Shown here: positions 1-64,000 of the stretch, piece after piece
Numbering within the stretch: position 1 is the stretch's first letter
Layout: each line of letters starts with the position of its first letter
Assembly (NCBI GenBank): GCA_016776505.1
Contig: JADHTG010000011.1
Location: 1-64,000 of the forward strand
Source: Bacteroidota bacterium
GTDB taxonomy: Bacteria > Bacteroidota > Bacteroidia > CAILMK01 > JAAYUY01
DNA length: 64,000 nt
Direction: 5' to 3'
Made by a program: the position numbers and the translations under genes
The notes under the pieces: generated by a model
Seen by the model: only the letters and a program-made list of their open reading frames with translations
Databases searched by the model: none
Told to the model about the DNA's origin: nothing

Positions 1-1
1 T

Positions 2-226
2 GCAGAAGGCATCCCATCGGGAAAAGTAGAAAGTGGAATTGGGGATTATTATCCTTCATTAGCTGAGTTTAGACTTTGCGAATCAGGCGCCTGTGCAAGA
101 AAAAAAAATCTGATATCATACATCATCTATGAAAATAGCCATCACCGGGGCCAATGGTCATATCGGGGCCAACCTTTGCAGACAACTCCTGGAAAAAGGA
201 CACCGGATAAATGCACTTCTTTATAA
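2..226 (+). CDS. 3' end of an unrecognised gene (partial)
   Basis: The window opens inside a reading frame that starts before base 1. Its codons are G-rich at position one and look coding up to a run of nine A at 100-108. Read without interruption the frame ends at the TAA at 224-226, overlapping the next gene by almost 100 bases, which is unlikely. A -1 shift in the A-run would instead end it at the TGA at 130-132, giving the usual ATGA overlap with the following gene. I do not recognise the protein. The visible part contains a CESGAC motif followed by lysines. The 5' part lies outside the window. Confidence 0.35.
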   Translation, partial: AEGIPSGKVESGIGDYYPSLAEFRLCESGACARKKNLISYIIYENSHHRGQWSYRGQPLQTTPGKRTPDKCTSL

Positions 227-1115
227 AGACAACAGAGCGCTAAAAGGACTTGATTTAAGGCTTATCAAAGGGGATGTGATGGATACTGCTACTCTTGCTG
301 AGCTGGTGAAAGGATGTGAAATTGTGATGCATCTGGCAGCCGTTATTTCAATCGGCACTAAGGCATCAGACAAACAATTGATTGTCAACACGAATGGCAC
401 AAAAAACATCATACATGCATGTAAAAAGGAAGGTGTTCGCAGATTGATTCATTTCAGTTCCATTCATGCATTTGAGCAAAGGCCTCTTTTTGATAAGCTG
501 GATGAAAGCAGGAAAGGTGTATCAGAAAAAGGCTTCAACTATGATAAATCCAAATACCAGAGCGAACAAGATGTAATTAAAGCTTCAAAGGATGGATTGG
601 ATTGTGTTATTCTGAATCCAACAGCAGTACTTGGTCCTTTTGATTTTAAACCTTCCCTCCTGGGTCAAAGTTTGCTGAGATTAAAGAATGGAGCACTTCC
701 TGCCCTGGTTCCAGGTGGTTTTGACTGGGTGGATGTACGCGACCTGGCTTCAGCAGCCATTTCTGCCATGCATCATGGAAGAATGGGCGAAAAATACCTT
801 ATCGGAGGGACTTACAAAAGTCTGAAGGAATTAGTTGAACTAATTTCACAAATAACACCCATCATCCTCCCCCGAATTAATTGTTCCTACCCATTTGCTT
901 TGCTGGGTTTACCATTGTTCAGCTTGTTGAGCAGGCTAAAAAAGAAAGAACCTTTGTACACCAGGATGTCCCTGGATACACTCAAATTCTCAAATCATTT
1001 TGTTTCTCACGAAAAAGCGGAAAAGGAATTGAAATACCATTCCAGGCCACTGGAAGATACGATCAGAGATAGTTACGCCTGGTTTAAGGAAAATGGGTAT
1101 TATGAAGCAGATTGA
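129..1115 (+). CDS. NAD-dependent epimerase/dehydratase (extended SDR)
   Basis: This is a 328-residue cytoplasmic oxidoreductase of the extended short-chain dehydrogenase family. The N-terminal Rossmann motif TGANGHIG (residues 6-13) binds NAD(P). The active site shows serines at 110-111 and the pair Y138/K142 (YxxxK). The sequence resembles the dihydroflavonol-4-reductase or hopanoid-associated sugar-epimerase branch, which acts on 4-keto or sugar-nucleotide substrates; the actual substrate cannot be told from sequence. Length fits the family. The ATG lies where the preceding frame would end after a -1 shift, so the two may be translationally coupled. No operon partner downstream is obvious, since 250 bases separate it from the next gene. 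Confidence 0.85.
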   Translation: MKIAITGANGHIGANLCRQLLEKGHRINALLYKDNRALKGLDLRLIKGDVMDTATLAELVKGCEIVMHLAAVISIGTKASDKQLIVNTNGTKNIIHACKKEGVRRLIHFSSIHAFEQRPLFDKLDESRKGVSEKGFNYDKSKYQSEQDVIKASKDGLDCVILNPTAVLGPFDFKPSLLGQSLLRLKNGALPALVPGGFDWVDVRDLASAAISAMHHGRMGEKYLIGGTYKSLKELVELISQITPIILPRINCSYPFALLGLPLFSLLSRLKKKEPLYTRMSLDTLKFSNHFVSHEKAEKELKYHSRPLEDTIRDSYAWFKENGYYEAD

Positions 1116-1365
1116 TTCAGGCTTTTTTTTGAATGAATGAGAGACATGATCAAGAACTTTACAACTAGTATTTATTTTTTTTACAAATCGAAAAGCAGGT
1201 AAAGGTATAAAAGCAAAAAGGAGATCGATATACCTTAAACATATAAAATCATATTTTAGTAAACCAGATGCTTAATGCATTCCCACCTCAGTTTCTTCAT
1301 ATTGAATCAATGGACAAATGAGATAATAGGTTTTTTTACTGATATTTGAATCCGATTAAAGAAAC

Positions 1366-2121
1366 ATGGATATTAAACACTTTATCTTACTCAATTGGAT
1401 CTGGATTGGAATTGCCCTGATCATCTTTCCCATTCTTTTCAAAATTACAGTTCCCTATGGCAGGCATAGCAAACGCAGTTGGGGAGCAATGACCGGGAAC
1501 CGCTTAGGATGGATATTAATGGAAAGTACTTCATTGCTCGTGTTCAGCATTTGCTTTTTATGGAATGGCTTTATACATGGACTTGCTTCCTGGCTGTTTT
1601 TTGCCGTATGGCTAATTCATTATATCAATCGTTCTTATGTATTTCCATCAAGATTAATGACAAAAGGAAAAAAAATGCCGCTGGCCATCATGTTCATGGC
1701 TATTCTTTTCAATTTCATGAACGGTTTTTTAAACGGTTATTTTCAGGGGAATTTGAGCAACTACTCTCCTGAGTGGTTTTACAGTCCTCAATTTATCTCA
1801 GGTTCGATGATTTTCACTCTGGGCATGATGATTAACATGCAATCCGATTCCATTTTGATTTCTTTAAGAAAGAATAACTCCAATGGATATTTTATACCCT
1901 ATGGAAAGATGTTCCGCTATATATCCTGCCCAAACCACTTTGGAGAAATAATCGAATGGGCCGGCTTTGCAGTTATGACCTGGAGTTTACCAGGCCTTGC
2001 ATTTTTTATATGGACAGTGGTCAACCTCATGCCCCGGTCCCTGGATCACCACCGATGGTATAAAAGAGAATTCCAGGATTATCCAAAAAACAGAAAAGCT
2101 CTTATCCCCTTTATTTTATAA
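1366..2121 (+). CDS. Steroid 5-alpha-reductase (SRD5A/DUF1295) family membrane protein
   Basis: This 251-residue integral membrane protein has about six hydrophobic segments. Its C-terminal third carries the conserved features of the 3-oxo-5-alpha-steroid 4-dehydrogenase family: CPNHFGE near residue 190, then a HHRWY segment and YPKNRKALIPF at the end. These bind NADPH in characterised members. Family members reduce an enone double bond in steroids or other lipids. The physiological substrate in Bacteroidota is unknown, so the reaction here is inferred only. The start ATG follows a non-coding gap and puts the first membrane helix at residues 8-25. Confidence 0.85.
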   Translation: MDIKHFILLNWIWIGIALIIFPILFKITVPYGRHSKRSWGAMTGNRLGWILMESTSLLVFSICFLWNGFIHGLASWLFFAVWLIHYINRSYVFPSRLMTKGKKMPLAIMFMAILFNFMNGFLNGYFQGNLSNYSPEWFYSPQFISGSMIFTLGMMINMQSDSILISLRKNNSNGYFIPYGKMFRYISCPNHFGEIIEWAGFAVMTWSLPGLAFFIWTVVNLMPRSLDHHRWYKREFQDYPKNRKALIPFIL

Positions 2122-2184
2122 ATTAATGGCCTGTTATTTGACTTAAAATTAAAAATGATCAAACACTAATCAGACTGATTTACA

Positions 2185-2192
2185 TAATTTTG
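2185..2192 (+). promoter_or_regulatory. Bacteroidota-type -7 element (TAATTTTG)
   Basis: TAATTTTG matches the TAnnTTTG consensus and lies 26 bases upstream of the DUF4197 gene start at 2219. No good -33 TTG is visible at the usual 19-21 base spacing. Confidence 0.5.
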
Positions 2193-2218
2193 CAATTTGA
2201 AAATGAAATGAATTAATT

Positions 2219-2956
2219 ATGAAAAAAATCGCATTATCTCTAATACTTGTTAGCTTTTTAGTGAGCAGCTGCGACTTGCTTAACAGCATCAGCATGTCAG
2301 ATATTGAAAAAGTAATGGATGGTTCAGCTAACTCGCCCAAAGCACTTACCAATTCGGAAGTCATTAAAGGCCTGAAGGAAGCATTGAATGTAGGCACAAA
2401 TAATGCTGTCAATATGTTGAGTAAACAAGATGGATTTTTTAAAGATCCCATTCTTAAAATACCATTTCCATCCGAAGCTCAATTTGTTGCAGACAAACTC
2501 AGGCAGGTCGGATTAGGAGATATGGTGGATAATTTTGAACTAAAAATGAATCGTGGTGCCGAAGCTGCCGTGGTAAAGGCTACTCCTATATTCACTTCTG
2601 CAATTACCAGTATGAGCATACAGGATGCCATGGGTATTTTAAAAGGAAGTGAGAATGCAGCTACCACTTATTTCAAAAACAAAACCTCAACCGCATTGTA
2701 CAATGCATTTTCCCCACAGGTGAAAGGAGTGCTGGAGCAGATGCAAATTACTAATTACTGGACTGATCTCACTTCAGCCTACAACAAACTTCCTTTCAGT
2801 CAGAAAGTAGAAACAGATTTAACCCGCTACGTGACAAATAAAGCGATGGACGGCCTTTTCACCAAAATTGAAAACGAAGAAAAAGCGATCAGGGAAAACC
2901 CTGCAGCCCGGATCAGTGAGATTCTAAAACGGGTGTTTGGATCTCTGGATAATTAA
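2219..2956 (+). CDS. DUF4197 lipoprotein
   Basis: This 245-residue protein begins with a lipoprotein signal peptide whose lipobox LVSSC places the acylated cysteine at residue 18, so it should be anchored in the outer or inner membrane facing the periplasm. The remainder matches the DUF4197 family: a conserved block with KGLKEAL and GTNNAV near residues 58-70, then the KIPFP segment, RGAEAA, and a helical C-terminus. The function of DUF4197 is not known. The gene stands alone between non-coding gaps of about 100 and 260 bases and has its own promoter element. Confidence 0.85.
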   Translation: MKKIALSLILVSFLVSSCDLLNSISMSDIEKVMDGSANSPKALTNSEVIKGLKEALNVGTNNAVNMLSKQDGFFKDPILKIPFPSEAQFVADKLRQVGLGDMVDNFELKMNRGAEAAVVKATPIFTSAITSMSIQDAMGILKGSENAATTYFKNKTSTALYNAFSPQVKGVLEQMQITNYWTDLTSAYNKLPFSQKVETDLTRYVTNKAMDGLFTKIENEEKAIRENPAARISEILKRVFGSLDN

Positions 2957-3184
2957 CCAAAGCGAAATAATTGATCATGTGACTGATTGTAAATGTAGAT
3001 CTCTGTATTTTCAGTTTTAGATGGTGATTTTGGAAACATCCTTCTTCACAGCTCAAAAACATCCCTGTTTTAATTAAATTCCCATTTTGTTTCCTTAAAA
3101 TACTATAAGGAGGAATAGATATTTATCTATTAAATTAAAATAATTCCTTATTAAGAATCATTTTCGTTATAACCTATACTATTG

Positions 3185-3192
3185 TACCTTTG
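3185..3192 (+). promoter_or_regulatory. Bacteroidota-type -7 element (TACCTTTG)
   Basis: TACCTTTG fits TAnnTTTG and ends 23 bases before the ATG at 3216. A weak TTTTC sits about 19 bases further upstream in place of -33 TTTG. Confidence 0.5.
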
Positions 3193-3215
3193 CTAAAAAT
3201 TTAAATCCAAACCAG

Positions 3216-4469
3216 ATGCATATCAAGAAAGTTATTTTCCTAAAATTATTCCTGTTTACTATTTTAACAAATAGCTTTAGCCAGGCAAATATTGTGATCA
3301 ATGACCAGATACAATTTTTAAATGATCAAATCGACAACAGCCTCATTGAAAAGTTTGAAAAAGCAGGCATTAACTATTCTTTCAGTATCCATATGAAAAC
3401 TCCTTGCGATTATTACTATACAGTATTAGATCAGCAGGAAAACAGCAAAAGAGTGACTATAGAAAATTGCAAAAAAGAAGTGATTGGAAGCTTAAATTTA
3501 TTGCAGAAGACTGCTGGTTTCTCTGATCAGGATTATGCCAGTATGTTGTATTTTAAGATCCTGGATATTATACAGAATCCTTTTGTTTATGTCGTTACGG
3601 AAGAAAAGCCTATTCAAAAAGAAGTCGTCATTAATAAAGAGCAGGAAATCAAAACAGATACTGATGTAACTCAAGCAGATGAAGATCAAGAGGAATTAGC
3701 GACTGATATGAATCAGTCAGGCAATCAACACGACAGCCGGTATTTTTTCTCTCCTTCCTCTTACAATTTAAAAAAAGGCGAGCTTTATTATAATACGATT
3801 TATTTTGTATTGCACGATATTCAATATGGTGTAACTGATCATTTTTCAGTGGGTATGGGAACTTCAATTTTAGGCATCCCTTTTTATATCACACCCAAAT
3901 TCAGTTATTCAATAAATGAAAAAAACCACATTGCTGTTGGAGATATGATGATGTTTGGTACCTGGGGTGTTAATTTTGTATCTAACCTCGCATATGCCAC
4001 TTATACCTATGGCTCAAGAAAAAATAATATGACTTTGGGATTGGGATATTTTTCTGCTACTGAAGGAGATCTATTCAACCAAAAGTTTAACCAGCCAGTT
4101 GTTAGTTTTTCTGCTATGGCCCAGCTTTCACCTTATATTTATTTTATTACAGAAAATTATTTCATTCATTATAAAGGCAAATATTCAGCTAATTACAGCC
4201 ATTATAATGATAGCACTGGAGAATACAGTAGTTTTTATGAAGATTATAGTTTAAATACCAATTTACTAATGGGATTTACAGGCTTCCGGCTGATCAATAA
4301 AAACAAAGACATCATTGGTTGGCAGTTTGGATTAACATACTTTGCCAGGATGATGGATGATATTCCCCCAAAATATTCTGGTAGTGATTGGTATACAAGT
4401 GCTAATGGTCTGAATGCCCTCATGATTCCATCGGTAAGCTATACACATAAATTTGGGAAAAAATACTAG
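3216..4469 (+). CDS. Secreted protein with predicted C-terminal beta-barrel
   Basis: This 417-residue protein has a signal peptide ending near residue 22 (SFSQA). An alpha/beta N-terminal part follows (residues 25-120), then an acidic, glutamine-rich linker (about 130-170), then some 240 residues of alternating aromatic and polar strands from the FFSPSSYNLKKGE segment to the C-terminal phenylalanine-rich end. The second half looks like an outer-membrane barrel family seen widely in Bacteroidota without known function. Nothing indicates an enzyme. The N-terminal part is not recognised. It is monocistronic, with a promoter element just upstream. Confidence 0.7.
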   Translation: MHIKKVIFLKLFLFTILTNSFSQANIVINDQIQFLNDQIDNSLIEKFEKAGINYSFSIHMKTPCDYYYTVLDQQENSKRVTIENCKKEVIGSLNLLQKTAGFSDQDYASMLYFKILDIIQNPFVYVVTEEKPIQKEVVINKEQEIKTDTDVTQADEDQEELATDMNQSGNQHDSRYFFSPSSYNLKKGELYYNTIYFVLHDIQYGVTDHFSVGMGTSILGIPFYITPKFSYSINEKNHIAVGDMMMFGTWGVNFVSNLAYATYTYGSRKNNMTLGLGYFSATEGDLFNQKFNQPVVSFSAMAQLSPYIYFITENYFIHYKGKYSANYSHYNDSTGEYSSFYEDYSLNTNLLMGFTGFRLINKNKDIIGWQFGLTYFARMMDDIPPKYSGSDWYTSANGLNALMIPSVSYTHKFGKKY

Positions 4470-4553
4470 GGATAAAAACAGTCATTGTTGATTTCAGAAA
4501 CAGCAATTGCAGCTTATTTATCCTGATTTCATGCATCATAATTATTTATAAAT

Positions 4554-5147
4554 ATGAAAAAATTAATAATACTATTTTGCTTCTCGCTTTTAACTTTTGC
4601 ATCATTTGCAACTATTCACATCGTCAGGGTCTGGGATGGATATTATCAGTTTATTTCGGCTGACATTACCATCCAACTGGGTGATACGGTTCAATGGCTC
4701 CCCTTGGATGTTCCTTCCTCTGTTCATACGATCACTTCAACAAACATTCCTTCGGGAGCAGATTCTTTTGACCAGATATGGCAGGCACCTGCTGATACTT
4801 TTTTTCAATACGTTCCACAGATAGCCGGGCTTTACCAATATGTGTGTACACCCCATGTTTCTTTCGGGATGGTGGGATCCATTACTGTGCTCAATGGCAC
4901 ATCAGCAATACCTGATAGTAATCCGGCCCCGGATGAATTAGGAATTTATCCCAATCCAAGTACTGGAATTATTCGTTTTACGGAATCAGCTACGCTATTT
5001 GACTACAATGTTTACAATACCGGGGGAAAAATCCTGCTTTCTGACAAACGGGAAAACTTCCTGGATATTTCAGGCCTGCCAAATGGGGTGTATTTTCTTG
5101 AGATTACAGGTAATGAACCTAAAACCTTTAGCATCATAAAGAAATAA
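4554..5147 (+). CDS. Plastocyanin-like cupredoxin with T9SS sorting domain
   Basis: This 197-residue exported blue-copper protein has a signal peptide at residues 1-19. The cupredoxin domain (about 22-115) shows a complete type 1 copper site: H58, then C98, H101 and M106 in the spacing C-x2-H-x4-M typical of plastocyanin-like proteins. Residues 131-197 form a T9SS type A sorting domain starting with IYPNPS and ending in lysines, so the protein should cross the outer membrane and be attached to the surface or released. An electron-transfer or copper-binding role outside the cell is inferred; no redox partner is adjacent. Confidence 0.88.
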   Translation: MKKLIILFCFSLLTFASFATIHIVRVWDGYYQFISADITIQLGDTVQWLPLDVPSSVHTITSTNIPSGADSFDQIWQAPADTFFQYVPQIAGLYQYVCTPHVSFGMVGSITVLNGTSAIPDSNPAPDELGIYPNPSTGIIRFTESATLFDYNVYNTGGKILLSDKRENFLDISGLPNGVYFLEITGNEPKTFSIIKK

Positions 5148-5151
5148 CTGA

Positions 5152-5301
5152 ACCCTTACTGCTTCAAGCGTCCACGCTTGAAGTGGTTCATCTTGTTTTT
5201 ATCATAAGTACTGAGTAAAATTATTTACCCTTACTGCTTCAAGCGTCCACGCTTGAAGCGTTTCATCTTGTTTTTATCATAAGTACTAAGTAAAATTATT
5301 T
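5152..5301. repeat. Two tandem 75-bp units with a CTTCAAGCGT palindrome
   Basis: Two consecutive 75-base units (5152-5226 and 5227-5301) differ at only a few positions, and a third begins (ACCCT) before the match is lost. Each contains the inverted repeat GCTTCAAGCGT-CC-ACGCTTGAAGC: 5161-5183 with its outermost pair mismatched, and 5236-5259 perfect. The units lie between convergent genes and could act as transcription terminators or as REP-like elements. Confidence 0.85.
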
Positions 5302-5393
5302 ACCCTATCAAACTGCAGATACAAATTCATCAAGTCCGCAGGCTGGATGAGCCTATAAGCTTCCAGTGTAAGCATTCACATGCGTATTGTAAG

Positions 5394-6845
5394 CTAATCC
5401 TTTACACTCTTCAATAAAAACTTATCATAAAGCAACAAGGCTATGCCCGTAAATAATCCCAGGGAAGTATAAACGATCCAAATCCGGTCGGGATGATAGT
5501 TTGTCCATAGAAAGCGCGTCAGTTCTGAATCCGTAAAATCCAGGAGTGTTTTAGCCTGGTTCCAGTAATCGGTTTGTGTAAAATTCTCAGATATTTCCGG
5601 TAAGCTCAATCCCCTGCTTGACAGCTCTGTTTTCAGGAAAGTGAATTTATCAGCGAACATTTCATAAGCTTTTCCGGATAACAATCCGCCAAAAAAGTTC
5701 CCACCAGCCATCGGTAGAAAGGACATGCCCATGTAGAGTGCTACTTTATCCTTTGGAGCAATTCGTCCCAGGTATTCTGTGATCTTCGGAGAACTCGACA
5801 TCTCCCCTATTGCAAAAATTAATAAGGAAGCAAACAAAAACAATCCATTTTGAAAAACAAACCATAGTGTTAGACCAATCGTGGCAACGAATATACCGCT
5901 GATCATGGCACTCAGGGGTTTCCATTTCATGACAAGGGTAGAGATCAATACCTGGAACAGGATGATGTAAAAGGCGTCTAAATTAATCAGCATTTCCGGG
6001 GCAATGGTCCCTTCGGCAGTACCTATTTTAGAAGCAATCCAGGGTGAAATATTACTGATCAGATGATAAACGGTGGTAGTGTCGGTCCAGTCCTGTATAA
6101 AGATGGGGAGGGTGAAATACAATTGCCACCACATGATCCAGAAGCCTACGATCAGGATTAAAAAGAGTGTAAATTTCAGATCTGTAAGTACCTCTACAAT
6201 ATTTTTAAATATTTTGCCAATCGATGATATCAAATTTCCAGGCTGTCTTATTCGATCCGGCTCCCTATAAAACAGGATTACCAGGATCAGGTTCAGGGTA
6301 ATCGCTAAAGAAGATACGATAAAGACAAATGACCAGTCAATCTCTCGGACTTTGGAAGCCACTATTGGTCCAATAAAGCCACCCACATTTACTATCATAT
6401 AAAATATTCCAAAACCTATGGATGATGTTTCTTTTGTTGTTGTTTTTGCAATCGTGGCAGAAACAACCGGTTTGAATAAAGCTGCTCCGATGGCCGTATA
6501 AACCAGGACGGTCATTACAGCTGCATAGGAATGCACCTGTCCTAACAAATAATAGCCTGAAATCAATACAAAATAGGCCATGATCAGTACTTTTTTAAAA
6601 CCAATTCGATCCGCAATCGATCCGGTAATGACAGGCAGAAAGTAAACAATTCCACCAAAAGTTCCCATCAATACTCCTTTTTGCATATGAGTAAAACCCA
6701 AAGCGCCTGTGTCTTTAGCACTGGTAAGGTAAATGGCTAGAACAGCAAAAATGCCGTAATAAGCCCATCGCTCAAATAATTCCATGGTGTTGGCCACCCA
6801 GAATGTGCGCGGGAATTTTTTATAAACAGATGTGGATTTGAACAT
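5394..6845 (-). CDS. POT/PTR family proton-coupled peptide transporter (MFS)
   Basis: This 483-residue membrane protein has about 12-14 transmembrane helices. Helix 1 carries the signature of proton-dependent oligopeptide transporters, ExxERxxxY, as E22, E25, R26 and Y30, which couples proton and peptide binding in this family. The likely role is uptake of di- and tripeptides or related compounds across the inner membrane. A long insertion between helices near residues 250-290 and another of about 60 residues near 395-450 are visible. The nearest gene on the same strand starts 58 bases away, so it may be the last gene of a unit with the upstream PCMD protein. Confidence 0.85.
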   Translation of the reverse strand: MFKSTSVYKKFPRTFWVANTMELFERWAYYGIFAVLAIYLTSAKDTGALGFTHMQKGVLMGTFGGIVYFLPVITGSIADRIGFKKVLIMAYFVLISGYYLLGQVHSYAAVMTVLVYTAIGAALFKPVVSATIAKTTTKETSSIGFGIFYMIVNVGGFIGPIVASKVREIDWSFVFIVSSLAITLNLILVILFYREPDRIRQPGNLISSIGKIFKNIVEVLTDLKFTLFLILIVGFWIMWWQLYFTLPIFIQDWTDTTTVYHLISNISPWIASKIGTAEGTIAPEMLINLDAFYIILFQVLISTLVMKWKPLSAMISGIFVATIGLTLWFVFQNGLFLFASLLIFAIGEMSSSPKITEYLGRIAPKDKVALYMGMSFLPMAGGNFFGGLLSGKAYEMFADKFTFLKTELSSRGLSLPEISENFTQTDYWNQAKTLLDFTDSELTRFLWTNYHPDRIWIVYTSLGLFTGIALLLYDKFLLKSVKD

Positions 6846-6903
6846 ATTTTAATTTGGCTACTGGGAAAATAATAAGATCAGGCAGATTGAAATAATGCTT
6901 AAT

Positions 6904-7806
6904 TTATTTCAAAACCAGCTTTTTTTGAGTTATTCCATCATGGGAAATACAGCTGAGGGTATAAATCCCTTTCGGTAGCTGCCCCATTTCAATAATGGAT
7001 TCAGGCTCAAATATGGTCTGTTCATGCACTTTTTGTCCATAGAGATTATGGATTATGACTTTTGATTTCCCGGCCCTGGCCTGTTTTATAAAAACCAAAT
7101 TTGATGACGGGTTAGGATATAGTTCGAAGCGGTCGTCATTTTGAGTTTCAGGCACACTACTCGTTTCATAATCAAACCATAAGCTATCTATCAATAGAAG
7201 CGAACCCGCTGGCGGACTTACACTGTTCGATGTTAGTATAACTATATTCATGCTGTCCGGATCATCCTGTGACCAATAATTGATATACACTTCAAAAGGG
7301 GTCCATACACTATCTGTTAGGCCACTTTCATAAAATCCAATTCCGACCGTATCCGGCTCCTGGAGGATGCTGTCATGCTTAAATAAGCTGACTGAAATAA
7401 ACCATTTATCATTGGCCTGGGGCCAGTATTTGTTATAGCCTTTTAGTCGCAAAGGCCTTTTACTAAAAGGGATTCCCCCAAATAATTTATGTTCCATTGT
7501 AGAGGTATTTACTTCAAATCCGCCTATGGTCATAAAACCAGGAACAACAGCCTGTCCACCCAGAATGGGTATACTCTCCAGCCTGGCTGCATAATCTCCG
7601 GAATGAACATCTGTGGCCTCTTTATTTACTGAAAATACCAATAATGGGGAAGTCGCCTGATTGGGTGTCGTCCAGTGTTGGGGTTCTTCATAAACAACAT
7701 ATTTGATCCAGTTTTCCATAGCTGCATTGGGAATATCCTGGGCTTTTAGCGGGAAAGCAGAAAAAAATAATTGAAGGGAAAAAAATGAAAACATCAAATA
7801 TTTCAT
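6904..7806 (-). CDS. PCMD-domain secreted protein with T9SS sorting domain
   Basis: The protein is 300 residues from the ATG at 7806. An earlier in-frame start at 7836 would put ten extra polar residues before the signal peptide, so 7806 is preferred; a -7 promoter element lies 18 bases upstream of it. After the signal peptide (ending near FPLKAQ) comes a jelly-roll domain beginning with NAAMENW and including a PQHWTTPN segment, as in the putative carbohydrate metabolism domain (PCMD) family. The C-terminus from about residue 230 is a T9SS type A sorting domain (LYPNPS). A carbohydrate-binding or surface role is plausible; no substrate can be named. Confidence 0.8.
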   Translation of the reverse strand: MKYLMFSFFSLQLFFSAFPLKAQDIPNAAMENWIKYVVYEEPQHWTTPNQATSPLLVFSVNKEATDVHSGDYAARLESIPILGGQAVVPGFMTIGGFEVNTSTMEHKLFGGIPFSKRPLRLKGYNKYWPQANDKWFISVSLFKHDSILQEPDTVGIGFYESGLTDSVWTPFEVYINYWSQDDPDSMNIVILTSNSVSPPAGSLLLIDSLWFDYETSSVPETQNDDRFELYPNPSSNLVFIKQARAGKSKVIIHNLYGQKVHEQTIFEPESIIEMGQLPKGIYTLSCISHDGITQKKLVLK

Positions 7807-7823
7807 ATCATTTCTTTTTTGAG

Positions 7824-7831
7824 CAAATATA
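7824..7831 (-). promoter_or_regulatory. Bacteroidota-type -7 element, minus strand
   Basis: The plus-strand CAAATATA reads TATATTTG on the minus strand, matching TAnnTTTG, 18 bases upstream of the PCMD gene start at 7806. It supports the shorter start. Confidence 0.4.
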
Positions 7832-7970
7832 ATCATAATAGCCTGTAAATAATCTATGGGACATTCCCTTCTCAGCCAGTATCATTATTAAGAATAATCC
7901 CAAAAAAGAGATTAATTTCTTGAATATAGAATAGGCAATAAAAACAAAATCAATAAAATATTATATATTT

Positions 7971-8024
7971 ACAGATACTTATTTGATTACAGATACTTAT
8001 TTGATTACAGATACCTAATTTATT
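7971..8024. repeat. Three tandem copies of an 18-bp unit
   Basis: The unit ACAGATACTTATTTGATT occurs at 7971-7988 and 7989-8006 exactly, and at 8007-8024 with three differences. It lies about 150 bases upstream of the DUF3078 gene. It may be a simple tandem expansion or a set of protein-binding sites. Confidence 0.85.
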
Positions 8025-8170
8025 TTGGCACAATTTTATCATATAGTGAAACTCCTTTTAAAAAGGGAAAACGAAGATTCCAGGGAAATTCCTAATCAAA
8101 AAAACAAATAAGGATCAGGCATTCTCTTCTTCGAAATAATTAAAATGTTCAATACTAATTAAAAAAAATC

Positions 8171-9040
8171 ATGAAAAAAACAATCACAATTTTATTGATC
8201 CTGTTTGCTTTTACATCTATTCAGGCACAACAGGATGAACCCGTTAAGAATTGGACCAAAGGAGGTTCAGGTTCTTTGATGATCAACCAATTGACACTCA
8301 CCAATTGGGCAGCAGGTGGAGAGAATTCCATATCTGTAAATGGGATGTTTAACCTCTTTGCAAACTATAAAAAAGACAAGACAACCTGGGATAATACCCT
8401 GGATCTGGCATATGGCATTATCAAACAGGGGGATGCGGATATGCGTAAAGCAGACGACCGGATCGAATTGTCCTCAAAGTATGGTCGGCATGCTTTTGAA
8501 AACTGGTATTACAGCGGTTTATTAAGTTTCAAATCTCAAATGAACGATGGTTTCAAATACCCAAATGATTCTGTCCGCATATCTGCTTTTCTGGCACCTG
8601 CCTACTTAACTGCTTCACTGGGTATGGATTTTAAACCCAATGCAAATTTCAGCATGTTTATATCTCCTTTAACAGGAAAAACAACCTTTGTCATGGCCCA
8701 GGAATTAGCAGATGCTGGAGCATTTGGTGTAGGCCCTGGAGAAAATATTCGTTTTGAATTTGGAGGATTTGCCAAGTTTATGTACAAAAAAGACCTGGGA
8801 AAAAATGTTAATTTCCTGACTAAATTAGACCTGTTCTCCAATTATTTAGAAAATCCATCCTGGATAGACGTGAACTGGGAAGTGCTGATTGCCATGAAAA
8901 TCAACAAATACATTTCTGCCAGCATCAACAGCTTGCTGATTTATGATAAGGATATCATGATAGCCGATGAAACTGGAGTTGAAAAAGACCGGGTGCAGTT
9001 CAAAGAATTAGTGGGAGTAGGATTCTCCTATAAGTTTTAA
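8171..9040 (+). CDS. DUF3078 outer-membrane protein
   Basis: This 289-residue protein has a signal peptide ending near residue 19 (SIQAQ). The mature part matches DUF3078: W-containing NWTKGGSGSL, then LTNWAAGGENS, then DNTLDLAYG, followed by amphipathic strands up to a terminal phenylalanine (FSYKF). This is the pattern of a Bacteroidota outer-membrane beta-barrel of about 12 strands. The function of the family is unknown. It is transcribed alone and ends in a strong hairpin terminator at 9056-9090. Confidence 0.85.
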   Translation: MKKTITILLILFAFTSIQAQQDEPVKNWTKGGSGSLMINQLTLTNWAAGGENSISVNGMFNLFANYKKDKTTWDNTLDLAYGIIKQGDADMRKADDRIELSSKYGRHAFENWYYSGLLSFKSQMNDGFKYPNDSVRISAFLAPAYLTASLGMDFKPNANFSMFISPLTGKTTFVMAQELADAGAFGVGPGENIRFEFGGFAKFMYKKDLGKNVNFLTKLDLFSNYLENPSWIDVNWEVLIAMKINKYISASINSLLIYDKDIMIADETGVEKDRVQFKELVGVGFSYKF

Positions 9041-9055
9041 GAATTCAGAATTTAT

Positions 9056-9090
9056 AAAAAAAGCTTCAGCTGATAACTGAAGCTTTTTTT
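9056..9090. terminator. Bidirectional hairpin terminator
   Basis: A perfect 14-bp stem (AAAAAAAGCTTCAG paired with CTGAAGCTTTTTTT) encloses a 7-base loop. It has T-runs on both strands and lies between the convergent DUF3078 and thioredoxin-fold genes. Confidence 0.9.
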
Positions 9091-9121
9091 AAAATATTTT
9101 GATTCGTGAACGAATCCTGTA

Positions 9122-9727
9122 CTACTTCTTCCTTGTTTTTATTGAACAACCTATTGCTTTCGTAACGGCCGGATCCGGATTTTTATTCTCCTGCAAAGCT
9201 TCAATAGCATTCTCCAAATACTTTTCTGTTACCTTATCCGCATCTGAATAATTGTTATCAATTGCACCTATATAGGCCACATGGAAGTCGTTTCCACTTT
9301 TCTTCAGCAAATAGACATGTGGAGTTTTTTTTGCTCCATAGACAGGATATACTTTTTGTTTGGCATCGAACAAGTAAGGAAATGTAAATCCTTTTTCTCT
9401 TGCTCTTTCTTTCATTTTATCATAGCTATCTGCAGCTACTACTTTCGGATCATTCGGATTAATGGCGATCACCGGGTAACCCTGGCTTTTGTATTTCTTA
9501 TCCAGGTCGATAATCCTTTGCTCATATTTTTTTGCATAAGGACAGTGATTGCAGGTGAAAATGACAATAATTCCTTTGGCTTCCGGATAATCACTCATTG
9601 ACACATGATTCCCATCAATATTCAGGAGTTTAAAATCTTCAGCACGATCACCAATGGAGTATCCCTGTGACTGAACATTTGAAAATATAGCGAGTAGAAA
9701 TATTGATAATATTAAAGTTTTCATCAT
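9122..9727 (-). CDS. Thioredoxin-fold protein, peroxiredoxin-like (CNHC)
   Basis: This 201-residue exported protein has a signal peptide at residues 1-20. An AhpC/TSA-type thioredoxin fold follows with the redox pair C59-N-H-C62 followed by PYAKKYE, a hallmark of a branch of thioredoxin-like proteins that contains thiol-disulfide reductases and peroxiredoxin relatives. The cis-proline segment KKTPHVYLL follows near residue 135. A C-terminal CSIKTRKK tail carries a third cysteine. It begins two bases after the stop of the upstream TlpA-like gene, so the two are almost certainly co-transcribed and may form a periplasmic redox pair. Confidence 0.85.
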   Translation of the reverse strand: MMKTLILSIFLLAIFSNVQSQGYSIGDRAEDFKLLNIDGNHVSMSDYPEAKGIIVIFTCNHCPYAKKYEQRIIDLDKKYKSQGYPVIAINPNDPKVVAADSYDKMKERAREKGFTFPYLFDAKQKVYPVYGAKKTPHVYLLKKSGNDFHVAYIGAIDNNYSDADKVTEKYLENAIEALQENKNPDPAVTKAIGCSIKTRKK

Positions 9728-9729
9728 TT

Positions 9730-10209
9730 TTAAAGTTTAGATTTTACCATTTTAAGAAGTTGTTTATAATCCAATGATCCTTCATGAAAACTGCTATTCT
9801 TCCCTTTGTAAACGAGGGTTGCCGGGATAGCCCCTGTCCACTTTAAATTGACCTGGTTTATCCAGGAATTAAAATCCGGATCATCCAGTAATATGACCTC
9901 TGATTTTAAACCTTTTTTTGAAATAAAGGATTTTAATTTGGTCTCCACTAATTCGATTTCATCCAAGCTGACTAAAATCACTTTTACTCCATTTTGCCTG
10001 TATTCTGCATTTAATTTTTCGAAAGCGGGGAGTTCCTCCACACAAGGTTTGCACCAGGTTGCCCAGAAATTAATGACATACACCTGTCCATCATCTTTAT
10101 GCAAATAGGATTTGAACTGATCAAAATTGAGTATTTTGATTTCCAGTTTGGGTGAGGCAGAAAAGCTGAATAAAAATAAAATAATAAGCAGTTTATAATA
10201 AATTTTCAT
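9730..10209 (-). CDS. TlpA/ResA-like thiol-disulfide oxidoreductase
   Basis: This is a 159-residue protein counted from the ATG at 10209; a start at 10236 is possible but would precede the signal peptide with nine polar residues. After an N-terminal membrane or signal segment (residues 6-18) comes a thioredoxin fold with FWATWCKPC, the redox cysteines being C53 and C56, then the helix EELPAFEKLN. The cis-proline loop is GAIPATLVY. Members of this family reduce or shuffle periplasmic disulfides, for example during cytochrome c maturation. It forms a two-gene unit with the adjacent CNHC protein. Confidence 0.85.
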   Translation of the reverse strand: MKIYYKLLIILFLFSFSASPKLEIKILNFDQFKSYLHKDDGQVYVINFWATWCKPCVEELPAFEKLNAEYRQNGVKVILVSLDEIELVETKLKSFISKKGLKSEVILLDDPDFNSWINQVNLKWTGAIPATLVYKGKNSSFHEGSLDYKQLLKMVKSKL

Positions 10210-10356
10210 CAAGGGGATTTTAAACTGGACTTGCATTTTACAAGATTGATGCCAGCAAAAGTCTCATATTAATAAAAGAATTCATTTATTTTGCTGGTAA
10301 ATGCATGATTCTGATCTCACAGGGCTGTAAACCAGACATTAACAATTGTTTTTTTG

Positions 10357-10364
10357 TAACTTTG
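10357..10364 (+). promoter_or_regulatory. Bacteroidota-type -7 element (TAACTTTG)
   Basis: TAACTTTG fits TAnnTTTG and lies 46 bases before the purB start at 10411. No clear -33 TTG is visible at the expected spacing. Confidence 0.5.
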
Positions 10365-10410
10365 CATTCCTAAAATTTTAGGCTTGGAATCTACTAATTG
10401 AAATAAATCC

Positions 10411-11787
10411 ATGAAAAGTTATAATCTTCAGGCAATCTCCCCTATCGATGGACGCTATGCAAGCAAGGTAAGCGAACTTTCCACCTATTTCTCAGAGTAT
10501 GCCCTGATCAAATACCGGGTGTTCATTGAGATCGAATATTTCATTTCATTGTGTAATTTTTTGGATGAATTAGAAGAATTTGACAAGAAGGATTTCGCAA
10601 AAATCCGTAATATTCACCAAAACTTTACGATAGATGATGCCATCCATGTCAAGGAAATAGAAGCACTTAAAAATCATGACGTAAAAGCAATTGAGTATTT
10701 TCTGAAAGAAAAATTTGAAGAAAATGGCTGGGGTAAATTCAAAGAATTCATCCATTTTGGCTTAACCTCCCAGGATATTAATAATACAGCAATTCCCTTG
10801 ATGTTGATGGATGCCTTATTTCATGTCTACCTACCTGAGCTAACCAACCTGGCTAACCACTTACAGGACATGGCGATTGACTGGCAGCACATCCCTATGC
10901 TATCCAGGACTCATGGTCAGCCTGCCAGTCCGACCTTGATGGGGAAAGAAATAAAAATATTTGTAGAACGAATTCAGGAACAACTTAAATTGCTTTCCCA
11001 TATTCCCATTCAGGGTAAATTTGGTGGTGCTACCGGAAATTTCAATGCCCATTATGCAGCCTATCCCGAATCAGACTGGATCGCTTTTGCCAATATGTTT
11101 CTTGAAAGAATTGGATTGGAACGCCAACAATTTACTTCTCAAATAGAGCATTATGATAACCTGGCAGCCATGTTCGACATCATGAAGCGGATTAACACTA
11201 TTTTATTGGATTTCTCAAAAGACATGTGGACCTATATTTCTATGGATTATTTCACTCAAACTATCCAAGAAGGAGAAGTGGGATCTTCTGCCATGCCCCA
11301 TAAAGTGAATCCCATTGATTTTGAAAATGCAGAAGGAAACCTCGGAATAGCCAATGCGCTGTTTGAACATTTAAGTGCCAAACTGCCTGTTTCCAGGTTG
11401 CAGCGTGACCTGACGGACTCCACCGTTACGAGGATAATTGGAACGCCCATAGCTCACTCCATCCTGTCATTAAAATCGCTGGCAACAGGACTCAGTAAAT
11501 TAACTCTGAACAAAGACAAACTCTATGAAGACCTGGAAGATAACTGGGTAGTGGTGGCAGAGGCCATTCAGACTGTGCTGCGAAAAATATCCTATCCCGA
11601 ACCCTATGAAGCATTAAAGGAATTAACACGAAAAAATAAGAAAATAGGAAAAGCTGAATTACACGATTTTATTGACAAACTGGATATTAAAGAAGAAATT
11701 AAGACTTATTTAAAGCACATTAGTCCGCATAATTATACGGGGAAATCACCTGATTATTCAAAATTAATTCTTCCAGAAAAGGAGTAA
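10411..11787 (+). CDS. purB: Adenylosuccinate lyase
   Basis: This 458-residue cytoplasmic enzyme of purine synthesis cleaves SAICAR to AICAR and adenylosuccinate to AMP, releasing fumarate in both steps. The N-terminus LQAISPIDGRYASKV is typical of the longer bacterial and eukaryotic PurB group. The fumarase/aspartase superfamily signature SSAMPHKVNP lies near residues 292-301, with the upstream TSQDIN and RTHGQPASPT active-site blocks. Length matches the family. It is monocistronic, with a -7 element upstream. The last 68 bases overlap the 3' end of the convergent SGNH-like gene. Confidence 0.97.
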   Translation: MKSYNLQAISPIDGRYASKVSELSTYFSEYALIKYRVFIEIEYFISLCNFLDELEEFDKKDFAKIRNIHQNFTIDDAIHVKEIEALKNHDVKAIEYFLKEKFEENGWGKFKEFIHFGLTSQDINNTAIPLMLMDALFHVYLPELTNLANHLQDMAIDWQHIPMLSRTHGQPASPTLMGKEIKIFVERIQEQLKLLSHIPIQGKFGGATGNFNAHYAAYPESDWIAFANMFLERIGLERQQFTSQIEHYDNLAAMFDIMKRINTILLDFSKDMWTYISMDYFTQTIQEGEVGSSAMPHKVNPIDFENAEGNLGIANALFEHLSAKLPVSRLQRDLTDSTVTRIIGTPIAHSILSLKSLATGLSKLTLNKDKLYEDLEDNWVVVAEAIQTVLRKISYPEPYEALKELTRKNKKIGKAELHDFIDKLDIKEEIKTYLKHISPHNYTGKSPDYSKLILPEKE

Positions 11788-12727
11788 ACTCGGCAGCACC
11801 TTTCTCGTTGAGATGATCTGAATTGTAGAATACCTCTTTTCTTTGTATGAAATGATCCATCGCATTTATATATGACACTTCAGGATAATGCATCCGTATG
11901 ATATTTATCAAAGACAAGAAATGCGATTGCATTTCCTCGGGAAAGGAATTCTTATAAGCTGAACTCACCGGTGCTGACAGCAGGAAAATCCTGATATTTC
12001 TGCGATATGCTAAACCTATTACTTCACTTAGATAACGGATGTTTTCGTTTTCAATGGAGGAATTATAAAGTGAGATTCCCCGGGCAGAGGTGATCATTGC
12101 ATCTTTGATCAATTCAGATTCACTCATAAAACTCCAGGTGGCTCGGTAACCACTTCCCATTAGCACAGGCTCCATCCTGTGTACATCGGGAAGGAGGTAA
12201 GCATCTGAATACGAATGCTTGTTTTTTGCTGGAAATCCATTGAACACATAACGAATGAACTTAAGCCGGTTTATCCAAAAAATGGAATGATTCAAAAGAT
12301 AAAGGTATGAAATTCCATTTCGTGGCCTGATGTTCAATTCTTTGTTATAATCCCTTACATAATACATGGAGTTTTTACTCTCGTCATAACCGAAGGAAAG
12401 GAAATCGACTCCAATGATCAGGTATTTTAATTGTGGCATTTCTTCTATATAGTGCTTATACAGTTGATTGTCGTAATAAAGGTCTTGTGCACTATATGCC
12501 AGGTTGAATGCTTTTTTATTAAAAAAAGATGGATTCAATCCTTTTTCAAGATGGGAATTTCCTATGGCAAGGATTTCAATGGAGTCTTTCACTTTCTCCA
12601 ATGAACTGAATTTGAGATGAAGATCGGTTTCTGTCAAAAAAACCTTCCTGCTCCATATTTCTAAACTGCTATAAAACAGGATGATAAAACCGAAAAAGAT
12701 CAATATGCGTTTGAAAAATAATTTCAT
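11720..12727 (-). CDS. SGNH-like partner of MBOAT acyltransferase (cassette 1)
   Basis: This 335-residue protein has one N-terminal membrane anchor (residues 8-22) and a periplasmic domain resembling the DltD/AlgJ-like SGNH proteins that work with MBOAT acyltransferases. The nucleophile block is AIGNSHLEKG with S58. The C-terminal His block is YNSDHLNEKG with H305, where the residue three before His is Asn instead of the Asp usually seen in DxxH. Its ATG overlaps the stop of the upstream MBOAT gene by one base (TAATG), indicating coupled translation. It probably completes acyl transfer to an envelope polymer. Its 3' end overlaps purB by 68 bases. Confidence 0.75.
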   Translation of the reverse strand: MKLFFKRILIFFGFIILFYSSLEIWSRKVFLTETDLHLKFSSLEKVKDSIEILAIGNSHLEKGLNPSFFNKKAFNLAYSAQDLYYDNQLYKHYIEEMPQLKYLIIGVDFLSFGYDESKNSMYYVRDYNKELNIRPRNGISYLYLLNHSIFWINRLKFIRYVFNGFPAKNKHSYSDAYLLPDVHRMEPVLMGSGYRATWSFMSESELIKDAMITSARGISLYNSSIENENIRYLSEVIGLAYRRNIRIFLLSAPVSSAYKNSFPEEMQSHFLSLINIIRMHYPEVSYINAMDHFIQRKEVFYNSDHLNEKGAAEFTPFLEELILNNQVISPYNYAD

Positions 12728-14208
12728 TAAAACTGAAAATAAATAAATTCAACATCACCAAAATACCCCATAAAAATGATAAGAGTTAGCAGCAAATAGT
12801 AAAAAGACCAGCGAATAAATCGTGGACGATTGAGAAATAATTCTTCAAAGGGCTTGTTTTTCATGAACAATTCAACAATAAATAGCAAAAGCAGTGAGAA
12901 TAAGCCACCCAGAACATAAAAGCCTTTGTCGAGTAGGGGATAGATATTATATTCCCAGTGGGAAAATATTTTACTTACTATGTGAAATGCTTCTGACACG
13001 GATCCGGCCCTGAAAAATATCCATGCAAAGGAAACCAGACTAAAGGTGAACAGGATGGAAAGGAATTTAATACCGTAAGACTTTTTTGAAATACCGAAGA
13101 ACGACAAGAGTTTTTTGCGATGTTTTTTTGTAAAAAATTCAAGCAATAGATAAAGGGCATGAATTAAACCCCATAATACAAATGTCCATTGCGCACCATG
13201 CCATAAACCTGTCAGTGCAAAAGTGAGTAGAATGGCTGAAATATAAATGATGGAATTCGACTTCAGCAATCCATATTTGTCTTTTTTAAGTTTTTTTGAA
13301 AATGTCCATGCAAGGGGAAGAAATAAATAATCCCTTAACCAGGTGGATAAGGAAATATGCCATCGTTTCCAGAAATCAGAAACTGAAGTGGAGAAAAAAG
13401 GAGTTCTGAAGTTCAGCATAAGCCTCACTCCCATTATCCTGGCTGTTCCGATGGCGATATCAGAATATCCTGCAAAATCACAATAAATTTGAAATCCAAA
13501 AAGTATACTGGCTATGGCAAAGGATAAACCTCCGTATAAATCCGGATGATCATAAATCTCATTCACCAGGATTCCCAGGTTATCTGCCACTACCACTTTT
13601 TTAAAGAATCCCCATAAAATCAATTTCAAACCAGAGCTTACCCGATTGTATTCAAATTGGGCATCCAGGGATTTTATTTGAGGGAGTAAGTTTTTGGATC
13701 GCTCAATAGGGCCTGCCACCAATTGCGGAAAAAATGATACAAAGAGTGCGAAATGTCCGAAATGCGCTTCAGCCTTTTGCCTTCCATGGTAAACTTCAAA
13801 GGAATAGCCCAATGCCTGGAAGGTGTAAAATGAGATCCCAACAGGAAGCAAAATAGACAGGGTGGGTGAATTTAAATGCAAGCCCAGGATACTGAATAAT
13901 CCTATCACTGAATCGCTGAAGAGATTAAAATATTTGAAAAAGAACAAAAGCCCGAGATTGACAAGTACAGAGATCCATAAATACTTTTTACGTTTCTTCT
14001 TTTCATGAATCCCGGCCATTAGCAAGGCCGTTAAATACACAGTGGATGTGCTGAGAAACAGCAATAAAGCATAAGAGGGCATCCAAAACATGTAAAATAC
14101 ATAGGAAGCAACAAGAAGCAAGAGCCACCTGCTTCGCTGTGGTAATGTAAAAAACAAGAAATTAATCCCCAGGAAAAAAACGAGAAAATGGAAGGAATTA
14201 AACAGCAT
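12727..14208 (-). CDS. MBOAT family O-acyltransferase (cassette 1)
   Basis: This 493-residue polytopic inner-membrane protein has about 11-12 helices. It shows the bacterial AlgI/DltB-type MBOAT landmarks: LLPVGISFYTFQALGY, FFPQLVAGPIERS, SDFWKRWHISLSTWLRDYL, and the catalytic histidine H337 in TGLWHGAQWTF. Such proteins move an acyl group (usually acetyl) across the membrane for O-acylation of an extracellular or periplasmic glycan. The SGNH-like protein directly downstream is the expected partner. Which polymer is modified is not shown by the context; rfbD and a phosphohexomutase lie 2-4 kb upstream on the same strand. Confidence 0.92.
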   Translation of the reverse strand: MLFNSFHFLVFFLGINFLFFTLPQRSRWLLLLVASYVFYMFWMPSYALLLFLSTSTVYLTALLMAGIHEKKKRKKYLWISVLVNLGLLFFFKYFNLFSDSVIGLFSILGLHLNSPTLSILLPVGISFYTFQALGYSFEVYHGRQKAEAHFGHFALFVSFFPQLVAGPIERSKNLLPQIKSLDAQFEYNRVSSGLKLILWGFFKKVVVADNLGILVNEIYDHPDLYGGLSFAIASILFGFQIYCDFAGYSDIAIGTARIMGVRLMLNFRTPFFSTSVSDFWKRWHISLSTWLRDYLFLPLAWTFSKKLKKDKYGLLKSNSIIYISAILLTFALTGLWHGAQWTFVLWGLIHALYLLLEFFTKKHRKKLLSFFGISKKSYGIKFLSILFTFSLVSFAWIFFRAGSVSEAFHIVSKIFSHWEYNIYPLLDKGFYVLGGLFSLLLLFIVELFMKNKPFEELFLNRPRFIRWSFYYLLLTLIIFMGYFGDVEFIYFQF

Positions 14209-14291
14209 AGATTCTTACAAGAACATCAAAGAAATTGAACATGGATTTAATTCGTTCAATCCGGTAAATACAAGTGGAGAGGGTTTTAAAA

Positions 14292-15674
14292 TTATTTTTT
14301 ATCCAGTTTCTTGTCTGCCGCCTGGATTGCTTCAACCGGAATAGGAATCGGCAAGTCTGCTTTCAGCCTGCTTTCAACTGTTTTTAAAATTTTAGGATCA
14401 TTTAAATATTCTTTGACCTTGGAAATTGAATAAGCCGGATCATAAAGGCTGATCACATCCATATCAAGTTGCGGAAGTTCAATATAATTTCCTAATTCCT
14501 CGTAAAGGTTTACCAGATTATCCGCATAGAACTCTGTTGCCGAAAAATTCCCCGTTTTTCCGACCACATAATACAGTAATGGAGTAATGTCCTGTCCATT
14601 CACATAGCTAATCATATTTTCCTGCATAAATACTACTTCCTTATTATCGTTCAAGCGGTAAGCATTGCTTAATGTTTTAATATCATTGTCAAACAATTCA
14701 TCTTTTTCATTTAGTGTATTGTATCCGGAAGATATGATTTCAATCTTATCAGATTTTCGCATAGCGGTAATATAAATCAAATGATATCTGGCATCCACCT
14801 CTTTATTTACCTGGTCCATGAACTTCCTGTATACATACTTTTTGTCTATCTCTGAACAGGAATTAAATAGCGGTAAAAATTCTTGTTTGCCAATTTTAGC
14901 CTCCAGAACCTGGCTGTTTGTAACAGACCATGTGAGGAATCTGAATTGCTTGTCTCCGAATAATTGAGTTCTGGAACTATAGCCCGGGAAAGTGACCTGA
15001 TTAAATATTTCTTCTGTTTCTTCAGGTATTTTCCGACGGAGTTTACCCTTTTCGCTCATGAAAGGGGCGGTTGCATCTTTCAATAAAAAGTCACCGACCT
15101 CATTACTACTTGAAATAGGATCATTCAGGGCAATCTTATTGGCAGGATCAAGTAAAAAAACATCCGTATATGTTTCAGCCTGAACATTATAAAACAAAAA
15201 CATCCCTATCATTTGAGTATTTTTAACAGCTACACCCTCTCCTAAGTCATCTGTTTTTTTAAGCTCCTTGACAATATTAATATATGATTTATTAGGCATG
15301 TATAATTCAATTTTATCGAAGGTGATCGTTAAACGAGCCTCCAGCTCCTTAATAAAAAAACGCTTGACCACGGTTCTGCCACCACCCTCAAACATGCCAT
15401 AAGCGATGAAAACATCCCCTTTGGACAGACCTTTCTGGTTGCTTTGAAGCTTTTTACCTGCAGCCAGTTGTCTTTTATTGGGTTTAACGCTTAATTGATC
15501 GCTTAACTGCACTATCTCATCATCCGTATAGACATTATCCTTTGATGAAATAGAACCCATCCAAACGGTTAATGGCACGACATTGTCATTAATTACTTTA
15601 ATGGAAACATCCTTTGCCTGTGAGAGCGTTAATGATAAGAGAAATACAAATAAGAAAGTAAAATTTTTCATCAT
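14292..15674 (-). CDS. Unrecognised secreted protein, 460 residues
   Basis: I do not recognise this family. A signal peptide (residues 1-20, ending SQA) is followed by a soluble, strand-rich N-terminal third with two alternating hydrophobic stretches (MIGMFLFYNVQAE near 155-170). A charged middle follows, including one cysteine near residue 268, and a C-terminal segment ends in repeated lysines. No lipobox or T9SS domain is present. A periplasmic location is likely. A -7 promoter element precedes it, and the MBOAT gene follows 83 bases downstream on the same strand, so the two could share a transcript. A function cannot be inferred. Confidence 0.65.
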   Translation of the reverse strand: MMKNFTFLFVFLLSLTLSQAKDVSIKVINDNVVPLTVWMGSISSKDNVYTDDEIVQLSDQLSVKPNKRQLAAGKKLQSNQKGLSKGDVFIAYGMFEGGGRTVVKRFFIKELEARLTITFDKIELYMPNKSYINIVKELKKTDDLGEGVAVKNTQMIGMFLFYNVQAETYTDVFLLDPANKIALNDPISSSNEVGDFLLKDATAPFMSEKGKLRRKIPEETEEIFNQVTFPGYSSRTQLFGDKQFRFLTWSVTNSQVLEAKIGKQEFLPLFNSCSEIDKKYVYRKFMDQVNKEVDARYHLIYITAMRKSDKIEIISSGYNTLNEKDELFDNDIKTLSNAYRLNDNKEVVFMQENMISYVNGQDITPLLYYVVGKTGNFSATEFYADNLVNLYEELGNYIELPQLDMDVISLYDPAYSISKVKEYLNDPKILKTVESRLKADLPIPIPVEAIQAADKKLDKK

Positions 15675-15987
15675 TGTGGTTTTTATTATTAATCAAATCT
15701 ACTTCTTTTATTTAGATTCGATCTTGTAAATTTAATGAATATTTATTAAATAAGATCTTGTTTATAGCATATTAATGCTCAAAACACAGCTTTTAGGCAA
15801 TACACATAAAATTAATTTTGAACTATATGTTCAGATTTTCAGCATCAATACTGTGTGAAAAGAAGTAAATAATGTACTTTTTTTGACCTTATGTCCTCTA
15901 AGTGTCTACTTAAAAGAACACTGACAAATAATATTTCAAACTTAGAAAATACCTGTCAGTGTCTTCTGTAAGTGAAAACATGAGAGG
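15675..15987. other. Gene-free AT-rich spacer with a weak hairpin
   Basis: This spacer of about 310 bases lies between two minus-strand genes. It contains the upstream -7 element at 15694-15701 and an inverted repeat ACACTGACA (15918-15926) with TGTCAGTGT (15954-15962), just beyond the end of the phosphohexomutase gene. The hairpin has a 27-base loop and is only a weak terminator candidate. No gene is visible. Confidence 0.5.
15694..15701 (-). promoter_or_regulatory. Bacteroidota-type -7 element, minus strand
   Basis: Plus-strand CAAATCTA reads TAGATTTG on the minus strand, matching TAnnTTTG. It lies 20 bases before the start of the 460-residue secreted protein gene. Confidence 0.45.
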
Positions 15988-17718
15988 CTACAAACCCAAA
16001 TCAATCAATACTTTTTTGATTTTTTCATCCAGCAGACTGTTCACCTTCTCAAAATCTTCTTTTCGATTCAAATTCTCTCTTACACTCACGTAGAACTTTA
16101 TTTTAGGTTCTGTACCCGATGGTCTTACAGAAATTTTAGTCCCGTCTTCCGTAATATATTGCAATACATTGGATTTGGGCAGCTCAATTCTTTTAATTGT
16201 ATTTTCATTCAGATTTTTAGATTCCAGTGACTGGTAATCCTTAATAACATCCACTTTTGATCCAGCTATCTTTTTTGGAGGATTTTTCCTGAAATCTTCC
16301 ATCATCTTCACAATTTCTTCAGCTCCTGTTTTTCCTTCTTTTTTCACATTAACCAGTCCCTCTTTATAAAAGCCATATTCCAGGTATATTTCAACCAGTT
16401 GATCAAAAAGACTTTTGCCTTCATTAGCAGCTATGGTTGCCATTTCTGCAAGGAGTAATGCTGTCGTAACTGAATCTTTATCCCTCACAAAATCACCTAT
16501 CATATATCCAAAACTTTCCTCCAATCCAACAATGAACTTTTTATTGCCTTCCAGCCTTTTTACTACATCCGCTATCCATTTGAAACCTGTCAACACATCA
16601 TATTGCTCTACCCCATAGCTGTCAGATATTTCCTTCAATAATTCTGAAGTAACAATAGTCTTGACCGTCATTTCATTCCCTTTGAACTTGTTCTTTTTCA
16701 ACCAGGCATCCAGCAAGTATTTAACAAGAATTGCTCCTGTCTGGTTTCCATTTAACAATATATATTCTTCATTTAAATCTTTTATGGCAATACCAATTCG
16801 ATCAGCATCGGGATCAGTCGCCATAACAAGATCAGCATCTATCTGCTTTGCCTTTTTTATGGCCATTTCCAATGCTGCAGCTTCTTCAGGATTGGGTGAT
16901 TTGGCAGTTGAAAAATGACCATCTGGGATCATTTGTTCTTCCACGCCATGCGTCTGAATATAACCTGAATCTATTAAAAAGGGTGGGATCAATACACCTC
17001 CGGTACCATGCAATGGAGTAAATACTATTTTAATATTTTCTTTCCCCCTTACCCCAGGATTCAAAGCCTGTGCAGAGACTTCCTTCAAAAAGGCTTTATC
17101 GATTGCAGGACCAATTTTAAAGATCAGGCCAGGATTTCCTTCAAACCGAACTTCATCCAAAGACTGAATTGCCAATACTTCATCCATTACATTTTTGTCA
17201 TGCGGATCAACCAGTTGAGCCCCATCATCCCAATACACTTTGTAGCCATTGTATTCTTTAGGATTGTGAGATGCCGTGATGACAATCCCGCTTTGGCATT
17301 TTAAATACCTGACGGCAAATGACAATTCCGGTGTGGGACGCAAGTCGTCAAAAATAAAGACCTTTATTCCATTGGCTGAAAGAACATTGGAGGCTGTGTT
17401 GGCAAATACCGTATTATTATTTCGGCAATCATAAGCTATAGCAACAGCAATTTCCTGTTTTTGAAACATTTTTTTCAGGTAATTCGCTAATCCCTGGGTA
17501 GCCATTCCTACTGTGTAAACATTCATCCTGTTCGTTCCAGGACCCATTATCCCACGCATTCCTCCTGTTCCAAACTCCAGGTTAGTATAAAAAGAATCAA
17601 TTATTCCTTCCGGATTGTTGTTGAGCATTTCCCTGATAGAACTTTTGGTTTCATCGTCAAAATTTCCTTCCAGCCAGCTATTCACCCGCTCCATTATCTC
17701 TTTTTCAATTGCTGTCAT
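15988..17718 (-). CDS. Phospho-sugar mutase (phosphoglucomutase/phosphomannomutase)
   Basis: This 576-residue cytoplasmic alpha-D-phosphohexomutase interconverts sugar 1- and 6-phosphates. All four family blocks are visible: the phosphoserine loop TASHNP with S150, the metal-binding loop DPDADR (302-307), the sugar-binding FTPLHGTGG (233-241), and the C-terminal phosphate-binding RPSGTEPK (532-539). The length of nearly 580 residues and N-terminal LEFGTGGMRG place it in the PGM2-like group rather than GlmM. Whether glucose or mannose phosphate is preferred is not decidable here. Its ATG overlaps the rfbD stop by four bases (ATGA), so the two genes are co-translated and probably feed nucleotide-sugar synthesis. 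Confidence 0.92.
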   Translation of the reverse strand: MTAIEKEIMERVNSWLEGNFDDETKSSIREMLNNNPEGIIDSFYTNLEFGTGGMRGIMGPGTNRMNVYTVGMATQGLANYLKKMFQKQEIAVAIAYDCRNNNTVFANTASNVLSANGIKVFIFDDLRPTPELSFAVRYLKCQSGIVITASHNPKEYNGYKVYWDDGAQLVDPHDKNVMDEVLAIQSLDEVRFEGNPGLIFKIGPAIDKAFLKEVSAQALNPGVRGKENIKIVFTPLHGTGGVLIPPFLIDSGYIQTHGVEEQMIPDGHFSTAKSPNPEEAAALEMAIKKAKQIDADLVMATDPDADRIGIAIKDLNEEYILLNGNQTGAILVKYLLDAWLKKNKFKGNEMTVKTIVTSELLKEISDSYGVEQYDVLTGFKWIADVVKRLEGNKKFIVGLEESFGYMIGDFVRDKDSVTTALLLAEMATIAANEGKSLFDQLVEIYLEYGFYKEGLVNVKKEGKTGAEEIVKMMEDFRKNPPKKIAGSKVDVIKDYQSLESKNLNENTIKRIELPKSNVLQYITEDGTKISVRPSGTEPKIKFYVSVRENLNRKEDFEKVNSLLDEKIKKVLIDLGL

Positions 17719-18584
17719 GAGATCGATTCTTTTTTTAGATTTTCAATACATTTGATTAGACTGTTTCTCCAGAATGGGATTTCCAGCTCGTAATCTTTTT
17801 TTATTTTAGTAGTATCCAGCACACTGTATGCCGGTCTTGTGGCAGCAGTTGGATATTCCATTCCCGGGATGGCATTTACTTCACAGTTAATTCCGGACAA
17901 CTGAATTATTTCATTGGCAAATTCATACCAGGATATGACGCCTTCATTGGTGTAGTGATAAAATCCTTTATGAGGACAATCCTGATTGATCATTTCAAGG
18001 ATCACAAGTGCTAAATCTGATGCATAGGTAGGTGATCCCAATTGATCATGAACTACTTGGAGACTTCCTTTTTCCCTGCCATACTTCCTGATAGTATGAA
18101 CGAAATTATGGCCATAATCGGAATAAAGCCAGGCTGTTCGGATAATGATAAAATCATCAGAAAGCTGTTGAATGTGATTTTCACCAACTAATTTAGACCG
18201 GCCGTATGCTGATATGGGATTTGGAACATCTGTTTCTGTGTAAGGTTGATTTTTAGTTCCATCGAATACAAAATCAGTCGAAATATGAAGGAGAGAAACA
18301 ATATGCTTCTTACATGCTTCAGCAAGATGCAAACAAGCAGTACCATTTAGCATCAGTGCATTCTTATAATCTGTTTCTGCTTGATCGACCGCTGTGTAGG
18401 CAGCACAATTTATCAGGTAATCAAAACGTTTATCTTGTAAGAATTGGTCGATCTGATCCGGATTGCAAATATTTAATTCATCGATATCAGTAAAGATAAA
18501 ATCGCAATCAGGATAAAGAGCTTCAAAGCTTTTAATCGATCTGCCTAATTGACCATTGGAACCTGTTACTAATATTTTCGACAT
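17715..18584 (-). CDS. rfbD: dTDP-4-dehydrorhamnose reductase
   Basis: This 289-residue cytoplasmic extended SDR reduces dTDP-4-keto-L-rhamnose to dTDP-L-rhamnose, the last step of activated rhamnose synthesis. Visible landmarks are the cofactor loop TGSNGQLG (7-14), the INCAAYTAVDQAE segment (58-70) typical of RmlD, the serine in HISTDFVFDG (100-109), and the catalytic pair Y127/K131 in YGRSK. Length fits the family. It overlaps the downstream phosphohexomutase by four bases. The other rml genes are not in this window, so rhamnose synthesis genes are scattered or lie elsewhere. Confidence 0.93.
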   Translation of the reverse strand: MSKILVTGSNGQLGRSIKSFEALYPDCDFIFTDIDELNICNPDQIDQFLQDKRFDYLINCAAYTAVDQAETDYKNALMLNGTACLHLAEACKKHIVSLLHISTDFVFDGTKNQPYTETDVPNPISAYGRSKLVGENHIQQLSDDFIIIRTAWLYSDYGHNFVHTIRKYGREKGSLQVVHDQLGSPTYASDLALVILEMINQDCPHKGFYHYTNEGVISWYEFANEIIQLSGINCEVNAIPGMEYPTAATRPAYSVLDTTKIKKDYELEIPFWRNSLIKCIENLKKESIS

Positions 18585-18750
18585 GAATCGTTATTTACAC
18601 AAAAACAGAGGATGTTCATCTGAACTGCTAATTTAATTAGATTAGCGGGTTCATCAAATTCTATGTGAATATGTGAATAAAATAAAAAAAAGAGCAATAG
18701 CAATCCCTCTAATTTTGACCCTTAGTTCAAATTTAAACCACTGTAATCAA

Positions 18751-21700
18751 ATGACTAAAGCATTAGGTAAGATTTTCATTTCATGCTTTGCCGCTATCCT
18801 GTTATTAAATACAATACATGCTCAAGAAACCTTAATTGACACAGACCCGGTTGAAATCTACAACAATGCTTTCGAGTTGTACACTCAAAAAAAATTCAAC
18901 GCAGCGATCAATGAGTTTAACAATTACCTGGAAAAGGGTGATGATTATTTGCTCAAAGCGAGATCTCAATTCCTGATAGCCATGAGTGCTAAAGAATTGA
19001 ATTTGACGAATACTGAGGAATTATTTTTAGATTATCTTGAAAAATATCCTGAACAGAACAAGGATTTCACCGTTTTTTTTGAGCTAGGGAAATATTACTT
19101 CTATAAGAAAAAATATAATAACGCTCTGGACTATCTCAAACGCCTTGAAAATCCAAGGCAATTGAAAAAGGATCAAGTTTATAGCTACTACTACATGCTT
19201 GGTTATTGTTATTTCAGGGCAGATGAATTCAATAAAGCCTTACTGGCATTTTCGAGAATTGATAATTCCCCGAGTACTTACAGAGATATGGCGATTTATT
19301 ATATGGGCTATATTTATTACCAGGAAGCCAAGTATGAAAAAGCACTTGAACATTTCCTGACCATTCAGGATGATCATAATTTTAAAAGCATTGTGCCTGT
19401 TTATATCACTCATATTTATCTCAGTTTGCATAAATATGAAAAAGTAATTTCATTCGGGGAAAAAGCCCTTAGCCAGTCCAAAGTGGAAAAAGCTACAGAA
19501 ATAAAATCATTTATGGCTGAGGCTTTTTTCCAGCAAAAAGATTATTCAAAAGCGATTTTATACTATGATGAATTGAAAAGTTCCTCCCATAAGTTTACGG
19601 AAAGCGACCATTACAGCTATGGCTATTGTTTATACAAAAACAAAGAATTTAGCAAGGCCATTAAGGAATTTACATACATCAAAATTGAGGAAAACAAATT
19701 TGGACAAAATGTAGCATTTCTATTAGCCACATCCTACCTGGCCACAGAGGATATGTATAAAGCACGCAATATGTATAGTTTTGTTGCCAAACTGCAATTT
19801 GATCAAAGCATACAGGAAATTGCCGCATTAAACTATGCCAAATTATCTTATGAGCTGGGATTTGACCGAGAGGCCATTACTGCCCTTAAATCTTTCATAA
19901 TGGATTATCCATCCTCTTCATTGCAGGATGATGCAAAAACATTAATGAGCCAGATCCTGGAAAATACCACCAACTACAAAGAAGCCATATCCATTATTGA
20001 AAGCCTGGCCAACAGGAATGACGCGCTCAATAGATCCTATCAAAAGTTGACCTACTATTACGGACTGGAATTTTTTCAAAATAAAGATTATTCCAAATCC
20101 AAAGTGTATCTGATCAAATCCATTCAATCAGGGCAGGATAAAAAGTACAAAGCCCTGGCTTATTTCTGGTTGGGAGAAAACTATTACCAGCTCAAAGAAT
20201 ACGAATTTGCACAAAGAGAGTATACCAATTTCCTTTGGATCAGCGAATCAAGAAAAACCCCTTATTACAGCATTGCCTATTACAATATTGCCTACACCTT
20301 TTTTAAATTGGAAAAATTCAACGATGCAAGGGTCAATTTTGATAAATATGCAAGTCTTGAAACTGACAACACGAATTCTGTTCGTTATCATGATGCAATT
20401 GTTCGCATCGGGGATTGCTATATGGCCCAAACCGACTATGTTCAAGCACTTACCTATTATAACAGGACGATCAGCAAGAGGAAACAGGAAGTGGATTATG
20501 CCCTGTTCCAGAAGGCGACCATATTGGGTTTGCAAAATAAGGACACAGAGAAATTGTCCGTTTTAAATGAATTGAGTAATCGCTTTAAGAATTCTCCCTA
20601 TCTGGATGATGCCCTCTACGAAATAGCTAACATGCTTTTTATAGATGGCAAATATGCACAATCACAAAACAAATTCAATTATCTTATCCAGGAATTCCCA
20701 AGAAGTCCCTATTACACGGCTGCCCTGCTCAAAATTGGACTTGCTCATTACAATTTGAATAACATTGAAAAGGCATTGAACCAGTTTAAAGCCATTATCA
20801 GACAATATCCTTACTCTGAAGAAGCAAAAGAAGCTTTTACAGCTGCAAGGGAAATTCTAATTGACCAGGGAAAAGGAGAAGAAGTACTCACACTGGTTCC
20901 CAAAAAGAACCTGACAAAATCTTTCCAGGATTCGACTTTATATCATTCTGCTTTCAGCTTTGTTAAGAAAAATGATTATGAAAATGCGATTAAGAATCTG
21001 CAAAAGTATCTGCAGAAATACCCGGAAGGTTATTTTGCAGTAAATGCGAATTATTACCTGGCGAATTCTGCTCATATGCTGAATCAAAAAGATTTGGCGC
21101 TCATGCATTTCGAAGCCGTAAACCATATGAGCCCGAATGAATTTGTTGAAAAAGCACTGAAAGGATCCGCAGAAATATTTTATGCTAAATCCAGTTTTGA
21201 AAAAGCACTGATGCGCTTCAGGCAGCTGGAAGAAATCGCTATTATCCGGGAGAATGTCCTCCTGTCTGCAATGGGACAAATGAGATGTTATTTTAAATTA
21301 CAGGAATACCAGGAATGCCTGATGATGACAGAGAAAGTACTTAACCTGGCTTATGCCAAACAGGAAGATAAAATTGAGGCTTATTATTATGCGGGAAAAT
21401 CCAATTTAAAACTTTTACAACTCGACCAGGCAATGGCCTCCTTAACACAGGTTTATAAATACAATTCAGGGAATATAGGAGCCGAATCAAAGTATTTGTC
21501 AGCTTATATTTATTATCTCAAGGAGAATTATGATGAAGCTCTTACAAGCATACTGGAATTAAAAGATGATTTCTCAAACAACGATTATTATGTTGCCAAA
21601 GGATTTATTCTTTTAGCAGATGTTTTTGTAAAAATGGGGGATTTCTTCCAGGCTAAATCAACATTGCAAAGTATAATAGATAATTTTCCCGGTGAGGAGA

Positions 21701-21813
21701 TCAATCAGCTGGCCAGGCAAAAACTGGAAGAAGTAATCGCTCTCGAACAAAGCATGGAGCAAAACAACAAGGATGAAGATGAAGAAGAATTTGAAATGGA
21801 CAATGAAAAGTAA
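18751..21813 (+). CDS. Large tetratricopeptide-repeat periplasmic protein
   Basis: This protein has 1020 residues from the ATG at 18751. A GTG at 18673 is also in frame, but the signal peptide fits the ATG start (residues 1-24, ending IHA). Almost the whole mature protein is built of helical TPR-type repeats, many with the pattern AxxYYxxGxxYYxxxxYxxAxxxF, spanning about residues 30-990. It ends with an acidic tail rich in D and E. It is likely a periplasmic or outer-membrane-associated scaffold. An outer-membrane barrel gene starts 28 bases downstream, followed by a DUF4294 gene, suggesting a joint assembly or transport role that is not characterised. Confidence 0.85.
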   Translation: MTKALGKIFISCFAAILLLNTIHAQETLIDTDPVEIYNNAFELYTQKKFNAAINEFNNYLEKGDDYLLKARSQFLIAMSAKELNLTNTEELFLDYLEKYPEQNKDFTVFFELGKYYFYKKKYNNALDYLKRLENPRQLKKDQVYSYYYMLGYCYFRADEFNKALLAFSRIDNSPSTYRDMAIYYMGYIYYQEAKYEKALEHFLTIQDDHNFKSIVPVYITHIYLSLHKYEKVISFGEKALSQSKVEKATEIKSFMAEAFFQQKDYSKAILYYDELKSSSHKFTESDHYSYGYCLYKNKEFSKAIKEFTYIKIEENKFGQNVAFLLATSYLATEDMYKARNMYSFVAKLQFDQSIQEIAALNYAKLSYELGFDREAITALKSFIMDYPSSSLQDDAKTLMSQILENTTNYKEAISIIESLANRNDALNRSYQKLTYYYGLEFFQNKDYSKSKVYLIKSIQSGQDKKYKALAYFWLGENYYQLKEYEFAQREYTNFLWISESRKTPYYSIAYYNIAYTFFKLEKFNDARVNFDKYASLETDNTNSVRYHDAIVRIGDCYMAQTDYVQALTYYNRTISKRKQEVDYALFQKATILGLQNKDTEKLSVLNELSNRFKNSPYLDDALYEIANMLFIDGKYAQSQNKFNYLIQEFPRSPYYTAALLKIGLAHYNLNNIEKALNQFKAIIRQYPYSEEAKEAFTAAREILIDQGKGEEVLTLVPKKNLTKSFQDSTLYHSAFSFVKKNDYENAIKNLQKYLQKYPEGYFAVNANYYLANSAHMLNQKDLALMHFEAVNHMSPNEFVEKALKGSAEIFYAKSSFEKALMRFRQLEEIAIIRENVLLSAMGQMRCYFKLQEYQECLMMTEKVLNLAYAKQEDKIEAYYYAGKSNLKLLQLDQAMASLTQVYKYNSGNIGAESKYLSAYIYYLKENYDEALTSILELKDDFSNNDYYVAKGFILLADVFVKMGDFFQAKSTLQSIIDNFPGEEINQLARQKLEEVIALEQSMEQNNKDEDEEEFEMDNEK

Positions 21814-21841
21814 GGCAATAAATCAAAATAAGCTATTCAGA

Positions 21842-23500
21842 ATGATGCATAAATCCCTATTTGTGTTTGCATTCTTGCTCCCGCTTCTGAGTATTGGCCA
21901 GGATACTAATAAGATTTACAATGAAACTCTGGTCATCAGGATGAAATACATTCCCAAACTAACAGATGCCATAAAACTGGATATCATTCCTGTCAATGAA
22001 AAAGCAGAGGTTGTAAGGCCCCAAATCACATACAGGGTGAAATCCACCTTGTTTCCGGTAGAACAGGAAACACTGGAGAAACTTCCCGCTTTGAAATTCA
22101 AATCACCCAGGAGAACGAAGCTGGATCACTATTATTTAAAAGCAGGCTTTGGCAACTACAACCAGCTTCTTGTAGAGGGTGTATTCAATACCACCAAACT
22201 CAGAGATAGATCGCTCAGCATTCACGCTTTGCACAATTCCGGAAAATCAACTGTTAAATATTCCAATGTATCTGAACAATTGTTGGAGATAAACGGACAT
22301 GTGGATTTCAGAAAGAATACTCTTTCAGCTGGTGTCTATATTGATAACAACAGGCATCATCATTATGGTTTCAGTTCGTCAGACTCAGTTAATTTTGATA
22401 CATTGAATGCTGACATGATCAGGCAGAATTTTTTGGATGCAGGTTTTAAGTTGAAATTTACCAATGAATTGTCCAGGCGAAATAATATCAGGTACTGGAC
22501 TCAACTTACTTTTTATAACTTCAGTGATTATTTCCGATTGAATGAAACGGGCATTTCTTTTAATGGGAAAATTGAGCAATATTTCAGGAACAATCCCATC
22601 CGTTTTGAAGCCACTGTCAACCAATATTTTATTAATTCAAATCCCGGCTTAAGCAGGACTTATTTTGATATTAATGCAAAGTATCTTTTTATCAGGGACA
22701 ATTGGGTTGCTGAAATTGGGTTTGATGCTCCCACCGAAATAGATACCATCGGCTCCAAAACACATTTTTACCCGATCGCAAAAATCGAAGGAAGACTGGC
22801 CAGCAATTTTGTTTATGGCTTTGCAGGGATTAATGGAGGTTTAATGGAAAACACCTATAAAAGCGTAGCCAGTTACAATCCCTTTGTAGCTTCAAATTTC
22901 AGCCTGAGAAATACCAACAATAAATTCGAATTATTTGCCGGCTTAAAGGGAAGCGTTCATGAGAAATTCAGATACAAAACAAGCATTTCTTATCATAACA
23001 TGGAAAATCTTTTACTTTTTGTGAACGATGCAACACATACTGAGAGGTTCCTGACTGTATATGATTCGTCCAATACGAACTTGACTAAGCTGCATGGCGA
23101 AATAGAGATGAACGTGATCAAAGATCTTCTATTATTTGCCAGTGTGAATTATTATAATTACGATCAAAGTCCGCCTGAGGAACTTCCATGGCACCTTCCG
23201 GATCTTGACTTTAAATTTTCTGCAAAATACCATATCCAAAATAAAATTTATTTCAACCTGGATTATTTTATACTGGGCAAACGATATGCTAAAGTATGGC
23301 CTGACTCCCTCATATTAAATCCTGATCCGATTTTACTCCAGGCTGTAAATGATCTGAACTTCGGTATTACCTACAAATTCTCAGATAAATTTGGATTGTT
23401 CTTTCAATTCAATAATATTCTAAATAATAAATACAGCTACTGGAATAATTATAGTTTGAGGGGTTTTCATTTTATTGCCGGTCTGAAACTGAACCTTTAA
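21842..23500 (+). CDS. Outer-membrane beta-barrel protein (TonB-receptor-like)
   Basis: The protein is 552 residues if started at the ATG at 21842. A start at 21773 would overlap the TPR gene and put a basic stretch before the signal peptide, so 21842 is preferred. A signal peptide (to about residue 18) is followed by a short N-terminal region. From about residue 90 on there are amphipathic strands typical of a large barrel, ending with a TonB-receptor-like finish (GLFFQFNNILNNKY near residue 520, final LKLNL). No plug domain is evident, so it is not a full TonB-dependent receptor. It follows the TPR gene by 28 bases. Confidence 0.8.
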   Translation: MMHKSLFVFAFLLPLLSIGQDTNKIYNETLVIRMKYIPKLTDAIKLDIIPVNEKAEVVRPQITYRVKSTLFPVEQETLEKLPALKFKSPRRTKLDHYYLKAGFGNYNQLLVEGVFNTTKLRDRSLSIHALHNSGKSTVKYSNVSEQLLEINGHVDFRKNTLSAGVYIDNNRHHHYGFSSSDSVNFDTLNADMIRQNFLDAGFKLKFTNELSRRNNIRYWTQLTFYNFSDYFRLNETGISFNGKIEQYFRNNPIRFEATVNQYFINSNPGLSRTYFDINAKYLFIRDNWVAEIGFDAPTEIDTIGSKTHFYPIAKIEGRLASNFVYGFAGINGGLMENTYKSVASYNPFVASNFSLRNTNNKFELFAGLKGSVHEKFRYKTSISYHNMENLLLFVNDATHTERFLTVYDSSNTNLTKLHGEIEMNVIKDLLLFASVNYYNYDQSPPEELPWHLPDLDFKFSAKYHIQNKIYFNLDYFILGKRYAKVWPDSLILNPDPILLQAVNDLNFGITYKFSDKFGLFFQFNNILNNKYSYWNNYSLRGFHFIAGLKLNL

Positions 23501-23540
23501 TGCGAAATGAATGGCATATATTTTGACATTTTAAGGCTAA

Positions 23541-24107
23541 ATGCAAAAAGTTTTTTTCATATCTTTTTTGATATTTCTGAATATCTCAGCAAGAGCTCAG
23601 AAATACCAGGTTTTGCCTGCTGTTATTGAAAATGGAGACACTGTTGCCTATATTCAGTTGGCTGAGTTCAAGGTGAGCGCACGCATGTCACCAAGAATGC
23701 GGAGGTGGTATAACAGAAATGACAAACTTATACGAAATATACGAATAGTGATGCCTTATGCAAAAATTGCAAGTGCACGATTAATGGACATTGACAGGTC
23801 ACTTGTTGGAATTGAAGATGAAAAATTGCGCAAAAAATATTACAAAATCCAGGAGCAAAAACTGATTGATGAATTTGAAATTGATATCAGGAAAATGACT
23901 TTTTCACAGGGCAAATTGTTAATAAAATTAATCGACAGGGAAACGGGCAAAACTTCTTATTCTATTATTCATGAGTATAGAAGCGGACTCACCGCTGCAT
24001 TCTGGCAGGGTCTTGCTCGTATTTTTGGTTATAATCTGAAGGTGAATTATAATGCTGCAAAAGAGCCGGAAATTGAAACAGCCATTAAATTGCTCGGATA
24101 TGAATAA
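23541..24107 (+). CDS. DUF4294 protein
   Basis: This 188-residue secreted protein has a signal peptide (residues 1-19, ending ARAQ). The mature part matches DUF4294: the start with IENGDTVAYIQLAEF, then a basic helical stretch (RMRRWYNRNDKLIRNIR) followed by YAKIASARL, and the C-terminal FWQGLARIFGYNLK segment. Family members occur next to other envelope genes in Bacteroidota, but the function is unknown. It starts 40 bases after the barrel gene and ends at a strong terminator, so TPR protein, barrel and DUF4294 probably form one transcript. Confidence 0.85.
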   Translation: MQKVFFISFLIFLNISARAQKYQVLPAVIENGDTVAYIQLAEFKVSARMSPRMRRWYNRNDKLIRNIRIVMPYAKIASARLMDIDRSLVGIEDEKLRKKYYKIQEQKLIDEFEIDIRKMTFSQGKLLIKLIDRETGKTSYSIIHEYRSGLTAAFWQGLARIFGYNLKVNYNAAKEPEIETAIKLLGYE

Positions 24108-24117
24108 TAAGATCAAA

Positions 24118-24150
24118 AAAAAACTCCGGCATAAATGCAGGAGTTTTATT
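24118..24150. terminator. Bidirectional hairpin terminator
   Basis: The stem AAAACTCC/GGAGTTTT has a 12-base loop (further pairing GGCATAAATGC inside) and A- and T-runs outside. It separates the convergent DUF4294 gene and the small basic-protein gene. Confidence 0.8.
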
Positions 24151-24166
24151 TTAAAATGATTAAAGA

Positions 24167-24436
24167 TTATTGATCATCAGCTTTTGCTTTATTTGTCTTC
24201 TTAGCAGCTTTTTCTTCTTCCTCCACAATAGTTGCTTCTACCTCTTTTTTAGCTTCCACAGGAGTTTCCTGTTCTGTATCTTTCACTTTGGATTTCACTT
24301 TTCCTTTGTCTTCAGCTGGCCCCCAGTCATCCGGCTTGATGAAACCATAAGAAGCACTTTTTTTAAGCAAAGTTTTTCTTTTCTTCAACCGATCCATTAA
24401 TCTCATCTGTTTCCTAGTCAAACTATTGATACTCAT
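24167..24436 (-). CDS. Small charged hypothetical protein, 89 residues
   Basis: Not recognised as a named family. The first 30 residues are a basic helix (RKQMRLMDRLKKRKTLLKK), followed by YGFIKPDDWGPAED, then a low-complexity tail of alternating lysine, glutamate and alanine to the end. No signal peptide is present. Such proteins are often nucleic-acid or ribosome associated, but this is inference only. It starts 17 bases after a -7 promoter element and ends at a bidirectional terminator, both of which support it as a real gene despite its size. Confidence 0.6.
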   Translation of the reverse strand: MSINSLTRKQMRLMDRLKKRKTLLKKSASYGFIKPDDWGPAEDKGKVKSKVKDTEQETPVEAKKEVEATIVEEEEKAAKKTNKAKADDQ

Positions 24437-24452
24437 ATCTCAAAATTTTGTG

Positions 24453-24460
24453 CAAAAATA
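24453..24460 (-). promoter_or_regulatory. Bacteroidota-type -7 element, minus strand
   Basis: Plus-strand CAAAAATA reads TATTTTTG on the minus strand, matching TAnnTTTG, 17 bases upstream of the start at 24436. The surroundings are AT-rich, so a chance match is possible. Confidence 0.35.
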
Positions 24461-24503
24461 AGATTATTTTTTAACATCTGGATAACTAAAGCGGAATGAT
24501 ATT

Positions 24504-25760
24504 TCAGGTGTAAAATAGATAATGAATATGATCGTGCAATTCACTGATTAACAAATCTTTTCCCTCCGACAAATGATCAATAATTTCCTGCCTGCCGTTT
24601 TTCACTTTTATCATGCACACCTGGTCAAAAACTTCAATATGGTAATATTTGCTCAATTGCACCATGATTCTGAGAATTAACTCAGGGAAATTATTTAAGC
24701 AAACATATTTCACCGATCCCTTAGTGACATGAAAATTAATGACCAGGCGAGTATCAGAGATGGAGTCAAGAATATATTGTTCGTCTTTCTTGCTAAATCC
24801 CTTCTTAGGTGTGGATTTAATCTTTAATACATACTTATTGAAGCGATGTACAATAATAGGAATGTGCTTAATGGGATGTGCCTCTGAGCAAATGCGGCTG
24901 CCACTTTCTACAGCCAGGTCAAATAGTTTTACCTCCAGGGGAATATTTAACTCTTTTAAAGGATTGATGGACTTGTAATGTAAGACTTTAGAGCCCAATT
25001 TGGTTAATTCCAGGGCATCATCATAACTCAATTCAGGGATCAGGATCGCTTTTTCATAGTTCTTGGGATCCGCATTGTAAATTCCTTTTACGTCTTTCCA
25101 TAAAACCACTTTCTCTGCATGTGTGAAGTTTCCTATTAAGGCAGCTGTATAATCAGAACCTTCCCTTCCAAGAGTTGTTGAATGTCCTTGTTCGCTTGAT
25201 CCAATAAAACCCTGTGTTATATAAAGCCTGGAAGTATTTTCCTGGATATATTGATTGAGAAGGCCTTTGGAAACATCTTCCTTCACCTCGGCATTTCGAT
25301 ATAAATCGGATGTCTTCAAATATGCTCTGATGTCAAACCAGTTATTATCAATTTCCTGGTCTGTTAAATAGCAACTAATTAATTTGCTTGAAATTAACTC
25401 TCCAAAGCATACAAGCTGGTCGTAAAGAAAATCAAACTCTTGCTGCTTATAATCATTGAATTTAGCATTTAATTCATCAAATAAATCATGGATATTTTTT
25501 TCAACTGCTCCCGAACTATTGAAATTCAATGCATTAATCAGCCCGTGGTGAAATTCCTTTATTTGATTGAATGATTTATAAAACTGGGATTTTTCGTGTA
25601 AAAACTCGCTGATTAATTTTTCTAATTTATTCGTTGTCTTGTCAATAGCGGATAAAACAAGGATTACTTTATCATTCTTATTCTGAACCAGGAAATCCCT
25701 CAGCTTTTCGATTGCGGTTGCATCCCGAATGATTCCCCCTCCAAACTTATAAACCTGCAT
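24504..25760 (-). CDS. Aspartate kinase, atypical
   Basis: This 418-residue amino-acid kinase family protein would phosphorylate aspartate at the start of lysine, threonine and methionine synthesis. The body of the family is clear: FGELISSKL, LGREGSDYTAALIG (the nucleotide/aspartate region), KDVKGIYNADPKN and YDDALELTKLGSKVLH. About 120 residues at the C-terminus are ACT-like (SDTRLVINFHVTKGSVK). The N-terminal phosphate loop reads KFGGGIIRDA in place of the usual KFGGTSV or KFGGASV, so the conserved serine or threonine is absent. It may be an active variant or a regulatory paralogue. It is divergent from fbp with 93 bases between the starts. Confidence 0.8.
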   Translation of the reverse strand: MQVYKFGGGIIRDATAIEKLRDFLVQNKNDKVILVLSAIDKTTNKLEKLISEFLHEKSQFYKSFNQIKEFHHGLINALNFNSSGAVEKNIHDLFDELNAKFNDYKQQEFDFLYDQLVCFGELISSKLISCYLTDQEIDNNWFDIRAYLKTSDLYRNAEVKEDVSKGLLNQYIQENTSRLYITQGFIGSSEQGHSTTLGREGSDYTAALIGNFTHAEKVVLWKDVKGIYNADPKNYEKAILIPELSYDDALELTKLGSKVLHYKSINPLKELNIPLEVKLFDLAVESGSRICSEAHPIKHIPIIVHRFNKYVLKIKSTPKKGFSKKDEQYILDSISDTRLVINFHVTKGSVKYVCLNNFPELILRIMVQLSKYYHIEVFDQVCMIKVKNGRQEIIDHLSEGKDLLISELHDHIHYLFYT

Positions 25761-25853
25761 CAGCTATTTTACTTTTCAAATAAATTTTATTTCTTTCACC
25801 CAAAATTTGATAAAATAAATGAGATATTTGTACGACAAAAATAAAAAAGAAAT

Positions 25854-26870
25854 ATGCTTCGAGATGTTAAAACACTAAATCAGTTTATTGTAGAGCGTCA
25901 GGCTGATTTTGAATATGCAAAAGGAGAGCTCTCCAGTTTGCTTAGCGATATCGGAACTGCTGTTAAAATAATTAATAGGGAAGTCAATAAAGCCGGCCTG
26001 GTGAATATCCTCGGTTCTGCCCATGAAATAAATGTGCAGGGGGAGGAAGTTAAAAAGTTGGATATGTACGCCAACGATATGCTTATCATAGCGCTGAGTT
26101 CAGGGGAGGATTGTTGTGTTATAGCTTCTGAAGAAAATGAAAATATTGTTGAAATTCCAACGCAAAACAATATTAATCCTGCCAAGTATGTTGTCGTTTT
26201 TGATCCACTGGATGGTTCTTCAAACATTGATGTGAATGCCTCTATCGGGACCATTTTTGCCATTTACAGGAGGATTTCAGAAGGCGATGGCCCGGGGACT
26301 GCAGAAGATTGCATGCAAAAGGGAAGGAATATAGTGGCATCTGGCTATGTGATCTACGGTTCTTCCACTATGCTGGTTTATACTACGGGAAATGGCGTAA
26401 ACGGATTTACTCTCGATCCTTCCATTGGTGAATTTTGTTTATCTCATCCTAAAATCAAACTACCTGAAAGAGGGAATATTTATTCACTGAATGATGCTAA
26501 TTTCTCTGATTTTTCTGAAGGACTCAAAAGATTTGTAAACTACCTGAAAGGAGATGCAAAAACTGAAATCGGCAAGTTTTCTGCCCGATACATCGGCACC
26601 TTAGTAGCTGATATTCACAGGAATCTTTTAAAGGGCGGAATTTTTATTTATCCCGATACAGCTAAAGCTCCTCAAGGGAAACTCAGGCTCATTTATGAAA
26701 ACAACCCCATGGCTTTTTTACTGGAACAGGCAAACGGAAAAGCCACTGATGGACACGGAGTGGATATTCTTGACATTCAGCCAACTGACTTGCACCAAAG
26801 AACACCTTTGTTTATTGGAAATAAAGATTTAGTGGATTTAGCTGAAGAATTTATTAAAAAATATGGCTGA
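25854..26870 (+). CDS. fbp: Class I fructose-1,6-bisphosphatase
   Basis: This 338-residue cytoplasmic enzyme of gluconeogenesis hydrolyses fructose 1,6-bisphosphate to fructose 6-phosphate. The metal-binding motif of the inositol-phosphatase superfamily, DPLDGSSNIDVN, starts at residue 117, preceded by the EEN acidic site near residue 95. The sugar-phosphate site KFSARYIGTLVADIHRNLLKGGIFIYP follows in the C-terminal half. Length and order match class I FBPase. It is the first of a co-directional series with rsfS and ftsH, though 158 bases and a separate promoter element precede rsfS. Confidence 0.96.
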   Translation: MLRDVKTLNQFIVERQADFEYAKGELSSLLSDIGTAVKIINREVNKAGLVNILGSAHEINVQGEEVKKLDMYANDMLIIALSSGEDCCVIASEENENIVEIPTQNNINPAKYVVVFDPLDGSSNIDVNASIGTIFAIYRRISEGDGPGTAEDCMQKGRNIVASGYVIYGSSTMLVYTTGNGVNGFTLDPSIGEFCLSHPKIKLPERGNIYSLNDANFSDFSEGLKRFVNYLKGDAKTEIGKFSARYIGTLVADIHRNLLKGGIFIYPDTAKAPQGKLRLIYENNPMAFLLEQANGKATDGHGVDILDIQPTDLHQRTPLFIGNKDLVDLAEEFIKKYG

Positions 26871-26992
26871 CCCAAAATATGCTGTCTATTTGTCACTTTT
26901 ATCTTTAATTATAATCTTTGTCTTCTTTTTTGATACAATTAGCATGTGCATAGTTGCATTCTTCAATTGACGAGATTTAATCTGAAAATCGA

Positions 26993-27000
26993 TACTTTTG
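26993..27000 (+). promoter_or_regulatory. Bacteroidota-type -7 element (TACTTTTG)
   Basis: TACTTTTG fits TAnnTTTG and lies 28 bases before the rsfS start at 27029. A TTG lies 23 bases upstream, slightly further than the usual spacing. Confidence 0.5.
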
Positions 27001-27028
27001 CAACCATATTAACTATAAAACCTTGTGA

Positions 27029-27406
27029 ATGAGTAATCAAGTCGGCAATCAAAATTTAATACTCCTCAAAGAATCTATTATTAAAGGCATGCTGGACAAA
27101 AAAGGTCATCAGGTTACTAGTATTGATTTAAGTACTTTAAGCTACAATATCTCAGATATGTTCATCCTTTGTCATGGAAATTCTGATAAGCAGGTAGAGA
27201 CTATCGCTAAAAACATTGAAGAAGAAGTATTTAAAGCCACAGGAGAGAAAGCCTGTCACAAAGAGGGCTATGCGAATAAGGAATGGATATTGCTCGATTA
27301 CTTCGACATCATTGTTCATGTTTTTGAGGAAGAGAAGAGAGAATTTTATGCATTGGAGAAATTATGGGGCGATGGAGAAGTTCAGGTGTACAATTCTGAT
27401 AAATAA
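27029..27406 (+). CDS. rsfS: Ribosomal silencing factor RsfS
   Basis: This 125-residue cytoplasmic protein binds ribosomal protein uL14 on the large subunit and blocks joining of the small subunit when nutrients are limited. The family pattern is visible: KKGHQVTSIDLSTL near 25-40, then ISDMFILCHGNSDKQVETIAKNIEE, and the diagnostic C-terminal block WILLDYFDIIVHVFEEEKREFYALEKLWGD (about 90-119). Length is typical. It sits 17 bases ahead of ftsH, an arrangement common in Bacteroidota, and they are probably co-transcribed. Confidence 0.96.
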   Translation: MSNQVGNQNLILLKESIIKGMLDKKGHQVTSIDLSTLSYNISDMFILCHGNSDKQVETIAKNIEEEVFKATGEKACHKEGYANKEWILLDYFDIIVHVFEEEKREFYALEKLWGDGEVQVYNSDK

Positions 27407-27423
27407 TTTCATTTAGAAATCAT

Positions 27424-29502
27424 ATGGTAGATAAAAAAGAAAAGCCTATTCCAAAGGAAAAAGCTGGAAATACAGACAAAAAGAACCCAAAAAAGATAAA
27501 TTTCTACTGGATTTATGCAGTGATTGCCTTGATCCTTTTTGGTACCTATTTCTTCCCAAGTGACTTTACAAAAGACACTTATTGGGTGGCTGTGGAAGAA
27601 ATGATCATCAACAATGATATTGAGAAATTCGAAGTAATCAATAATGAAGAAGTACTGGTTTACATAAAAAAAGACGCTCTGGATAGTGAAAGACACCAGG
27701 ATTTAAAAGGTAAATCCATAGGTAAAACCTCTGAAGGTCCGCAATATAAATTCAATATTCCGGATTCAAAAGAATTTCAGGGGGAAGTGAATGAATTGCT
27801 TGAAGCAAATAATTTAGATAAAATTCCCATTTATTTCAAAAACAAGGAGAATTGGGGACGGGAAATGTTTAGCTGGCTCATTCCAATTGGTTTAATGGTG
27901 CTACTTTGGATATTCATTATGAGAAGATTCCAGGGAGGAGGAGCTGGAGGAAGCCAGATTTTCAATATCGGTAAAAGCAAAGCTACCTTATTCGAAAAAG
28001 ACACCAAAGTAGATGTCACTTTTAAAGATGTTGCCGGCCTTGAAGAAGCCAAAGTGGAAGTGGTGGAAATTGTAGATTTTCTGAAAAATCCCAAGAAATA
28101 TACTGAACTGGGAGGTAAAATTCCAAAAGGCGCCTTATTAGTTGGTCCTCCGGGGACAGGAAAAACACTGCTAGCAAAAGCAGTTGCCGGTGAGGCCAGT
28201 GTTCCTTTTTACTCTTTGTCAGGTTCTGATTTTGTGGAGATGTTCGTGGGTGTCGGAGCTTCCAGGGTAAGAGATTTATTTAACCAGGCAAAAGCAAAAG
28301 CACCCTGTATTATTTTTATTGATGAGATCGATGCAATTGGTCGCGCCCGGGGAAAAACGATCGCACCCGGAGGAAATGATGAAAGAGAAAGTACACTGAA
28401 TCAATTACTGGCTGAAATGGATGGATTTTCATCCAACTCCGGTATTATCATTTTAGCAGCTACCAACCGTCCGGATGTACTGGACTCAGCATTATTGCGT
28501 CCGGGACGTTTTGACAGGCAAATATCTATTGATCGTCCTGACTTAAAAGGTAGGATCCAGATTTTTGAGGTGCACCTAAAACCTCTAACAAAACTCAACA
28601 AGGATGTAGTTTCAGAACGCTTAGCTGAGCAAACCCCCGGATTTGCAGGTGCAGAAATAGCAAATGTTTGTAATGAAGCGGCCCTGATTGCTGCCAGAAA
28701 AGGCAAAGATGAGGTAGATATGCTTGATTTCCAGGATGCTATTGATCGTGTAATTGGAGGACTTGAAAAGAAAACGAAAATCATTTCTCCTGAAGAAAAG
28801 AAAATTGTAGCCTATCATGAAGCTGGACATGCAATTGTGGGTTGGTACCTGGAACATTCCTCTCCCCTGTTAAAAGTTTCTATTGTTCCCCGTGGAATAG
28901 CCGCTTTAGGTTACGCACAATACCTTCCTAAAGAACAATATCTTTATACTACCGAACAAATATTAGACACCATGTGCATGTCACTGGGAGGTCGGGCAGC
29001 TGAAGAACTTAAGTTCTCCAAAATCTCAACCGGAGCTCAAAACGACCTGGAACGGGTTACCAAAATGTCTTATGACATGGTGACTATTTATGGAATGAAT
29101 GACAAACTGGGTCATGTTTCTTTCAATGACGCTCAAAAAGAATACAACTTTCAGAAACCTTATAGTGACAAAACAGCAGAAACAATTGATGAAGAAGTCC
29201 GCAAGATTATTGAAGGCTGCTACAACAGATCACTTGCCTTATTAAAGGATAAAATTGAGGATTTTGAAAAAATTGCCCTTGTATTATTAGAAAAAGAGAC
29301 CATCTTCAAGAGTGATATTGAAAAACTGATTGGAAAAAGACCTTTCGAACCGGAAGAAACCAAAGCGAAAAAACCAATAAAGTCCAAAAGCAAAAAACCA
29401 GCGGGAGGACAAAAACTGAAAAAGCCAGCAGAAAAGGATGCTCCGAAAGAAAAGAAGGTCCAGAAAACAACTCCAACTGAATCCGTTGACAAAGTAGATT
29501 AA
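27424..29502 (+). CDS. ftsH: ATP-dependent zinc metalloprotease FtsH
   Basis: This 692-residue inner-membrane AAA+ protease degrades misfolded membrane proteins and short-lived regulators. In order: a lysine-rich cytoplasmic start, transmembrane segment 1 (about 28-42), a periplasmic domain, transmembrane segment 2 (about 143-160), the AAA module with Walker A GPPGTGKT from residue 241 and Walker [12 protein letters not shown], the second region of homology (ATNRPDVLD...RPGRFDR), and the zinc site HEAGH at 465-469. A K- and P-rich tail of about 60 residues follows. Length is slightly above average because of this tail. It follows rsfS closely and precedes a short asparaginase by four bases. 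Confidence 0.97.
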
Positions 29503-29506
29503 TGGA

Positions 29507-30001
29507 ATGAATATCCGTATATTTATTACCGGTGGAACTTTTGATAAGGAATACAATGAGTTGACGGGAGACTTGTATTTCAAGGACACCCATTTAAAAG
29601 AAATGCTTGAAAAAGGAAGGTCAAAAGTGCATGTCCAGATCAGGACTCTCATGATGATCGACAGCTTGGAAATGGATGATTCAGATCGCGAGATCATTTT
29701 GCATAATTGCAAGAAAACTGGAGAAGACAAAATAGTTATTACCCACGGAACTGATTCCATGGTTGAAACAGCCAAATACCTTGCTGCTGCAAATTTGAAC
29801 AAAACCATTGTGATCACCGGGGCCATGATTCCTTTTAAATTTGGCAGTTCCGATGGATTGTTTAACCTGGGGAGTTCCCTGGCATTTGTTCAGACATTAA
29901 ATCAGGGAGTGTATATATCAATGAATGGCAGATATTTTGCACATCATAACGTAAGAAAAAATCCTCAAAAAGGTGAATTCGAGGAAATTGTTGTTCCTTA
30001 A
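29507..30001 (+). CDS. Short asparaginase-domain protein
   Basis: This 164-residue protein consists only of the N-terminal catalytic domain of the L-asparaginase fold. The nucleophile threonine lies in ITGGTFDKEY (T11), the second triad block is HGTDSM (T82, D83), and K151 in NVRKNP corresponds to the lysine of the triad by alignment to the classical enzyme as I recall it. The C-terminal domain that closes the active site of full-length (about 330 residues) asparaginases is absent. Short homologues of this length are known as a separate family, so it need not be truncated. It starts four bases after ftsH and is probably in the same operon. Substrate unknown. Confidence 0.85.
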   Translation: MNIRIFITGGTFDKEYNELTGDLYFKDTHLKEMLEKGRSKVHVQIRTLMMIDSLEMDDSDREIILHNCKKTGEDKIVITHGTDSMVETAKYLAAANLNKTIVITGAMIPFKFGSSDGLFNLGSSLAFVQTLNQGVYISMNGRYFAHHNVRKNPQKGEFEEIVVP

Positions 30002-30068
30002 GTCAATTACACAATAATTGCAGTTTAACAGCGTTTCAATATTATTCAAAAACATTTAAGATAATAAT

Positions 30069-30200
30069 TTGATAACCCTCATAATTATAACACTTGCTAA
30101 ATATTTCGGCATCGACCTGAAAAAAACCATGGTCTTTGTTGGCTTGCTTGCTTTATTCATCAGCATGTACAGCAAAGTTAAATTTCCTATGATGCTGTAA
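30069..30200 (+). CDS. Possible 43-residue membrane peptide
   Basis: A frame opening at TTG (30069) encodes a hydrophobic peptide with two short membrane-like segments (TLIIITLAKYFG and TMVFVGLLALFISMY), ending PMML. There is no ATG before residue 21. It could be a genuine small membrane protein, a remnant of a larger lost gene, or chance. No promoter or partner supports it. Confidence 0.2.
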   Translation: MITLIIITLAKYFGIDLKKTMVFVGLLALFISMYSKVKFPMML

Positions 30201-30289
30201 ACTATCCTATTATTTTTTAGGCAAGTTTTTTCCTTAACCTTAATTTTATTCTTTCAATTTTTCTGTTTAATTCAAATAAACAGCTATAT

Positions 30290-30958
30290 ATGAGAATAAA
30301 AATAGTCCTTATTACCCTGGTTTTTGTCATTATTCATTTACAACTCTTTTCACAAAAATTCTTAAGTCCCAAAGAACTTGCAAAATCCAGGGAATACCGC
30401 AATTTGGAAGAAGCACTAGAAAAACCTTTAAAAGTGTACAAATTGAACCTGAAAAGAAGTGATTTTGCGGAGTTACCGAGAGAAATAGCTGCCTTTCGGA
30501 ATTTGCAGAAGCTTGAGCTGGGATCAAATAAATTAAAAAAACTACCCCGTGAGCTGGGAAGACTAAAAAAACTTCAATACCTTGATTTATCTTATAGTCG
30601 AAACCTGAACTTACCCAAAGCAATGCCCATCATCATCAAACTTAAATACCTGGAACAGCTGGATTTAAGTGATAACCAGCTCAGGCAAATTCCGCGTGAG
30701 ATTTCGAAACTCAAAAACCTGAAATTCATTGATCTTTCGTATAATAAAAACATCAATGTTACTCAGGTTATTAGTGTTCTTAGTAAATTAGAGCAACTGG
30801 AGGTTTTAATGCTGGCAGAGAATAACATCAAAATCGTCCCTGTAAGCATCAGCAAAATGCAAAATCTGAAAGAGTTGCACCTGCTATACAACCCTATTAA
30901 TAAAACAGAAAGAAATAAAATAATAGGGCTGTTACCGAATGCGAAGATTGTTTTTTAG
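30290..30958 (+). CDS. Leucine-rich-repeat secreted protein
   Basis: This 222-residue protein has a signal peptide (residues 1-20, ending LFSQ) and then about six leucine-rich repeats of 23-24 residues. They follow the pattern LxxLxxLxLxxNxLxxLPxEIxxLxx, for example LRQIPREISKLKNLKFIDLSYN near residues 130-150. The proline-containing PREI/PREL form is typical of bacterial and plant intracellular Ras-group LRRs, but the signal peptide indicates export. LRRs usually bind proteins; the partner is unknown. It is upstream of the second MBOAT cassette by about 160 bases, on the same strand. Confidence 0.85.
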   Translation: MRIKIVLITLVFVIIHLQLFSQKFLSPKELAKSREYRNLEEALEKPLKVYKLNLKRSDFAELPREIAAFRNLQKLELGSNKLKKLPRELGRLKKLQYLDLSYSRNLNLPKAMPIIIKLKYLEQLDLSDNQLRQIPREISKLKNLKFIDLSYNKNINVTQVISVLSKLEQLEVLMLAENNIKIVPVSISKMQNLKELHLLYNPINKTERNKIIGLLPNAKIVF

Positions 30959-31117
30959 CCAGAATTAAACTACATTAACTAACTATTGTTGAGTAGTATC
31001 AATACCGTGAATGATTTTAAGATTATATTTACGATTGATGAAAAACAGAAAATAAAGGCCGAATACTGCATTGACACCAAATAAAAACTAAACTCAAAAA
31101 TACAAGAGAAAACCGGT

Positions 31118-32566
31118 ATGCTTTTCAATTCCATTGACTTCGCAATATTTTTACCAATAGTCTTCTTACTATATTGGTTTGTAACGTATAAAAATCTTCA
31201 ACTTCAAAACTTATTTCTCGTTGTTTCAAGTTATCTGTTTTATGGATGGTGGGACTGGAGGTTTTTATCATTAATACTTTTTAGTACTATCGTTGACTAT
31301 TCAGTTGGACGTGCTCTTTCAGTTGAAAGTAAAGTTTCAAAAAGAAGAATGCTGCTTTGGACCAGTATATTTGTAAATTTAGGTTTTCTTGGCTTTTTTA
31401 AATATTACAATTTCTTCCTGGATAACTTTGTTTCGGCCTTTTCATTCTTTGGAACTGAAATTAATACACACTCTCTTAACCTTATTTTACCTGTAGGTAT
31501 AAGTTTTTATACATTCCAGACGTTAAGCTATACAATTGATGTCTACAAGCGAAAACTTCAGCCTACAAAGAATTTTATTGCCTTTGCAGCATTTGTCGGA
31601 TTTTTCCCTCAACTAGTTGCCGGGCCAATTGAAAGAGCAACAAACTTATTACCTCAATTTTTTAAAAAAAGAAGCTTTGATTATTCCCAGGCAGCAGACG
31701 GTTTGCGACAAATACTTTGGGGCCTTTTTAAAAAAATTGTTATTGCTGATAACTGTGCAGAATATGCCAATTTGATATTCAATAATTCAAATGATTATAC
31801 TGGGAGTACCCTCGTATTGGGTGCTTTATTTTTTACATTTCAGATTTACGGTGATTTTTCCGGTTATTCTGATATCGCAATTGGAACTTCCAGACTTTTT
31901 GGTTTTAATTTAAAAAGGAACTTTGCCTTCCCATATTTTTCAAGAGATATTGCAGAATTTTGGAGGCGTTGGCATATTTCACTCTCAAGTTGGTTTAGAG
32001 ATTACCTTTACATTCCCATTGGTGGTAGTAAGGGGAGCACCTGGATGAAAGCAAGAAATACGTTTATTATTTTTATTGTGAGTGGTTTCTGGCATGGTGC
32101 TAATTGGACTTTTATTTTTTGGGGAGCATTAAATGCCATTTATTTTCTACCTCTTTTACTTTCAAACAAAAACAGACAAAACCTGGAAATTGTTGCACAA
32201 GGGAAATATCTACCTGGAATCAAGGAGATATTCTACATGATTTTTACATTTGGATTAACAGTATTTGCTTGGATATTCTTTCGAGCTGATAATGTTAATC
32301 ATGCTTTTATTTATATTGCTGAGATTTTTTCTTATTCCTTTTTTTCAATACCAAGTTTTATTGGCATCTACAAGGCTATTGTAACTATAGCATTAGTCAT
32401 ATTTTTTCTGCTTATAGAATGGGTTGGACGAGAAGGACAATATGCCTTAGAATTAATTAATTGTAAATTTCCTCGTTTTTATAGATGGGTCTTCTATATA
32501 TTCCTTATTGTCGCTTTGGATATTTTTGGAGGGAACCAACAACAGTTTATTTATTTTCAATTCTAA
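31118..32566 (+). CDS. MBOAT family O-acyltransferase (cassette 2)
   Basis: This 482-residue polytopic inner-membrane acyltransferase is homologous to the protein at 12727-14208. It keeps the same landmarks: LILPVGISFYTFQTLSYTIDVY, FFPQLVAGPIERATNLLPQF, AEFWRRWHISLSSWFRDYLYIPIGG, and the catalytic histidine H326 in SGFWHGANWTF. The IPIGG extension after the arginine-rich block is the classical AlgI form and is absent in cassette 1, so the two may act on different polymers. Its codons look more AT-rich than those of neighbouring genes. The SGNH-like partner follows six bases downstream. Confidence 0.92.
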   Translation: MLFNSIDFAIFLPIVFLLYWFVTYKNLQLQNLFLVVSSYLFYGWWDWRFLSLILFSTIVDYSVGRALSVESKVSKRRMLLWTSIFVNLGFLGFFKYYNFFLDNFVSAFSFFGTEINTHSLNLILPVGISFYTFQTLSYTIDVYKRKLQPTKNFIAFAAFVGFFPQLVAGPIERATNLLPQFFKKRSFDYSQAADGLRQILWGLFKKIVIADNCAEYANLIFNNSNDYTGSTLVLGALFFTFQIYGDFSGYSDIAIGTSRLFGFNLKRNFAFPYFSRDIAEFWRRWHISLSSWFRDYLYIPIGGSKGSTWMKARNTFIIFIVSGFWHGANWTFIFWGALNAIYFLPLLLSNKNRQNLEIVAQGKYLPGIKEIFYMIFTFGLTVFAWIFFRADNVNHAFIYIAEIFSYSFFSIPSFIGIYKAIVTIALVIFFLLIEWVGREGQYALELINCKFPRFYRWVFYIFLIVALDIFGGNQQQFIYFQF

Positions 32567-32572
32567 GAAAAA

Positions 32573-33586
32573 ATGAGATTATTTTTTATACGATTTTTAT
32601 TGTTTATACTAACTTTATGCGTTATTCGTCTAGTAAGTGAATTATCCATTCCTGTTTATTCTGAGAAGCAAAGTTTTTACTTTCAAGATCCTGCCAATTA
32701 TAATTTTGCTGTTTTTGGTTCGAGTAGAATGTATCGACAGATTGATCCTCTATTATTAGACAGCTTGTTGGAAGAGCATAATATTTCTACTTTTAACTTT
32801 GCTACTGCAGGAGCTTACAATCCAGAATCATACTATTTATACGAAAATTTCATAAGGAAAATAGATGAGAATGCTATTGAATTTGCAATACTTGAATTAC
32901 AAAAGTTAAACCTGATTTCAGAAAAAAACATAAAAACCACAAGAGGAAACTACTGGAACACTATTCCTATACTGAAATATAGTTTGAATTATATTTCAAA
33001 CTCCAATTACACTACAGAATCAAAGAACGTTATAAGAAAAAAATACTTGAAAAGCTTTTTCTACAGGTGTATTAGTTTCCATAAAATTTACATTCTAAAA
33101 CATTATTTATTCAAATCAAAAATTAATATGAAAGGCAAAAACGGATACTATCCTCTTGAGGATGAGATGAAAAATAATGCATTAATCCTGGATCGATATC
33201 AAACATTTCATAAGGACACATCTGCAATAATTGAACGAATACACGCAGCTTCACAAATTGGTTCATTAGGAAATGAAAATGCATTTCTGAATAAGGCTCA
33301 TTTGAAGTACCTGCAGCAATTAATAATTAAATCTGCAGATAAAGGTATCCATCTGATTTTCTTCATTTCGCCTCGACTTGAATTGGATTTTTATACTGAA
33401 TTAATTCCTATCTACAATTATCTTCCCAAAGAGCACGTAGTTGAAATTGCCAACTACAATAAATACAAACAACTTTATTTAACTAAGAACTCTTTTGATG
33501 TAGGACATTTAAACACAACCGGAGCCGGTATTTTAAGCACATATCTCGCTGAACAATTGGAACAAATTATGAAAATTGAAAAATAA
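32573..33586 (+). CDS. SGNH-like partner of MBOAT acyltransferase (cassette 2)
   Basis: This 337-residue protein has an N-terminal membrane anchor (residues 4-20) and a periplasmic domain. The nucleophile block reads FGSSRMYRQIDP (S50 or S51), and the C-terminal block FDVGHLNTTGA has D309 and H312 in the DxxH spacing of SGNH hydrolases. It therefore keeps a complete-looking Ser/Asp/His set. Apart from these blocks it shares little with the cassette 1 partner. The base composition is strongly AT-rich with many AAA, ATA and TTA codons. It lies six bases after the MBOAT gene and is surely co-transcribed. Confidence 0.75.
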   Translation: MRLFFIRFLLFILTLCVIRLVSELSIPVYSEKQSFYFQDPANYNFAVFGSSRMYRQIDPLLLDSLLEEHNISTFNFATAGAYNPESYYLYENFIRKIDENAIEFAILELQKLNLISEKNIKTTRGNYWNTIPILKYSLNYISNSNYTTESKNVIRKKYLKSFFYRCISFHKIYILKHYLFKSKINMKGKNGYYPLEDEMKNNALILDRYQTFHKDTSAIIERIHAASQIGSLGNENAFLNKAHLKYLQQLIIKSADKGIHLIFFISPRLELDFYTELIPIYNYLPKEHVVEIANYNKYKQLYLTKNSFDVGHLNTTGAGILSTYLAEQLEQIMKIEK

Positions 33587-33673
33587 ATAATACAATACTC
33601 ATTCATCAACAGCAGTCTGAAGAGATTAAGTTACATTTTTGATATTAAAACAAAATAACTATTCTCCATTCCA

Positions 33674-34447
33674 TCACCTCACCCTCCTAATGACTTCCAA
33701 TTGATGGGTATATATAGCTCGCTCCGCATTAAAAATTCCTCTTTCATCCAGTTTATCAATCCTTACTTTGCCGGAAGCATGGATGATATGTTGCTTGTCA
33801 ATTAAAATACCTACATGGCTGGTTCTCCCCTCTTCATTGACGAAAAAAGCTAAATCACCACAAGCTGCTTCATCCGTTTTCACATCAAAACCGATTTCTT
33901 TTTGCTGGATAGCATCCCGGGGTAGTTTCACATCTGCCAGTTTAAAAATGCTTTGGACAAACCCGCTGCAATCGATGCCAAATGTGCTTTTTCCTCCCCA
34001 TAAATACGGAATTCCTCTTAATAATTCTGCCCTTTCCAACAGGAATTCATTTGGATAGCTAGGATTTGCCTGGATCACCTCACCTTTTATAAAGAATTCT
34101 TCCTCTGCAATCTTAAAAGATATTCCATCCCAAAAAGGCAATAAACTGCCAAAACCAATGGTTTGCTGGCTGAACTCATTCCCAATTTGCTGGAAGAATC
34201 CTCCTGCATATACAGGTTGTTGTTTCATGATCTGATGAGCATTTTCTTCAGTTATTGTATTCAGTTCTGGAGTATCTATCCAACCAACATATGAATCAAA
34301 GTGCTGTTTTATATAATGCCAGTTGCCTGATGATTCAATGATTTCAAATAATTCACCAAAAATAAGCTGGGTGGTGTTTTCAGATTTGTGATCTGCTTCT
34401 TTCCGAACAGGGAAATAAGATAAATGTGTAATTGCGTATTTTGGCAT
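33674..34447 (-). CDS. C40 family peptidase (NlpC/P60 with SH3 regions)
   Basis: This 257-residue cell-wall hydrolase cuts the peptide stem of peptidoglycan, probably between D-glutamate and the diamino acid, as in the DPP6/YkfC group. Two SH3-like regions occupy residues 1-125. The NlpC/P60 domain (about 135-257) shows the catalytic Cys in FGIDCSGFV (C160), the His in TSHVGIL (H211) and a third polar residue in HIIHASG (H223). No signal peptide is visible at the chosen ATG; cytoplasmic recycling enzymes of this type also lack one. It is monocistronic. Confidence 0.88.
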   Translation of the reverse strand: MPKYAITHLSYFPVRKEADHKSENTTQLIFGELFEIIESSGNWHYIKQHFDSYVGWIDTPELNTITEENAHQIMKQQPVYAGGFFQQIGNEFSQQTIGFGSLLPFWDGISFKIAEEEFFIKGEVIQANPSYPNEFLLERAELLRGIPYLWGGKSTFGIDCSGFVQSIFKLADVKLPRDAIQQKEIGFDVKTDEAACGDLAFFVNEEGRTSHVGILIDKQHIIHASGKVRIDKLDERGIFNAERAIYTHQLEVIRRVR

Positions 34448-34643
34448 GTGGTTTTAGTTAAGTGTAAAAATAATGAAGAATTATTCATTAAAATTCACTT
34501 ATATCCTCATACCAAATGGAGCGATAATATAATGAAGCAATCTGCTGATCTGGACTCTTTATGGCTATGGTAAGCTCGATTTCTCGCGATATTAAAAGGA
34601 CATTATGAAGTTATTTTACCATCTGCAATGTTGCAAATGATCC

Positions 34644-34651
34644 TATCTTTG
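34644..34651 (+). promoter_or_regulatory. Bacteroidota-type -7 element (TATCTTTG)
   Basis: TATCTTTG fits TAnnTTTG and lies 20 bases before the ATG of the LuxC-like gene at 34672. No TTG is present at the -33 position. Confidence 0.45.
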
Positions 34652-34671
34652 CATTGGAATAAAACAGCAAA

Positions 34672-35691
34672 ATGGATCTAAAAAAAAGGCTTGAATCACT
34701 CATAAAACTTGGTGATTACATCAAATCCGGGCTCAGGAATGATGAATTCAAGGGATTATTTGAGGAAGCATACATCCACAACAACTGGTTTACAGAGGAA
34801 TTTTGTAGGCTGAGTTTCTCATCTGCTGCTAATTACTATTTAAACAAGGAAAAGCTGGATAAATGGGTATCTTCCTATGAATTAAGAGACTTTCCTGAGA
34901 AAAAAAAAATAGGGCTTATCCTAGCTGGAAATATTCCATTAGTAGGCATTCACGATATGCTTTCAGTATATGTCAGTGGAAATTGCAGCCAAATTAAAGT
35001 TTCTTCCAAAGACCGTGTACTCACAAAATTCCTGCTTGAAAAACTGCTGGAAATTGAAACTGAAAGTAAATCTTATTTTCAATTCGATGACCAATTAAAG
35101 GGCATGGATGCACTCATTGCAACTGGCAGTAATAATAGTGCCCGCTATTTCGAATATTACTTTAGTCATTGCCCACATGTCATTCGAAGGAACAGAAACT
35201 CGATTGCCGTACTGAACGGAAAAGAAAGTGAAAAGGATATTAAATTACTCGAGGATGATGTATTCAACTTTTTTGGATTGGGTTGCCGGTCTGTATCAAA
35301 AATCTTCATTCCGGCTGATTATCATTTGAATATTTTATTGGATGTTTTTAATAAATACCATTATTTCATTCATCACAATAAATACTACAACAACTATATT
35401 TACCATAAAAGCATCTTCACGCTCAATTCGGATATTCATTTGGATAATGGCTACCTTCTACTGAAAGAAAGTGAATCCATCCATTCTCCTTTAGCCGTTT
35501 TGTTTTTTGAAAGATATGATCAATTAGCTGATGTGGAGGAATCAATAGAAGTAAATAAAGATCAGGTACAAGCAATTGTAAGCAATGAAAAGTTTTCTCT
35601 ACCTACTCTTGCATTTGGCAATTCGCAATTTCCTGAACTTTGGGATTATGCAGATGATGTGGATATAATGTCATTTATCAATAATATATAG
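34672..35691 (+). CDS. Acyl-CoA reductase (LuxC-like)
   Basis: This 339-residue protein of the LuxC/acyl-CoA reductase family within the aldehyde dehydrogenase superfamily would reduce acyl-CoA or acyl-protein to the aldehyde with NAD(P)H. Visible are the nucleotide-binding GLILAGNIPLVGIHDM (81-96), the ATGSNNSARYFEYYF segment (150-164), and the predicted catalytic cysteine C205 in FGLGCRSVSKI. Length matches the short Bacteroidota branch, which lacks the luciferase genes. In these bacteria its role in lipid or aldehyde metabolism is unclear. The mnmH gene starts 3-21 bases downstream. Confidence 0.88.
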   Translation: MDLKKRLESLIKLGDYIKSGLRNDEFKGLFEEAYIHNNWFTEEFCRLSFSSAANYYLNKEKLDKWVSSYELRDFPEKKKIGLILAGNIPLVGIHDMLSVYVSGNCSQIKVSSKDRVLTKFLLEKLLEIETESKSYFQFDDQLKGMDALIATGSNNSARYFEYYFSHCPHVIRRNRNSIAVLNGKESEKDIKLLEDDVFNFFGLGCRSVSKIFIPADYHLNILLDVFNKYHYFIHHNKYYNNYIYHKSIFTLNSDIHLDNGYLLLKESESIHSPLAVLFFERYDQLADVEESIEVNKDQVQAIVSNEKFSLPTLAFGNSQFPELWDYADDVDIMSFINNI

Positions 35692-35712
35692 GATTTGACT
35701 GCAATATTGAAC

Positions 35713-36720
35713 ATGGATAATTTCCTTCGCAAGTCTGAGAAATCAATGGTCATTGATGTGAGGACTACAAATGAGTTCAAATCCGGACACATGGCAAGAG
35801 CTATTAATATCCCTTTATTTACGAATAAGGAGCGGGCAGTTGTAGGAACCATTTACAAACAGAAAAGTAAACAGGCAGCTATTATAAAAGGCCTGGAAAT
35901 CGTGGGTCCTAAAATGGCTGACTTCGTTACGAAAGTCAAAAAAAAATCTAAGAAAAATGAAATTTTCATCCATTGCTGGAGGGGAGGCATGAGAAGCAGT
36001 AGTTTTGCCTGGCTGATGGAAACAGCTGGTTATAAAGCTTTTACCTTAGAGAAAGGATATAAGAATTATCGGCAGCATGTTTTGAATTCTTTTAATAAGC
36101 AATTAAAGATAATCGTGATCGGGGGAATGACAGGATCGGGTAAAACACCTATTTTATATGAGCTTAAAAAGCGGGGATATCAAATTTTGGATCTAGAAAA
36201 ACTGGCCTCTCACAAAGGTTCTTCTTTCGGAAAAATAGGAGAAAAGGAACAGCCCACCAATGAACAATTTGAAAACAACCTCTTTCATGCTATTAATTCT
36301 TTAGATTTAAATCAGGTTTGCTTTATCGAGGATGAAAGCAGAATGATCGGGAAGTTAAATTTACCTAACGGCTTGTATAATCAGATACGCATGGCAAAAG
36401 TAATTAAACTGGATGTTCTCCGGAAATTAAGGATTAATCATCTTGTAAAAAACTATTCAAATACTGAAATCACCAATTTACTGGAGGCAAGTGATCGATT
36501 AAAAAAGCGATTGGGCGGCCTAAAATTGAAGCAGGTCAGGGCATTTTTATTGACGAATGATTTCAATTCGGCTGCTTCAATCCTGCTTGATTATTACGAT
36601 AAAGCCTATTTATACGGACTGAGTCAGCGGCCTGGTGAAAATATAATTACGGTAAAAACGAATGCTATTGATCCTGTTTATAATACCAACTTGATTTTGG
36701 ATCAACTGCCGGAATCCTGA
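35713..36720 (+). CDS. mnmH: tRNA 2-selenouridine synthase
   Basis: This cytoplasmic enzyme replaces sulfur by selenium at wobble uridine-34 of certain tRNAs, with geranylation as an intermediate. The protein is 335 residues from the ATG at 35713; a TTG at 35695 would add six residues. The N-terminal rhodanese domain has the active cysteine in FIHCWRGGMRSSS (C88), and the C-terminal half has a P-loop GGMTGSGKT (about residues 137-145) followed by ASHKGSSFG. Both domains and the length match MnmH/SelU. It needs selenophosphate from SelD, which is not seen in this window. Co-transcription with the LuxC-like gene is likely. Confidence 0.93.
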   Translation: MDNFLRKSEKSMVIDVRTTNEFKSGHMARAINIPLFTNKERAVVGTIYKQKSKQAAIIKGLEIVGPKMADFVTKVKKKSKKNEIFIHCWRGGMRSSSFAWLMETAGYKAFTLEKGYKNYRQHVLNSFNKQLKIIVIGGMTGSGKTPILYELKKRGYQILDLEKLASHKGSSFGKIGEKEQPTNEQFENNLFHAINSLDLNQVCFIEDESRMIGKLNLPNGLYNQIRMAKVIKLDVLRKLRINHLVKNYSNTEITNLLEASDRLKKRLGGLKLKQVRAFLLTNDFNSAASILLDYYDKAYLYGLSQRPGENIITVKTNAIDPVYNTNLILDQLPES

Positions 36721-36910
36721 AATTGATTCCCTATACAGCATCTTCATTCACTTGAGTTCATATCAGAATCGTATCAACATGAAGTTTTTCCGGTATGGAG
36801 GTAGCCTAAAAACCATTTCATCCGTAAATACAAAAGCCATGTACTAGCTTAATATTCATCATCTTTCTTAACATGTTATTAAAAATAAAGCACGAACAAG
36901 AATCATGTCA

Positions 36911-36918
36911 TAACTTTG
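36911..36918 (+). promoter_or_regulatory. Bacteroidota-type -7 element (TAACTTTG)
   Basis: TAACTTTG fits TAnnTTTG and lies 25 bases before the TTG start of the WG-repeat gene. The -33 region is not recognisable. Confidence 0.45.
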
Positions 36919-36943
36919 TTGAAGCAAATAGATTTTAGGTCTG

Positions 36944-39076
36944 TTGATACGTTCAATCATCATATTCATTTTTCTCGCTTTTGCATCCGGATTCGCAATG
37001 GGTCAAAACCTTAAGAAAGCATATGAAGCATTAGAAGTATATAACTACTTCGAAGCCAAAAGAATATTTGAAAAAAAACTAAGAAAAGATCCCATTCCCT
37101 GCTCCTATGGATTAGGAATAATCTATTCAACGGATGATAATCCATTTTTTAATATCGACATTGCCCATGCATTTTATAAAAATCTTCAGAAAAACTTTGA
37201 TTCCCTGGAAATAAAATCAAAAATTGCCATGTTACGATATGGCATAGACTCAATGGGTATAGCGCAGCTCAAACTAAAGATTGACAGTGTTAAGTTTTAC
37301 CAGGTTCTAAATGATCCTACTGTGGAGAAACTTGAATTATACCTGGAAGTTTATAAGAATTCCAGGTATCGAAATCAGTGTATAAAAATCCGGGATGAAC
37401 AAGCTTTTATACAAAGTCTTTCCAATAATACTGTTGAATCATTGAAAGAATTCATCGAAAAATATCCAGATGCCCGTCAGATTGAAGAAGGAAAAGAGCT
37501 TTATGATAAATTTTTGTTCTTACGCTATGCAAAGGAAAAATCTATTGCTGCTTATGATTCCTTTATTCATAGACATCCTGAAAGTGCTTACGTAAGGCAG
37601 GCGCAGGATTCTATTTTTTCCATCCTTACAGCCAGCAAAAGCATCGAAGCCTATGAAAAATTCATCCAAGAGTTTCCTTCCAACCCAAATATTAATTTTG
37701 CATGGGAACAATTATATATACGGGCAACATATGAAATGAGCCAGGAAGCATACAGCCAATTTATTGACAGATATAAGAATTATCCGAATTTAAAAAGTGT
37801 GGAACACGAGTTATTTCTTCAAAATACTCTCTTGCTGGCCTATCGGGTATTTGATGAAACAGATTCCAGTCTGAAACTTGGTTTTATCAATTATCTTGGA
37901 GAAATAGTGATACCTGCCAGTTATGAATGGCTTGAAGATTTTTCAGAAGGAATGGCCGAAGTGGTGCTAAATGATAAAAGTGGCTTTATAAAAAAGAATG
38001 GCGAACAAACTGTAGCCTGTATTTATGATGAAGTATATTCATTTTCAGAAGGTTTAGCAGTAGTTGAAAGAGACGGGAAAATGGGATTTATCAATAAATA
38101 TGGGATTGAGGTCAGTCCTTTACACTTTGAGGACCTGGGTTCTTTTGAGTCTGGAATCGCTATGGCCAGTATCCAGGGTAAATATGGCTTTATCGATAAA
38201 TCTTTCGAGTTTTTTATTCAACCCATTTATGAGGATGTATATCCTTTTTATAACGGACTGGCAAAAGTATTCAAAGACTCAAAATACGGATTTGTAAATC
38301 TTCAGGGTACAGAGGTCATTCCTATCGTTTATGATTATGCAGGATTATTTCATAATGGACTGGCAATAGTGAAAAAAGAAGGTTATTTTGGATTGATTGA
38401 CTCAATGAATACCATTATTCTTGATTTTAAATATGACAGAATTGGAGAGACCTGTGAAGGATTTAGAATAATTGTCAAGGATAATACCTACGGCTTTATT
38501 GATAATTCAGGAAAACTGATCATCCCTTTTCTTTATCAATTCAGCCAGGAAATCATGGTAAAGAGCTGTTTTAAAAATGGATTGAGTGTTGTTAAAAAAT
38601 ACAATAAATACGGTATAATAGATACTGCAAACAAAATGATAATCCCCCCCATATACACCAATTTGCATCATATGATTGATGGGATTGCAGCAGGAAAATT
38701 TAAAAAATGGGGATATATCGATATCAACAATAAAAAAATTCACAGGTTTTACTTGGATGAAGCTTACAGCTTTTCTGAAGGGATGGGTCGTGTCAGATTA
38801 AATAATAAATATGGTTTTATTAATCATGAAGGAAAGCTTATTGTTGATTATTTATATGATGAAGCTTCTGATTTTAAAGATGGATATGCAATAGTCAAAT
38901 TAGGCAGTTTGTCTGGTTTAATTTCTCTCTCTGACAATATTATTTTAACCACTGATTTTGATGAAATAGAATTTGTAAGTGAGTCCTTGTTAAAAGTGAC
39001 GAAAAACGATAAAATGGGCTATTTCGATCCTGTAAAGAGAAGCTATTTGTGGAAGGAAGAAGGGGCCGGGTTTTAA
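36944..39076 (+). CDS. WG-repeat protein with N-terminal helical repeats
   Basis: This 710-residue exported protein starts at TTG (36944); no ATG precedes the signal peptide, which spans residues 1-20 and ends with FAMGQ. Residues 22-280 are helical, TPR-like. From about residue 305 to the end there are roughly eight WG/KWG repeats of 40-50 residues, each with the pattern GFIxxxGxxxIPxxYDxxxxFxEGLAxV. WG repeats form beta-structures of unknown ligand, common in Bacteroidota surface and envelope proteins. No catalytic residues are evident. It is monocistronic with a promoter element upstream. Confidence 0.85.
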   Translation: MIRSIIIFIFLAFASGFAMGQNLKKAYEALEVYNYFEAKRIFEKKLRKDPIPCSYGLGIIYSTDDNPFFNIDIAHAFYKNLQKNFDSLEIKSKIAMLRYGIDSMGIAQLKLKIDSVKFYQVLNDPTVEKLELYLEVYKNSRYRNQCIKIRDEQAFIQSLSNNTVESLKEFIEKYPDARQIEEGKELYDKFLFLRYAKEKSIAAYDSFIHRHPESAYVRQAQDSIFSILTASKSIEAYEKFIQEFPSNPNINFAWEQLYIRATYEMSQEAYSQFIDRYKNYPNLKSVEHELFLQNTLLLAYRVFDETDSSLKLGFINYLGEIVIPASYEWLEDFSEGMAEVVLNDKSGFIKKNGEQTVACIYDEVYSFSEGLAVVERDGKMGFINKYGIEVSPLHFEDLGSFESGIAMASIQGKYGFIDKSFEFFIQPIYEDVYPFYNGLAKVFKDSKYGFVNLQGTEVIPIVYDYAGLFHNGLAIVKKEGYFGLIDSMNTIILDFKYDRIGETCEGFRIIVKDNTYGFIDNSGKLIIPFLYQFSQEIMVKSCFKNGLSVVKKYNKYGIIDTANKMIIPPIYTNLHHMIDGIAAGKFKKWGYIDINNKKIHRFYLDEAYSFSEGMGRVRLNNKYGFINHEGKLIVDYLYDEASDFKDGYAIVKLGSLSGLISLSDNIILTTDFDEIEFVSESLLKVTKNDKMGYFDPVKRSYLWKEEGAGF

Positions 39077-39953
39077 CATTATATTTACTGGAATGGAGGT
39101 TTTCTCAAAAGTCAATAAATAACCCCATAGACGTCATTCCCTTGTCCGCCTGCCGGCAGGGCAGGAATAATGGAATCTCATATTCAATTAGATTTTATTA
39201 CTGTTCAGCTATCATTTGTTAATGTTGCCGCAAATAAACGCAAACTAGACCGCTAATCTTCGCGATAATTAGCGTTTCATTTGCGAGAATTAGCGGTTTA
39301 TTTTTTTCGGAAGATATAAATTACTGATATTAAGCACAATGGGATAGCTGAACAGTAACTAGATTTTTAAATACCAAATCTGAAGAACCCAAACCACAAA
39401 GCCCAACCCAACATTCTACGGATAGTGTGGGTAGCTTCAAGCTACGAACCGGGGATATTTCAACTGTTCCCATACATCCTGAGATTAAGGAAAAGTTTTC
39501 AGGAAAATATTTAAGGATTTAAGCATTCCTGATATATTAAAAAAATAATATGCCCAATGATGAAGGCTTGATGTGATCGTCACGACTCAGCATGAAGCCT
39601 CAATAGAGCCTGCTTGTCAGCAGGAAAGAAGCCATATCCATGATTTATTAAATAGGTGACAAATCCTCCATTCTGTTCGTAGTCTGTCGTATGGCTTTGC
39701 AGCATGGGGACTACGAACATGTTTACTAGATCCCAAATTTAAGGCATGCCTCCTCAATTCAAAAAATCCATTGATTTCTGAATAATCCCAATAATGGAAT
39801 TTATTAATGTAATGCTAATTAGTGGAAATTTTTGAATGATAAATAAAATCCAATCCTTAAACCCCAATGCTCCATTGCCTGGCAACAGTCTAAGGATACT
39901 GAGGGGTTTTCCTGGCCGTTAAAACCGAACCATTAACAATCGTATTTCATCCA
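39077..39953. other. Gene-free stretch rich in palindromic repeats
   Basis: No convincing coding frame is seen in these 877 bases. They contain the palindrome CCTGCCGGCAGG (39149-39160), the 161-bp inverted-repeat element listed separately, the palindrome GTAGCTT-C-AAGCTAC (39431-39445), and an 11-bp inverted repeat TGTTCGTAGTC (39674-39684) with GACTACGAACA (39709-39719). The stretch separates the convergent WG-repeat and M1 peptidase genes and looks like an accumulation site of small repeats. Confidence 0.7.
39189..39367. mobile_element. MITE-like inverted-repeat element with 8-bp direct repeats
   Basis: A perfect 16-bp inverted repeat TTACTGTTCAGCTATC (39198-39213) and its complement (39343-39358) bounds 161 bases. 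The copy of TAGATTTT at 39189-39196 and again at 39360-39367 flanks the element, each one base from its arm, as a target-site duplication would. Inside is a second hairpin, ACCGCTAATCTTCGC (39249-39263) paired with GCGAGAATTAGCGGT (39283-39297) with one mismatch. It has no coding capacity. This is the form of a non-autonomous mobile element; the transposase that would move it is not in the window. Confidence 0.5.
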
Positions 39954-41903
39954 TTAGGGCTTTACCAGTTTATGTGTTACCCGTGTTGTTTCTAGTTGAA
40001 TAATAACCACATAAGTACCATCAAATAAGTCCTGAACAGGAATTGAAATTTTCATGCCCGGACTGATCTGGAGATCGTTGTACTCCTCTCCTTTTACTAT
40101 CCTGCCCAAATTATCAGTGATGCTTATACTCTTGAGTACATCTGCTTCCATAAACTGTATGTAAAGCATATCCATAACTGGGTTTGGATACATGACTGCA
40201 AACTGGTTTCTATCAATATTCAGATGATGGATTCGCAAGACATTATCTTTAGAAATTAAATGATATTCAGGATCAAAAGCAAAGGAATCAGGTTCAAAAT
40301 CCAGGTCAACTTCAAAAAGCTGACCTTCAAAATCATTCTGAAATAATATCGTTTTCTGTTCACCATATTTACCATAAAAACGGATTGGAAGTGGCAACTC
40401 AAAAAAATCAACAGAAGCGTGGGACTGTTTTTGATTAACCTGAATGCTGACATGATTTTTAACCGGATACAAATCAATAGAATAGGATGGGAAACCCTGA
40501 CCATAGATCCAATCACTAAAAAAACCTGTTAAATCAAGTTGAGAAACCTGTTCAAAATGCCATCGAATATCTTCCGTTAAAGCGTAATTATAGGCCAGGG
40601 CCGGATCATCCAAATAGTTCTTAACAGCTTTAAAAAATAAACTATCACCAAGTTTTAATCGAATCATATTCAGAACCATAGCCCCCTTCTGATAGGTTAA
40701 GCGATAGGAAAATAAGCGGGAAAAACTAAGGGTATCTGATCCATTGACAAATACTGATCCTCCATCGAAATTGGTAATACTTTGAATCCTGCTTTTTTTC
40801 AACACAAGGAAATCCTCGTGATTTCTAAAATGCTCATAATACAGTGCATCAGAAAACGTAGCAAAACTTTCGTTCAACCATAAATCTTCCCAACTCTGAC
40901 AGGTTATTTTATCACCAAACCACTGATGAGCTAACTCATGAGCCACTAAGCCCCCGCTGAAATGTCCCATAAAACTCATGGTCTGGTGTTCCATGCCTCC
41001 ATTCCTGCCAAATTGGGCATGACCATACTTCTCTTTTTCAAAAGGATATGGACCAAATTTATCGATAAACAGTTCCATGATAGGAACCGTCATGGAAATG
41101 TTATACCAGAATAAACTGAGGTCCTCAGGATAAATATAATTCAGAATTTCCAGTGAATCAGTTCCTTCTGTAACCCAAAAAGAAACAACATCATAATTGG
41201 TCACGGCAATGGCTATCAGGTAAGCTGGGACAGGATAACGATGTTTCCAGTGAAAATAAGAATAAAAACCATCAGAGGATTCAGAAACCAGGATTCCATT
41301 GCTCGCTACACGATTTCCGATTGTAGTTTTCACCAAAATATCAATAGAATCAATTTTATCATTCAATGTTTGTTTGCATGGCCACCAATCGCGACTACCG
41401 TAAGGTTCTGATAATGTCCAGATAACAGAATTGCTATCATGCATATCCCGTACAAATGAACCAGAACCATTTTGCTCAGGGACTCCATGATAATAGACGG
41501 TCAAAGAATCCAGTTCATTCTTCAAAATGACACCAGGTAATTCAATTTCAAGGAAATAAGCAGTTTCATGTGTATAGTTCAATTTGTTTCCATGATAAAG
41601 GATAGAATCGACAATTAAGTATCGGGTCAGTTCCAAAGTAAACTCATCAAGTGCATCTGATTTGCTGACAAAATAAGAAGTAACTTCACCTTCTATATAC
41701 AATGTATCCGGATCAACAAACCAATTGAATCGGTGGTATTTCAAATCATATTCTGCCATGCTGGCCTGAAGAGATCTTTCGTGAGGTGTTTGATAGTAGA
41801 AGTCGGACGCTTTGCCTTCCTGAATATTGTATTCATTCAGTTGTTGGCCATATGACATCGTGGAGATAAAGCACAATAATAATAGGATTAGGAAACGTTG
41901 CAT
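39954..41903 (-). CDS. M1 family metallopeptidase with T9SS sorting domain
   Basis: This 649-residue secreted zinc aminopeptidase has a signal peptide (residues 1-20). The M1 beta-sandwich comes first, then the exopeptidase motif GGMEH (302-306, in place of GAMEN), the zinc site HELAHQW (322-328) with the third ligand E345 in LWLNESFA, and the helical part. A C-terminal T9SS type A domain begins near residue 573 (VMYPNPV). All zinc ligands are present, so it should be active in releasing N-terminal residues from peptides outside the cell. It is shorter than PepN because it lacks the large C-terminal helical domain. Confidence 0.92.
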   Translation of the reverse strand: MQRFLILLLLCFISTMSYGQQLNEYNIQEGKASDFYYQTPHERSLQASMAEYDLKYHRFNWFVDPDTLYIEGEVTSYFVSKSDALDEFTLELTRYLIVDSILYHGNKLNYTHETAYFLEIELPGVILKNELDSLTVYYHGVPEQNGSGSFVRDMHDSNSVIWTLSEPYGSRDWWPCKQTLNDKIDSIDILVKTTIGNRVASNGILVSESSDGFYSYFHWKHRYPVPAYLIAIAVTNYDVVSFWVTEGTDSLEILNYIYPEDLSLFWYNISMTVPIMELFIDKFGPYPFEKEKYGHAQFGRNGGMEHQTMSFMGHFSGGLVAHELAHQWFGDKITCQSWEDLWLNESFATFSDALYYEHFRNHEDFLVLKKSRIQSITNFDGGSVFVNGSDTLSFSRLFSYRLTYQKGAMVLNMIRLKLGDSLFFKAVKNYLDDPALAYNYALTEDIRWHFEQVSQLDLTGFFSDWIYGQGFPSYSIDLYPVKNHVSIQVNQKQSHASVDFFELPLPIRFYGKYGEQKTILFQNDFEGQLFEVDLDFEPDSFAFDPEYHLISKDNVLRIHHLNIDRNQFAVMYPNPVMDMLYIQFMEADVLKSISITDNLGRIVKGEEYNDLQISPGMKISIPVQDLFDGTYVVIIQLETTRVTHKLVKP

Positions 41904-41951
41904 ATTATAAACTTGAACTGCAATTTACAGCTTTTAAAGAATTCAAAATCC

Positions 41952-42947
41952 CTAATAATTCAAATGCTTTTCCGCATATAACAGATGGCCGTCATAATCA
42001 ATCAACCTGACCATCAACACTCCTTTTGAAAGGGGACCTAAATCGATCAGTTTTTTGTAAGCACTCCGGTAAAGTAATTTCCCTGACAGGGAATAAATTT
42101 CAATTCCAGAAACCAATAATTCATGTCCGTTAATGTATAATTCTCTTCTTGTATTATTGCAAATAACAAATTGCTTTTTCCTTGCTCTGTCAGAAATACC
42201 GATCGGATTTTTAATATATTCATTCAACACTTCTAAACCAGTTAGAGGACGTAAATACACTCTTAAATCATCTATCATCCCATGGTATGGTTTAATTCCA
42301 GTAGCCATTGAATCTGAGGTTTTTCCCACTATCAACAGATCAGTTAATGCTTTTAATGGTAACTTGCTGTACACCTGTCTGCTCAGGTAGCCATCCAGGA
42401 ATATCCGGGGACCCTGGAGGCCATTTCCGGAATCGACATATAAGTGATGCCATTCGGTAAACCAGAGCATTGAAGTACTTTTAAATGAGAAATTTCCGGG
42501 GATATCTACATGGACAAAGTAAGCCGGATTGGTTGCACTGGTGATCGCGTCAATTTCTGTAGAGAATTTCTTTTGTCCATAATCAAAAATGATGACCGAA
42601 TCTGCATCTTTTTCAGGATTCAGCCAAACTGAAATTGCCAATACAGGGTATTTACCAATAGGAAATGACAGGTAATCTATTTCACCATCCAGATTAATTG
42701 CATTTTTCTGAAAATCCAGTCTGTCGTTGACATAGATAGGTTCTCCGTAGGCAAAACCATGCAAATTATTTCCACCATAATCCATTACATTCTGGTTGAA
42801 AGGATAATATGCCAACGCATCCACAGTTAAGGGCTGGCGACCGGAAATCAAGGGGAAACAAAGAATGACCAAAAAAATGATGGAACTGAATATCCTGAAA
42901 AAATTGATATTCAAATTAATATCCTGGTATAATTTTTTGGATTTCAT
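41952..42947 (-). CDS. LamG/concanavalin-like secreted protein
   Basis: The protein is 331 residues from the ATG at 42947, preferred over 43046 because it places the basic signal-peptide start (MKSKK) before a hydrophobic core. Residues 45-240 form a LamG-type jelly roll: ALAYYPFNQNVMDYGGNNLHG, then WHHLYVDSG, then GMIDDLRVYLRPLTGLEVLNEY. Such domains bind carbohydrates or proteins. The C-terminal 75 residues look like a T9SS sorting domain (IEIYSLSGKLLYRS, then LSKGVLMVRL) but lack the YPNP start. It is 48 bases upstream of the M1 peptidase on the same strand. Confidence 0.78.
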   Translation of the reverse strand: MKSKKLYQDINLNINFFRIFSSIIFLVILCFPLISGRQPLTVDALAYYPFNQNVMDYGGNNLHGFAYGEPIYVNDRLDFQKNAINLDGEIDYLSFPIGKYPVLAISVWLNPEKDADSVIIFDYGQKKFSTEIDAITSATNPAYFVHVDIPGNFSFKSTSMLWFTEWHHLYVDSGNGLQGPRIFLDGYLSRQVYSKLPLKALTDLLIVGKTSDSMATGIKPYHGMIDDLRVYLRPLTGLEVLNEYIKNPIGISDRARKKQFVICNNTRRELYINGHELLVSGIEIYSLSGKLLYRSAYKKLIDLGPLSKGVLMVRLIDYDGHLLYAEKHLNY

Positions 42948-43067
42948 CCCATCCAAGGTCAAAGATTTGAATGTAATTATACAATAAATATATGAATATG
43001 TACGTCTCAATCGAATGACTGATTCATTTTTCATTCGTATCTTCACTCATTGTAAAAAATCTGTCAT

Positions 43068-44789
43068 ATGAATAAAACCATTCACCTCCTTGCTTTAATT
43101 CTAGTGTTCAGTTCATTTGTGGGGGCTCAAAATTACAAAGCCATTACCGATGTCCATATTATTCGCACAGATAAAGAAAAAATCATCAGCAACACCAACT
43201 TGCTGATAAAGGACAATAAAATCGAAAAAATCGGGAAGAATATAGTCATTCCTGAACAGGCAGAGATCATCGATGGCAGTGGAAAATATCTGATTCCCGG
43301 TTTAGTGGATGCGCATATTCATTTTTTTCAGTCCGGTGGATTATATACTCGACCCGATGGACTGGATTTAACACATCGGAAAAGTTATGAGGATGAAATG
43401 GCCTGGATAAAAGCCAATATCGATGATGTGTTTAAACGATATATCCGTTGTGGAATCACTTCTGTGATCGATATGGGTGGTCCTATGTGGAATTTTGATG
43501 TAAAAAAATATTCAAAAGAAGCTCCTGTTGCTCCCCGCGTTTATCTTTCGGGTCCATTAATTGCGTCTTATCAACCTGATGTCCTGACTACTGATGATCC
43601 GCCCATTATCAAAGTCAACACAGTGGAGGAAGCACTAAAACTGGTGGATAAGCAAATTGCCATGAACACGGATTTCATCAAGATATGGTATGTGATTACT
43701 GCCGGCATGACAGGCGAAGTGTTTGAGCCCATCGTGAAAGCGATCATCGAGGAAAGTCATAAGCGAGGCAAACCGGTTTATGTGCATGCCCTGGAGCTGG
43801 ATAAATCAGCCAAACGGGCCATGAGGGCGGGCGCTGATGTGTTGGTTCACAGCATCCGCGACCAAGCCATTGACGAAGATTTCCTGAAATTGGCAAAACA
43901 GAATAATGTGTCCTATATCCCAACCCTATGGGTATTGGAATCCTATGCATCCGTGTATTCCAAACAGTTGGATCTTCTTCCCATTGAACACCAGGCCGGA
44001 AATCCGTATATCATTGGCTCTCTTTACGATATGCATGAAATCCCTGCAGATGAATTGCCTGAGCGGGTAAACAAAATGCATCATGATCATACACCTATAA
44101 AAACCAGCGATATCATACTGCAGAATCTGAAAAAAGTCCAGGAGGCCGGAATCAACGTGGTGGCTGGAACGGATGCGGGGAATGTGGGTGTAATTCATGG
44201 GCCCTCTATATTTCATGAGTTTATGCTCATGTCAAAAGCAGGTTTAAGTAATTGGGAAATACTGGTGGATGCCACTCTGAATGCGGCAAAAATGCTCAAA
44301 AATGAGGATCTGTTTGGTTCAGTTAAAGCTGGCAAACTAGCAGATCTTGTTATACTGAATTCCAATCCATTGGAGGATATCCAAAATACTTCTGATATTG
44401 CCCTTGTTATTAAGGACGGTCAGCTCTTTTACCCGGAAAAAGTGATCAGTCCAAGTCCGGAGGAAATCGTTCAAATACAGCTCAACGCTTACAATGAAAA
44501 GGATTTGGAGGCATTTCTGTATGTTTTTGATGAAAATATAGAAGTCTACAACTTTCCTGATGAGTTACGATATAAAGGCAAGGAAGAAATGAGAAAACTC
44601 TATGCTTCTTTTTTTGAAAAAGCAGGTGAATTGCATTGCCAGCTCATCAACAGGATCACCTATGGCCCTTATGTAATGGATCGGGAACATGTTACTACCT
44701 CTATTCCAGGCAGAGAGATTATTGAAGGTCAGGCTATTTATGAAGTAGCAGATGGCAAGATCATCAAGCTGTGGTTTTTAAGAAAATAA
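43068..44789 (+). CDS. Secreted amidohydrolase fused to a SnoaL-like domain
   Basis: This 573-residue protein has a signal peptide (residues 1-20). Residues 22-455 are an amidohydrolase-superfamily TIM barrel with the expected metal ligands: H83 and H85 in VDAHIHF, K205 in FIKIWYV, H240 in VYVHAL, H261 in LVHSIRD and D369 in GTDAGN. The imidazolonepropionase/prolidase-like branch is likely. Residues 464-573 form an NTF2/SnoaL-type domain (IVQIQLNAYNEKDLEAFLYVFDENIEVYN), an unusual partner for this enzyme. Export suggests a periplasmic dipeptidase- or lactonase-like activity; the substrate is unknown. The MOSC gene starts one base after its stop. Confidence 0.85.
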   Translation: MNKTIHLLALILVFSSFVGAQNYKAITDVHIIRTDKEKIISNTNLLIKDNKIEKIGKNIVIPEQAEIIDGSGKYLIPGLVDAHIHFFQSGGLYTRPDGLDLTHRKSYEDEMAWIKANIDDVFKRYIRCGITSVIDMGGPMWNFDVKKYSKEAPVAPRVYLSGPLIASYQPDVLTTDDPPIIKVNTVEEALKLVDKQIAMNTDFIKIWYVITAGMTGEVFEPIVKAIIEESHKRGKPVYVHALELDKSAKRAMRAGADVLVHSIRDQAIDEDFLKLAKQNNVSYIPTLWVLESYASVYSKQLDLLPIEHQAGNPYIIGSLYDMHEIPADELPERVNKMHHDHTPIKTSDIILQNLKKVQEAGINVVAGTDAGNVGVIHGPSIFHEFMLMSKAGLSNWEILVDATLNAAKMLKNEDLFGSVKAGKLADLVILNSNPLEDIQNTSDIALVIKDGQLFYPEKVISPSPEEIVQIQLNAYNEKDLEAFLYVFDENIEVYNFPDELRYKGKEEMRKLYASFFEKAGELHCQLINRITYGPYVMDREHVTTSIPGREIIEGQAIYEVADGKIIKLWFLRK

Positions 44790-44790
44790 T

Positions 44791-45237
44791 ATGGGAAAAT
44801 TATTAAACATAGCTTATAAAAAAGCATCCGGAGAAGCCATGATAGAAGTTTCTGAATCAACGATTTCCGTTGAATCCGGATTGGAAAATGATTACAGGGG
44901 AGCTACATCCGTAAAGCGACAAATTACGTTATTGGCAAAAGAAGATTGGGAAAGCGCTTGTAAATCATTTGATAAAACGATTGACTGGAAAGTCAGAAGA
45001 GTTAATTTATATATTGAAGGAATTGAGCTAAAACAATCTGCAGCTAAAAAGCTGAAGTTGGGTAAGGAAGTCATTCTTGAAATCACAGGTGAAACCAAAC
45101 CTTGCTTTCGCATGGACGAGCAGGTCAATGGACTGACACTGGCGCTGATGAAAGACTGGAAAGGTGGGGTTTGCTGCACAGTGATTCGGGGAGGGAAGAT
45201 TCAAGTGGGGGATGACGTTCAAATTTTAAGCAAGTAA
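44791..45237 (+). CDS. MOSC domain protein
   Basis: This 148-residue stand-alone MOSC domain belongs to the fold found at the C-terminus of molybdenum cofactor sulfurases and in sulfur-carrying reductases. The conserved cysteine thought to bind sulfur or the cofactor is C105 in ETKPCFRMDE; the GLENDYRG block (30-37) and RQITLLAKEDWE follow the family pattern. It lies one base after the amidohydrolase stop and is certainly co-transcribed with it, an association I cannot explain functionally. Small MOSC proteins may carry sulfur or bind molybdopterin. Confidence 0.88.
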   Translation: MGKLLNIAYKKASGEAMIEVSESTISVESGLENDYRGATSVKRQITLLAKEDWESACKSFDKTIDWKVRRVNLYIEGIELKQSAAKKLKLGKEVILEITGETKPCFRMDEQVNGLTLALMKDWKGGVCCTVIRGGKIQVGDDVQILSK

Positions 45238-45386
45238 AATTTCAAACTTTCCTAATTGCAGTTTGGGATTTGATTGTTGGAATTTGGGATTTATCGGAAG
45301 GACTCCTTCGGAGAAGTTTGTCCGAATGCTTCCTTTCTGGCAAACTGATCCAAGCTTGAATTTTATATGTTGCAGTTTATATCGAA

Positions 45387-45893
45387 ATGAACCGAATTGA
45401 AATAGTAAAGGGAGATATCACAAAACAACAAGTGGATGCCATCGTCAATGCAGCCAATAGCTCCCTTTTGGGTGGTGGTGGTGTGGATGGAGCCATTCAT
45501 CGTGCTGCCGGATCAGAATTACTGGAAGAATGCAAAACATTGAATGGTTGTCCTACAGGAGAAGCAAAGATGACTAAAGCTTACAACCTGCCTGCAAAAT
45601 ATGTCATTCATACGGTCGGGCCGGTCTGGCATGGAGGTAATAATCGTGAAGATGAGCTACTCCGGAATTGTTATCAAAACAGTTTAAAAATCGCCTTTGA
45701 GAATAAATTAGGAAGCATTGCTTTTCCAGCTATCAGCACAGGTGTGTATCGTTTTCCTATTGAAAGAGCAACGAAAATTGCTGTTTCAACTGTTCGTGAT
45801 TTCCTGTCAGATCATGAGTTTCCAGTAAAAGTAGTTTTTGTTTGCTTTAGTAGTGAAGATTTAGAAGTATATCAATCATTTTTAAAATCTTAA
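45387..45893 (+). CDS. Macro-domain protein, probable O-acetyl-ADP-ribose deacetylase
   Basis: This 168-residue single macro domain is of the YmdB/MacroD type. The conserved blocks are [25 protein letters not shown] (about 18-42, with the N and D residues that position ADP-ribose), HTVGPVW and [13 protein letters not shown]. Such proteins remove the acetyl group from O-acetyl-ADP-ribose or ADP-ribose from acidic residues. Length matches the family. The gene stands alone, 150 bases after MOSC, and is followed by a long hairpin. Confidence 0.92.
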
Positions 45894-45911
45894 CTTAGTG
45901 TTTCTTAGTGA

Positions 45912-45955
45912 CTTGGTGTCTTGGTGGTAAAATAAATAACCACTAAGGCACCAAG
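45912..45955. terminator. Long hairpin between convergent genes
   Basis: The arms 45912-45928 and 45939-45955 form a 17-bp stem that is complete on the plus-strand RNA if two G-U pairs are allowed, with a 10-base AT-rich loop. CTTGGTG and CTTAGTG motifs are repeated in the surroundings. It probably stops transcription of the macro-domain gene but may also be a member of a dispersed repeat. Confidence 0.6.
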
Positions 45956-45975
45956 ACACTAAGGTTCACAAAGCT

Positions 45976-48900
45976 CTAAACTTCAATTATTTTCTGCTCA
46001 TCCACATACCATAAATAGCCTTCAACATCTTTAAAATTCATGTCTGACAAGTAGTTTTTGTATTCTCCCAATTGCAGTTTATGCGAGGGACTCTCTTCAC
46101 CAAATTTATAATCAACAACCAGTGCCTTATTTCCTTCAATCATCACACGATCCGGAATTCTATACTCTTTTTGTGGAATCAGTATCGGGTTTTCAGTAAG
46201 CACTTTGTATCTGCCTGAAAACCATTCCTTAACTTTGGATTCGTTTAAAGCAATACTTAATTTATTTTGAAGAAGCTCTTTCTCCATTCTATCCAGTTTT
46301 CCTGTTATTAGCATTTCATTGAGTACTTTTTCTATGTCTTCTATCCGGATAATTTTACTGAGTATTTCATGCATCCATTTTCCATAATTCAGTTTAGCCG
46401 GACTGACCTTTTCAGGATCAAAAACATCCTCATTTTCATGCTTCACCTTTATATTTAAATAATCTGTGTTAATGATATAATTATCAAGCTCATAAGTGTT
46501 CCCTTTTTCTTCCACCTGATCCCTTTCAAATGGCTTTCCGAGGATAAAGCTGGCAGTTTCATCATCCCAATTATCTCTCAGCTTAATGTCATTCCGTGTA
46601 GCAGGTTTTCCATCTTTTCCCAGGACATGGTAAAGCAAATCTGAGACTGAATTCAACTTTTCTGTTCCAGGAAATTTGGAAAAAATAAGCATTCCATCAA
46701 CTGCCCGTGTTAATGCAACATAAAGTATGTTTAAACTGTCAATGCCTGCTGCTACTTTCTCTTCGTAATATTCTTTGACATAAAGACTATTGATCAATTC
46801 CCTGGAATACCTGACTGGAATTATTTCGAGCAACTTAAAAGGTGAAATATCGGAAGAAGTCCATAAAATATTATCATGATTCCCCTTGTGATCCATCGGC
46901 CAATCCAGGTAAGGAATTACCACCACTTTAAAATCAAGTCCTTTCGCTTTGTGGATGGTCATTATCTCTAAGGCATCCAGATCGTCCGGCACCTGAATTG
47001 ATTTTTCTATTCCAAATTCTTCCCACCAATCCAGGAATGAAGCCAAATCCGCTTTTTGCCCCTGAATGTATTCCAGCAGCAAATCATTAAATGCCTGCAA
47101 ATAGGCCCATTCGTGTTTCGATTCCTGCAGCTTGAAAAGGGATGTAAGCTGTTCCACTAATTCATAAAGTGATAATTCTTTTAGCTTTTGTGAAAATAAT
47201 AAGTCAGGCAAATGGTCTTTTATTTGTTTCGTATCCAATTGGATCAAATCTGAAAAAATCACTTCATCACCACTCCTATTCTGATAAGCAAGGATCAGGT
47301 TTACAGCATTTATGAAGTCCTCCTCTTCATTAATAAAATGAAGTGCAGCAAGAAGTAATTTTACAGCCGGTGAAGAATTAATATCAAGCGCCTCTTTGGA
47401 AATGACATCATATTTTCCCCTACTCATCAGGAATTCTGCCAATTCGCTTCCTTCCTTCTTTCTTCTGACCAAAAAGGTGATGTCTTTTTGCCGGTAAGTT
47501 TTCAATAATTGATCTAATGCAATTTCCAGTTGTTTATGTACTTCTTCCTTCCAGCCTCTTCCATTTTCCATATCTTCCTTGCAAAACCTGAGATCAACAA
47601 AACCATCTTTATGACCGGCTGACTTGGGAATTAGTTGTTTTACGTCATAAAAAGCATCCTTGATCTGATGACTGCATTCAATGAGAGAATCGTCTAAATC
47701 CAAGTCCTGTTCTCGGAATTGTTTTTCAATTTCGGTTTGTACGATTCCTGGACAGGAACTAAAAACAGCATTGTTAAAATGGACGATATGCTTCCTGCTT
47801 CTCCAGTTTTTATTCAGGGAAATGGTTTCAATCAGCTCGTTTCCAATTTCTTTTTGAACTCCACCAAGCAACATCGACCAGTCTCCTCCACGCCACCTGT
47901 AAATGGATTGCTTAATATCGCCCACCAGGAGGTTGATATAGTTTGAATCCAGGCTATTTTTAAGCAGGGGTTTAATATTATGCCACTGAAACTGTGAGGT
48001 GTCCTGAAACTCATCAATCAGAAAATGCTGGTAGCGACTCCCCATTTTTTCATAAAGAAAGGGGGTATCATTATCATCAATTACTTTTCTAAGCAAAAGA
48101 TTGACATCTGAAATCAACATGATGTTTTCATCTTCCCTGATCACACTCAACTGGCCTGAAATATCTGTTAATATTCCCAATATGAATAAATAACGCTTTA
48201 CCTCACAGGCTGAAACATAGGATATATAATCCTTATCAATTGTATTGAATGCTTTTTGCAGAAGATCTTTTAATTCAGACTCAACAAGCCGTTCAATGCT
48301 TACAGCGATATTTTTATCCTGACTTTTTGAATACCATTTGGAAGTATCATCCAGGGCCTCATTTGCCCTTTTCGTTGGAAAATATTCCTGCTTTGACTTT
48401 AATTTCAGGAAATAACCTGCAACACCGCTTTCCTTATAACTGAAATCATGAACCGATAAACCTGCACTCTGGATGGCGAGTATTGCCTTTTCTCCGATGG
48501 AAGACATGCTTGATTCGAATCCATAAACGAGAGTGTTTAATTGTTTGATAAAATCAGACAGAAAGCTTTTGTCAGCCAGTTTGTGCCGTACGTCTTTCTC
48601 ATTTTGCTGAAACTTTTCCTTGCTTATTTCGTTGGCAAATTTTTTAATGCTGGATTTCAAATCCCAGCCTGCACCCTGCTCAAGTCGGTTAGCTGCATAA
48701 TCTTCCAGCCAGTCATTCAATTGTTTGTTCTCACCAATTTTCAGCATCATTTGGTCAACCGCTCTGTCCAGTATAATTTGAATATCCAATTCCACATTAT
48801 AGCCATATTGAATACCTATTTCTCTTGAAAAACCCTTGACTATTTTCTGAAAAAAGCTATCGATAGTGCTGATTGAGAAATGAGAATAATCATACAGGAT

Positions 48901-49182
48901 AAACTGGAGAATTAATTTCGCTCTACCCCTTATTTCAACATCTGATAGTTTTGGAAATTTCTTTTTCAGGCTATGTTTGTGAGCAGTATCATCGCCTTTG
49001 CTTAATCTGAAGAGTTCTGACAATATCCGGCCTTTCATTTCTTCAGTCGCTTTATTGGTAAAGGTAATTGCCAGTATGCGCTGGTATTTGAGAGGATTTG
49101 CAAAAACCAGCTTTAAATATTCTTCAATGAGTTTATGGGTTTTTCCGGATCCTGCTGATGAGCGAAATATTTTAAGCACCAT
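45976..49182 (-). CDS. UvrD/RecB-like helicase with C-terminal nuclease (AddA-like)
   Basis: The protein is 1068 residues from the ATG at 49182. The longer frame up to 49353 would put an unrelated stretch before the Walker motif, so it is rejected. Walker A SSAGSGKTHKL (residues 8-18) and helicase motifs AITFTNKATEEM, HFLIDEFQDTS, VGDIKQSIYRWRGGD, IMTIHKAKGLDF and LYVALTRA are present in superfamily 1A order. The last 70 residues contain a PD-(D/E)XK nuclease site (D1011, D1024, K1026 in VVDYK). This is the AddA arrangement for processing double-strand DNA ends. An AddB partner would be expected next door but is not in the window. Confidence 0.9.
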   Translation of the reverse strand: MVLKIFRSSAGSGKTHKLIEEYLKLVFANPLKYQRILAITFTNKATEEMKGRILSELFRLSKGDDTAHKHSLKKKFPKLSDVEIRGRAKLILQFILYDYSHFSISTIDSFFQKIVKGFSREIGIQYGYNVELDIQIILDRAVDQMMLKIGENKQLNDWLEDYAANRLEQGAGWDLKSSIKKFANEISKEKFQQNEKDVRHKLADKSFLSDFIKQLNTLVYGFESSMSSIGEKAILAIQSAGLSVHDFSYKESGVAGYFLKLKSKQEYFPTKRANEALDDTSKWYSKSQDKNIAVSIERLVESELKDLLQKAFNTIDKDYISYVSACEVKRYLFILGILTDISGQLSVIREDENIMLISDVNLLLRKVIDDNDTPFLYEKMGSRYQHFLIDEFQDTSQFQWHNIKPLLKNSLDSNYINLLVGDIKQSIYRWRGGDWSMLLGGVQKEIGNELIETISLNKNWRSRKHIVHFNNAVFSSCPGIVQTEIEKQFREQDLDLDDSLIECSHQIKDAFYDVKQLIPKSAGHKDGFVDLRFCKEDMENGRGWKEEVHKQLEIALDQLLKTYRQKDITFLVRRKKEGSELAEFLMSRGKYDVISKEALDINSSPAVKLLLAALHFINEEEDFINAVNLILAYQNRSGDEVIFSDLIQLDTKQIKDHLPDLLFSQKLKELSLYELVEQLTSLFKLQESKHEWAYLQAFNDLLLEYIQGQKADLASFLDWWEEFGIEKSIQVPDDLDALEIMTIHKAKGLDFKVVVIPYLDWPMDHKGNHDNILWTSSDISPFKLLEIIPVRYSRELINSLYVKEYYEEKVAAGIDSLNILYVALTRAVDGMLIFSKFPGTEKLNSVSDLLYHVLGKDGKPATRNDIKLRDNWDDETASFILGKPFERDQVEEKGNTYELDNYIINTDYLNIKVKHENEDVFDPEKVSPAKLNYGKWMHEILSKIIRIEDIEKVLNEMLITGKLDRMEKELLQNKLSIALNESKVKEWFSGRYKVLTENPILIPQKEYRIPDRVMIEGNKALVVDYKFGEESPSHKLQLGEYKNYLSDMNFKDVEGYLWYVDEQKIIEV

Positions 49183-49385
49183 ACTTTCAAATCTACTATT
49201 TAATTTGAAAACTGCTAGTGGGAAATTATTATTTGCAGTACAAGCTTTCCAGCTTGTCATTCCATAAATCTGATTACTTCCACAATCCGGAAAGTTTGTG
49301 TTCTTTTGTTTTTGATCGTAGTAAGTTGAATTGTATTTATTTTTTCTCTTCACTATTCAAATTGTATGTAATTTCAAACTTTAAC

Positions 49386-49416
49386 TTTGAATTTACATAC
49401 ATTTATTGTAAATTTG
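49386..49416 (+). promoter_or_regulatory. Bacteroidota sigma-A promoter (TTTG-N19-TAAATTTG)
   Basis: TTTG at 49386-49389 and TAAATTTG at 49409-49416 are separated by 19 bases, matching both promoter elements of the phylum. The start ATG of the ATPase gene is 15 bases downstream of the -7 element. Confidence 0.7.
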
Positions 49417-49431
49417 TTTAAAAATAGGATT

Positions 49432-50583
49432 ATGTTTATCAAAAGACAGCTTGAATCTGATTTGCATAAAAGCATAAAGGATGTTCCCGTAACAGCCGTT
49501 TTAGGAGCGAGACAAACTGGAAAGACAACTCTGGTGAAACAGGTTTTAAAAAGCTATGGGGAGATTTTATATATGGATCTTGAAAAGCCTTCTGATCGAT
49601 TTATGCTTACTGATGCTGAAAGCTTTTTCAGGATAAATAACAATAAAATTATCTGTCTTGATGAAATTCAGCTATTTCCTGAAATATTCAGTGTTTTAAG
49701 AAGTATCATTGATGATGATAATTATCACATTAAATTCCTGGTAACTGGCTCAGGCTCTCCCGAATTGTTGCGACAAAAAGCTGAAAGCCTTGCCGGCCGA
49801 ATTGCATATTATGAATTAACGCCATTTCTTTACCAGGAAATTTCCCCAAATGAAACTCTTGATAATTATTGGCTCAAGGGCGGATTTCCACTCAGTCTTT
49901 TAGCTGAAACAACTGAGTCCAGCAATAACTGGAGAAGAAATTTTATTTTAACATTTTTGGAAAGGGATTTAAGGAATTTTGGCTTTAATTTCCCCCCTGA
50001 AACACTTAACAGGCTATGGAAAATGATTGCCCATATCAATGGCCAGGTGTTGAACTATTCCCAGTTGTCAAATTCACTTGGATACAGTGATACTACTGTG
50101 AGAAAATACCTGGAGGTACTTTCCAAGACATTTATGTTGCGAATTTTACCACCCTTTTTTATCAATTTAAAGAAGAGGTTAATAAAAAGCCCTAAATTAT
50201 ATATCAAAGACACAGGTATATTGCATAGCCTTCTAAACATTAATGATTTCAATGAGCTATACATTAATCCGATTTATGGAAGTTCCTGGGAGTTGTTATG
50301 TATGGAGAATATAATTTACAAATTTAATAATTGGGAGCCATTTTATTACAGGACATCAAATGGAAGTGAGGTCGATTTAGTACTGACTAAAGCTTCAAAA
50401 AAGTATGTTTTTGAATTCAAAGCTTCATCAAGTCCCTCTGTCACCTTAGGATTCTGGAATTGCCTTGAGGACCTGAAACCAGACAAATCCTTTATCATTT
50501 CACCAGTTAAAATGGCATATCCGTATAAAAATGATGTTTGGGTGTATCCTTTGGATGAATTTCTAAAGTTGAAGCTAACTTAA
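49432..50583 (+). CDS. AAA family ATPase with DUF4143
   Basis: The protein is 383 residues from ATG 49432; an upstream TTG at 49387 lies inside the promoter and is rejected. It has a P-loop GARQTGKTT (25-33), Walker B IICLDEIQLFPEI and sensor LVTGSGSPEL of the AAA_14 domain, then a helix-turn-helix-like DUF4143 region (SQLSNSLGYSDTTVRKYLEVL) and a C-terminal nuclease-like fold (FYYRTSNGSEVDLVL...YVFEFKASS) with an E-D-E-K set resembling PD-(D/E)XK. The family is very common and often found near defence or mobile genes, but its role is unclear. It has a full promoter and stands alone. Confidence 0.88.
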   Translation: MFIKRQLESDLHKSIKDVPVTAVLGARQTGKTTLVKQVLKSYGEILYMDLEKPSDRFMLTDAESFFRINNNKIICLDEIQLFPEIFSVLRSIIDDDNYHIKFLVTGSGSPELLRQKAESLAGRIAYYELTPFLYQEISPNETLDNYWLKGGFPLSLLAETTESSNNWRRNFILTFLERDLRNFGFNFPPETLNRLWKMIAHINGQVLNYSQLSNSLGYSDTTVRKYLEVLSKTFMLRILPPFFINLKKRLIKSPKLYIKDTGILHSLLNINDFNELYINPIYGSSWELLCMENIIYKFNNWEPFYYRTSNGSEVDLVLTKASKKYVFEFKASSSPSVTLGFWNCLEDLKPDKSFIISPVKMAYPYKNDVWVYPLDEFLKLKLT

Positions 50584-50633
50584 GAATAAACAAAATTTCT
50601 TGCCAATAAAGCCAACAATCTGGCAAGATTGTG

Positions 50634-51107
50634 TTACATCACCCCCCGGTGATGAGCTGTAATTTCAGTGCATTCCACTTTGAAAAGAACCACATTATTT
50701 ACCGCAGGATCATTGTATTTGTAATCCTCCTTCTGGGTGTATTGCTTCATGACAATGTTCAGTTGTTCTCTCTTTTCGTCAGGATCCACGACAAATACTG
50801 CCTTTCCTTTGGCGACTACACTTTTATACAGCATGGAATAAGAACAGGCGACATTTTCATGCCTGACAAATAACTCCGTATCAAAAGCCAGCGAAATACA
50901 AACATTCGGATTTTTCTCCAGCAATTCCAGTTTTTTACCCCCGGGTCCTGAATGAAAATAGAAACAATTGTCCCTGAAACCAAAATTCATGGCAATCGTA
51001 TAGGGAGTTCCATCTAAATCAATCATACTTAAATGACAAACTTCTGCCTGTTGTAATAATTTTTCAATTTCTGATTTATCTGTGATTATTTTTTTCCTGA
51101 CTCCCAT
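50634..51107 (-). CDS. Pyridoxamine 5'-phosphate oxidase-like flavoprotein (NimA type)
   Basis: This 157-residue protein of the split-barrel FMN-binding fold starts with a short basic stretch, then CHLSMIDLDGTPYTIAMNFGF (29-49) and FYFHSGPGGKKLELLEKNPNVCISLA (52-77), the FMN-binding strands of the NimA/pyridox_ox_2 group. The C-terminal histidine-rich end (TAHHRGVM) is also typical. Members bind FMN or heme; NimA relatives reduce 5-nitroimidazoles. Whether this one does is not known. It converges on the AAA ATPase gene with 50 bases between the stops. Confidence 0.88.
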   Translation of the reverse strand: MGVRKKIITDKSEIEKLLQQAEVCHLSMIDLDGTPYTIAMNFGFRDNCFYFHSGPGGKKLELLEKNPNVCISLAFDTELFVRHENVACSYSMLYKSVVAKGKAVFVVDPDEKREQLNIVMKQYTQKEDYKYNDPAVNNVVLFKVECTEITAHHRGVM

Positions 51108-51214
51108 AGCTCATTTTTGATTGATGTAAAATTATTATTAATTATTGATTCATTAACTCAAATTCAATTTTTCTAATTCACTAACTTTGATGCAAAATAT
51201 AGTACGCAGAGCAA

Positions 51215-51262
51215 AGACCTCACAGGTTTCCTTTGCATAAATTTCAAAAACCTGTGAGGTCT
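51215..51262. repeat. 15-bp perfect inverted repeat AGACCTCACAGGTTT
   Basis: AGACCTCACAGGTTT (51215-51229) and its complement AAACCTGTGAGGTCT (51248-51262) enclose 18 bases. The element lies 56 bases before the carbonic anhydrase gene and may form a leader hairpin. The same motif is, to my knowledge, dispersed in many Bacteroidota genomes. Confidence 0.85.
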
Positions 51263-51318
51263 GGTATTTGAAAGTATCAAACTACAATTTCAGTTGTGAA
51301 ATTGAAATTTAAGAGCTT

Positions 51319-51858
51319 ATGGCTTTAATAAAATCAGTACGAGGATTTACACCAAAAATAGGCAAAGACTGTTTCCTGGCCGATAATGCCACTTTAATCG
51401 GAAATATTAGCATGGGAGATCAGTGCAGTGTCTGGTTCAATGCGGTGGTCAGGGGCGATGTTGAGCCTATTATTCTGGGCAACAAAGTGAATATACAGGA
51501 TAATGCAACTATTCATGGAACTTTTGGGCGGGCTGCAACTGTGATTGGAGATCATGTTTCCATTGCCCACAATGCCGTGGTGCATGGCTGTAAAATCGGG
51601 AATAATGTGCTGGTTGGAATTGGAGCCATTATTATGGACAATGCTGAGATTGGGGATAATTGTATCATTGCCATGGGCGCGGTTATACCCATGAATACCA
51701 AAGTACCTTCAGGAACTGTTTATGCAGGAGTGCCGGCTAAAAAGCTGAAAGATCTTGACCAGGCGCTTTTTAAAGGAGAAGTGGAACGGATAGCGAATAA
51801 ATATATTGAATATGCGGGGTGGTACAAGGGAGATTCTGATACTTCTGAATTACCCTAG
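51319..51858 (+). CDS. Gamma carbonic anhydrase family protein
   Basis: This 179-residue left-handed parallel beta-helix protein of hexapeptide repeats has a short C-terminal helix. The three histidines expected to bind zinc between subunits are visible as H66 (ATIHGT), H84 (SIAHN) and H89 (AVVHGC), preceded by the conserved WFNAVVRGDVEPI with R45 and D47. Length and motifs fit the YrdA/Cam-like group, which contains active carbonic anhydrases and inactive relatives. It forms a trimer in known members. It is transcribed alone and followed by a hairpin. Confidence 0.92.
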   Translation: MALIKSVRGFTPKIGKDCFLADNATLIGNISMGDQCSVWFNAVVRGDVEPIILGNKVNIQDNATIHGTFGRAATVIGDHVSIAHNAVVHGCKIGNNVLVGIGAIIMDNAEIGDNCIIAMGAVIPMNTKVPSGTVYAGVPAKKLKDLDQALFKGEVERIANKYIEYAGWYKGDSDTSELP

Positions 51859-51964
51859 GCTTCGTCAGACAAGGAGGCTAAGGCTGAGGTTTTGGGATTA
51901 TGACGAATTGATTCCTGTTCAAGTGTACATTTTGTGTCAACCTATTTTAGGACATTTTTTGAAG

Positions 51965-51985
51965 TTCCCCCTTCAAAAGGGGGAA
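51965..51985. terminator. Hairpin TTCCCCCTT-CAA-AAGGGGGAA
   Basis: A perfect 9-bp GC-rich stem with a 3-base loop is followed by TTTATTC on the plus strand. It lies 106 bases after the carbonic anhydrase stop and before the convergent aroQ gene. Confidence 0.65.
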
Positions 51986-52031
51986 TTTATTCTGCAAGAA
52001 CTTCGTATTTGAAAAACATAAAAACATCATG

Positions 52032-52457
52032 TTACTTCTGCAAATCAATAAGTCCCTGAATGGCTAAACGATACGAATCCAGTCCAAAGCCACAGATAAC
52101 GGCTTTTACATGGGGGGAAATATAGGACTTGTGCCTGAATTCTTCACGGGCATAAATATTTGAAATATGTACCTCGATTACCGGTTTTTCAATTGCAGCC
52201 ACCGCATCTCCTATGGCAACTGAAGTATGTGTATATGCAGCCGCATTAAGGATAATACCATCATAGGTGAAACCCACTTCCTGGATTTTATCGATTAAAA
52301 TCCCATCATGATTGGACTGGAATAATTCCATTTCAACTTCCGGAAATAACATTTGCAACTCCTTGAAATATTCTTCGAAAGATTTGTGACCGTATATCTC
52401 TGTTTCTCGCTTTCCTAAAAGGTTTAAATTGGGGCCGTTGATGATTATGATCTTCAT
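52032..52457 (-). CDS. aroQ: Type II 3-dehydroquinate dehydratase
   Basis: This 141-residue cytoplasmic enzyme performs the third step of the shikimate pathway, dehydrating 3-dehydroquinate. The N-terminal block INGPNLNLLGKRETEIYG (residues 5-22) carries the catalytic arginine and tyrosine; NAAAYTHTSVAI (70-81) binds the substrate; EVHISNIYAREEFRHKS (95-111) has the catalytic histidine and the lid arginines. Length is normal for the dodecameric type II enzyme. No other aro gene is adjacent. Confidence 0.96.
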   Translation of the reverse strand: MKIIIINGPNLNLLGKRETEIYGHKSFEEYFKELQMLFPEVEMELFQSNHDGILIDKIQEVGFTYDGIILNAAAYTHTSVAIGDAVAAIEKPVIEVHISNIYAREEFRHKSYISPHVKAVICGFGLDSYRLAIQGLIDLQK

Positions 52458-52550
52458 ATCAGCAAAATTATTGAAATTGAATCAGAAACGGCTAAATCTG
52501 GAAAATGATTTTTCTCAACCTGATTAAATTTTATTTAGGCAATAATTGGA

Positions 52551-52590
52551 CTTCGACTCCCCGCCTGCGCGGGCAGGCGGGGAGTCGAAG
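52551..52590. repeat. GC-rich perfect palindrome, 18-bp stem, 4-base loop
   Basis: The left arm 52551-52568 and right arm 52573-52590 are exact complements, with GCGG as the loop. It stands out against the AT-rich spacer between the SDR and aroQ genes, both on the minus strand. The core CCGCCTGC/GCAGGCGG relates to the shorter palindrome at 39149-39160. It may act as a terminator and is probably a dispersed repeat. Confidence 0.9.
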
Positions 52591-52681
52591 GGTAGCAGAC
52601 TATTACTAAATCTCATTAAGTCCTCTGTAAACTACCGCACATCCCATTTTAAATTAAAAAAATACTATGGAATTTCAAAAC

Positions 52682-53440
52682 TTATGTCCTCAAATAAGAC
52701 GCTCCATTGATATCAATAATACATCCAGTCATAAAATCAGGGGCTTCGTCAGCACAATAACGAATCATGTTGGCGACTTCTCCGGGTCTTGCCACCCGGC
52801 CCAAAGGACTTTCATTCAGGAATACATCCGCCATTGGACTGTTTAATGCAGCTTTCGACATATCCGTTTCCACAAATCCCGGCGCAATTGTATACACAAA
52901 TACACCCTGTTCACCCAGTGCCTTTGCCATGGACTGTCCCAATACATTGAGTCCTGCCTTGGATGCTCCGTAGGCCATAGCCACAGGTTCTCCCCGGAAT
53001 GCTCCACGGGAAGAAATATTGATTATTCTACCTCCTCCAGTCCCTGTCATATGCTTCGCAATTAGAAAGGACAGGTTGGCCGGTCCGGACAAATTGAGGG
53101 AGATTGTTTTCTGCCAATGCTCCAGCCATGCATCAAAATCCGCATTTTCAAATTCGAGCATATCGAAAATCCCTGCATTATTTACCAGAACATCTACTTT
53201 AATATATTTATCTAAAACTCTATCAACCAAGCTTTTAAGCGATTCATTATCAGACAGATCTGCTTGTAAAAGGATATGATCTCCCGGCTTCAATTCTTTA
53301 AAAGTGAATTCGGCCGCTTTTCGATTTTGATGATACTGTATGATCACATTTGCTTCTTTTTCAGCCATCAGCTTGGCTGTTTCCTTTCCAATTCCACGAG
53401 ATGATCCAGTGATTAATACTGTTTTACCTTTTAAACTCAT
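52682..53440 (-). CDS. SDR family oxidoreductase (FabG-like)
   Basis: This 252-residue classical short-chain dehydrogenase has the cofactor loop TGSSRGIG (11-18), the NNAG motif (87-90), the catalytic serine in NISSRG (S143 or S144) and Y157/K161 in YGASK. It resembles 3-oxoacyl-ACP reductase, but isolated copies like this often act on other carbonyl or alcohol substrates, so fatty-acid synthesis is not certain. It follows the ApgM-type gene by 110 bases on the same strand and is followed by a strong palindrome. Confidence 0.9.
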   Translation of the reverse strand: MSLKGKTVLITGSSRGIGKETAKLMAEKEANVIIQYHQNRKAAEFTFKELKPGDHILLQADLSDNESLKSLVDRVLDKYIKVDVLVNNAGIFDMLEFENADFDAWLEHWQKTISLNLSGPANLSFLIAKHMTGTGGGRIINISSRGAFRGEPVAMAYGASKAGLNVLGQSMAKALGEQGVFVYTIAPGFVETDMSKAALNSPMADVFLNESPLGRVARPGEVANMIRYCADEAPDFMTGCIIDINGASYLRT

Positions 53441-53550
53441 TATTCCATATTCTATTATTCAATTGTTAAGTTCAATCCGAAATTTGAAAAGTGATTTTCA
53501 ACGCCTTAGCACACACTTTTCGGAATGGACACATTACTAGATATTTAAAT

Positions 53551-54756
53551 TCATATCTTTCTCAACAATGCCTTCATAAATTCATCGCCTTTCAGCTCTC
53601 CATAAAAGCCATTCTTCACACTTTCTTCATTGTATTCAACAACATCATCTCCTGCCACACCCGGATGATATATGATAAATGGAACGGAATCATGTGTATG
53701 AGTTCGTAGATCGCAAGGTGTGGGATGATCAGGAAGCAAAGCCAAAGCGACATCTTCTTTCATTTTTGCAGTTTCTTCCATCAGGAATTTAACCACTCTA
53801 TTGTCCAGATATTCGATGGTTTTTGTTTTCAACTCAGCATTCCCTTCATGTCCGGCTTCATCAGAAGCTTCAATATGCAGATACACTAAATCGACTTCTT
53901 CCAATGCTTTCAAAGCAGCTTCTGCTTTTCCCTCGTAATTGGTGGTATACAATCCGGTTGAACCGGGGACTTTAATTCCTTTCATCCCTGCATAGGCTCC
54001 AATACCGTAAATCAAATCAACAGCAGATATAACAGCGCCTCTGATGCTATATAATTCCTGTAGTGTTTTCATTTTTGGTTTATGGCCGGGCGACCAGGGC
54101 CAGATGGAATTAGCCGGATCCTTGCCTGCTGCTATTCTTTCCAGGTTAACAGGATGTTTTGCCAGTATTGCCTGGGATTTAAGTATCAGCTCATTCAAAA
54201 GATCTCCAGTTACTGATTTTGAATTATTTGGCTTTACCAGGACATCTCTAAATGGCGTGCCGGGCACATCATGAGGTGGAGTACAATTGAAATTATTCAG
54301 CCCATTTTTTACCACCAGTAAATGCCTGTAGCTTACACCTGGATGGAAAGTAATGCTGTCTGAATCCAATTCTATCTTCAGGGCTGAAATCAGCTCCTGG
54401 GCTTCTTCATTGGAAATATGACCTGCAGAATGATTTTTGATGATCCCCTTCTTTAAGCAAATGAGATTACAGCGCATGGCTAAATCCCTTTCGTCCAGTT
54501 CCACTCCCATGCTGGCTGCTTCCAGCACTCCCCGCCCCTGGTAAACTTCCTTCACATCATAGCCTAAGACCGCCATGTTTGCGATTTCACTTCCGGGTGG
54601 CATGTCGGGAGGCACTGTCTGTAAAAGTCCGGCACGGCCCATCTGAGCCAGCCTGTCGATGCTGGGTTTGCTGGCCGCTTGCAAGGGTGTTTTATTACCC
54701 AGGCGTTCCATTGGATAATCGGCCATCCCGTCTCCTAAAATGATGATATACTTCAT
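53551..54756 (-). CDS. apgM: ApgM-family enzyme: independent phosphoglycerate mutase or ThrB2-type homoserine kinase
   Basis: This 401-residue member of the alkaline-phosphatase superfamily starts with the metal-binding IILGDGMAD and the nucleophile serine S56 in PPGSEIAN. GRGVLEAASMG, CNLICLK, NHSAGHIS, HIEASDEAGHEG and the late LPDHPTP block complete the two-metal site. By family it can be a cofactor-independent phosphoglycerate mutase of the archaeal type. A branch of this family has, however, been identified as the homoserine kinase of Bacteroides and Desulfovibrio. The location at the end of an operon containing thrC favours the kinase role here. It starts nine bases after the C1 peptidase stop. 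Confidence 0.9.
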   Translation of the reverse strand: MKYIIILGDGMADYPMERLGNKTPLQAASKPSIDRLAQMGRAGLLQTVPPDMPPGSEIANMAVLGYDVKEVYQGRGVLEAASMGVELDERDLAMRCNLICLKKGIIKNHSAGHISNEEAQELISALKIELDSDSITFHPGVSYRHLLVVKNGLNNFNCTPPHDVPGTPFRDVLVKPNNSKSVTGDLLNELILKSQAILAKHPVNLERIAAGKDPANSIWPWSPGHKPKMKTLQELYSIRGAVISAVDLIYGIGAYAGMKGIKVPGSTGLYTTNYEGKAEAALKALEEVDLVYLHIEASDEAGHEGNAELKTKTIEYLDNRVVKFLMEETAKMKEDVALALLPDHPTPCDLRTHTHDSVPFIIYHPGVAGDDVVEYNEESVKNGFYGELKGDEFMKALLRKI

Positions 54757-54765
54757 GACCCCGTT

Positions 54766-57606
54766 TTATTCAGATTTCATTATCTTAAATGATTCTTCAA
54801 TGCTGTTATAATTCAGTTGGACTATATAATAGCCTTTTGCTAAATCAGACATATCAATTTGGAATTGCCTGGAATTAGCTCCTGCCCTTTTTTGATCAGT
54901 GAATAAGAGATTGCCTTTCAGATCAAAAACAGAAATAAAAATTGGCGAATATGTGTTTTCATTAAGATTCACAAACAGTTTGTCTTTTGCAGGATTAGGA
55001 TACACCTGAATACGCTCCGATTTTATTTCCAAAACCGATTGCAATAAATCCGCACTGATTTCAACAAAATAAAGGGAGGTTAAGCTGCTATCGACAATCC
55101 TGTAGGTAAACTTGTCTGTTCCCGTGAAGTCCGTTTCATGAATATAGAGAATTCTAGAATTCACTGAATCAACAACTAACTTCCCATATTGAGGTTGTTG
55201 TGGAATCTCACAACGGATGCTGTTTCCTGATTTGCTATAGCCACTGAACACCAGTATGCTGTCATTTTGCTTTTGAAGTAAACGCCTGGACCAGGCTTCT
55301 GAATTGACCCATGCTTTTTCTGAAAAGTTTTTCAAAGTTCCTGTATTATTGGAATCTGACTTATCATCAAGCGTGAATCCTGATCTTTCATCGAATTTCC
55401 AATAGGCCAGCAGACCATTTTCTTTCCCTGCCAAAGGTAAAAACATATAATCCCTGATTTGCTTTTCATTTCTGACATAATTCCATATCCTGACTTCATC
55501 CAGTTCACCTTGATAATACCAGGTATTTCCTTTCATACAGCCAATGTAAAGATTTTTTGTACCCCTGTAATGTGCATCTGCCTTCCGCTCACCTGCCAGT
55601 ATTCCATCTCTTAAAATAGTTTGCATCATTGAAGTGGTATCATAGGTAATTGTCCAATGATGCCATTCTGAGTCTGTATACACTTCATCGGTATGCACAT
55701 CATCCCCCCAAAAGCCACACATGAGTTTGTTGTCCCGAAAGCCTATATGCAAACCATAATGACCCTTATTCCATGTACCTGCACCAATTACAAACTGGTT
55801 GGAAGGATCCGGATTTCTCTTTGCCCAAAACTCTATGGTGAAATCATGGTTTGAAATATCGATTCCTGAACCACAGTTTACACAATCGTTATCACCATCG
55901 TATTTCAATGCATAACCAGAGCCAGCAACCGGTAAATAAAGACTATTTGAAACAACTACTGTATTTGATGGTGTTGAAAGTAGGCCATTGTATCTTGCTT
56001 TGACTTTATATTGTGTTCCATTGGGTACAAGCACTTCTTCTAAAAACGTATCTGTTGCAAACTTATATTCATAGCCATCTTTAAAAATGACATAATCGGT
56101 CAGACCGCTTACATCTGAAGGTTTGTTCCAGGTCAGGTGATAAGTGCCTGATTCTTCATTCACGGCCAGGTTTTCCGGTGGAAAGGCAGTAGAAAGCATC
56201 ATGATGGAAGATCTTGTTAAACCATGGTTCACAATATCTAAGAGGCTGTCATCTGATGAATATTCCTTTATGCCATTCCTGTAGTCCATAATTGACCAGG
56301 AAATCAGCTGGCCTGCAGCACTTGTATCTTCATCATCTTCAGTAATGCTGATAAAAACCCTCGCCATTTCCAAATCCTCCAGGTAAAGCAGGGGACTGAT
56401 ATCAAAACCCATTTCAATAGGATCCTCATTATTACCCTGCATTGGATATGGACCACCTCTTTTATTCAATTGATAGAGGCTTATTTCATAATCAGGAACG
56501 GTATCATTAACATATTCTGCAATCCCAATTTTTATACTGAGTTTATTTCTTTTCTCGTGCTGTAATTTTAGTTTTAGGCTCATTTCAGGTTTGACCTGTT
56601 CTTTTTCAGGAATTACGATGTACACCTGTCCGTTTGATATACCGCCTTCACTCACTTTGAGTGCAAGATTTCTGTAAAGATTGTAAGCCCGACCAGAGTC
56701 TGCCCAATTTGCACTCCAGGTATTCACCATGATCATAGCTCCTATTTCCCAATCACGCATATCCACAATTCCATCCCCGGTGATATCGATGTCGTTGGTG
56801 AATTTCTTGTCATTATTGATATCATAGCGCACTGAATCATCATAGCCGGCAAATGTCATGGCATGATCAACCGGATCTGACCATTCAATGATGATCCTTC
56901 TTCTTTCTTCATAGCCGCCTAATGGCAAAGGACGGTTTTTGGCAGAAGCGGCACCGGCAGAAAAGTTGACTATTCCCCCTGTTTCTGAACCTTCTCCATG
57001 ATGAACCAGATATTCCTTTAAAGTGTTTAATCCTTCAGGGGTATTGACTTTCAGTCTATAATAGCTGACGACCCTGTTATTCATAGCTCTGTAATAGGTA
57101 TCATATCCGCTTATCCAACCTTTATCACCAATCGGATATAAACCTCCATATTCCTTTAAATTCGGGCAACCGTTAACTTTCAGGATTTGCCAGCCATCTG
57201 TATAATTTGATCCGTTTTCATCGTTTCCCTTGTTTAAAAAGTTGTAGGTAAAATGGGAAGGATACTGATTGACAGAATCATCTGAAGACAAATCTCTTAA
57301 ACGGTTGACTTCATAAGTATAAATATAGGCAATTCCACTGGCCTGGCTGCAGCTGCCTCCACTTTGCAATACAACGCTTCTGAAGTATTTATTCTGGGTA
57401 TTGTCCACCCGGGAAGGCAAGGTGTTTCGATAAACAGACATTTCCGGGCTCCATTCTGGAATGTCTTCTATCTCCTGCTCAGTAAGCTCCCTGAAACCAC
57501 CGACTATCCAGGGATCTCCATTGGGATCGGGATTTATATTTTGAAGATTTTGGGCATAATTCGAAAACACGAAAAGGCTAAACACGAAAACAAATAGATT
57601 CTTCAT
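54766..57606 (-). CDS. Secreted C1 (papain-like) peptidase with FN3, LamG and T9SS domains
   Basis: The protein is 946 residues from ATG 57606; the longer frame to 57729 adds a non-signal stretch and is rejected. A signal peptide (1-18) is followed by the peptidase (about 60-335) with Q81, C86 in GGSCSQASG, H248 in DHAMTFAGYD and N295 in VNTWSANWADSG, the full papain set. Between H and N lies an EF-hand/dockerin-like loop (274-285). Then come an unassigned beta region, an FN3 domain (about 476-553), a LamG jelly roll (about 565-760), a cadherin-like segment and a T9SS type A domain (868-946). It should be exposed on the cell surface. Confidence 0.85.
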   Translation of the reverse strand: MKNLFVFVFSLFVFSNYAQNLQNINPDPNGDPWIVGGFRELTEQEIEDIPEWSPEMSVYRNTLPSRVDNTQNKYFRSVVLQSGGSCSQASGIAYIYTYEVNRLRDLSSDDSVNQYPSHFTYNFLNKGNDENGSNYTDGWQILKVNGCPNLKEYGGLYPIGDKGWISGYDTYYRAMNNRVVSYYRLKVNTPEGLNTLKEYLVHHGEGSETGGIVNFSAGAASAKNRPLPLGGYEERRRIIIEWSDPVDHAMTFAGYDDSVRYDINNDKKFTNDIDITGDGIVDMRDWEIGAMIMVNTWSANWADSGRAYNLYRNLALKVSEGGISNGQVYIVIPEKEQVKPEMSLKLKLQHEKRNKLSIKIGIAEYVNDTVPDYEISLYQLNKRGGPYPMQGNNEDPIEMGFDISPLLYLEDLEMARVFISITEDDEDTSAAGQLISWSIMDYRNGIKEYSSDDSLLDIVNHGLTRSSIMMLSTAFPPENLAVNEESGTYHLTWNKPSDVSGLTDYVIFKDGYEYKFATDTFLEEVLVPNGTQYKVKARYNGLLSTPSNTVVVSNSLYLPVAGSGYALKYDGDNDCVNCGSGIDISNHDFTIEFWAKRNPDPSNQFVIGAGTWNKGHYGLHIGFRDNKLMCGFWGDDVHTDEVYTDSEWHHWTITYDTTSMMQTILRDGILAGERKADAHYRGTKNLYIGCMKGNTWYYQGELDEVRIWNYVRNEKQIRDYMFLPLAGKENGLLAYWKFDERSGFTLDDKSDSNNTGTLKNFSEKAWVNSEAWSRRLLQKQNDSILVFSGYSKSGNSIRCEIPQQPQYGKLVVDSVNSRILYIHETDFTGTDKFTYRIVDSSLTSLYFVEISADLLQSVLEIKSERIQVYPNPAKDKLFVNLNENTYSPIFISVFDLKGNLLFTDQKRAGANSRQFQIDMSDLAKGYYIVQLNYNSIEESFKIMKSE

Positions 57607-57725
57607 CGGGTGTTTTTTGAAATCTGAAACAAACTTAGCAAAGTGGGAGTTAATGGCAAAGGAAAATCTGCCGACTGTCCCAGCACTGTTTCTCGCAGAG
57701 GACGGTGAAGATTCTCTTGAGAAAC

Positions 57726-59153
57726 TCAATCTTTCACCAGCAGATTCCTCACCTCCCTGGAGGCATAGACTTTTGCTTCTGAGAAATAGTGCTCATGGTT
57801 GACAACGATTTTGTTCAGCCGGTAGTGATAATTCACCATGAGGCCGGCTGACTGCCTCAAACCATTGTCTGACAGATCAGCCATCCAGTTAATATGCTGG
57901 ATCTTGGCTCCGTTTGACAGGTGAAAATGCGCTACAGGATCGAACGCCCTGTCCCCTTTTTTTTCATGGATCAAATAATGGGCACAAAACCGGAGCAAGG
58001 GTATTTTAATCGCCTCCCTTTTGTTTTTATTTTTATGCCAATCCGAATTTAAAATTTTTAGCAATCCCTCGTTGGCAGAAAAAGTCTTAGCCAGTTTTTT
58101 GATTTTCTCCCCCTCTTTCATGCTTAGCACATCATCATGGTCCAATAAATAAGCTTCCAGCCATTGGCGAAACTTAGGAATGGGAGAAAGTGTTGCATAA
58201 AACTTTAGATTGGTAAATTCAGACGAAAGTTTATTGACGACTCTCTTGATTAGGAAATTACCATAACTGATGCCTTTCAATCCTTTTTGTGTGGCCGTGA
58301 TGGAGTAGAAAATAGCCGTATTGGCATCTTTGGGATCAATTGGTGTTTTGCTTTCATCAAGTAATTCATGAATATTATCCGCCATTCCTTTTGTTAGAGC
58401 TACTTCCACAAATATCAGGGGTTCGTTGGGCAGCTTGTAATGCAGGAAGGCATAAATGCGTTTGTCGGAATGTATCCTGTGCTTCAGGTTTCCCCATGTT
58501 TTGATTTCGTGAACAGCTTCGTATTCCATCAGTTTTTCAAGCAAAATTGCAGGGGAATTCCAATTAATTTCCACCAGATCTAATAAATTAATATCAAAAA
58601 ATCCTCTAAGAATCCTTTTGATATCATTATCCAGTTTCTTTAAGCGGGGTAATGTCGGTATCAGCGGGATAAGCTCTCGCCTCATTTCTTTCAAGAATAT
58701 AAATCCATCAGGTAAAAGGATGAATTGCCTGAGTAATTTAACCCGGGGAGGAATGAGAGCTTTCGTCAGTTCCAACTCAGCTACTATTTTTTGGTCTTCG
58801 TTTTTTGCTTTACGAAGTTTTCTTATTTTATCATTCAATAGTTTTGTATTGATATCAAAATCACGAGCTAAAATCCTAAGAAATCGAGCCTTGCCTTCAC
58901 TATTGAGATTTATGTAGATCATTCCAAGATGTACTACCCTGGATTGATTTGATATCTCGCCACCTGTTTCTTCAATGCATATGCGAGCCAGGTTTTTTAT
59001 CGCTTCCTCATCATCTTTGTTTAAGGACGGATTTATATGGAAGGGAACTTTTCCGCTTTCAAGCCATGCTTTAGTGATTTTATCTATTGTTGCCTGACTG
59101 ATTCCTTCTATGGATTGTTCAATTTTTATTTCTTCTGATTGTTTTGACATCAA
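57726..59153 (-). CDS. Malonyl-CoA decarboxylase
   Basis: This 475-residue enzyme converts malonyl-CoA to acetyl-CoA and CO2. The N-terminal helical domain includes RFLRILARDFDI (91-102). The GNAT-like catalytic domain shows YSITATQKGLKGISYGNFLIKRV (283-305), with a serine at 284, and DPVAHFHLSNGA (405-416) with the expected catalytic histidine H411, followed by MVNYHY. Two methionines precede SKQ, and either could start translation. It lies 36 bases after thrC and is probably co-transcribed. Malonyl-CoA decarboxylase is more often found next to malonate genes, so this context is unusual. Confidence 0.9.
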   Translation of the reverse strand: MMSKQSEEIKIEQSIEGISQATIDKITKAWLESGKVPFHINPSLNKDDEEAIKNLARICIEETGGEISNQSRVVHLGMIYINLNSEGKARFLRILARDFDINTKLLNDKIRKLRKAKNEDQKIVAELELTKALIPPRVKLLRQFILLPDGFIFLKEMRRELIPLIPTLPRLKKLDNDIKRILRGFFDINLLDLVEINWNSPAILLEKLMEYEAVHEIKTWGNLKHRIHSDKRIYAFLHYKLPNEPLIFVEVALTKGMADNIHELLDESKTPIDPKDANTAIFYSITATQKGLKGISYGNFLIKRVVNKLSSEFTNLKFYATLSPIPKFRQWLEAYLLDHDDVLSMKEGEKIKKLAKTFSANEGLLKILNSDWHKNKNKREAIKIPLLRFCAHYLIHEKKGDRAFDPVAHFHLSNGAKIQHINWMADLSDNGLRQSAGLMVNYHYRLNKIVVNHEHYFSEAKVYASREVRNLLVKD

Positions 59154-59189
59154 ATTATCTATAAGGATTTAATAAATCTTTATATGAAA

Positions 59190-60557
59190 TTATTTATACT
59201 TAATTAGCAAATAATCCCTGAAATCAGCATAGTTGCTGGCAAGACTGTCAAATGATTCTGCTTTGTCCTCCAATCCTGTCAAAGTCGCTGGTAAAGCTGG
59301 ATCAAAGCCCAATATCCTTCTTATTTCTTCAGGAAATTTTGCCGGATGAGCTGTTTCCAGGGAAATACAAAGCTGATCCTCATCAACTTGATGTCCTGCT
59401 AAATAAGCGTTTAATCCTGCCCAAGCGACAGAACCATGCGGTTCAAGTAAGACTTTGTGATTGTCCCATGCACCTTTAATCGTATTTCGTGTCTCATCTT
59501 CATTTATGCTGACAGCATAGATTTCTGCTCGCAATTGATCCATATCCGGCATTTTGCCTATTGCCCCTTTTTCATCCATGATTCCACCATAGAGGGCTAT
59601 TAAGCGGGACATATTGGAAGGATGTCCCACATTCATTGCGGAAGAGATGCAATTGCGTGAAGGTTCTATTTTCGTATAATGTCCTGTTTTCATAAATACA
59701 GGGAACACATCGTTTTCATTGGTTGCTACCACAAACTTCTTTACGGGCAATCCCATTTCTTTAGCCATTACACCACCCATCATATCTCCGAAATTGCCTG
59801 ATGGAATAGAAAAAATGACATCTTCATCGTCCTTTCCCTTTCGGAGTTTGGCAAAAGCATAAAAATAATAAACAGTTTGTGGAATCAATCGACCGATGTT
59901 GATTGAATTGGCTGAAGATAAATTCAAATGATCCAAACCGGAATCAGCAAAAGCTTCTTTGACCATGGCCTGGCAATCATCAAATTTTCCATCGATGGCA
60001 ATAATCTGCACATTTTTGCCCAGGGTAGTCATTTGTTTGCGTTGCCTTTCAGTGACTTCTTTTTCTGGGAAAAGAACAAGCACTCTGATATTGTCCAAGC
60101 CATAATAGGCATTGGCAATAGCACTGCCTGTATCTCCGGAAGTAGCCGTGAGTATCAGCAAATTTTTATCCTGCCTGCTAAGATAATAATTCATCAGCCT
60201 GGCCATCATGCGAGCAGCAAAGTCCTTGAATGAAGCAGTGGGACCCTGGTCCAGCCTCAGAATGTATTTGTTATCAACCACCTGTTCTAGTGGTACTTTA
60301 AAATTATAGGCATCTTTGACCAGATCAGATAGTACCCTTTCTTCCATCTCACCCACAAGAAACTTCCGTATGACCTCATAAGCAATTTCGAAATACTCCA
60401 TGTGTGAGAATGCTGCGATGTCTTCCTGTGTAAAATGAGGCAACTTCTCAGGCATGTATAATCCTTTATCAGGAGCTATTCCCTTAATCAATGCTTCAGG
60501 GAAGCTAACAGTTTTAGCCTGGAGGTTGGTGGAGTATAGTTTTAATGGTTTTATCAT
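59190..60557 (-). CDS. thrC: Threonine synthase
   Basis: This 455-residue PLP enzyme converts O-phosphohomoserine to threonine. The N-terminal LYSTNLQAKTVSFPEALIKGIAPDKGLYMPE is typical of the long bacterial/fungal class, and the PLP lysine is K111 in PTASFKDFAARMM. The phosphate-binding TATSGDTGSAIANAYYG and substrate-binding SIPSGNFGDMMGG blocks follow. It leads an apparent operon thrC, malonyl-CoA decarboxylase, C1 peptidase and ApgM-family enzyme. Homoserine dehydrogenase, which makes the precursor, is not in the window. Confidence 0.96.
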   Translation of the reverse strand: MIKPLKLYSTNLQAKTVSFPEALIKGIAPDKGLYMPEKLPHFTQEDIAAFSHMEYFEIAYEVIRKFLVGEMEERVLSDLVKDAYNFKVPLEQVVDNKYILRLDQGPTASFKDFAARMMARLMNYYLSRQDKNLLILTATSGDTGSAIANAYYGLDNIRVLVLFPEKEVTERQRKQMTTLGKNVQIIAIDGKFDDCQAMVKEAFADSGLDHLNLSSANSINIGRLIPQTVYYFYAFAKLRKGKDDEDVIFSIPSGNFGDMMGGVMAKEMGLPVKKFVVATNENDVFPVFMKTGHYTKIEPSRNCISSAMNVGHPSNMSRLIALYGGIMDEKGAIGKMPDMDQLRAEIYAVSINEDETRNTIKGAWDNHKVLLEPHGSVAWAGLNAYLAGHQVDEDQLCISLETAHPAKFPEEIRRILGFDPALPATLTGLEDKAESFDSLASNYADFRDYLLIKYK

Positions 60558-60798
60558 ATCGGTATTAAAATCACAAAATACAAATCACAAATGTCAAATA
60601 AAATACAAACAACAAAATTCAAATCTCAAATAAATTCCAAAATAGAAATTAGCAAAACTCAAACAATTTTGCCTACTTGGATTTTTCGATCATGGAAGAT
60701 AATAATTTATTTAATTTCAGAAGTTTTGAAAATTGACTTTTTGATATTGTGATTTATTTGTTTTTTGTTTTTGGAATTTGGAATTTGGAATTTGGAAT
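60558..60798. repeat. AT-rich spacer with four tandem GGAATTT units
   Basis: GGAATTT occurs four times in a row at 60773-60800, so the last unit supplies the first bases of the PLP enzyme's stop codon. The left part of the spacer is a series of AAATCACAAAT-like and AAATTCAAAT-like words that are partly complementary to the right part and could fold into an imperfect long hairpin. No gene is present. Confidence 0.75.
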
Positions 60799-62178
60799 TT
60801 ATATCTTATCCAGTGCCTGTTCCAGGTCATTAATGATGTCAGCAGGATCTTCAATGCCCACCGATAACCTGCAGGTGTTGGGTTTGATATCCGCTATTTT
60901 ACGTCCTTCCTCCCCTTGCTGCTGGTGAGTGGAGATGGCATTCAAAGTGGCCACAGATTTCACCCGACCCAGGTCCGTTGCCCGCCAAAACATCTGCAGT
61001 GCATCATAAAAAACACGGGAATTTTTTGACTCTAACGGGCTGTCTTCTCTGATTTCCACAGCCATCATGTAGCCAAACATGTTTTGATCTGTATCCGCTA
61101 ATTTCATGTAGTTCCTGGCGATTTCATGTGCTTCAAAGCTTCTTAAACCCGGGTAATGCACCCGATCTATTTTGGGATGATTTTCGAGAAATGTCGCTAC
61201 TTTCAAAGCTGTGTTGCTCATCTGTGCAAGCCGCATTCTCAGTGAACGTAAGTCATTTAAGATCATGATGGCATTCATGGGACTCAGGGCCGGTCCGTTA
61301 TCCCGGAAAGGCCAGAATTTGGCCCATGTAGCAAAATCTGCTTTCATCGCTTCTTCTCCGACTTTGGACGGAATGTTTTTCCTGGATGTAAGCAAACCTG
61401 CAATGGAAGTTCCGCTTGCACCGATTACTTTGGATGCCGACTGGATGACAATATCTGCTCCATGAAGAAGCGGACGGGTAAGCGCAGGTGAGGCACAAGT
61501 AGAATCAACTATGCATGGAATTCTGTTACTGTGAGCAAGGGCAGCGACTTTTTCAATATCAAAAATGGCAACAGAAGGATTGGAAGGAAACTCCCCGAAA
61601 AGGAAACGGGTGCCGGAATCTGTTTTTTCCTCCCACTCATGCATATCGAAAGGATTTTGTATCCATCGAACTTCAATCCCCTGCTCCTTCCACCTGCGCA
61701 CCCAGAATTGCTGGAATGTTCCTCCATACACCTTGGCACATGCAACAAAGTTTGGTGGTGGCAAAGTATCATCCTTCACCAAAAAGGGATCTGTTGCCAC
61801 CCTGACAGCAGCCATTCCGCTTCCGGTTGCCAGGCAACTGGCCTCGATATCAGATCCATAGGATTCTAACAAGGCCGTAGTTTCCTCAAGAAAATAAGTG
61901 GATGGATTTGCTATGCGTGAATAACACCAGTTTGGCATTTCATAGGCCAGACCTGCTTCCATTTCCGCGCTGTTATGATAGGCCTGGGCGGGACTCATAT
62001 AAATAGGTTCCATGATAGAACCATTGTTATTACGCAGTGATTCTTCATAATCATATAAACCATGAGTTGCAATGGTGTCAAATTTTCTTGTTTTCGCAAC
62101 CATGATTTTTCTGTGGCGCTCAGCGATCATTTCCTGACCGATCTTAACCCATTCTTCTTTTGTGAGATTTTTAATCAT
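60799..62178 (-). CDS. Cys/Met metabolism PLP enzyme (O-acetylhomoserine sulfhydrylase-like)
   Basis: This 459-residue enzyme of the cystathionine gamma-synthase family has the PLP lysine K250 in IQSASKVIGAS and the preceding aspartate in VDSTCASP. SRIANPST (87-94) and PSNPS (198-202) bind cofactor and substrate. The loop corresponding to the active-site cysteine of methionine gamma-lyase reads VYGGTF, glycine in place of cysteine, as in O-acetylhomoserine sulfhydrylases, which is the favoured activity. It is longer than usual at the N-terminus by about 40 residues. A divergent Lrp-type regulator gene 325 bases away suggests local control. Confidence 0.85.
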   Translation of the reverse strand: MIKNLTKEEWVKIGQEMIAERHRKIMVAKTRKFDTIATHGLYDYEESLRNNNGSIMEPIYMSPAQAYHNSAEMEAGLAYEMPNWCYSRIANPSTYFLEETTALLESYGSDIEASCLATGSGMAAVRVATDPFLVKDDTLPPPNFVACAKVYGGTFQQFWVRRWKEQGIEVRWIQNPFDMHEWEEKTDSGTRFLFGEFPSNPSVAIFDIEKVAALAHSNRIPCIVDSTCASPALTRPLLHGADIVIQSASKVIGASGTSIAGLLTSRKNIPSKVGEEAMKADFATWAKFWPFRDNGPALSPMNAIMILNDLRSLRMRLAQMSNTALKVATFLENHPKIDRVHYPGLRSFEAHEIARNYMKLADTDQNMFGYMMAVEIREDSPLESKNSRVFYDALQMFWRATDLGRVKSVATLNAISTHQQQGEEGRKIADIKPNTCRLSVGIEDPADIINDLEQALDKI

Positions 62179-62503
62179 GTTTAAGATTTTATGGTAATCA
62201 ATATTATTGTTTAACCAATTCGATAAGTTAATAATTGAGTTTTAGCGACTTTTTGCCCCTGCCCGTAAGGGAGAAGTCACTGAAAATCAGGACTCCCTTC
62301 AGGTTTTGGGGCAATTCCTGATTTTCAATTTCAATTTTATACACTTTTCTATTGTATTTATTAAAATTCAACTAACAAATATATTAAACTGCCTATATTT
62401 AATTCATATTGTTGAAAAATAGTTACTTTATTACTACTTTTGATTATGATTTATAACTTAATTAACTATTTTTTATAATATTTATCATTAAACATTTAAG
62501 AAA
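62179..62503. other. Divergent intergenic region with an inverted repeat
   Basis: The spacer between the divergent PLP enzyme and Lrp genes is 325 bases long. It holds a perfect 12-bp inverted repeat TGAAAATCAGGA (62281-62292) / TCCTGATTTTCA (62316-62327) and, further right, the promoter for the regulator gene. The repeat is placed where an Lrp-type operator could lie, but no known consensus is matched. No gene is visible. Confidence 0.55.
62412..62442 (+). promoter_or_regulatory. Bacteroidota sigma-A promoter (TTG-N20-TACTTTTG)
   Basis: TTG at 62412-62414 and TACTTTTG at 62435-62442 are separated by 20 bases, fitting both elements. The Lrp gene starts 61 bases downstream. Confidence 0.6.
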
Positions 62504-62974
62504 ATGGCTAATCCTTTTCAAATTGATATTCTCGATCGTAAAATACTGGATTTGATCACACTGGATGCACGCATCCCCTTCCTGGAAGTAGCGAGAAAGT
62601 GCCAGATTTCAGGTGCTGCGGTTCATCAGCGGGTTCAGAAACTTGTTCAGGCAGGCATTATTTCCGGTTCCGGATTCAATATCAATCCCAAAGGCCTGGG
62701 TTATATGACCTGTGCTTTCATTGGTATACAGGTCAACCTGATCTCCACCAGCACACATGATGAAGTGTTTAACAGGATACGTGAAATTCCTGAAATTGTG
62801 GAATGTCATCACATTACCGGACGTTATTCTTTGCTGCTGAAAATCTTCGCCCGCGACAACGAGCATTTGAAAAACCTGATAGTTGAGAAGATACAATCCA
62901 TTCCTGAGATCATCAGTACAGAAACTTTTATTTCCTTGCAGGAAGGATTTACAAGGACTTTGCCCGTGAAGTGA
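62504..62974 (+). CDS. Lrp/AsnC family transcriptional regulator
   Basis: This 156-residue DNA-binding protein has an N-terminal winged helix-turn-helix (ILDRKILDLITLDARIPFLEVARKC... SGAAVHQRVQKLVQAGII, residues 9-53). A linker and the C-terminal RAM/AsnC effector domain (66-156) follow, with the GRYSLLLKIFARD motif. Members sense amino acids and form octamers. The divergent position next to a Cys/Met-metabolism enzyme suggests that this enzyme is a target, with a sulfur amino acid as a possible effector. Length is typical. Confidence 0.93.
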   Translation: MANPFQIDILDRKILDLITLDARIPFLEVARKCQISGAAVHQRVQKLVQAGIISGSGFNINPKGLGYMTCAFIGIQVNLISTSTHDEVFNRIREIPEIVECHHITGRYSLLLKIFARDNEHLKNLIVEKIQSIPEIISTETFISLQEGFTRTLPVK

Positions 62975-63132
62975 GATGATATTAACCCGGGATAACCGTA
63001 TTTCCTTTCGCACCTATTGCAATACTGCAAATTAGACGCGACACATCAACTACATGATTATCAATCTCCTATAGGCTCGTGTCGATGATGCTTAAGGAAT
63101 CAGTATTCGTCCGAGTGGTTCAGGCATATTGA

Positions 63133-64000
63133 TTAATTTTTCAAAAACTGAACAGCTTGCATATCTTCTGCATTCAGGAATCTCAGATAATATATTCCTT
63201 TCCCAAGATTTGAAATGTCGAGTTTATGCTCTTTGGTTTTCATAACAGATTGTTGTCCTAATTGATTTATAATAAGAACCTCCTCCATCCTATTCATTTG
63301 CCCTGGATCAGGAAATCGAAAATAGAGTTCATCTGTAGCCGGATTTGGATAAACAAAGATCTCACCGGAATTTAAAGAATTTGTGTGGATTCCCAGGTTA
63401 ATGCGATCAGCTTTTTGTGCATTGATGATTTCAATATAATCATCATCATAATATGAAACAAAGGCTATCAGGAAAAGATCTTTGGGTTTCATATACCACG
63501 GAAGCTGGTAAGTATATGTTTTTTCGTAGGATGAATTGGGTAAAACAGAGCTGGGAATAACACTTGCATCTCCCCAGGTTCCGGTGAACACGGCCCTGAT
63601 TACATGCATGTGCATATAACCGACTATAGGATTCCCGCGACCATACATTGGGTGTCCAACAGTGCCATCATAATAATTTTTTTGATCCCATCCTGTACCT
63701 AATCCGGATACACTGTCTTCAACAAGGAATACATTCAGCCGCATATCACCTGGCAATGGGTAATCCACAAAATCAAGATCCACATCCACTGTCATCGTTT
63801 TGTTTGTCGGATTATAGGTAGAAAATAAATCGATATCAACCGCTGTTTTCCGGGCCAGTTGAAGCAATGCCCGTTCCTCCCAGATAGTACGCGAAATGGC
63901 AATCCTGATCTGATCAGGCCAGTGAACACGGTCAATTGCTGCAGTCGGGGCTCCATTCGTGAATGCTGTTGCAATGCTTTTACTCTCATTAATGGTCATA
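63133..64000 (-). CDS. Omp28-like surface protein with T9SS domain, 3' part
   Basis: Only the C-terminal 288 residues are inside the window; the frame stays open to its right edge. The segment GTVGHPMYGRGNPIVGYMHMHVIRA and the following NSSYEKTYTYQLPW are typical of Omp28-related outer-membrane proteins. The last 75 residues are a T9SS type A sorting domain beginning with VYPNPA and ending LKN. The missing N-terminus should hold a signal peptide and, in many relatives, a thioredoxin-like domain. The function of Omp28 proteins is not established. Confidence 0.85.
   Translation of the reverse strand, partial: MTINESKSIATAFTNGAPTAAIDRVHWPDQIRIAISRTIWEERALLQLARKTAVDIDLFSTYNPTNKTMTVDVDLDFVDYPLPGDMRLNVFLVEDSVSGLGTGWDQKNYYDGTVGHPMYGRGNPIVGYMHMHVIRAVFTGTWGDASVIPSSVLPNSSYEKTYTYQLPWYMKPKDLFLIAFVSYYDDDYIEIINAQKADRINLGIHTNSLNSGEIFVYPNPATDELYFRFPDPGQMNRMEEVLIINQLGQQSVMKTKEHKLDISNLGKGIYYLRFLNAEDMQAVQFLKN

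Follow-up and report, generated by a model that had tools for sequence, protein, structure and literature searches.

Genes of the thrC-thrB2 region and their order in relatives

The window, which is the whole stretch of 64,000 nucleotides analysed, belongs to a genome assembled in 129 contigs and 92.8% complete. Four neighbouring open reading frames on its minus strand encode a threonine synthase (ThrC), a malonyl-CoA decarboxylase (MCD), a T9SS-exported protein and an ApgM-like protein, referred to here as ThrB2. These genes and the others considered below are as follows.

24504-25760, minus strand: monofunctional aspartokinase, unfused to homoserine dehydrogenase, found by the ThrA search
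52682-53440, minus strand: FabG-like short-chain dehydrogenase (SDR), adjoining thrB2
53551-54756, minus strand: thrB2, 401 aa; TIGR02535 'proposed homoserine kinase', cofactor-independent phosphoglycerate mutase by NCBI rules
54766-57606, minus strand: T9SS-exported 946-aa protein with a LamG domain; likely start ATG at 57606 (MKNLFVF...)
57726-59153, minus strand: MCD (PF05292, 339 bits)
59190-60557, minus strand: thrC, threonine synthase of a divergent subtype, 455 aa
60799-62178, minus strand: Cys/Met-metabolism PLP enzyme, 459 aa, methionine gamma-lyase / O-acetylhomoserine sulfhydrylase superfamily; no equivalog
62504-62974, plus strand: Lrp/AsnC-type regulator, divergent from the PLP gene

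The four genes run in the same direction, as a sequence-only reading of this DNA had stated, and its spacers of 36 bases (thrC to MCD) and 9 bases (exported protein to thrB2) were correct; the spacer between MCD and the exported protein is 119 bases and not 120. The spacer between the PLP gene and thrC (60558-60798) is AT-rich and contains a short tandem run of AAATTCC. The exported protein had been labelled a C1 peptidase, but no Pfam peptidase model matched it, even at E<=10. Pfam gave Laminin_G_3, the sorting tail of a T9SS substrate and some matches below threshold, and papain-like C/H/N motifs were seen by eye only, so that it is better described as a T9SS-exported LamG protein.

Gene order was compared between this genome (G000), a genome of the same genus (G001) and a further family genome (G003). 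In G001 one contig carries the PLP gene and thrC, followed by an isomerase-like gene on the reverse strand, a different exported protein and then MCD, where the contig ends; the exported protein, thrB2, the SDR and aroQ are found together on another contig. In G003 the PLP gene precedes thrC, MCD does not follow it, and the exported protein, thrB2, the SDR and aroQ again stand together. The stable units across the family genomes were PLP-thrC, with the PLP gene immediately preceding thrC in three genomes, and exported protein-thrB2-SDR-aroQ, with the exported protein adjoining thrB2 in three. The linkage of MCD to thrC recurred in G001 but not in G003, and the divergent regulator was found beside the PLP gene in two genomes, here and in G001. 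Since other genes separate thrC from MCD in G001 and MCD does not follow thrC in G003, we regard MCD and the exported protein as mere neighbours of thrC and thrB2 and not as members of a conserved operon, and the 'threonine operon' proposed from the window did not survive the comparison. The PLP enzyme upstream of thrC could be a user of O-phosphohomoserine.

Family assignment of the ApgM-like protein

The ApgM-like protein matched TIGR02535 over its full length with 543.6 bits, the curated cut-off being 446.3. It also passed two models named after mutases, NF003242 (558 bits) and TIGR00306 (520 bits), which accounts for the automatic annotation as a mutase. Since GpmA was found in the genome at full score (388 bits) and the ApgM-like protein is its sole PF10143 member, glycolysis needs no mutase of the ApgM type.

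In a tree of 44 rows, the protein was placed within the Bacteroidota ThrB2 clade (100/98) and not among the phosphoglycerate mutases (PGMs). This clade also holds proteins whose genes sit between thrA and thrC in Bacteroides, Parabacteroides and related bacteria. A 100/100 branch split the ThrB2-type rows from the PGM-type rows, which include two archaeal PGMs of known structure, the PGM side consisting of three long-branched rows only. In the alignment, M11, N60, Y143, W219, W221 and E296 were invariant in all 41 ThrB2-type sequences; both archaeal PGMs have L, H, H, L, R and K at these positions, and a plasmid PGM-type protein has the same residues except for I at 219. The PGM motif DRRAGR is changed to NHSAGH in the ApgM-like protein, and the replacements of PGM-type residues include R221W, H143Y and K296E. 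The metal-site candidates D9, D13, D299, H303, D343, H344 and H353 are common to ThrB2-type and PGM rows. The structure predicted for ThrB2 (pLDDT 95) matched PGM 2zkt best (Z 46.5, rmsd 2.2, 369 residues aligned). With the closest fold that of a PGM and the substrate-region residues different, ThrB2 looks like a variant with an altered substrate region on a shared fold.

The scores above the cut-offs of NF003242 and TIGR00306, the closest structure and the common metal site would all fit an ApgM-type phosphoglycerate mutase. We nevertheless regard that reading as highly improbable, because GpmA is already present, the tree groups the protein with ThrB2s of thr operons, the motif and the three PGM-type residues are replaced, and among relatives the protein co-occurs only with thrC. 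The product of 53551-54756 is almost certainly a member of the TIGR02535 group of proposed stand-in homoserine kinases, and the conclusion that it is not a phosphoglycerate mutase is supported. The earlier view that the mutase annotation is misleading here was thus borne out by the TIGR02535 score, the tree, the residues and the presence of GpmA; the opposite combination, a normal thrB and a placement among mutases, was looked for and neither part was found. On a Macrococcus plasmid (L165:3992-5227), a PGM-type ApgM protein adjoins a DASS anion transporter.

A search across the genome found neither a GHMP homoserine kinase nor gpmI. The best TIGR00191 hit was 10.8 bits, in an unrelated protein, and the only two GHMP proteins were mevalonate-pathway enzymes (mevalonate-diphosphate decarboxylase and a mevalonate-kinase-like protein), in agreement with the sequence-only reading, which had not seen such a kinase. 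The ApgM-like protein itself is not a GHMP kinase by TIGR00191, and the APH-type thrB_alt (TIGR00938) had no match in the genome. Among 60 related genomes, 14 carried a full-score thrC: with thrB sought near thrC only, ten had an adjoining GHMP thrB, four had ThrB2 and none was seen with both. The genomic link of thrB2 to thrC is a thrC nearby on the same strand, and most of 40 related loci carry thrC, homoserine dehydrogenase (HSDH) or aspartokinase. In a Lachnospiraceae MAG (L027:7498-8004) a gene that appears shikimate-kinase-like by eye overlaps thrB2 by 4 bases.

The idea of a stand-in homoserine kinase had already been put forward by TIGRFAMs, by GapMind in 2020 and by a gut survey of 2022. 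TIGR02535 was proposed as such by the TIGRFAM curators, and the name ThrB2 comes from the 2022 survey, where it was based on co-occurrence and co-localisation (PMC9026213). Mutants of BT2402 of Bacteroides thetaiotaomicron have a fitness defect that is rescued by threonine, but a thrB mutant of E. coli was not complemented by BT2402 (PMC7311316). The evidence from Bacteroides is genetic only, and the claim that an ApgM branch is known to be the homoserine kinase there is not supported. A TIGR02535 protein of Dehalobacter was proposed to be a threonine kinase (PMC4285132). The literature searched contained no enzyme assay of a ThrB2.

Public records label ThrB2 as a glycolytic enzyme, for example WP_007756966.1, whose gene sits between thrA and thrC in Bacteroides finegoldii, a mislabelling through which prototrophs appear to be threonine auxotrophs. 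The residues Y143, H145, W219, W221 and E296 offer a simple test to separate ThrB2 from PGM. Two records filed as plasmids, from Parabacteroides distasonis (L163) and Bacteroides finegoldii (L164), carry the thr operon alongside atp genes or radA and look like chromosomal fragments.

Homoserine dehydrogenase and the divergent ThrC

The threonine pathway drawn in the sequence-only reading has a gap that it missed, as the genome contains no recognisable HSDH. PF00742 had no match in G000, G001, G003 and one more family genome, G002 (92.8-96% complete), whereas HSDH was detected in 14/14 controls. Searching with full ThrA by tblastn returned only the monofunctional aspartokinase in these four genomes and in one more Bacteroidales genome (L010), which apparently also lacks HSDH. 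A complete pathway from aspartate to threonine, including HSDH, was found in none of G000-G003. An assembly gap as the sole cause was rejected, the chance for G000, G001 and G003 by incompleteness alone being about 1e-4. Of these five genomes, four (G000, G001, G003 and L010) still carry thrB2 and the divergent thrC; G002 lacks thrC and thrB2 as well, which fits plain loss. HSDH is missing in half of 60 class relatives, but it is present in every one of the 11 genomes outside the family that carry thrC, so a thrC without HSDH is not the usual course. The new point is that thrB2 and a divergent thrC are kept in a lineage without recognisable HSDH, which points to an unrecognised source of homoserine or to a changed function.

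The SDR next to thrB2 was considered as an HSDH replacement. Orthologues (83% and 55%) lie beside thrB2 in two other thrB2-bearing family genomes and none was found in G002; among 12 genomes tested, an orthologue occurred only in the three thrB2-bearing genomes of the family. The L010 genome has none (best match 36%) despite its apparent lack of HSDH, which speaks against the SDR as a general replacement. As the linkage may also be ordinary synteny, the SDR is kept only as a weak candidate for a non-homologous HSDH. A sulfonolipid route, with a cysteate synthase derived from a ThrC-like enzyme and an SDR (PMC11211663), was also considered and rejected, as nothing tied it to these genes.

The thrC product scored 260 bits against TIGR00260 (cut-off 167) and keeps the phosphate-binding NSINxxR, SGN, ATSGDTG and the PLP lysine. 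It has LRLDQGPTASFKD in place of LELFHGPTxAFKD and AMN in place of AMD. The ThrCs of G000, G001, G003, L010 and L011 formed a clade of their own (100/100) on a branch of 0.97. At positions 101, 109, 261 and 309 they carry R, S, G and N, in contrast to the E, A, A and D found in 25/25 other sequences. Two of these substitutions (E101R, A109S, A261G, D309N) are within 10 residues of the PLP lysine; as all four positions are otherwise invariant, the reaction of ThrC could have shifted. The ThrB2s of the same genomes have a short branch and fall within the normal clade, without a jump like that of ThrC. Between G000 and G001, both genes are under purifying selection, with dN/dS (NG86) of about 0.06 for thrB2 and 0.09 for thrC at synonymous sites near saturation. 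The single-sequence fold of ThrC had a pLDDT of 35.

A second, archaeal-type threonine-synthase-like protein of about 365 aa, with PRK06450 as the best model below its cut-off, was present in three family genomes (L145:9162-10256 on contig C6 of this genome, L146:8789-9874 and L147:9177-10259). A similar protein was found in G019, which has neither HSDH nor a full-score thrC.

Proposed roles of the pair and comparison with known systems

We consider it probable that ThrB2 makes O-phosphohomoserine, which ThrC would then convert to threonine, and that homoserine comes from a source other than a recognisable HSDH. ThrB2 would be a phosphotransferase of the alkaline-phosphatase superfamily replacing the GHMP homoserine kinase, probably using two metal ions and an active-site serine that becomes phosphorylated, with ATP or another phosphate ester as the presumed donor. 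Because the family has no recognisable HSDH, homoserine may be formed by a non-homologous aspartate-semialdehyde reductase or taken from outside the cell. The failure of BT2402 to complement, the HSDH-less family and the departures of ThrC at four invariant positions count against this reading. It is possible, though we hold it only tentatively, that homoserine is made by a non-homologous reductase, the SDR being the nearest candidate, or that ThrB2 and a re-specialised ThrC run another phospho-amino-acid reaction; either one, if true, would add to aspartate-family metabolism a step that has not been described.

Repurposing of the pair, in which ThrB2 phosphorylates serine or threonine and ThrC then uses the product in a different beta- or gamma-replacement, would agree with the retention of both genes in G000, G001, G003 and apparently L010 without HSDH, with the separate ThrC clade and its four unique substitutions next to a short ThrB2 branch, and with the threonine kinase proposed for Dehalobacter. 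It appears rather unlikely, since the family-specific residues of ThrB2 are unchanged and ThrC retains its motifs and PLP lysine and exceeds the thrC cut-off. Less probable still is a decaying or salvage pathway that lost homoserine synthesis and kept thrB2 and thrC only for imported homoserine, with the reaction of ThrB2 unchanged. The absence of HSDH from all four family genomes, the further loss of thrC and thrB2 in G002 and the many class relatives without HSDH suit such decay, but the 11 genomes with thrC outside the family all keep HSDH, and a dependable supply of free homoserine has to be assumed.

Compared with known systems, the protein belongs with ThrB2/TIGR02535 (BT2402) by curated cut-off and tree, by its linkage to thrC and by replacing thrB where thrC is present. 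Known Bacteroidales members, however, lie in thrA-thrB2-thrC with HSDH, whereas here HSDH is missing, thrC comes before thrB2 with two unrelated genes between them, and thrC is of a different subtype. The homoserine kinase of Desulfovibrio, DvMF_0971 (PMC5764234), is another non-orthologous stand-in for ThrB, but it is a shikimate-kinase relative from an unrelated family; the sequence-only reading had confused it with the ApgM branch in assigning that branch to Desulfovibrio. The archaeal-type ApgM proteins (PDB 2zkt, 3kd8) share the fold, the metal-binding residues and the serine region with ThrB2, but form a separate clade, and their substrate-region residues are replaced throughout the ThrB2 group. 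The ThrC resembles bacterial and fungal threonine synthases with an N-terminal domain (PDB 1vb3, 4f4f, 1kl7) in passing the TIGR00260 cut-off and in its NSINxxR, SGN and PLP lysine, and differs from them in E101R, A109S, A261G, D309N and an RLD(Q/H) motif, all unique to the five-member clade.
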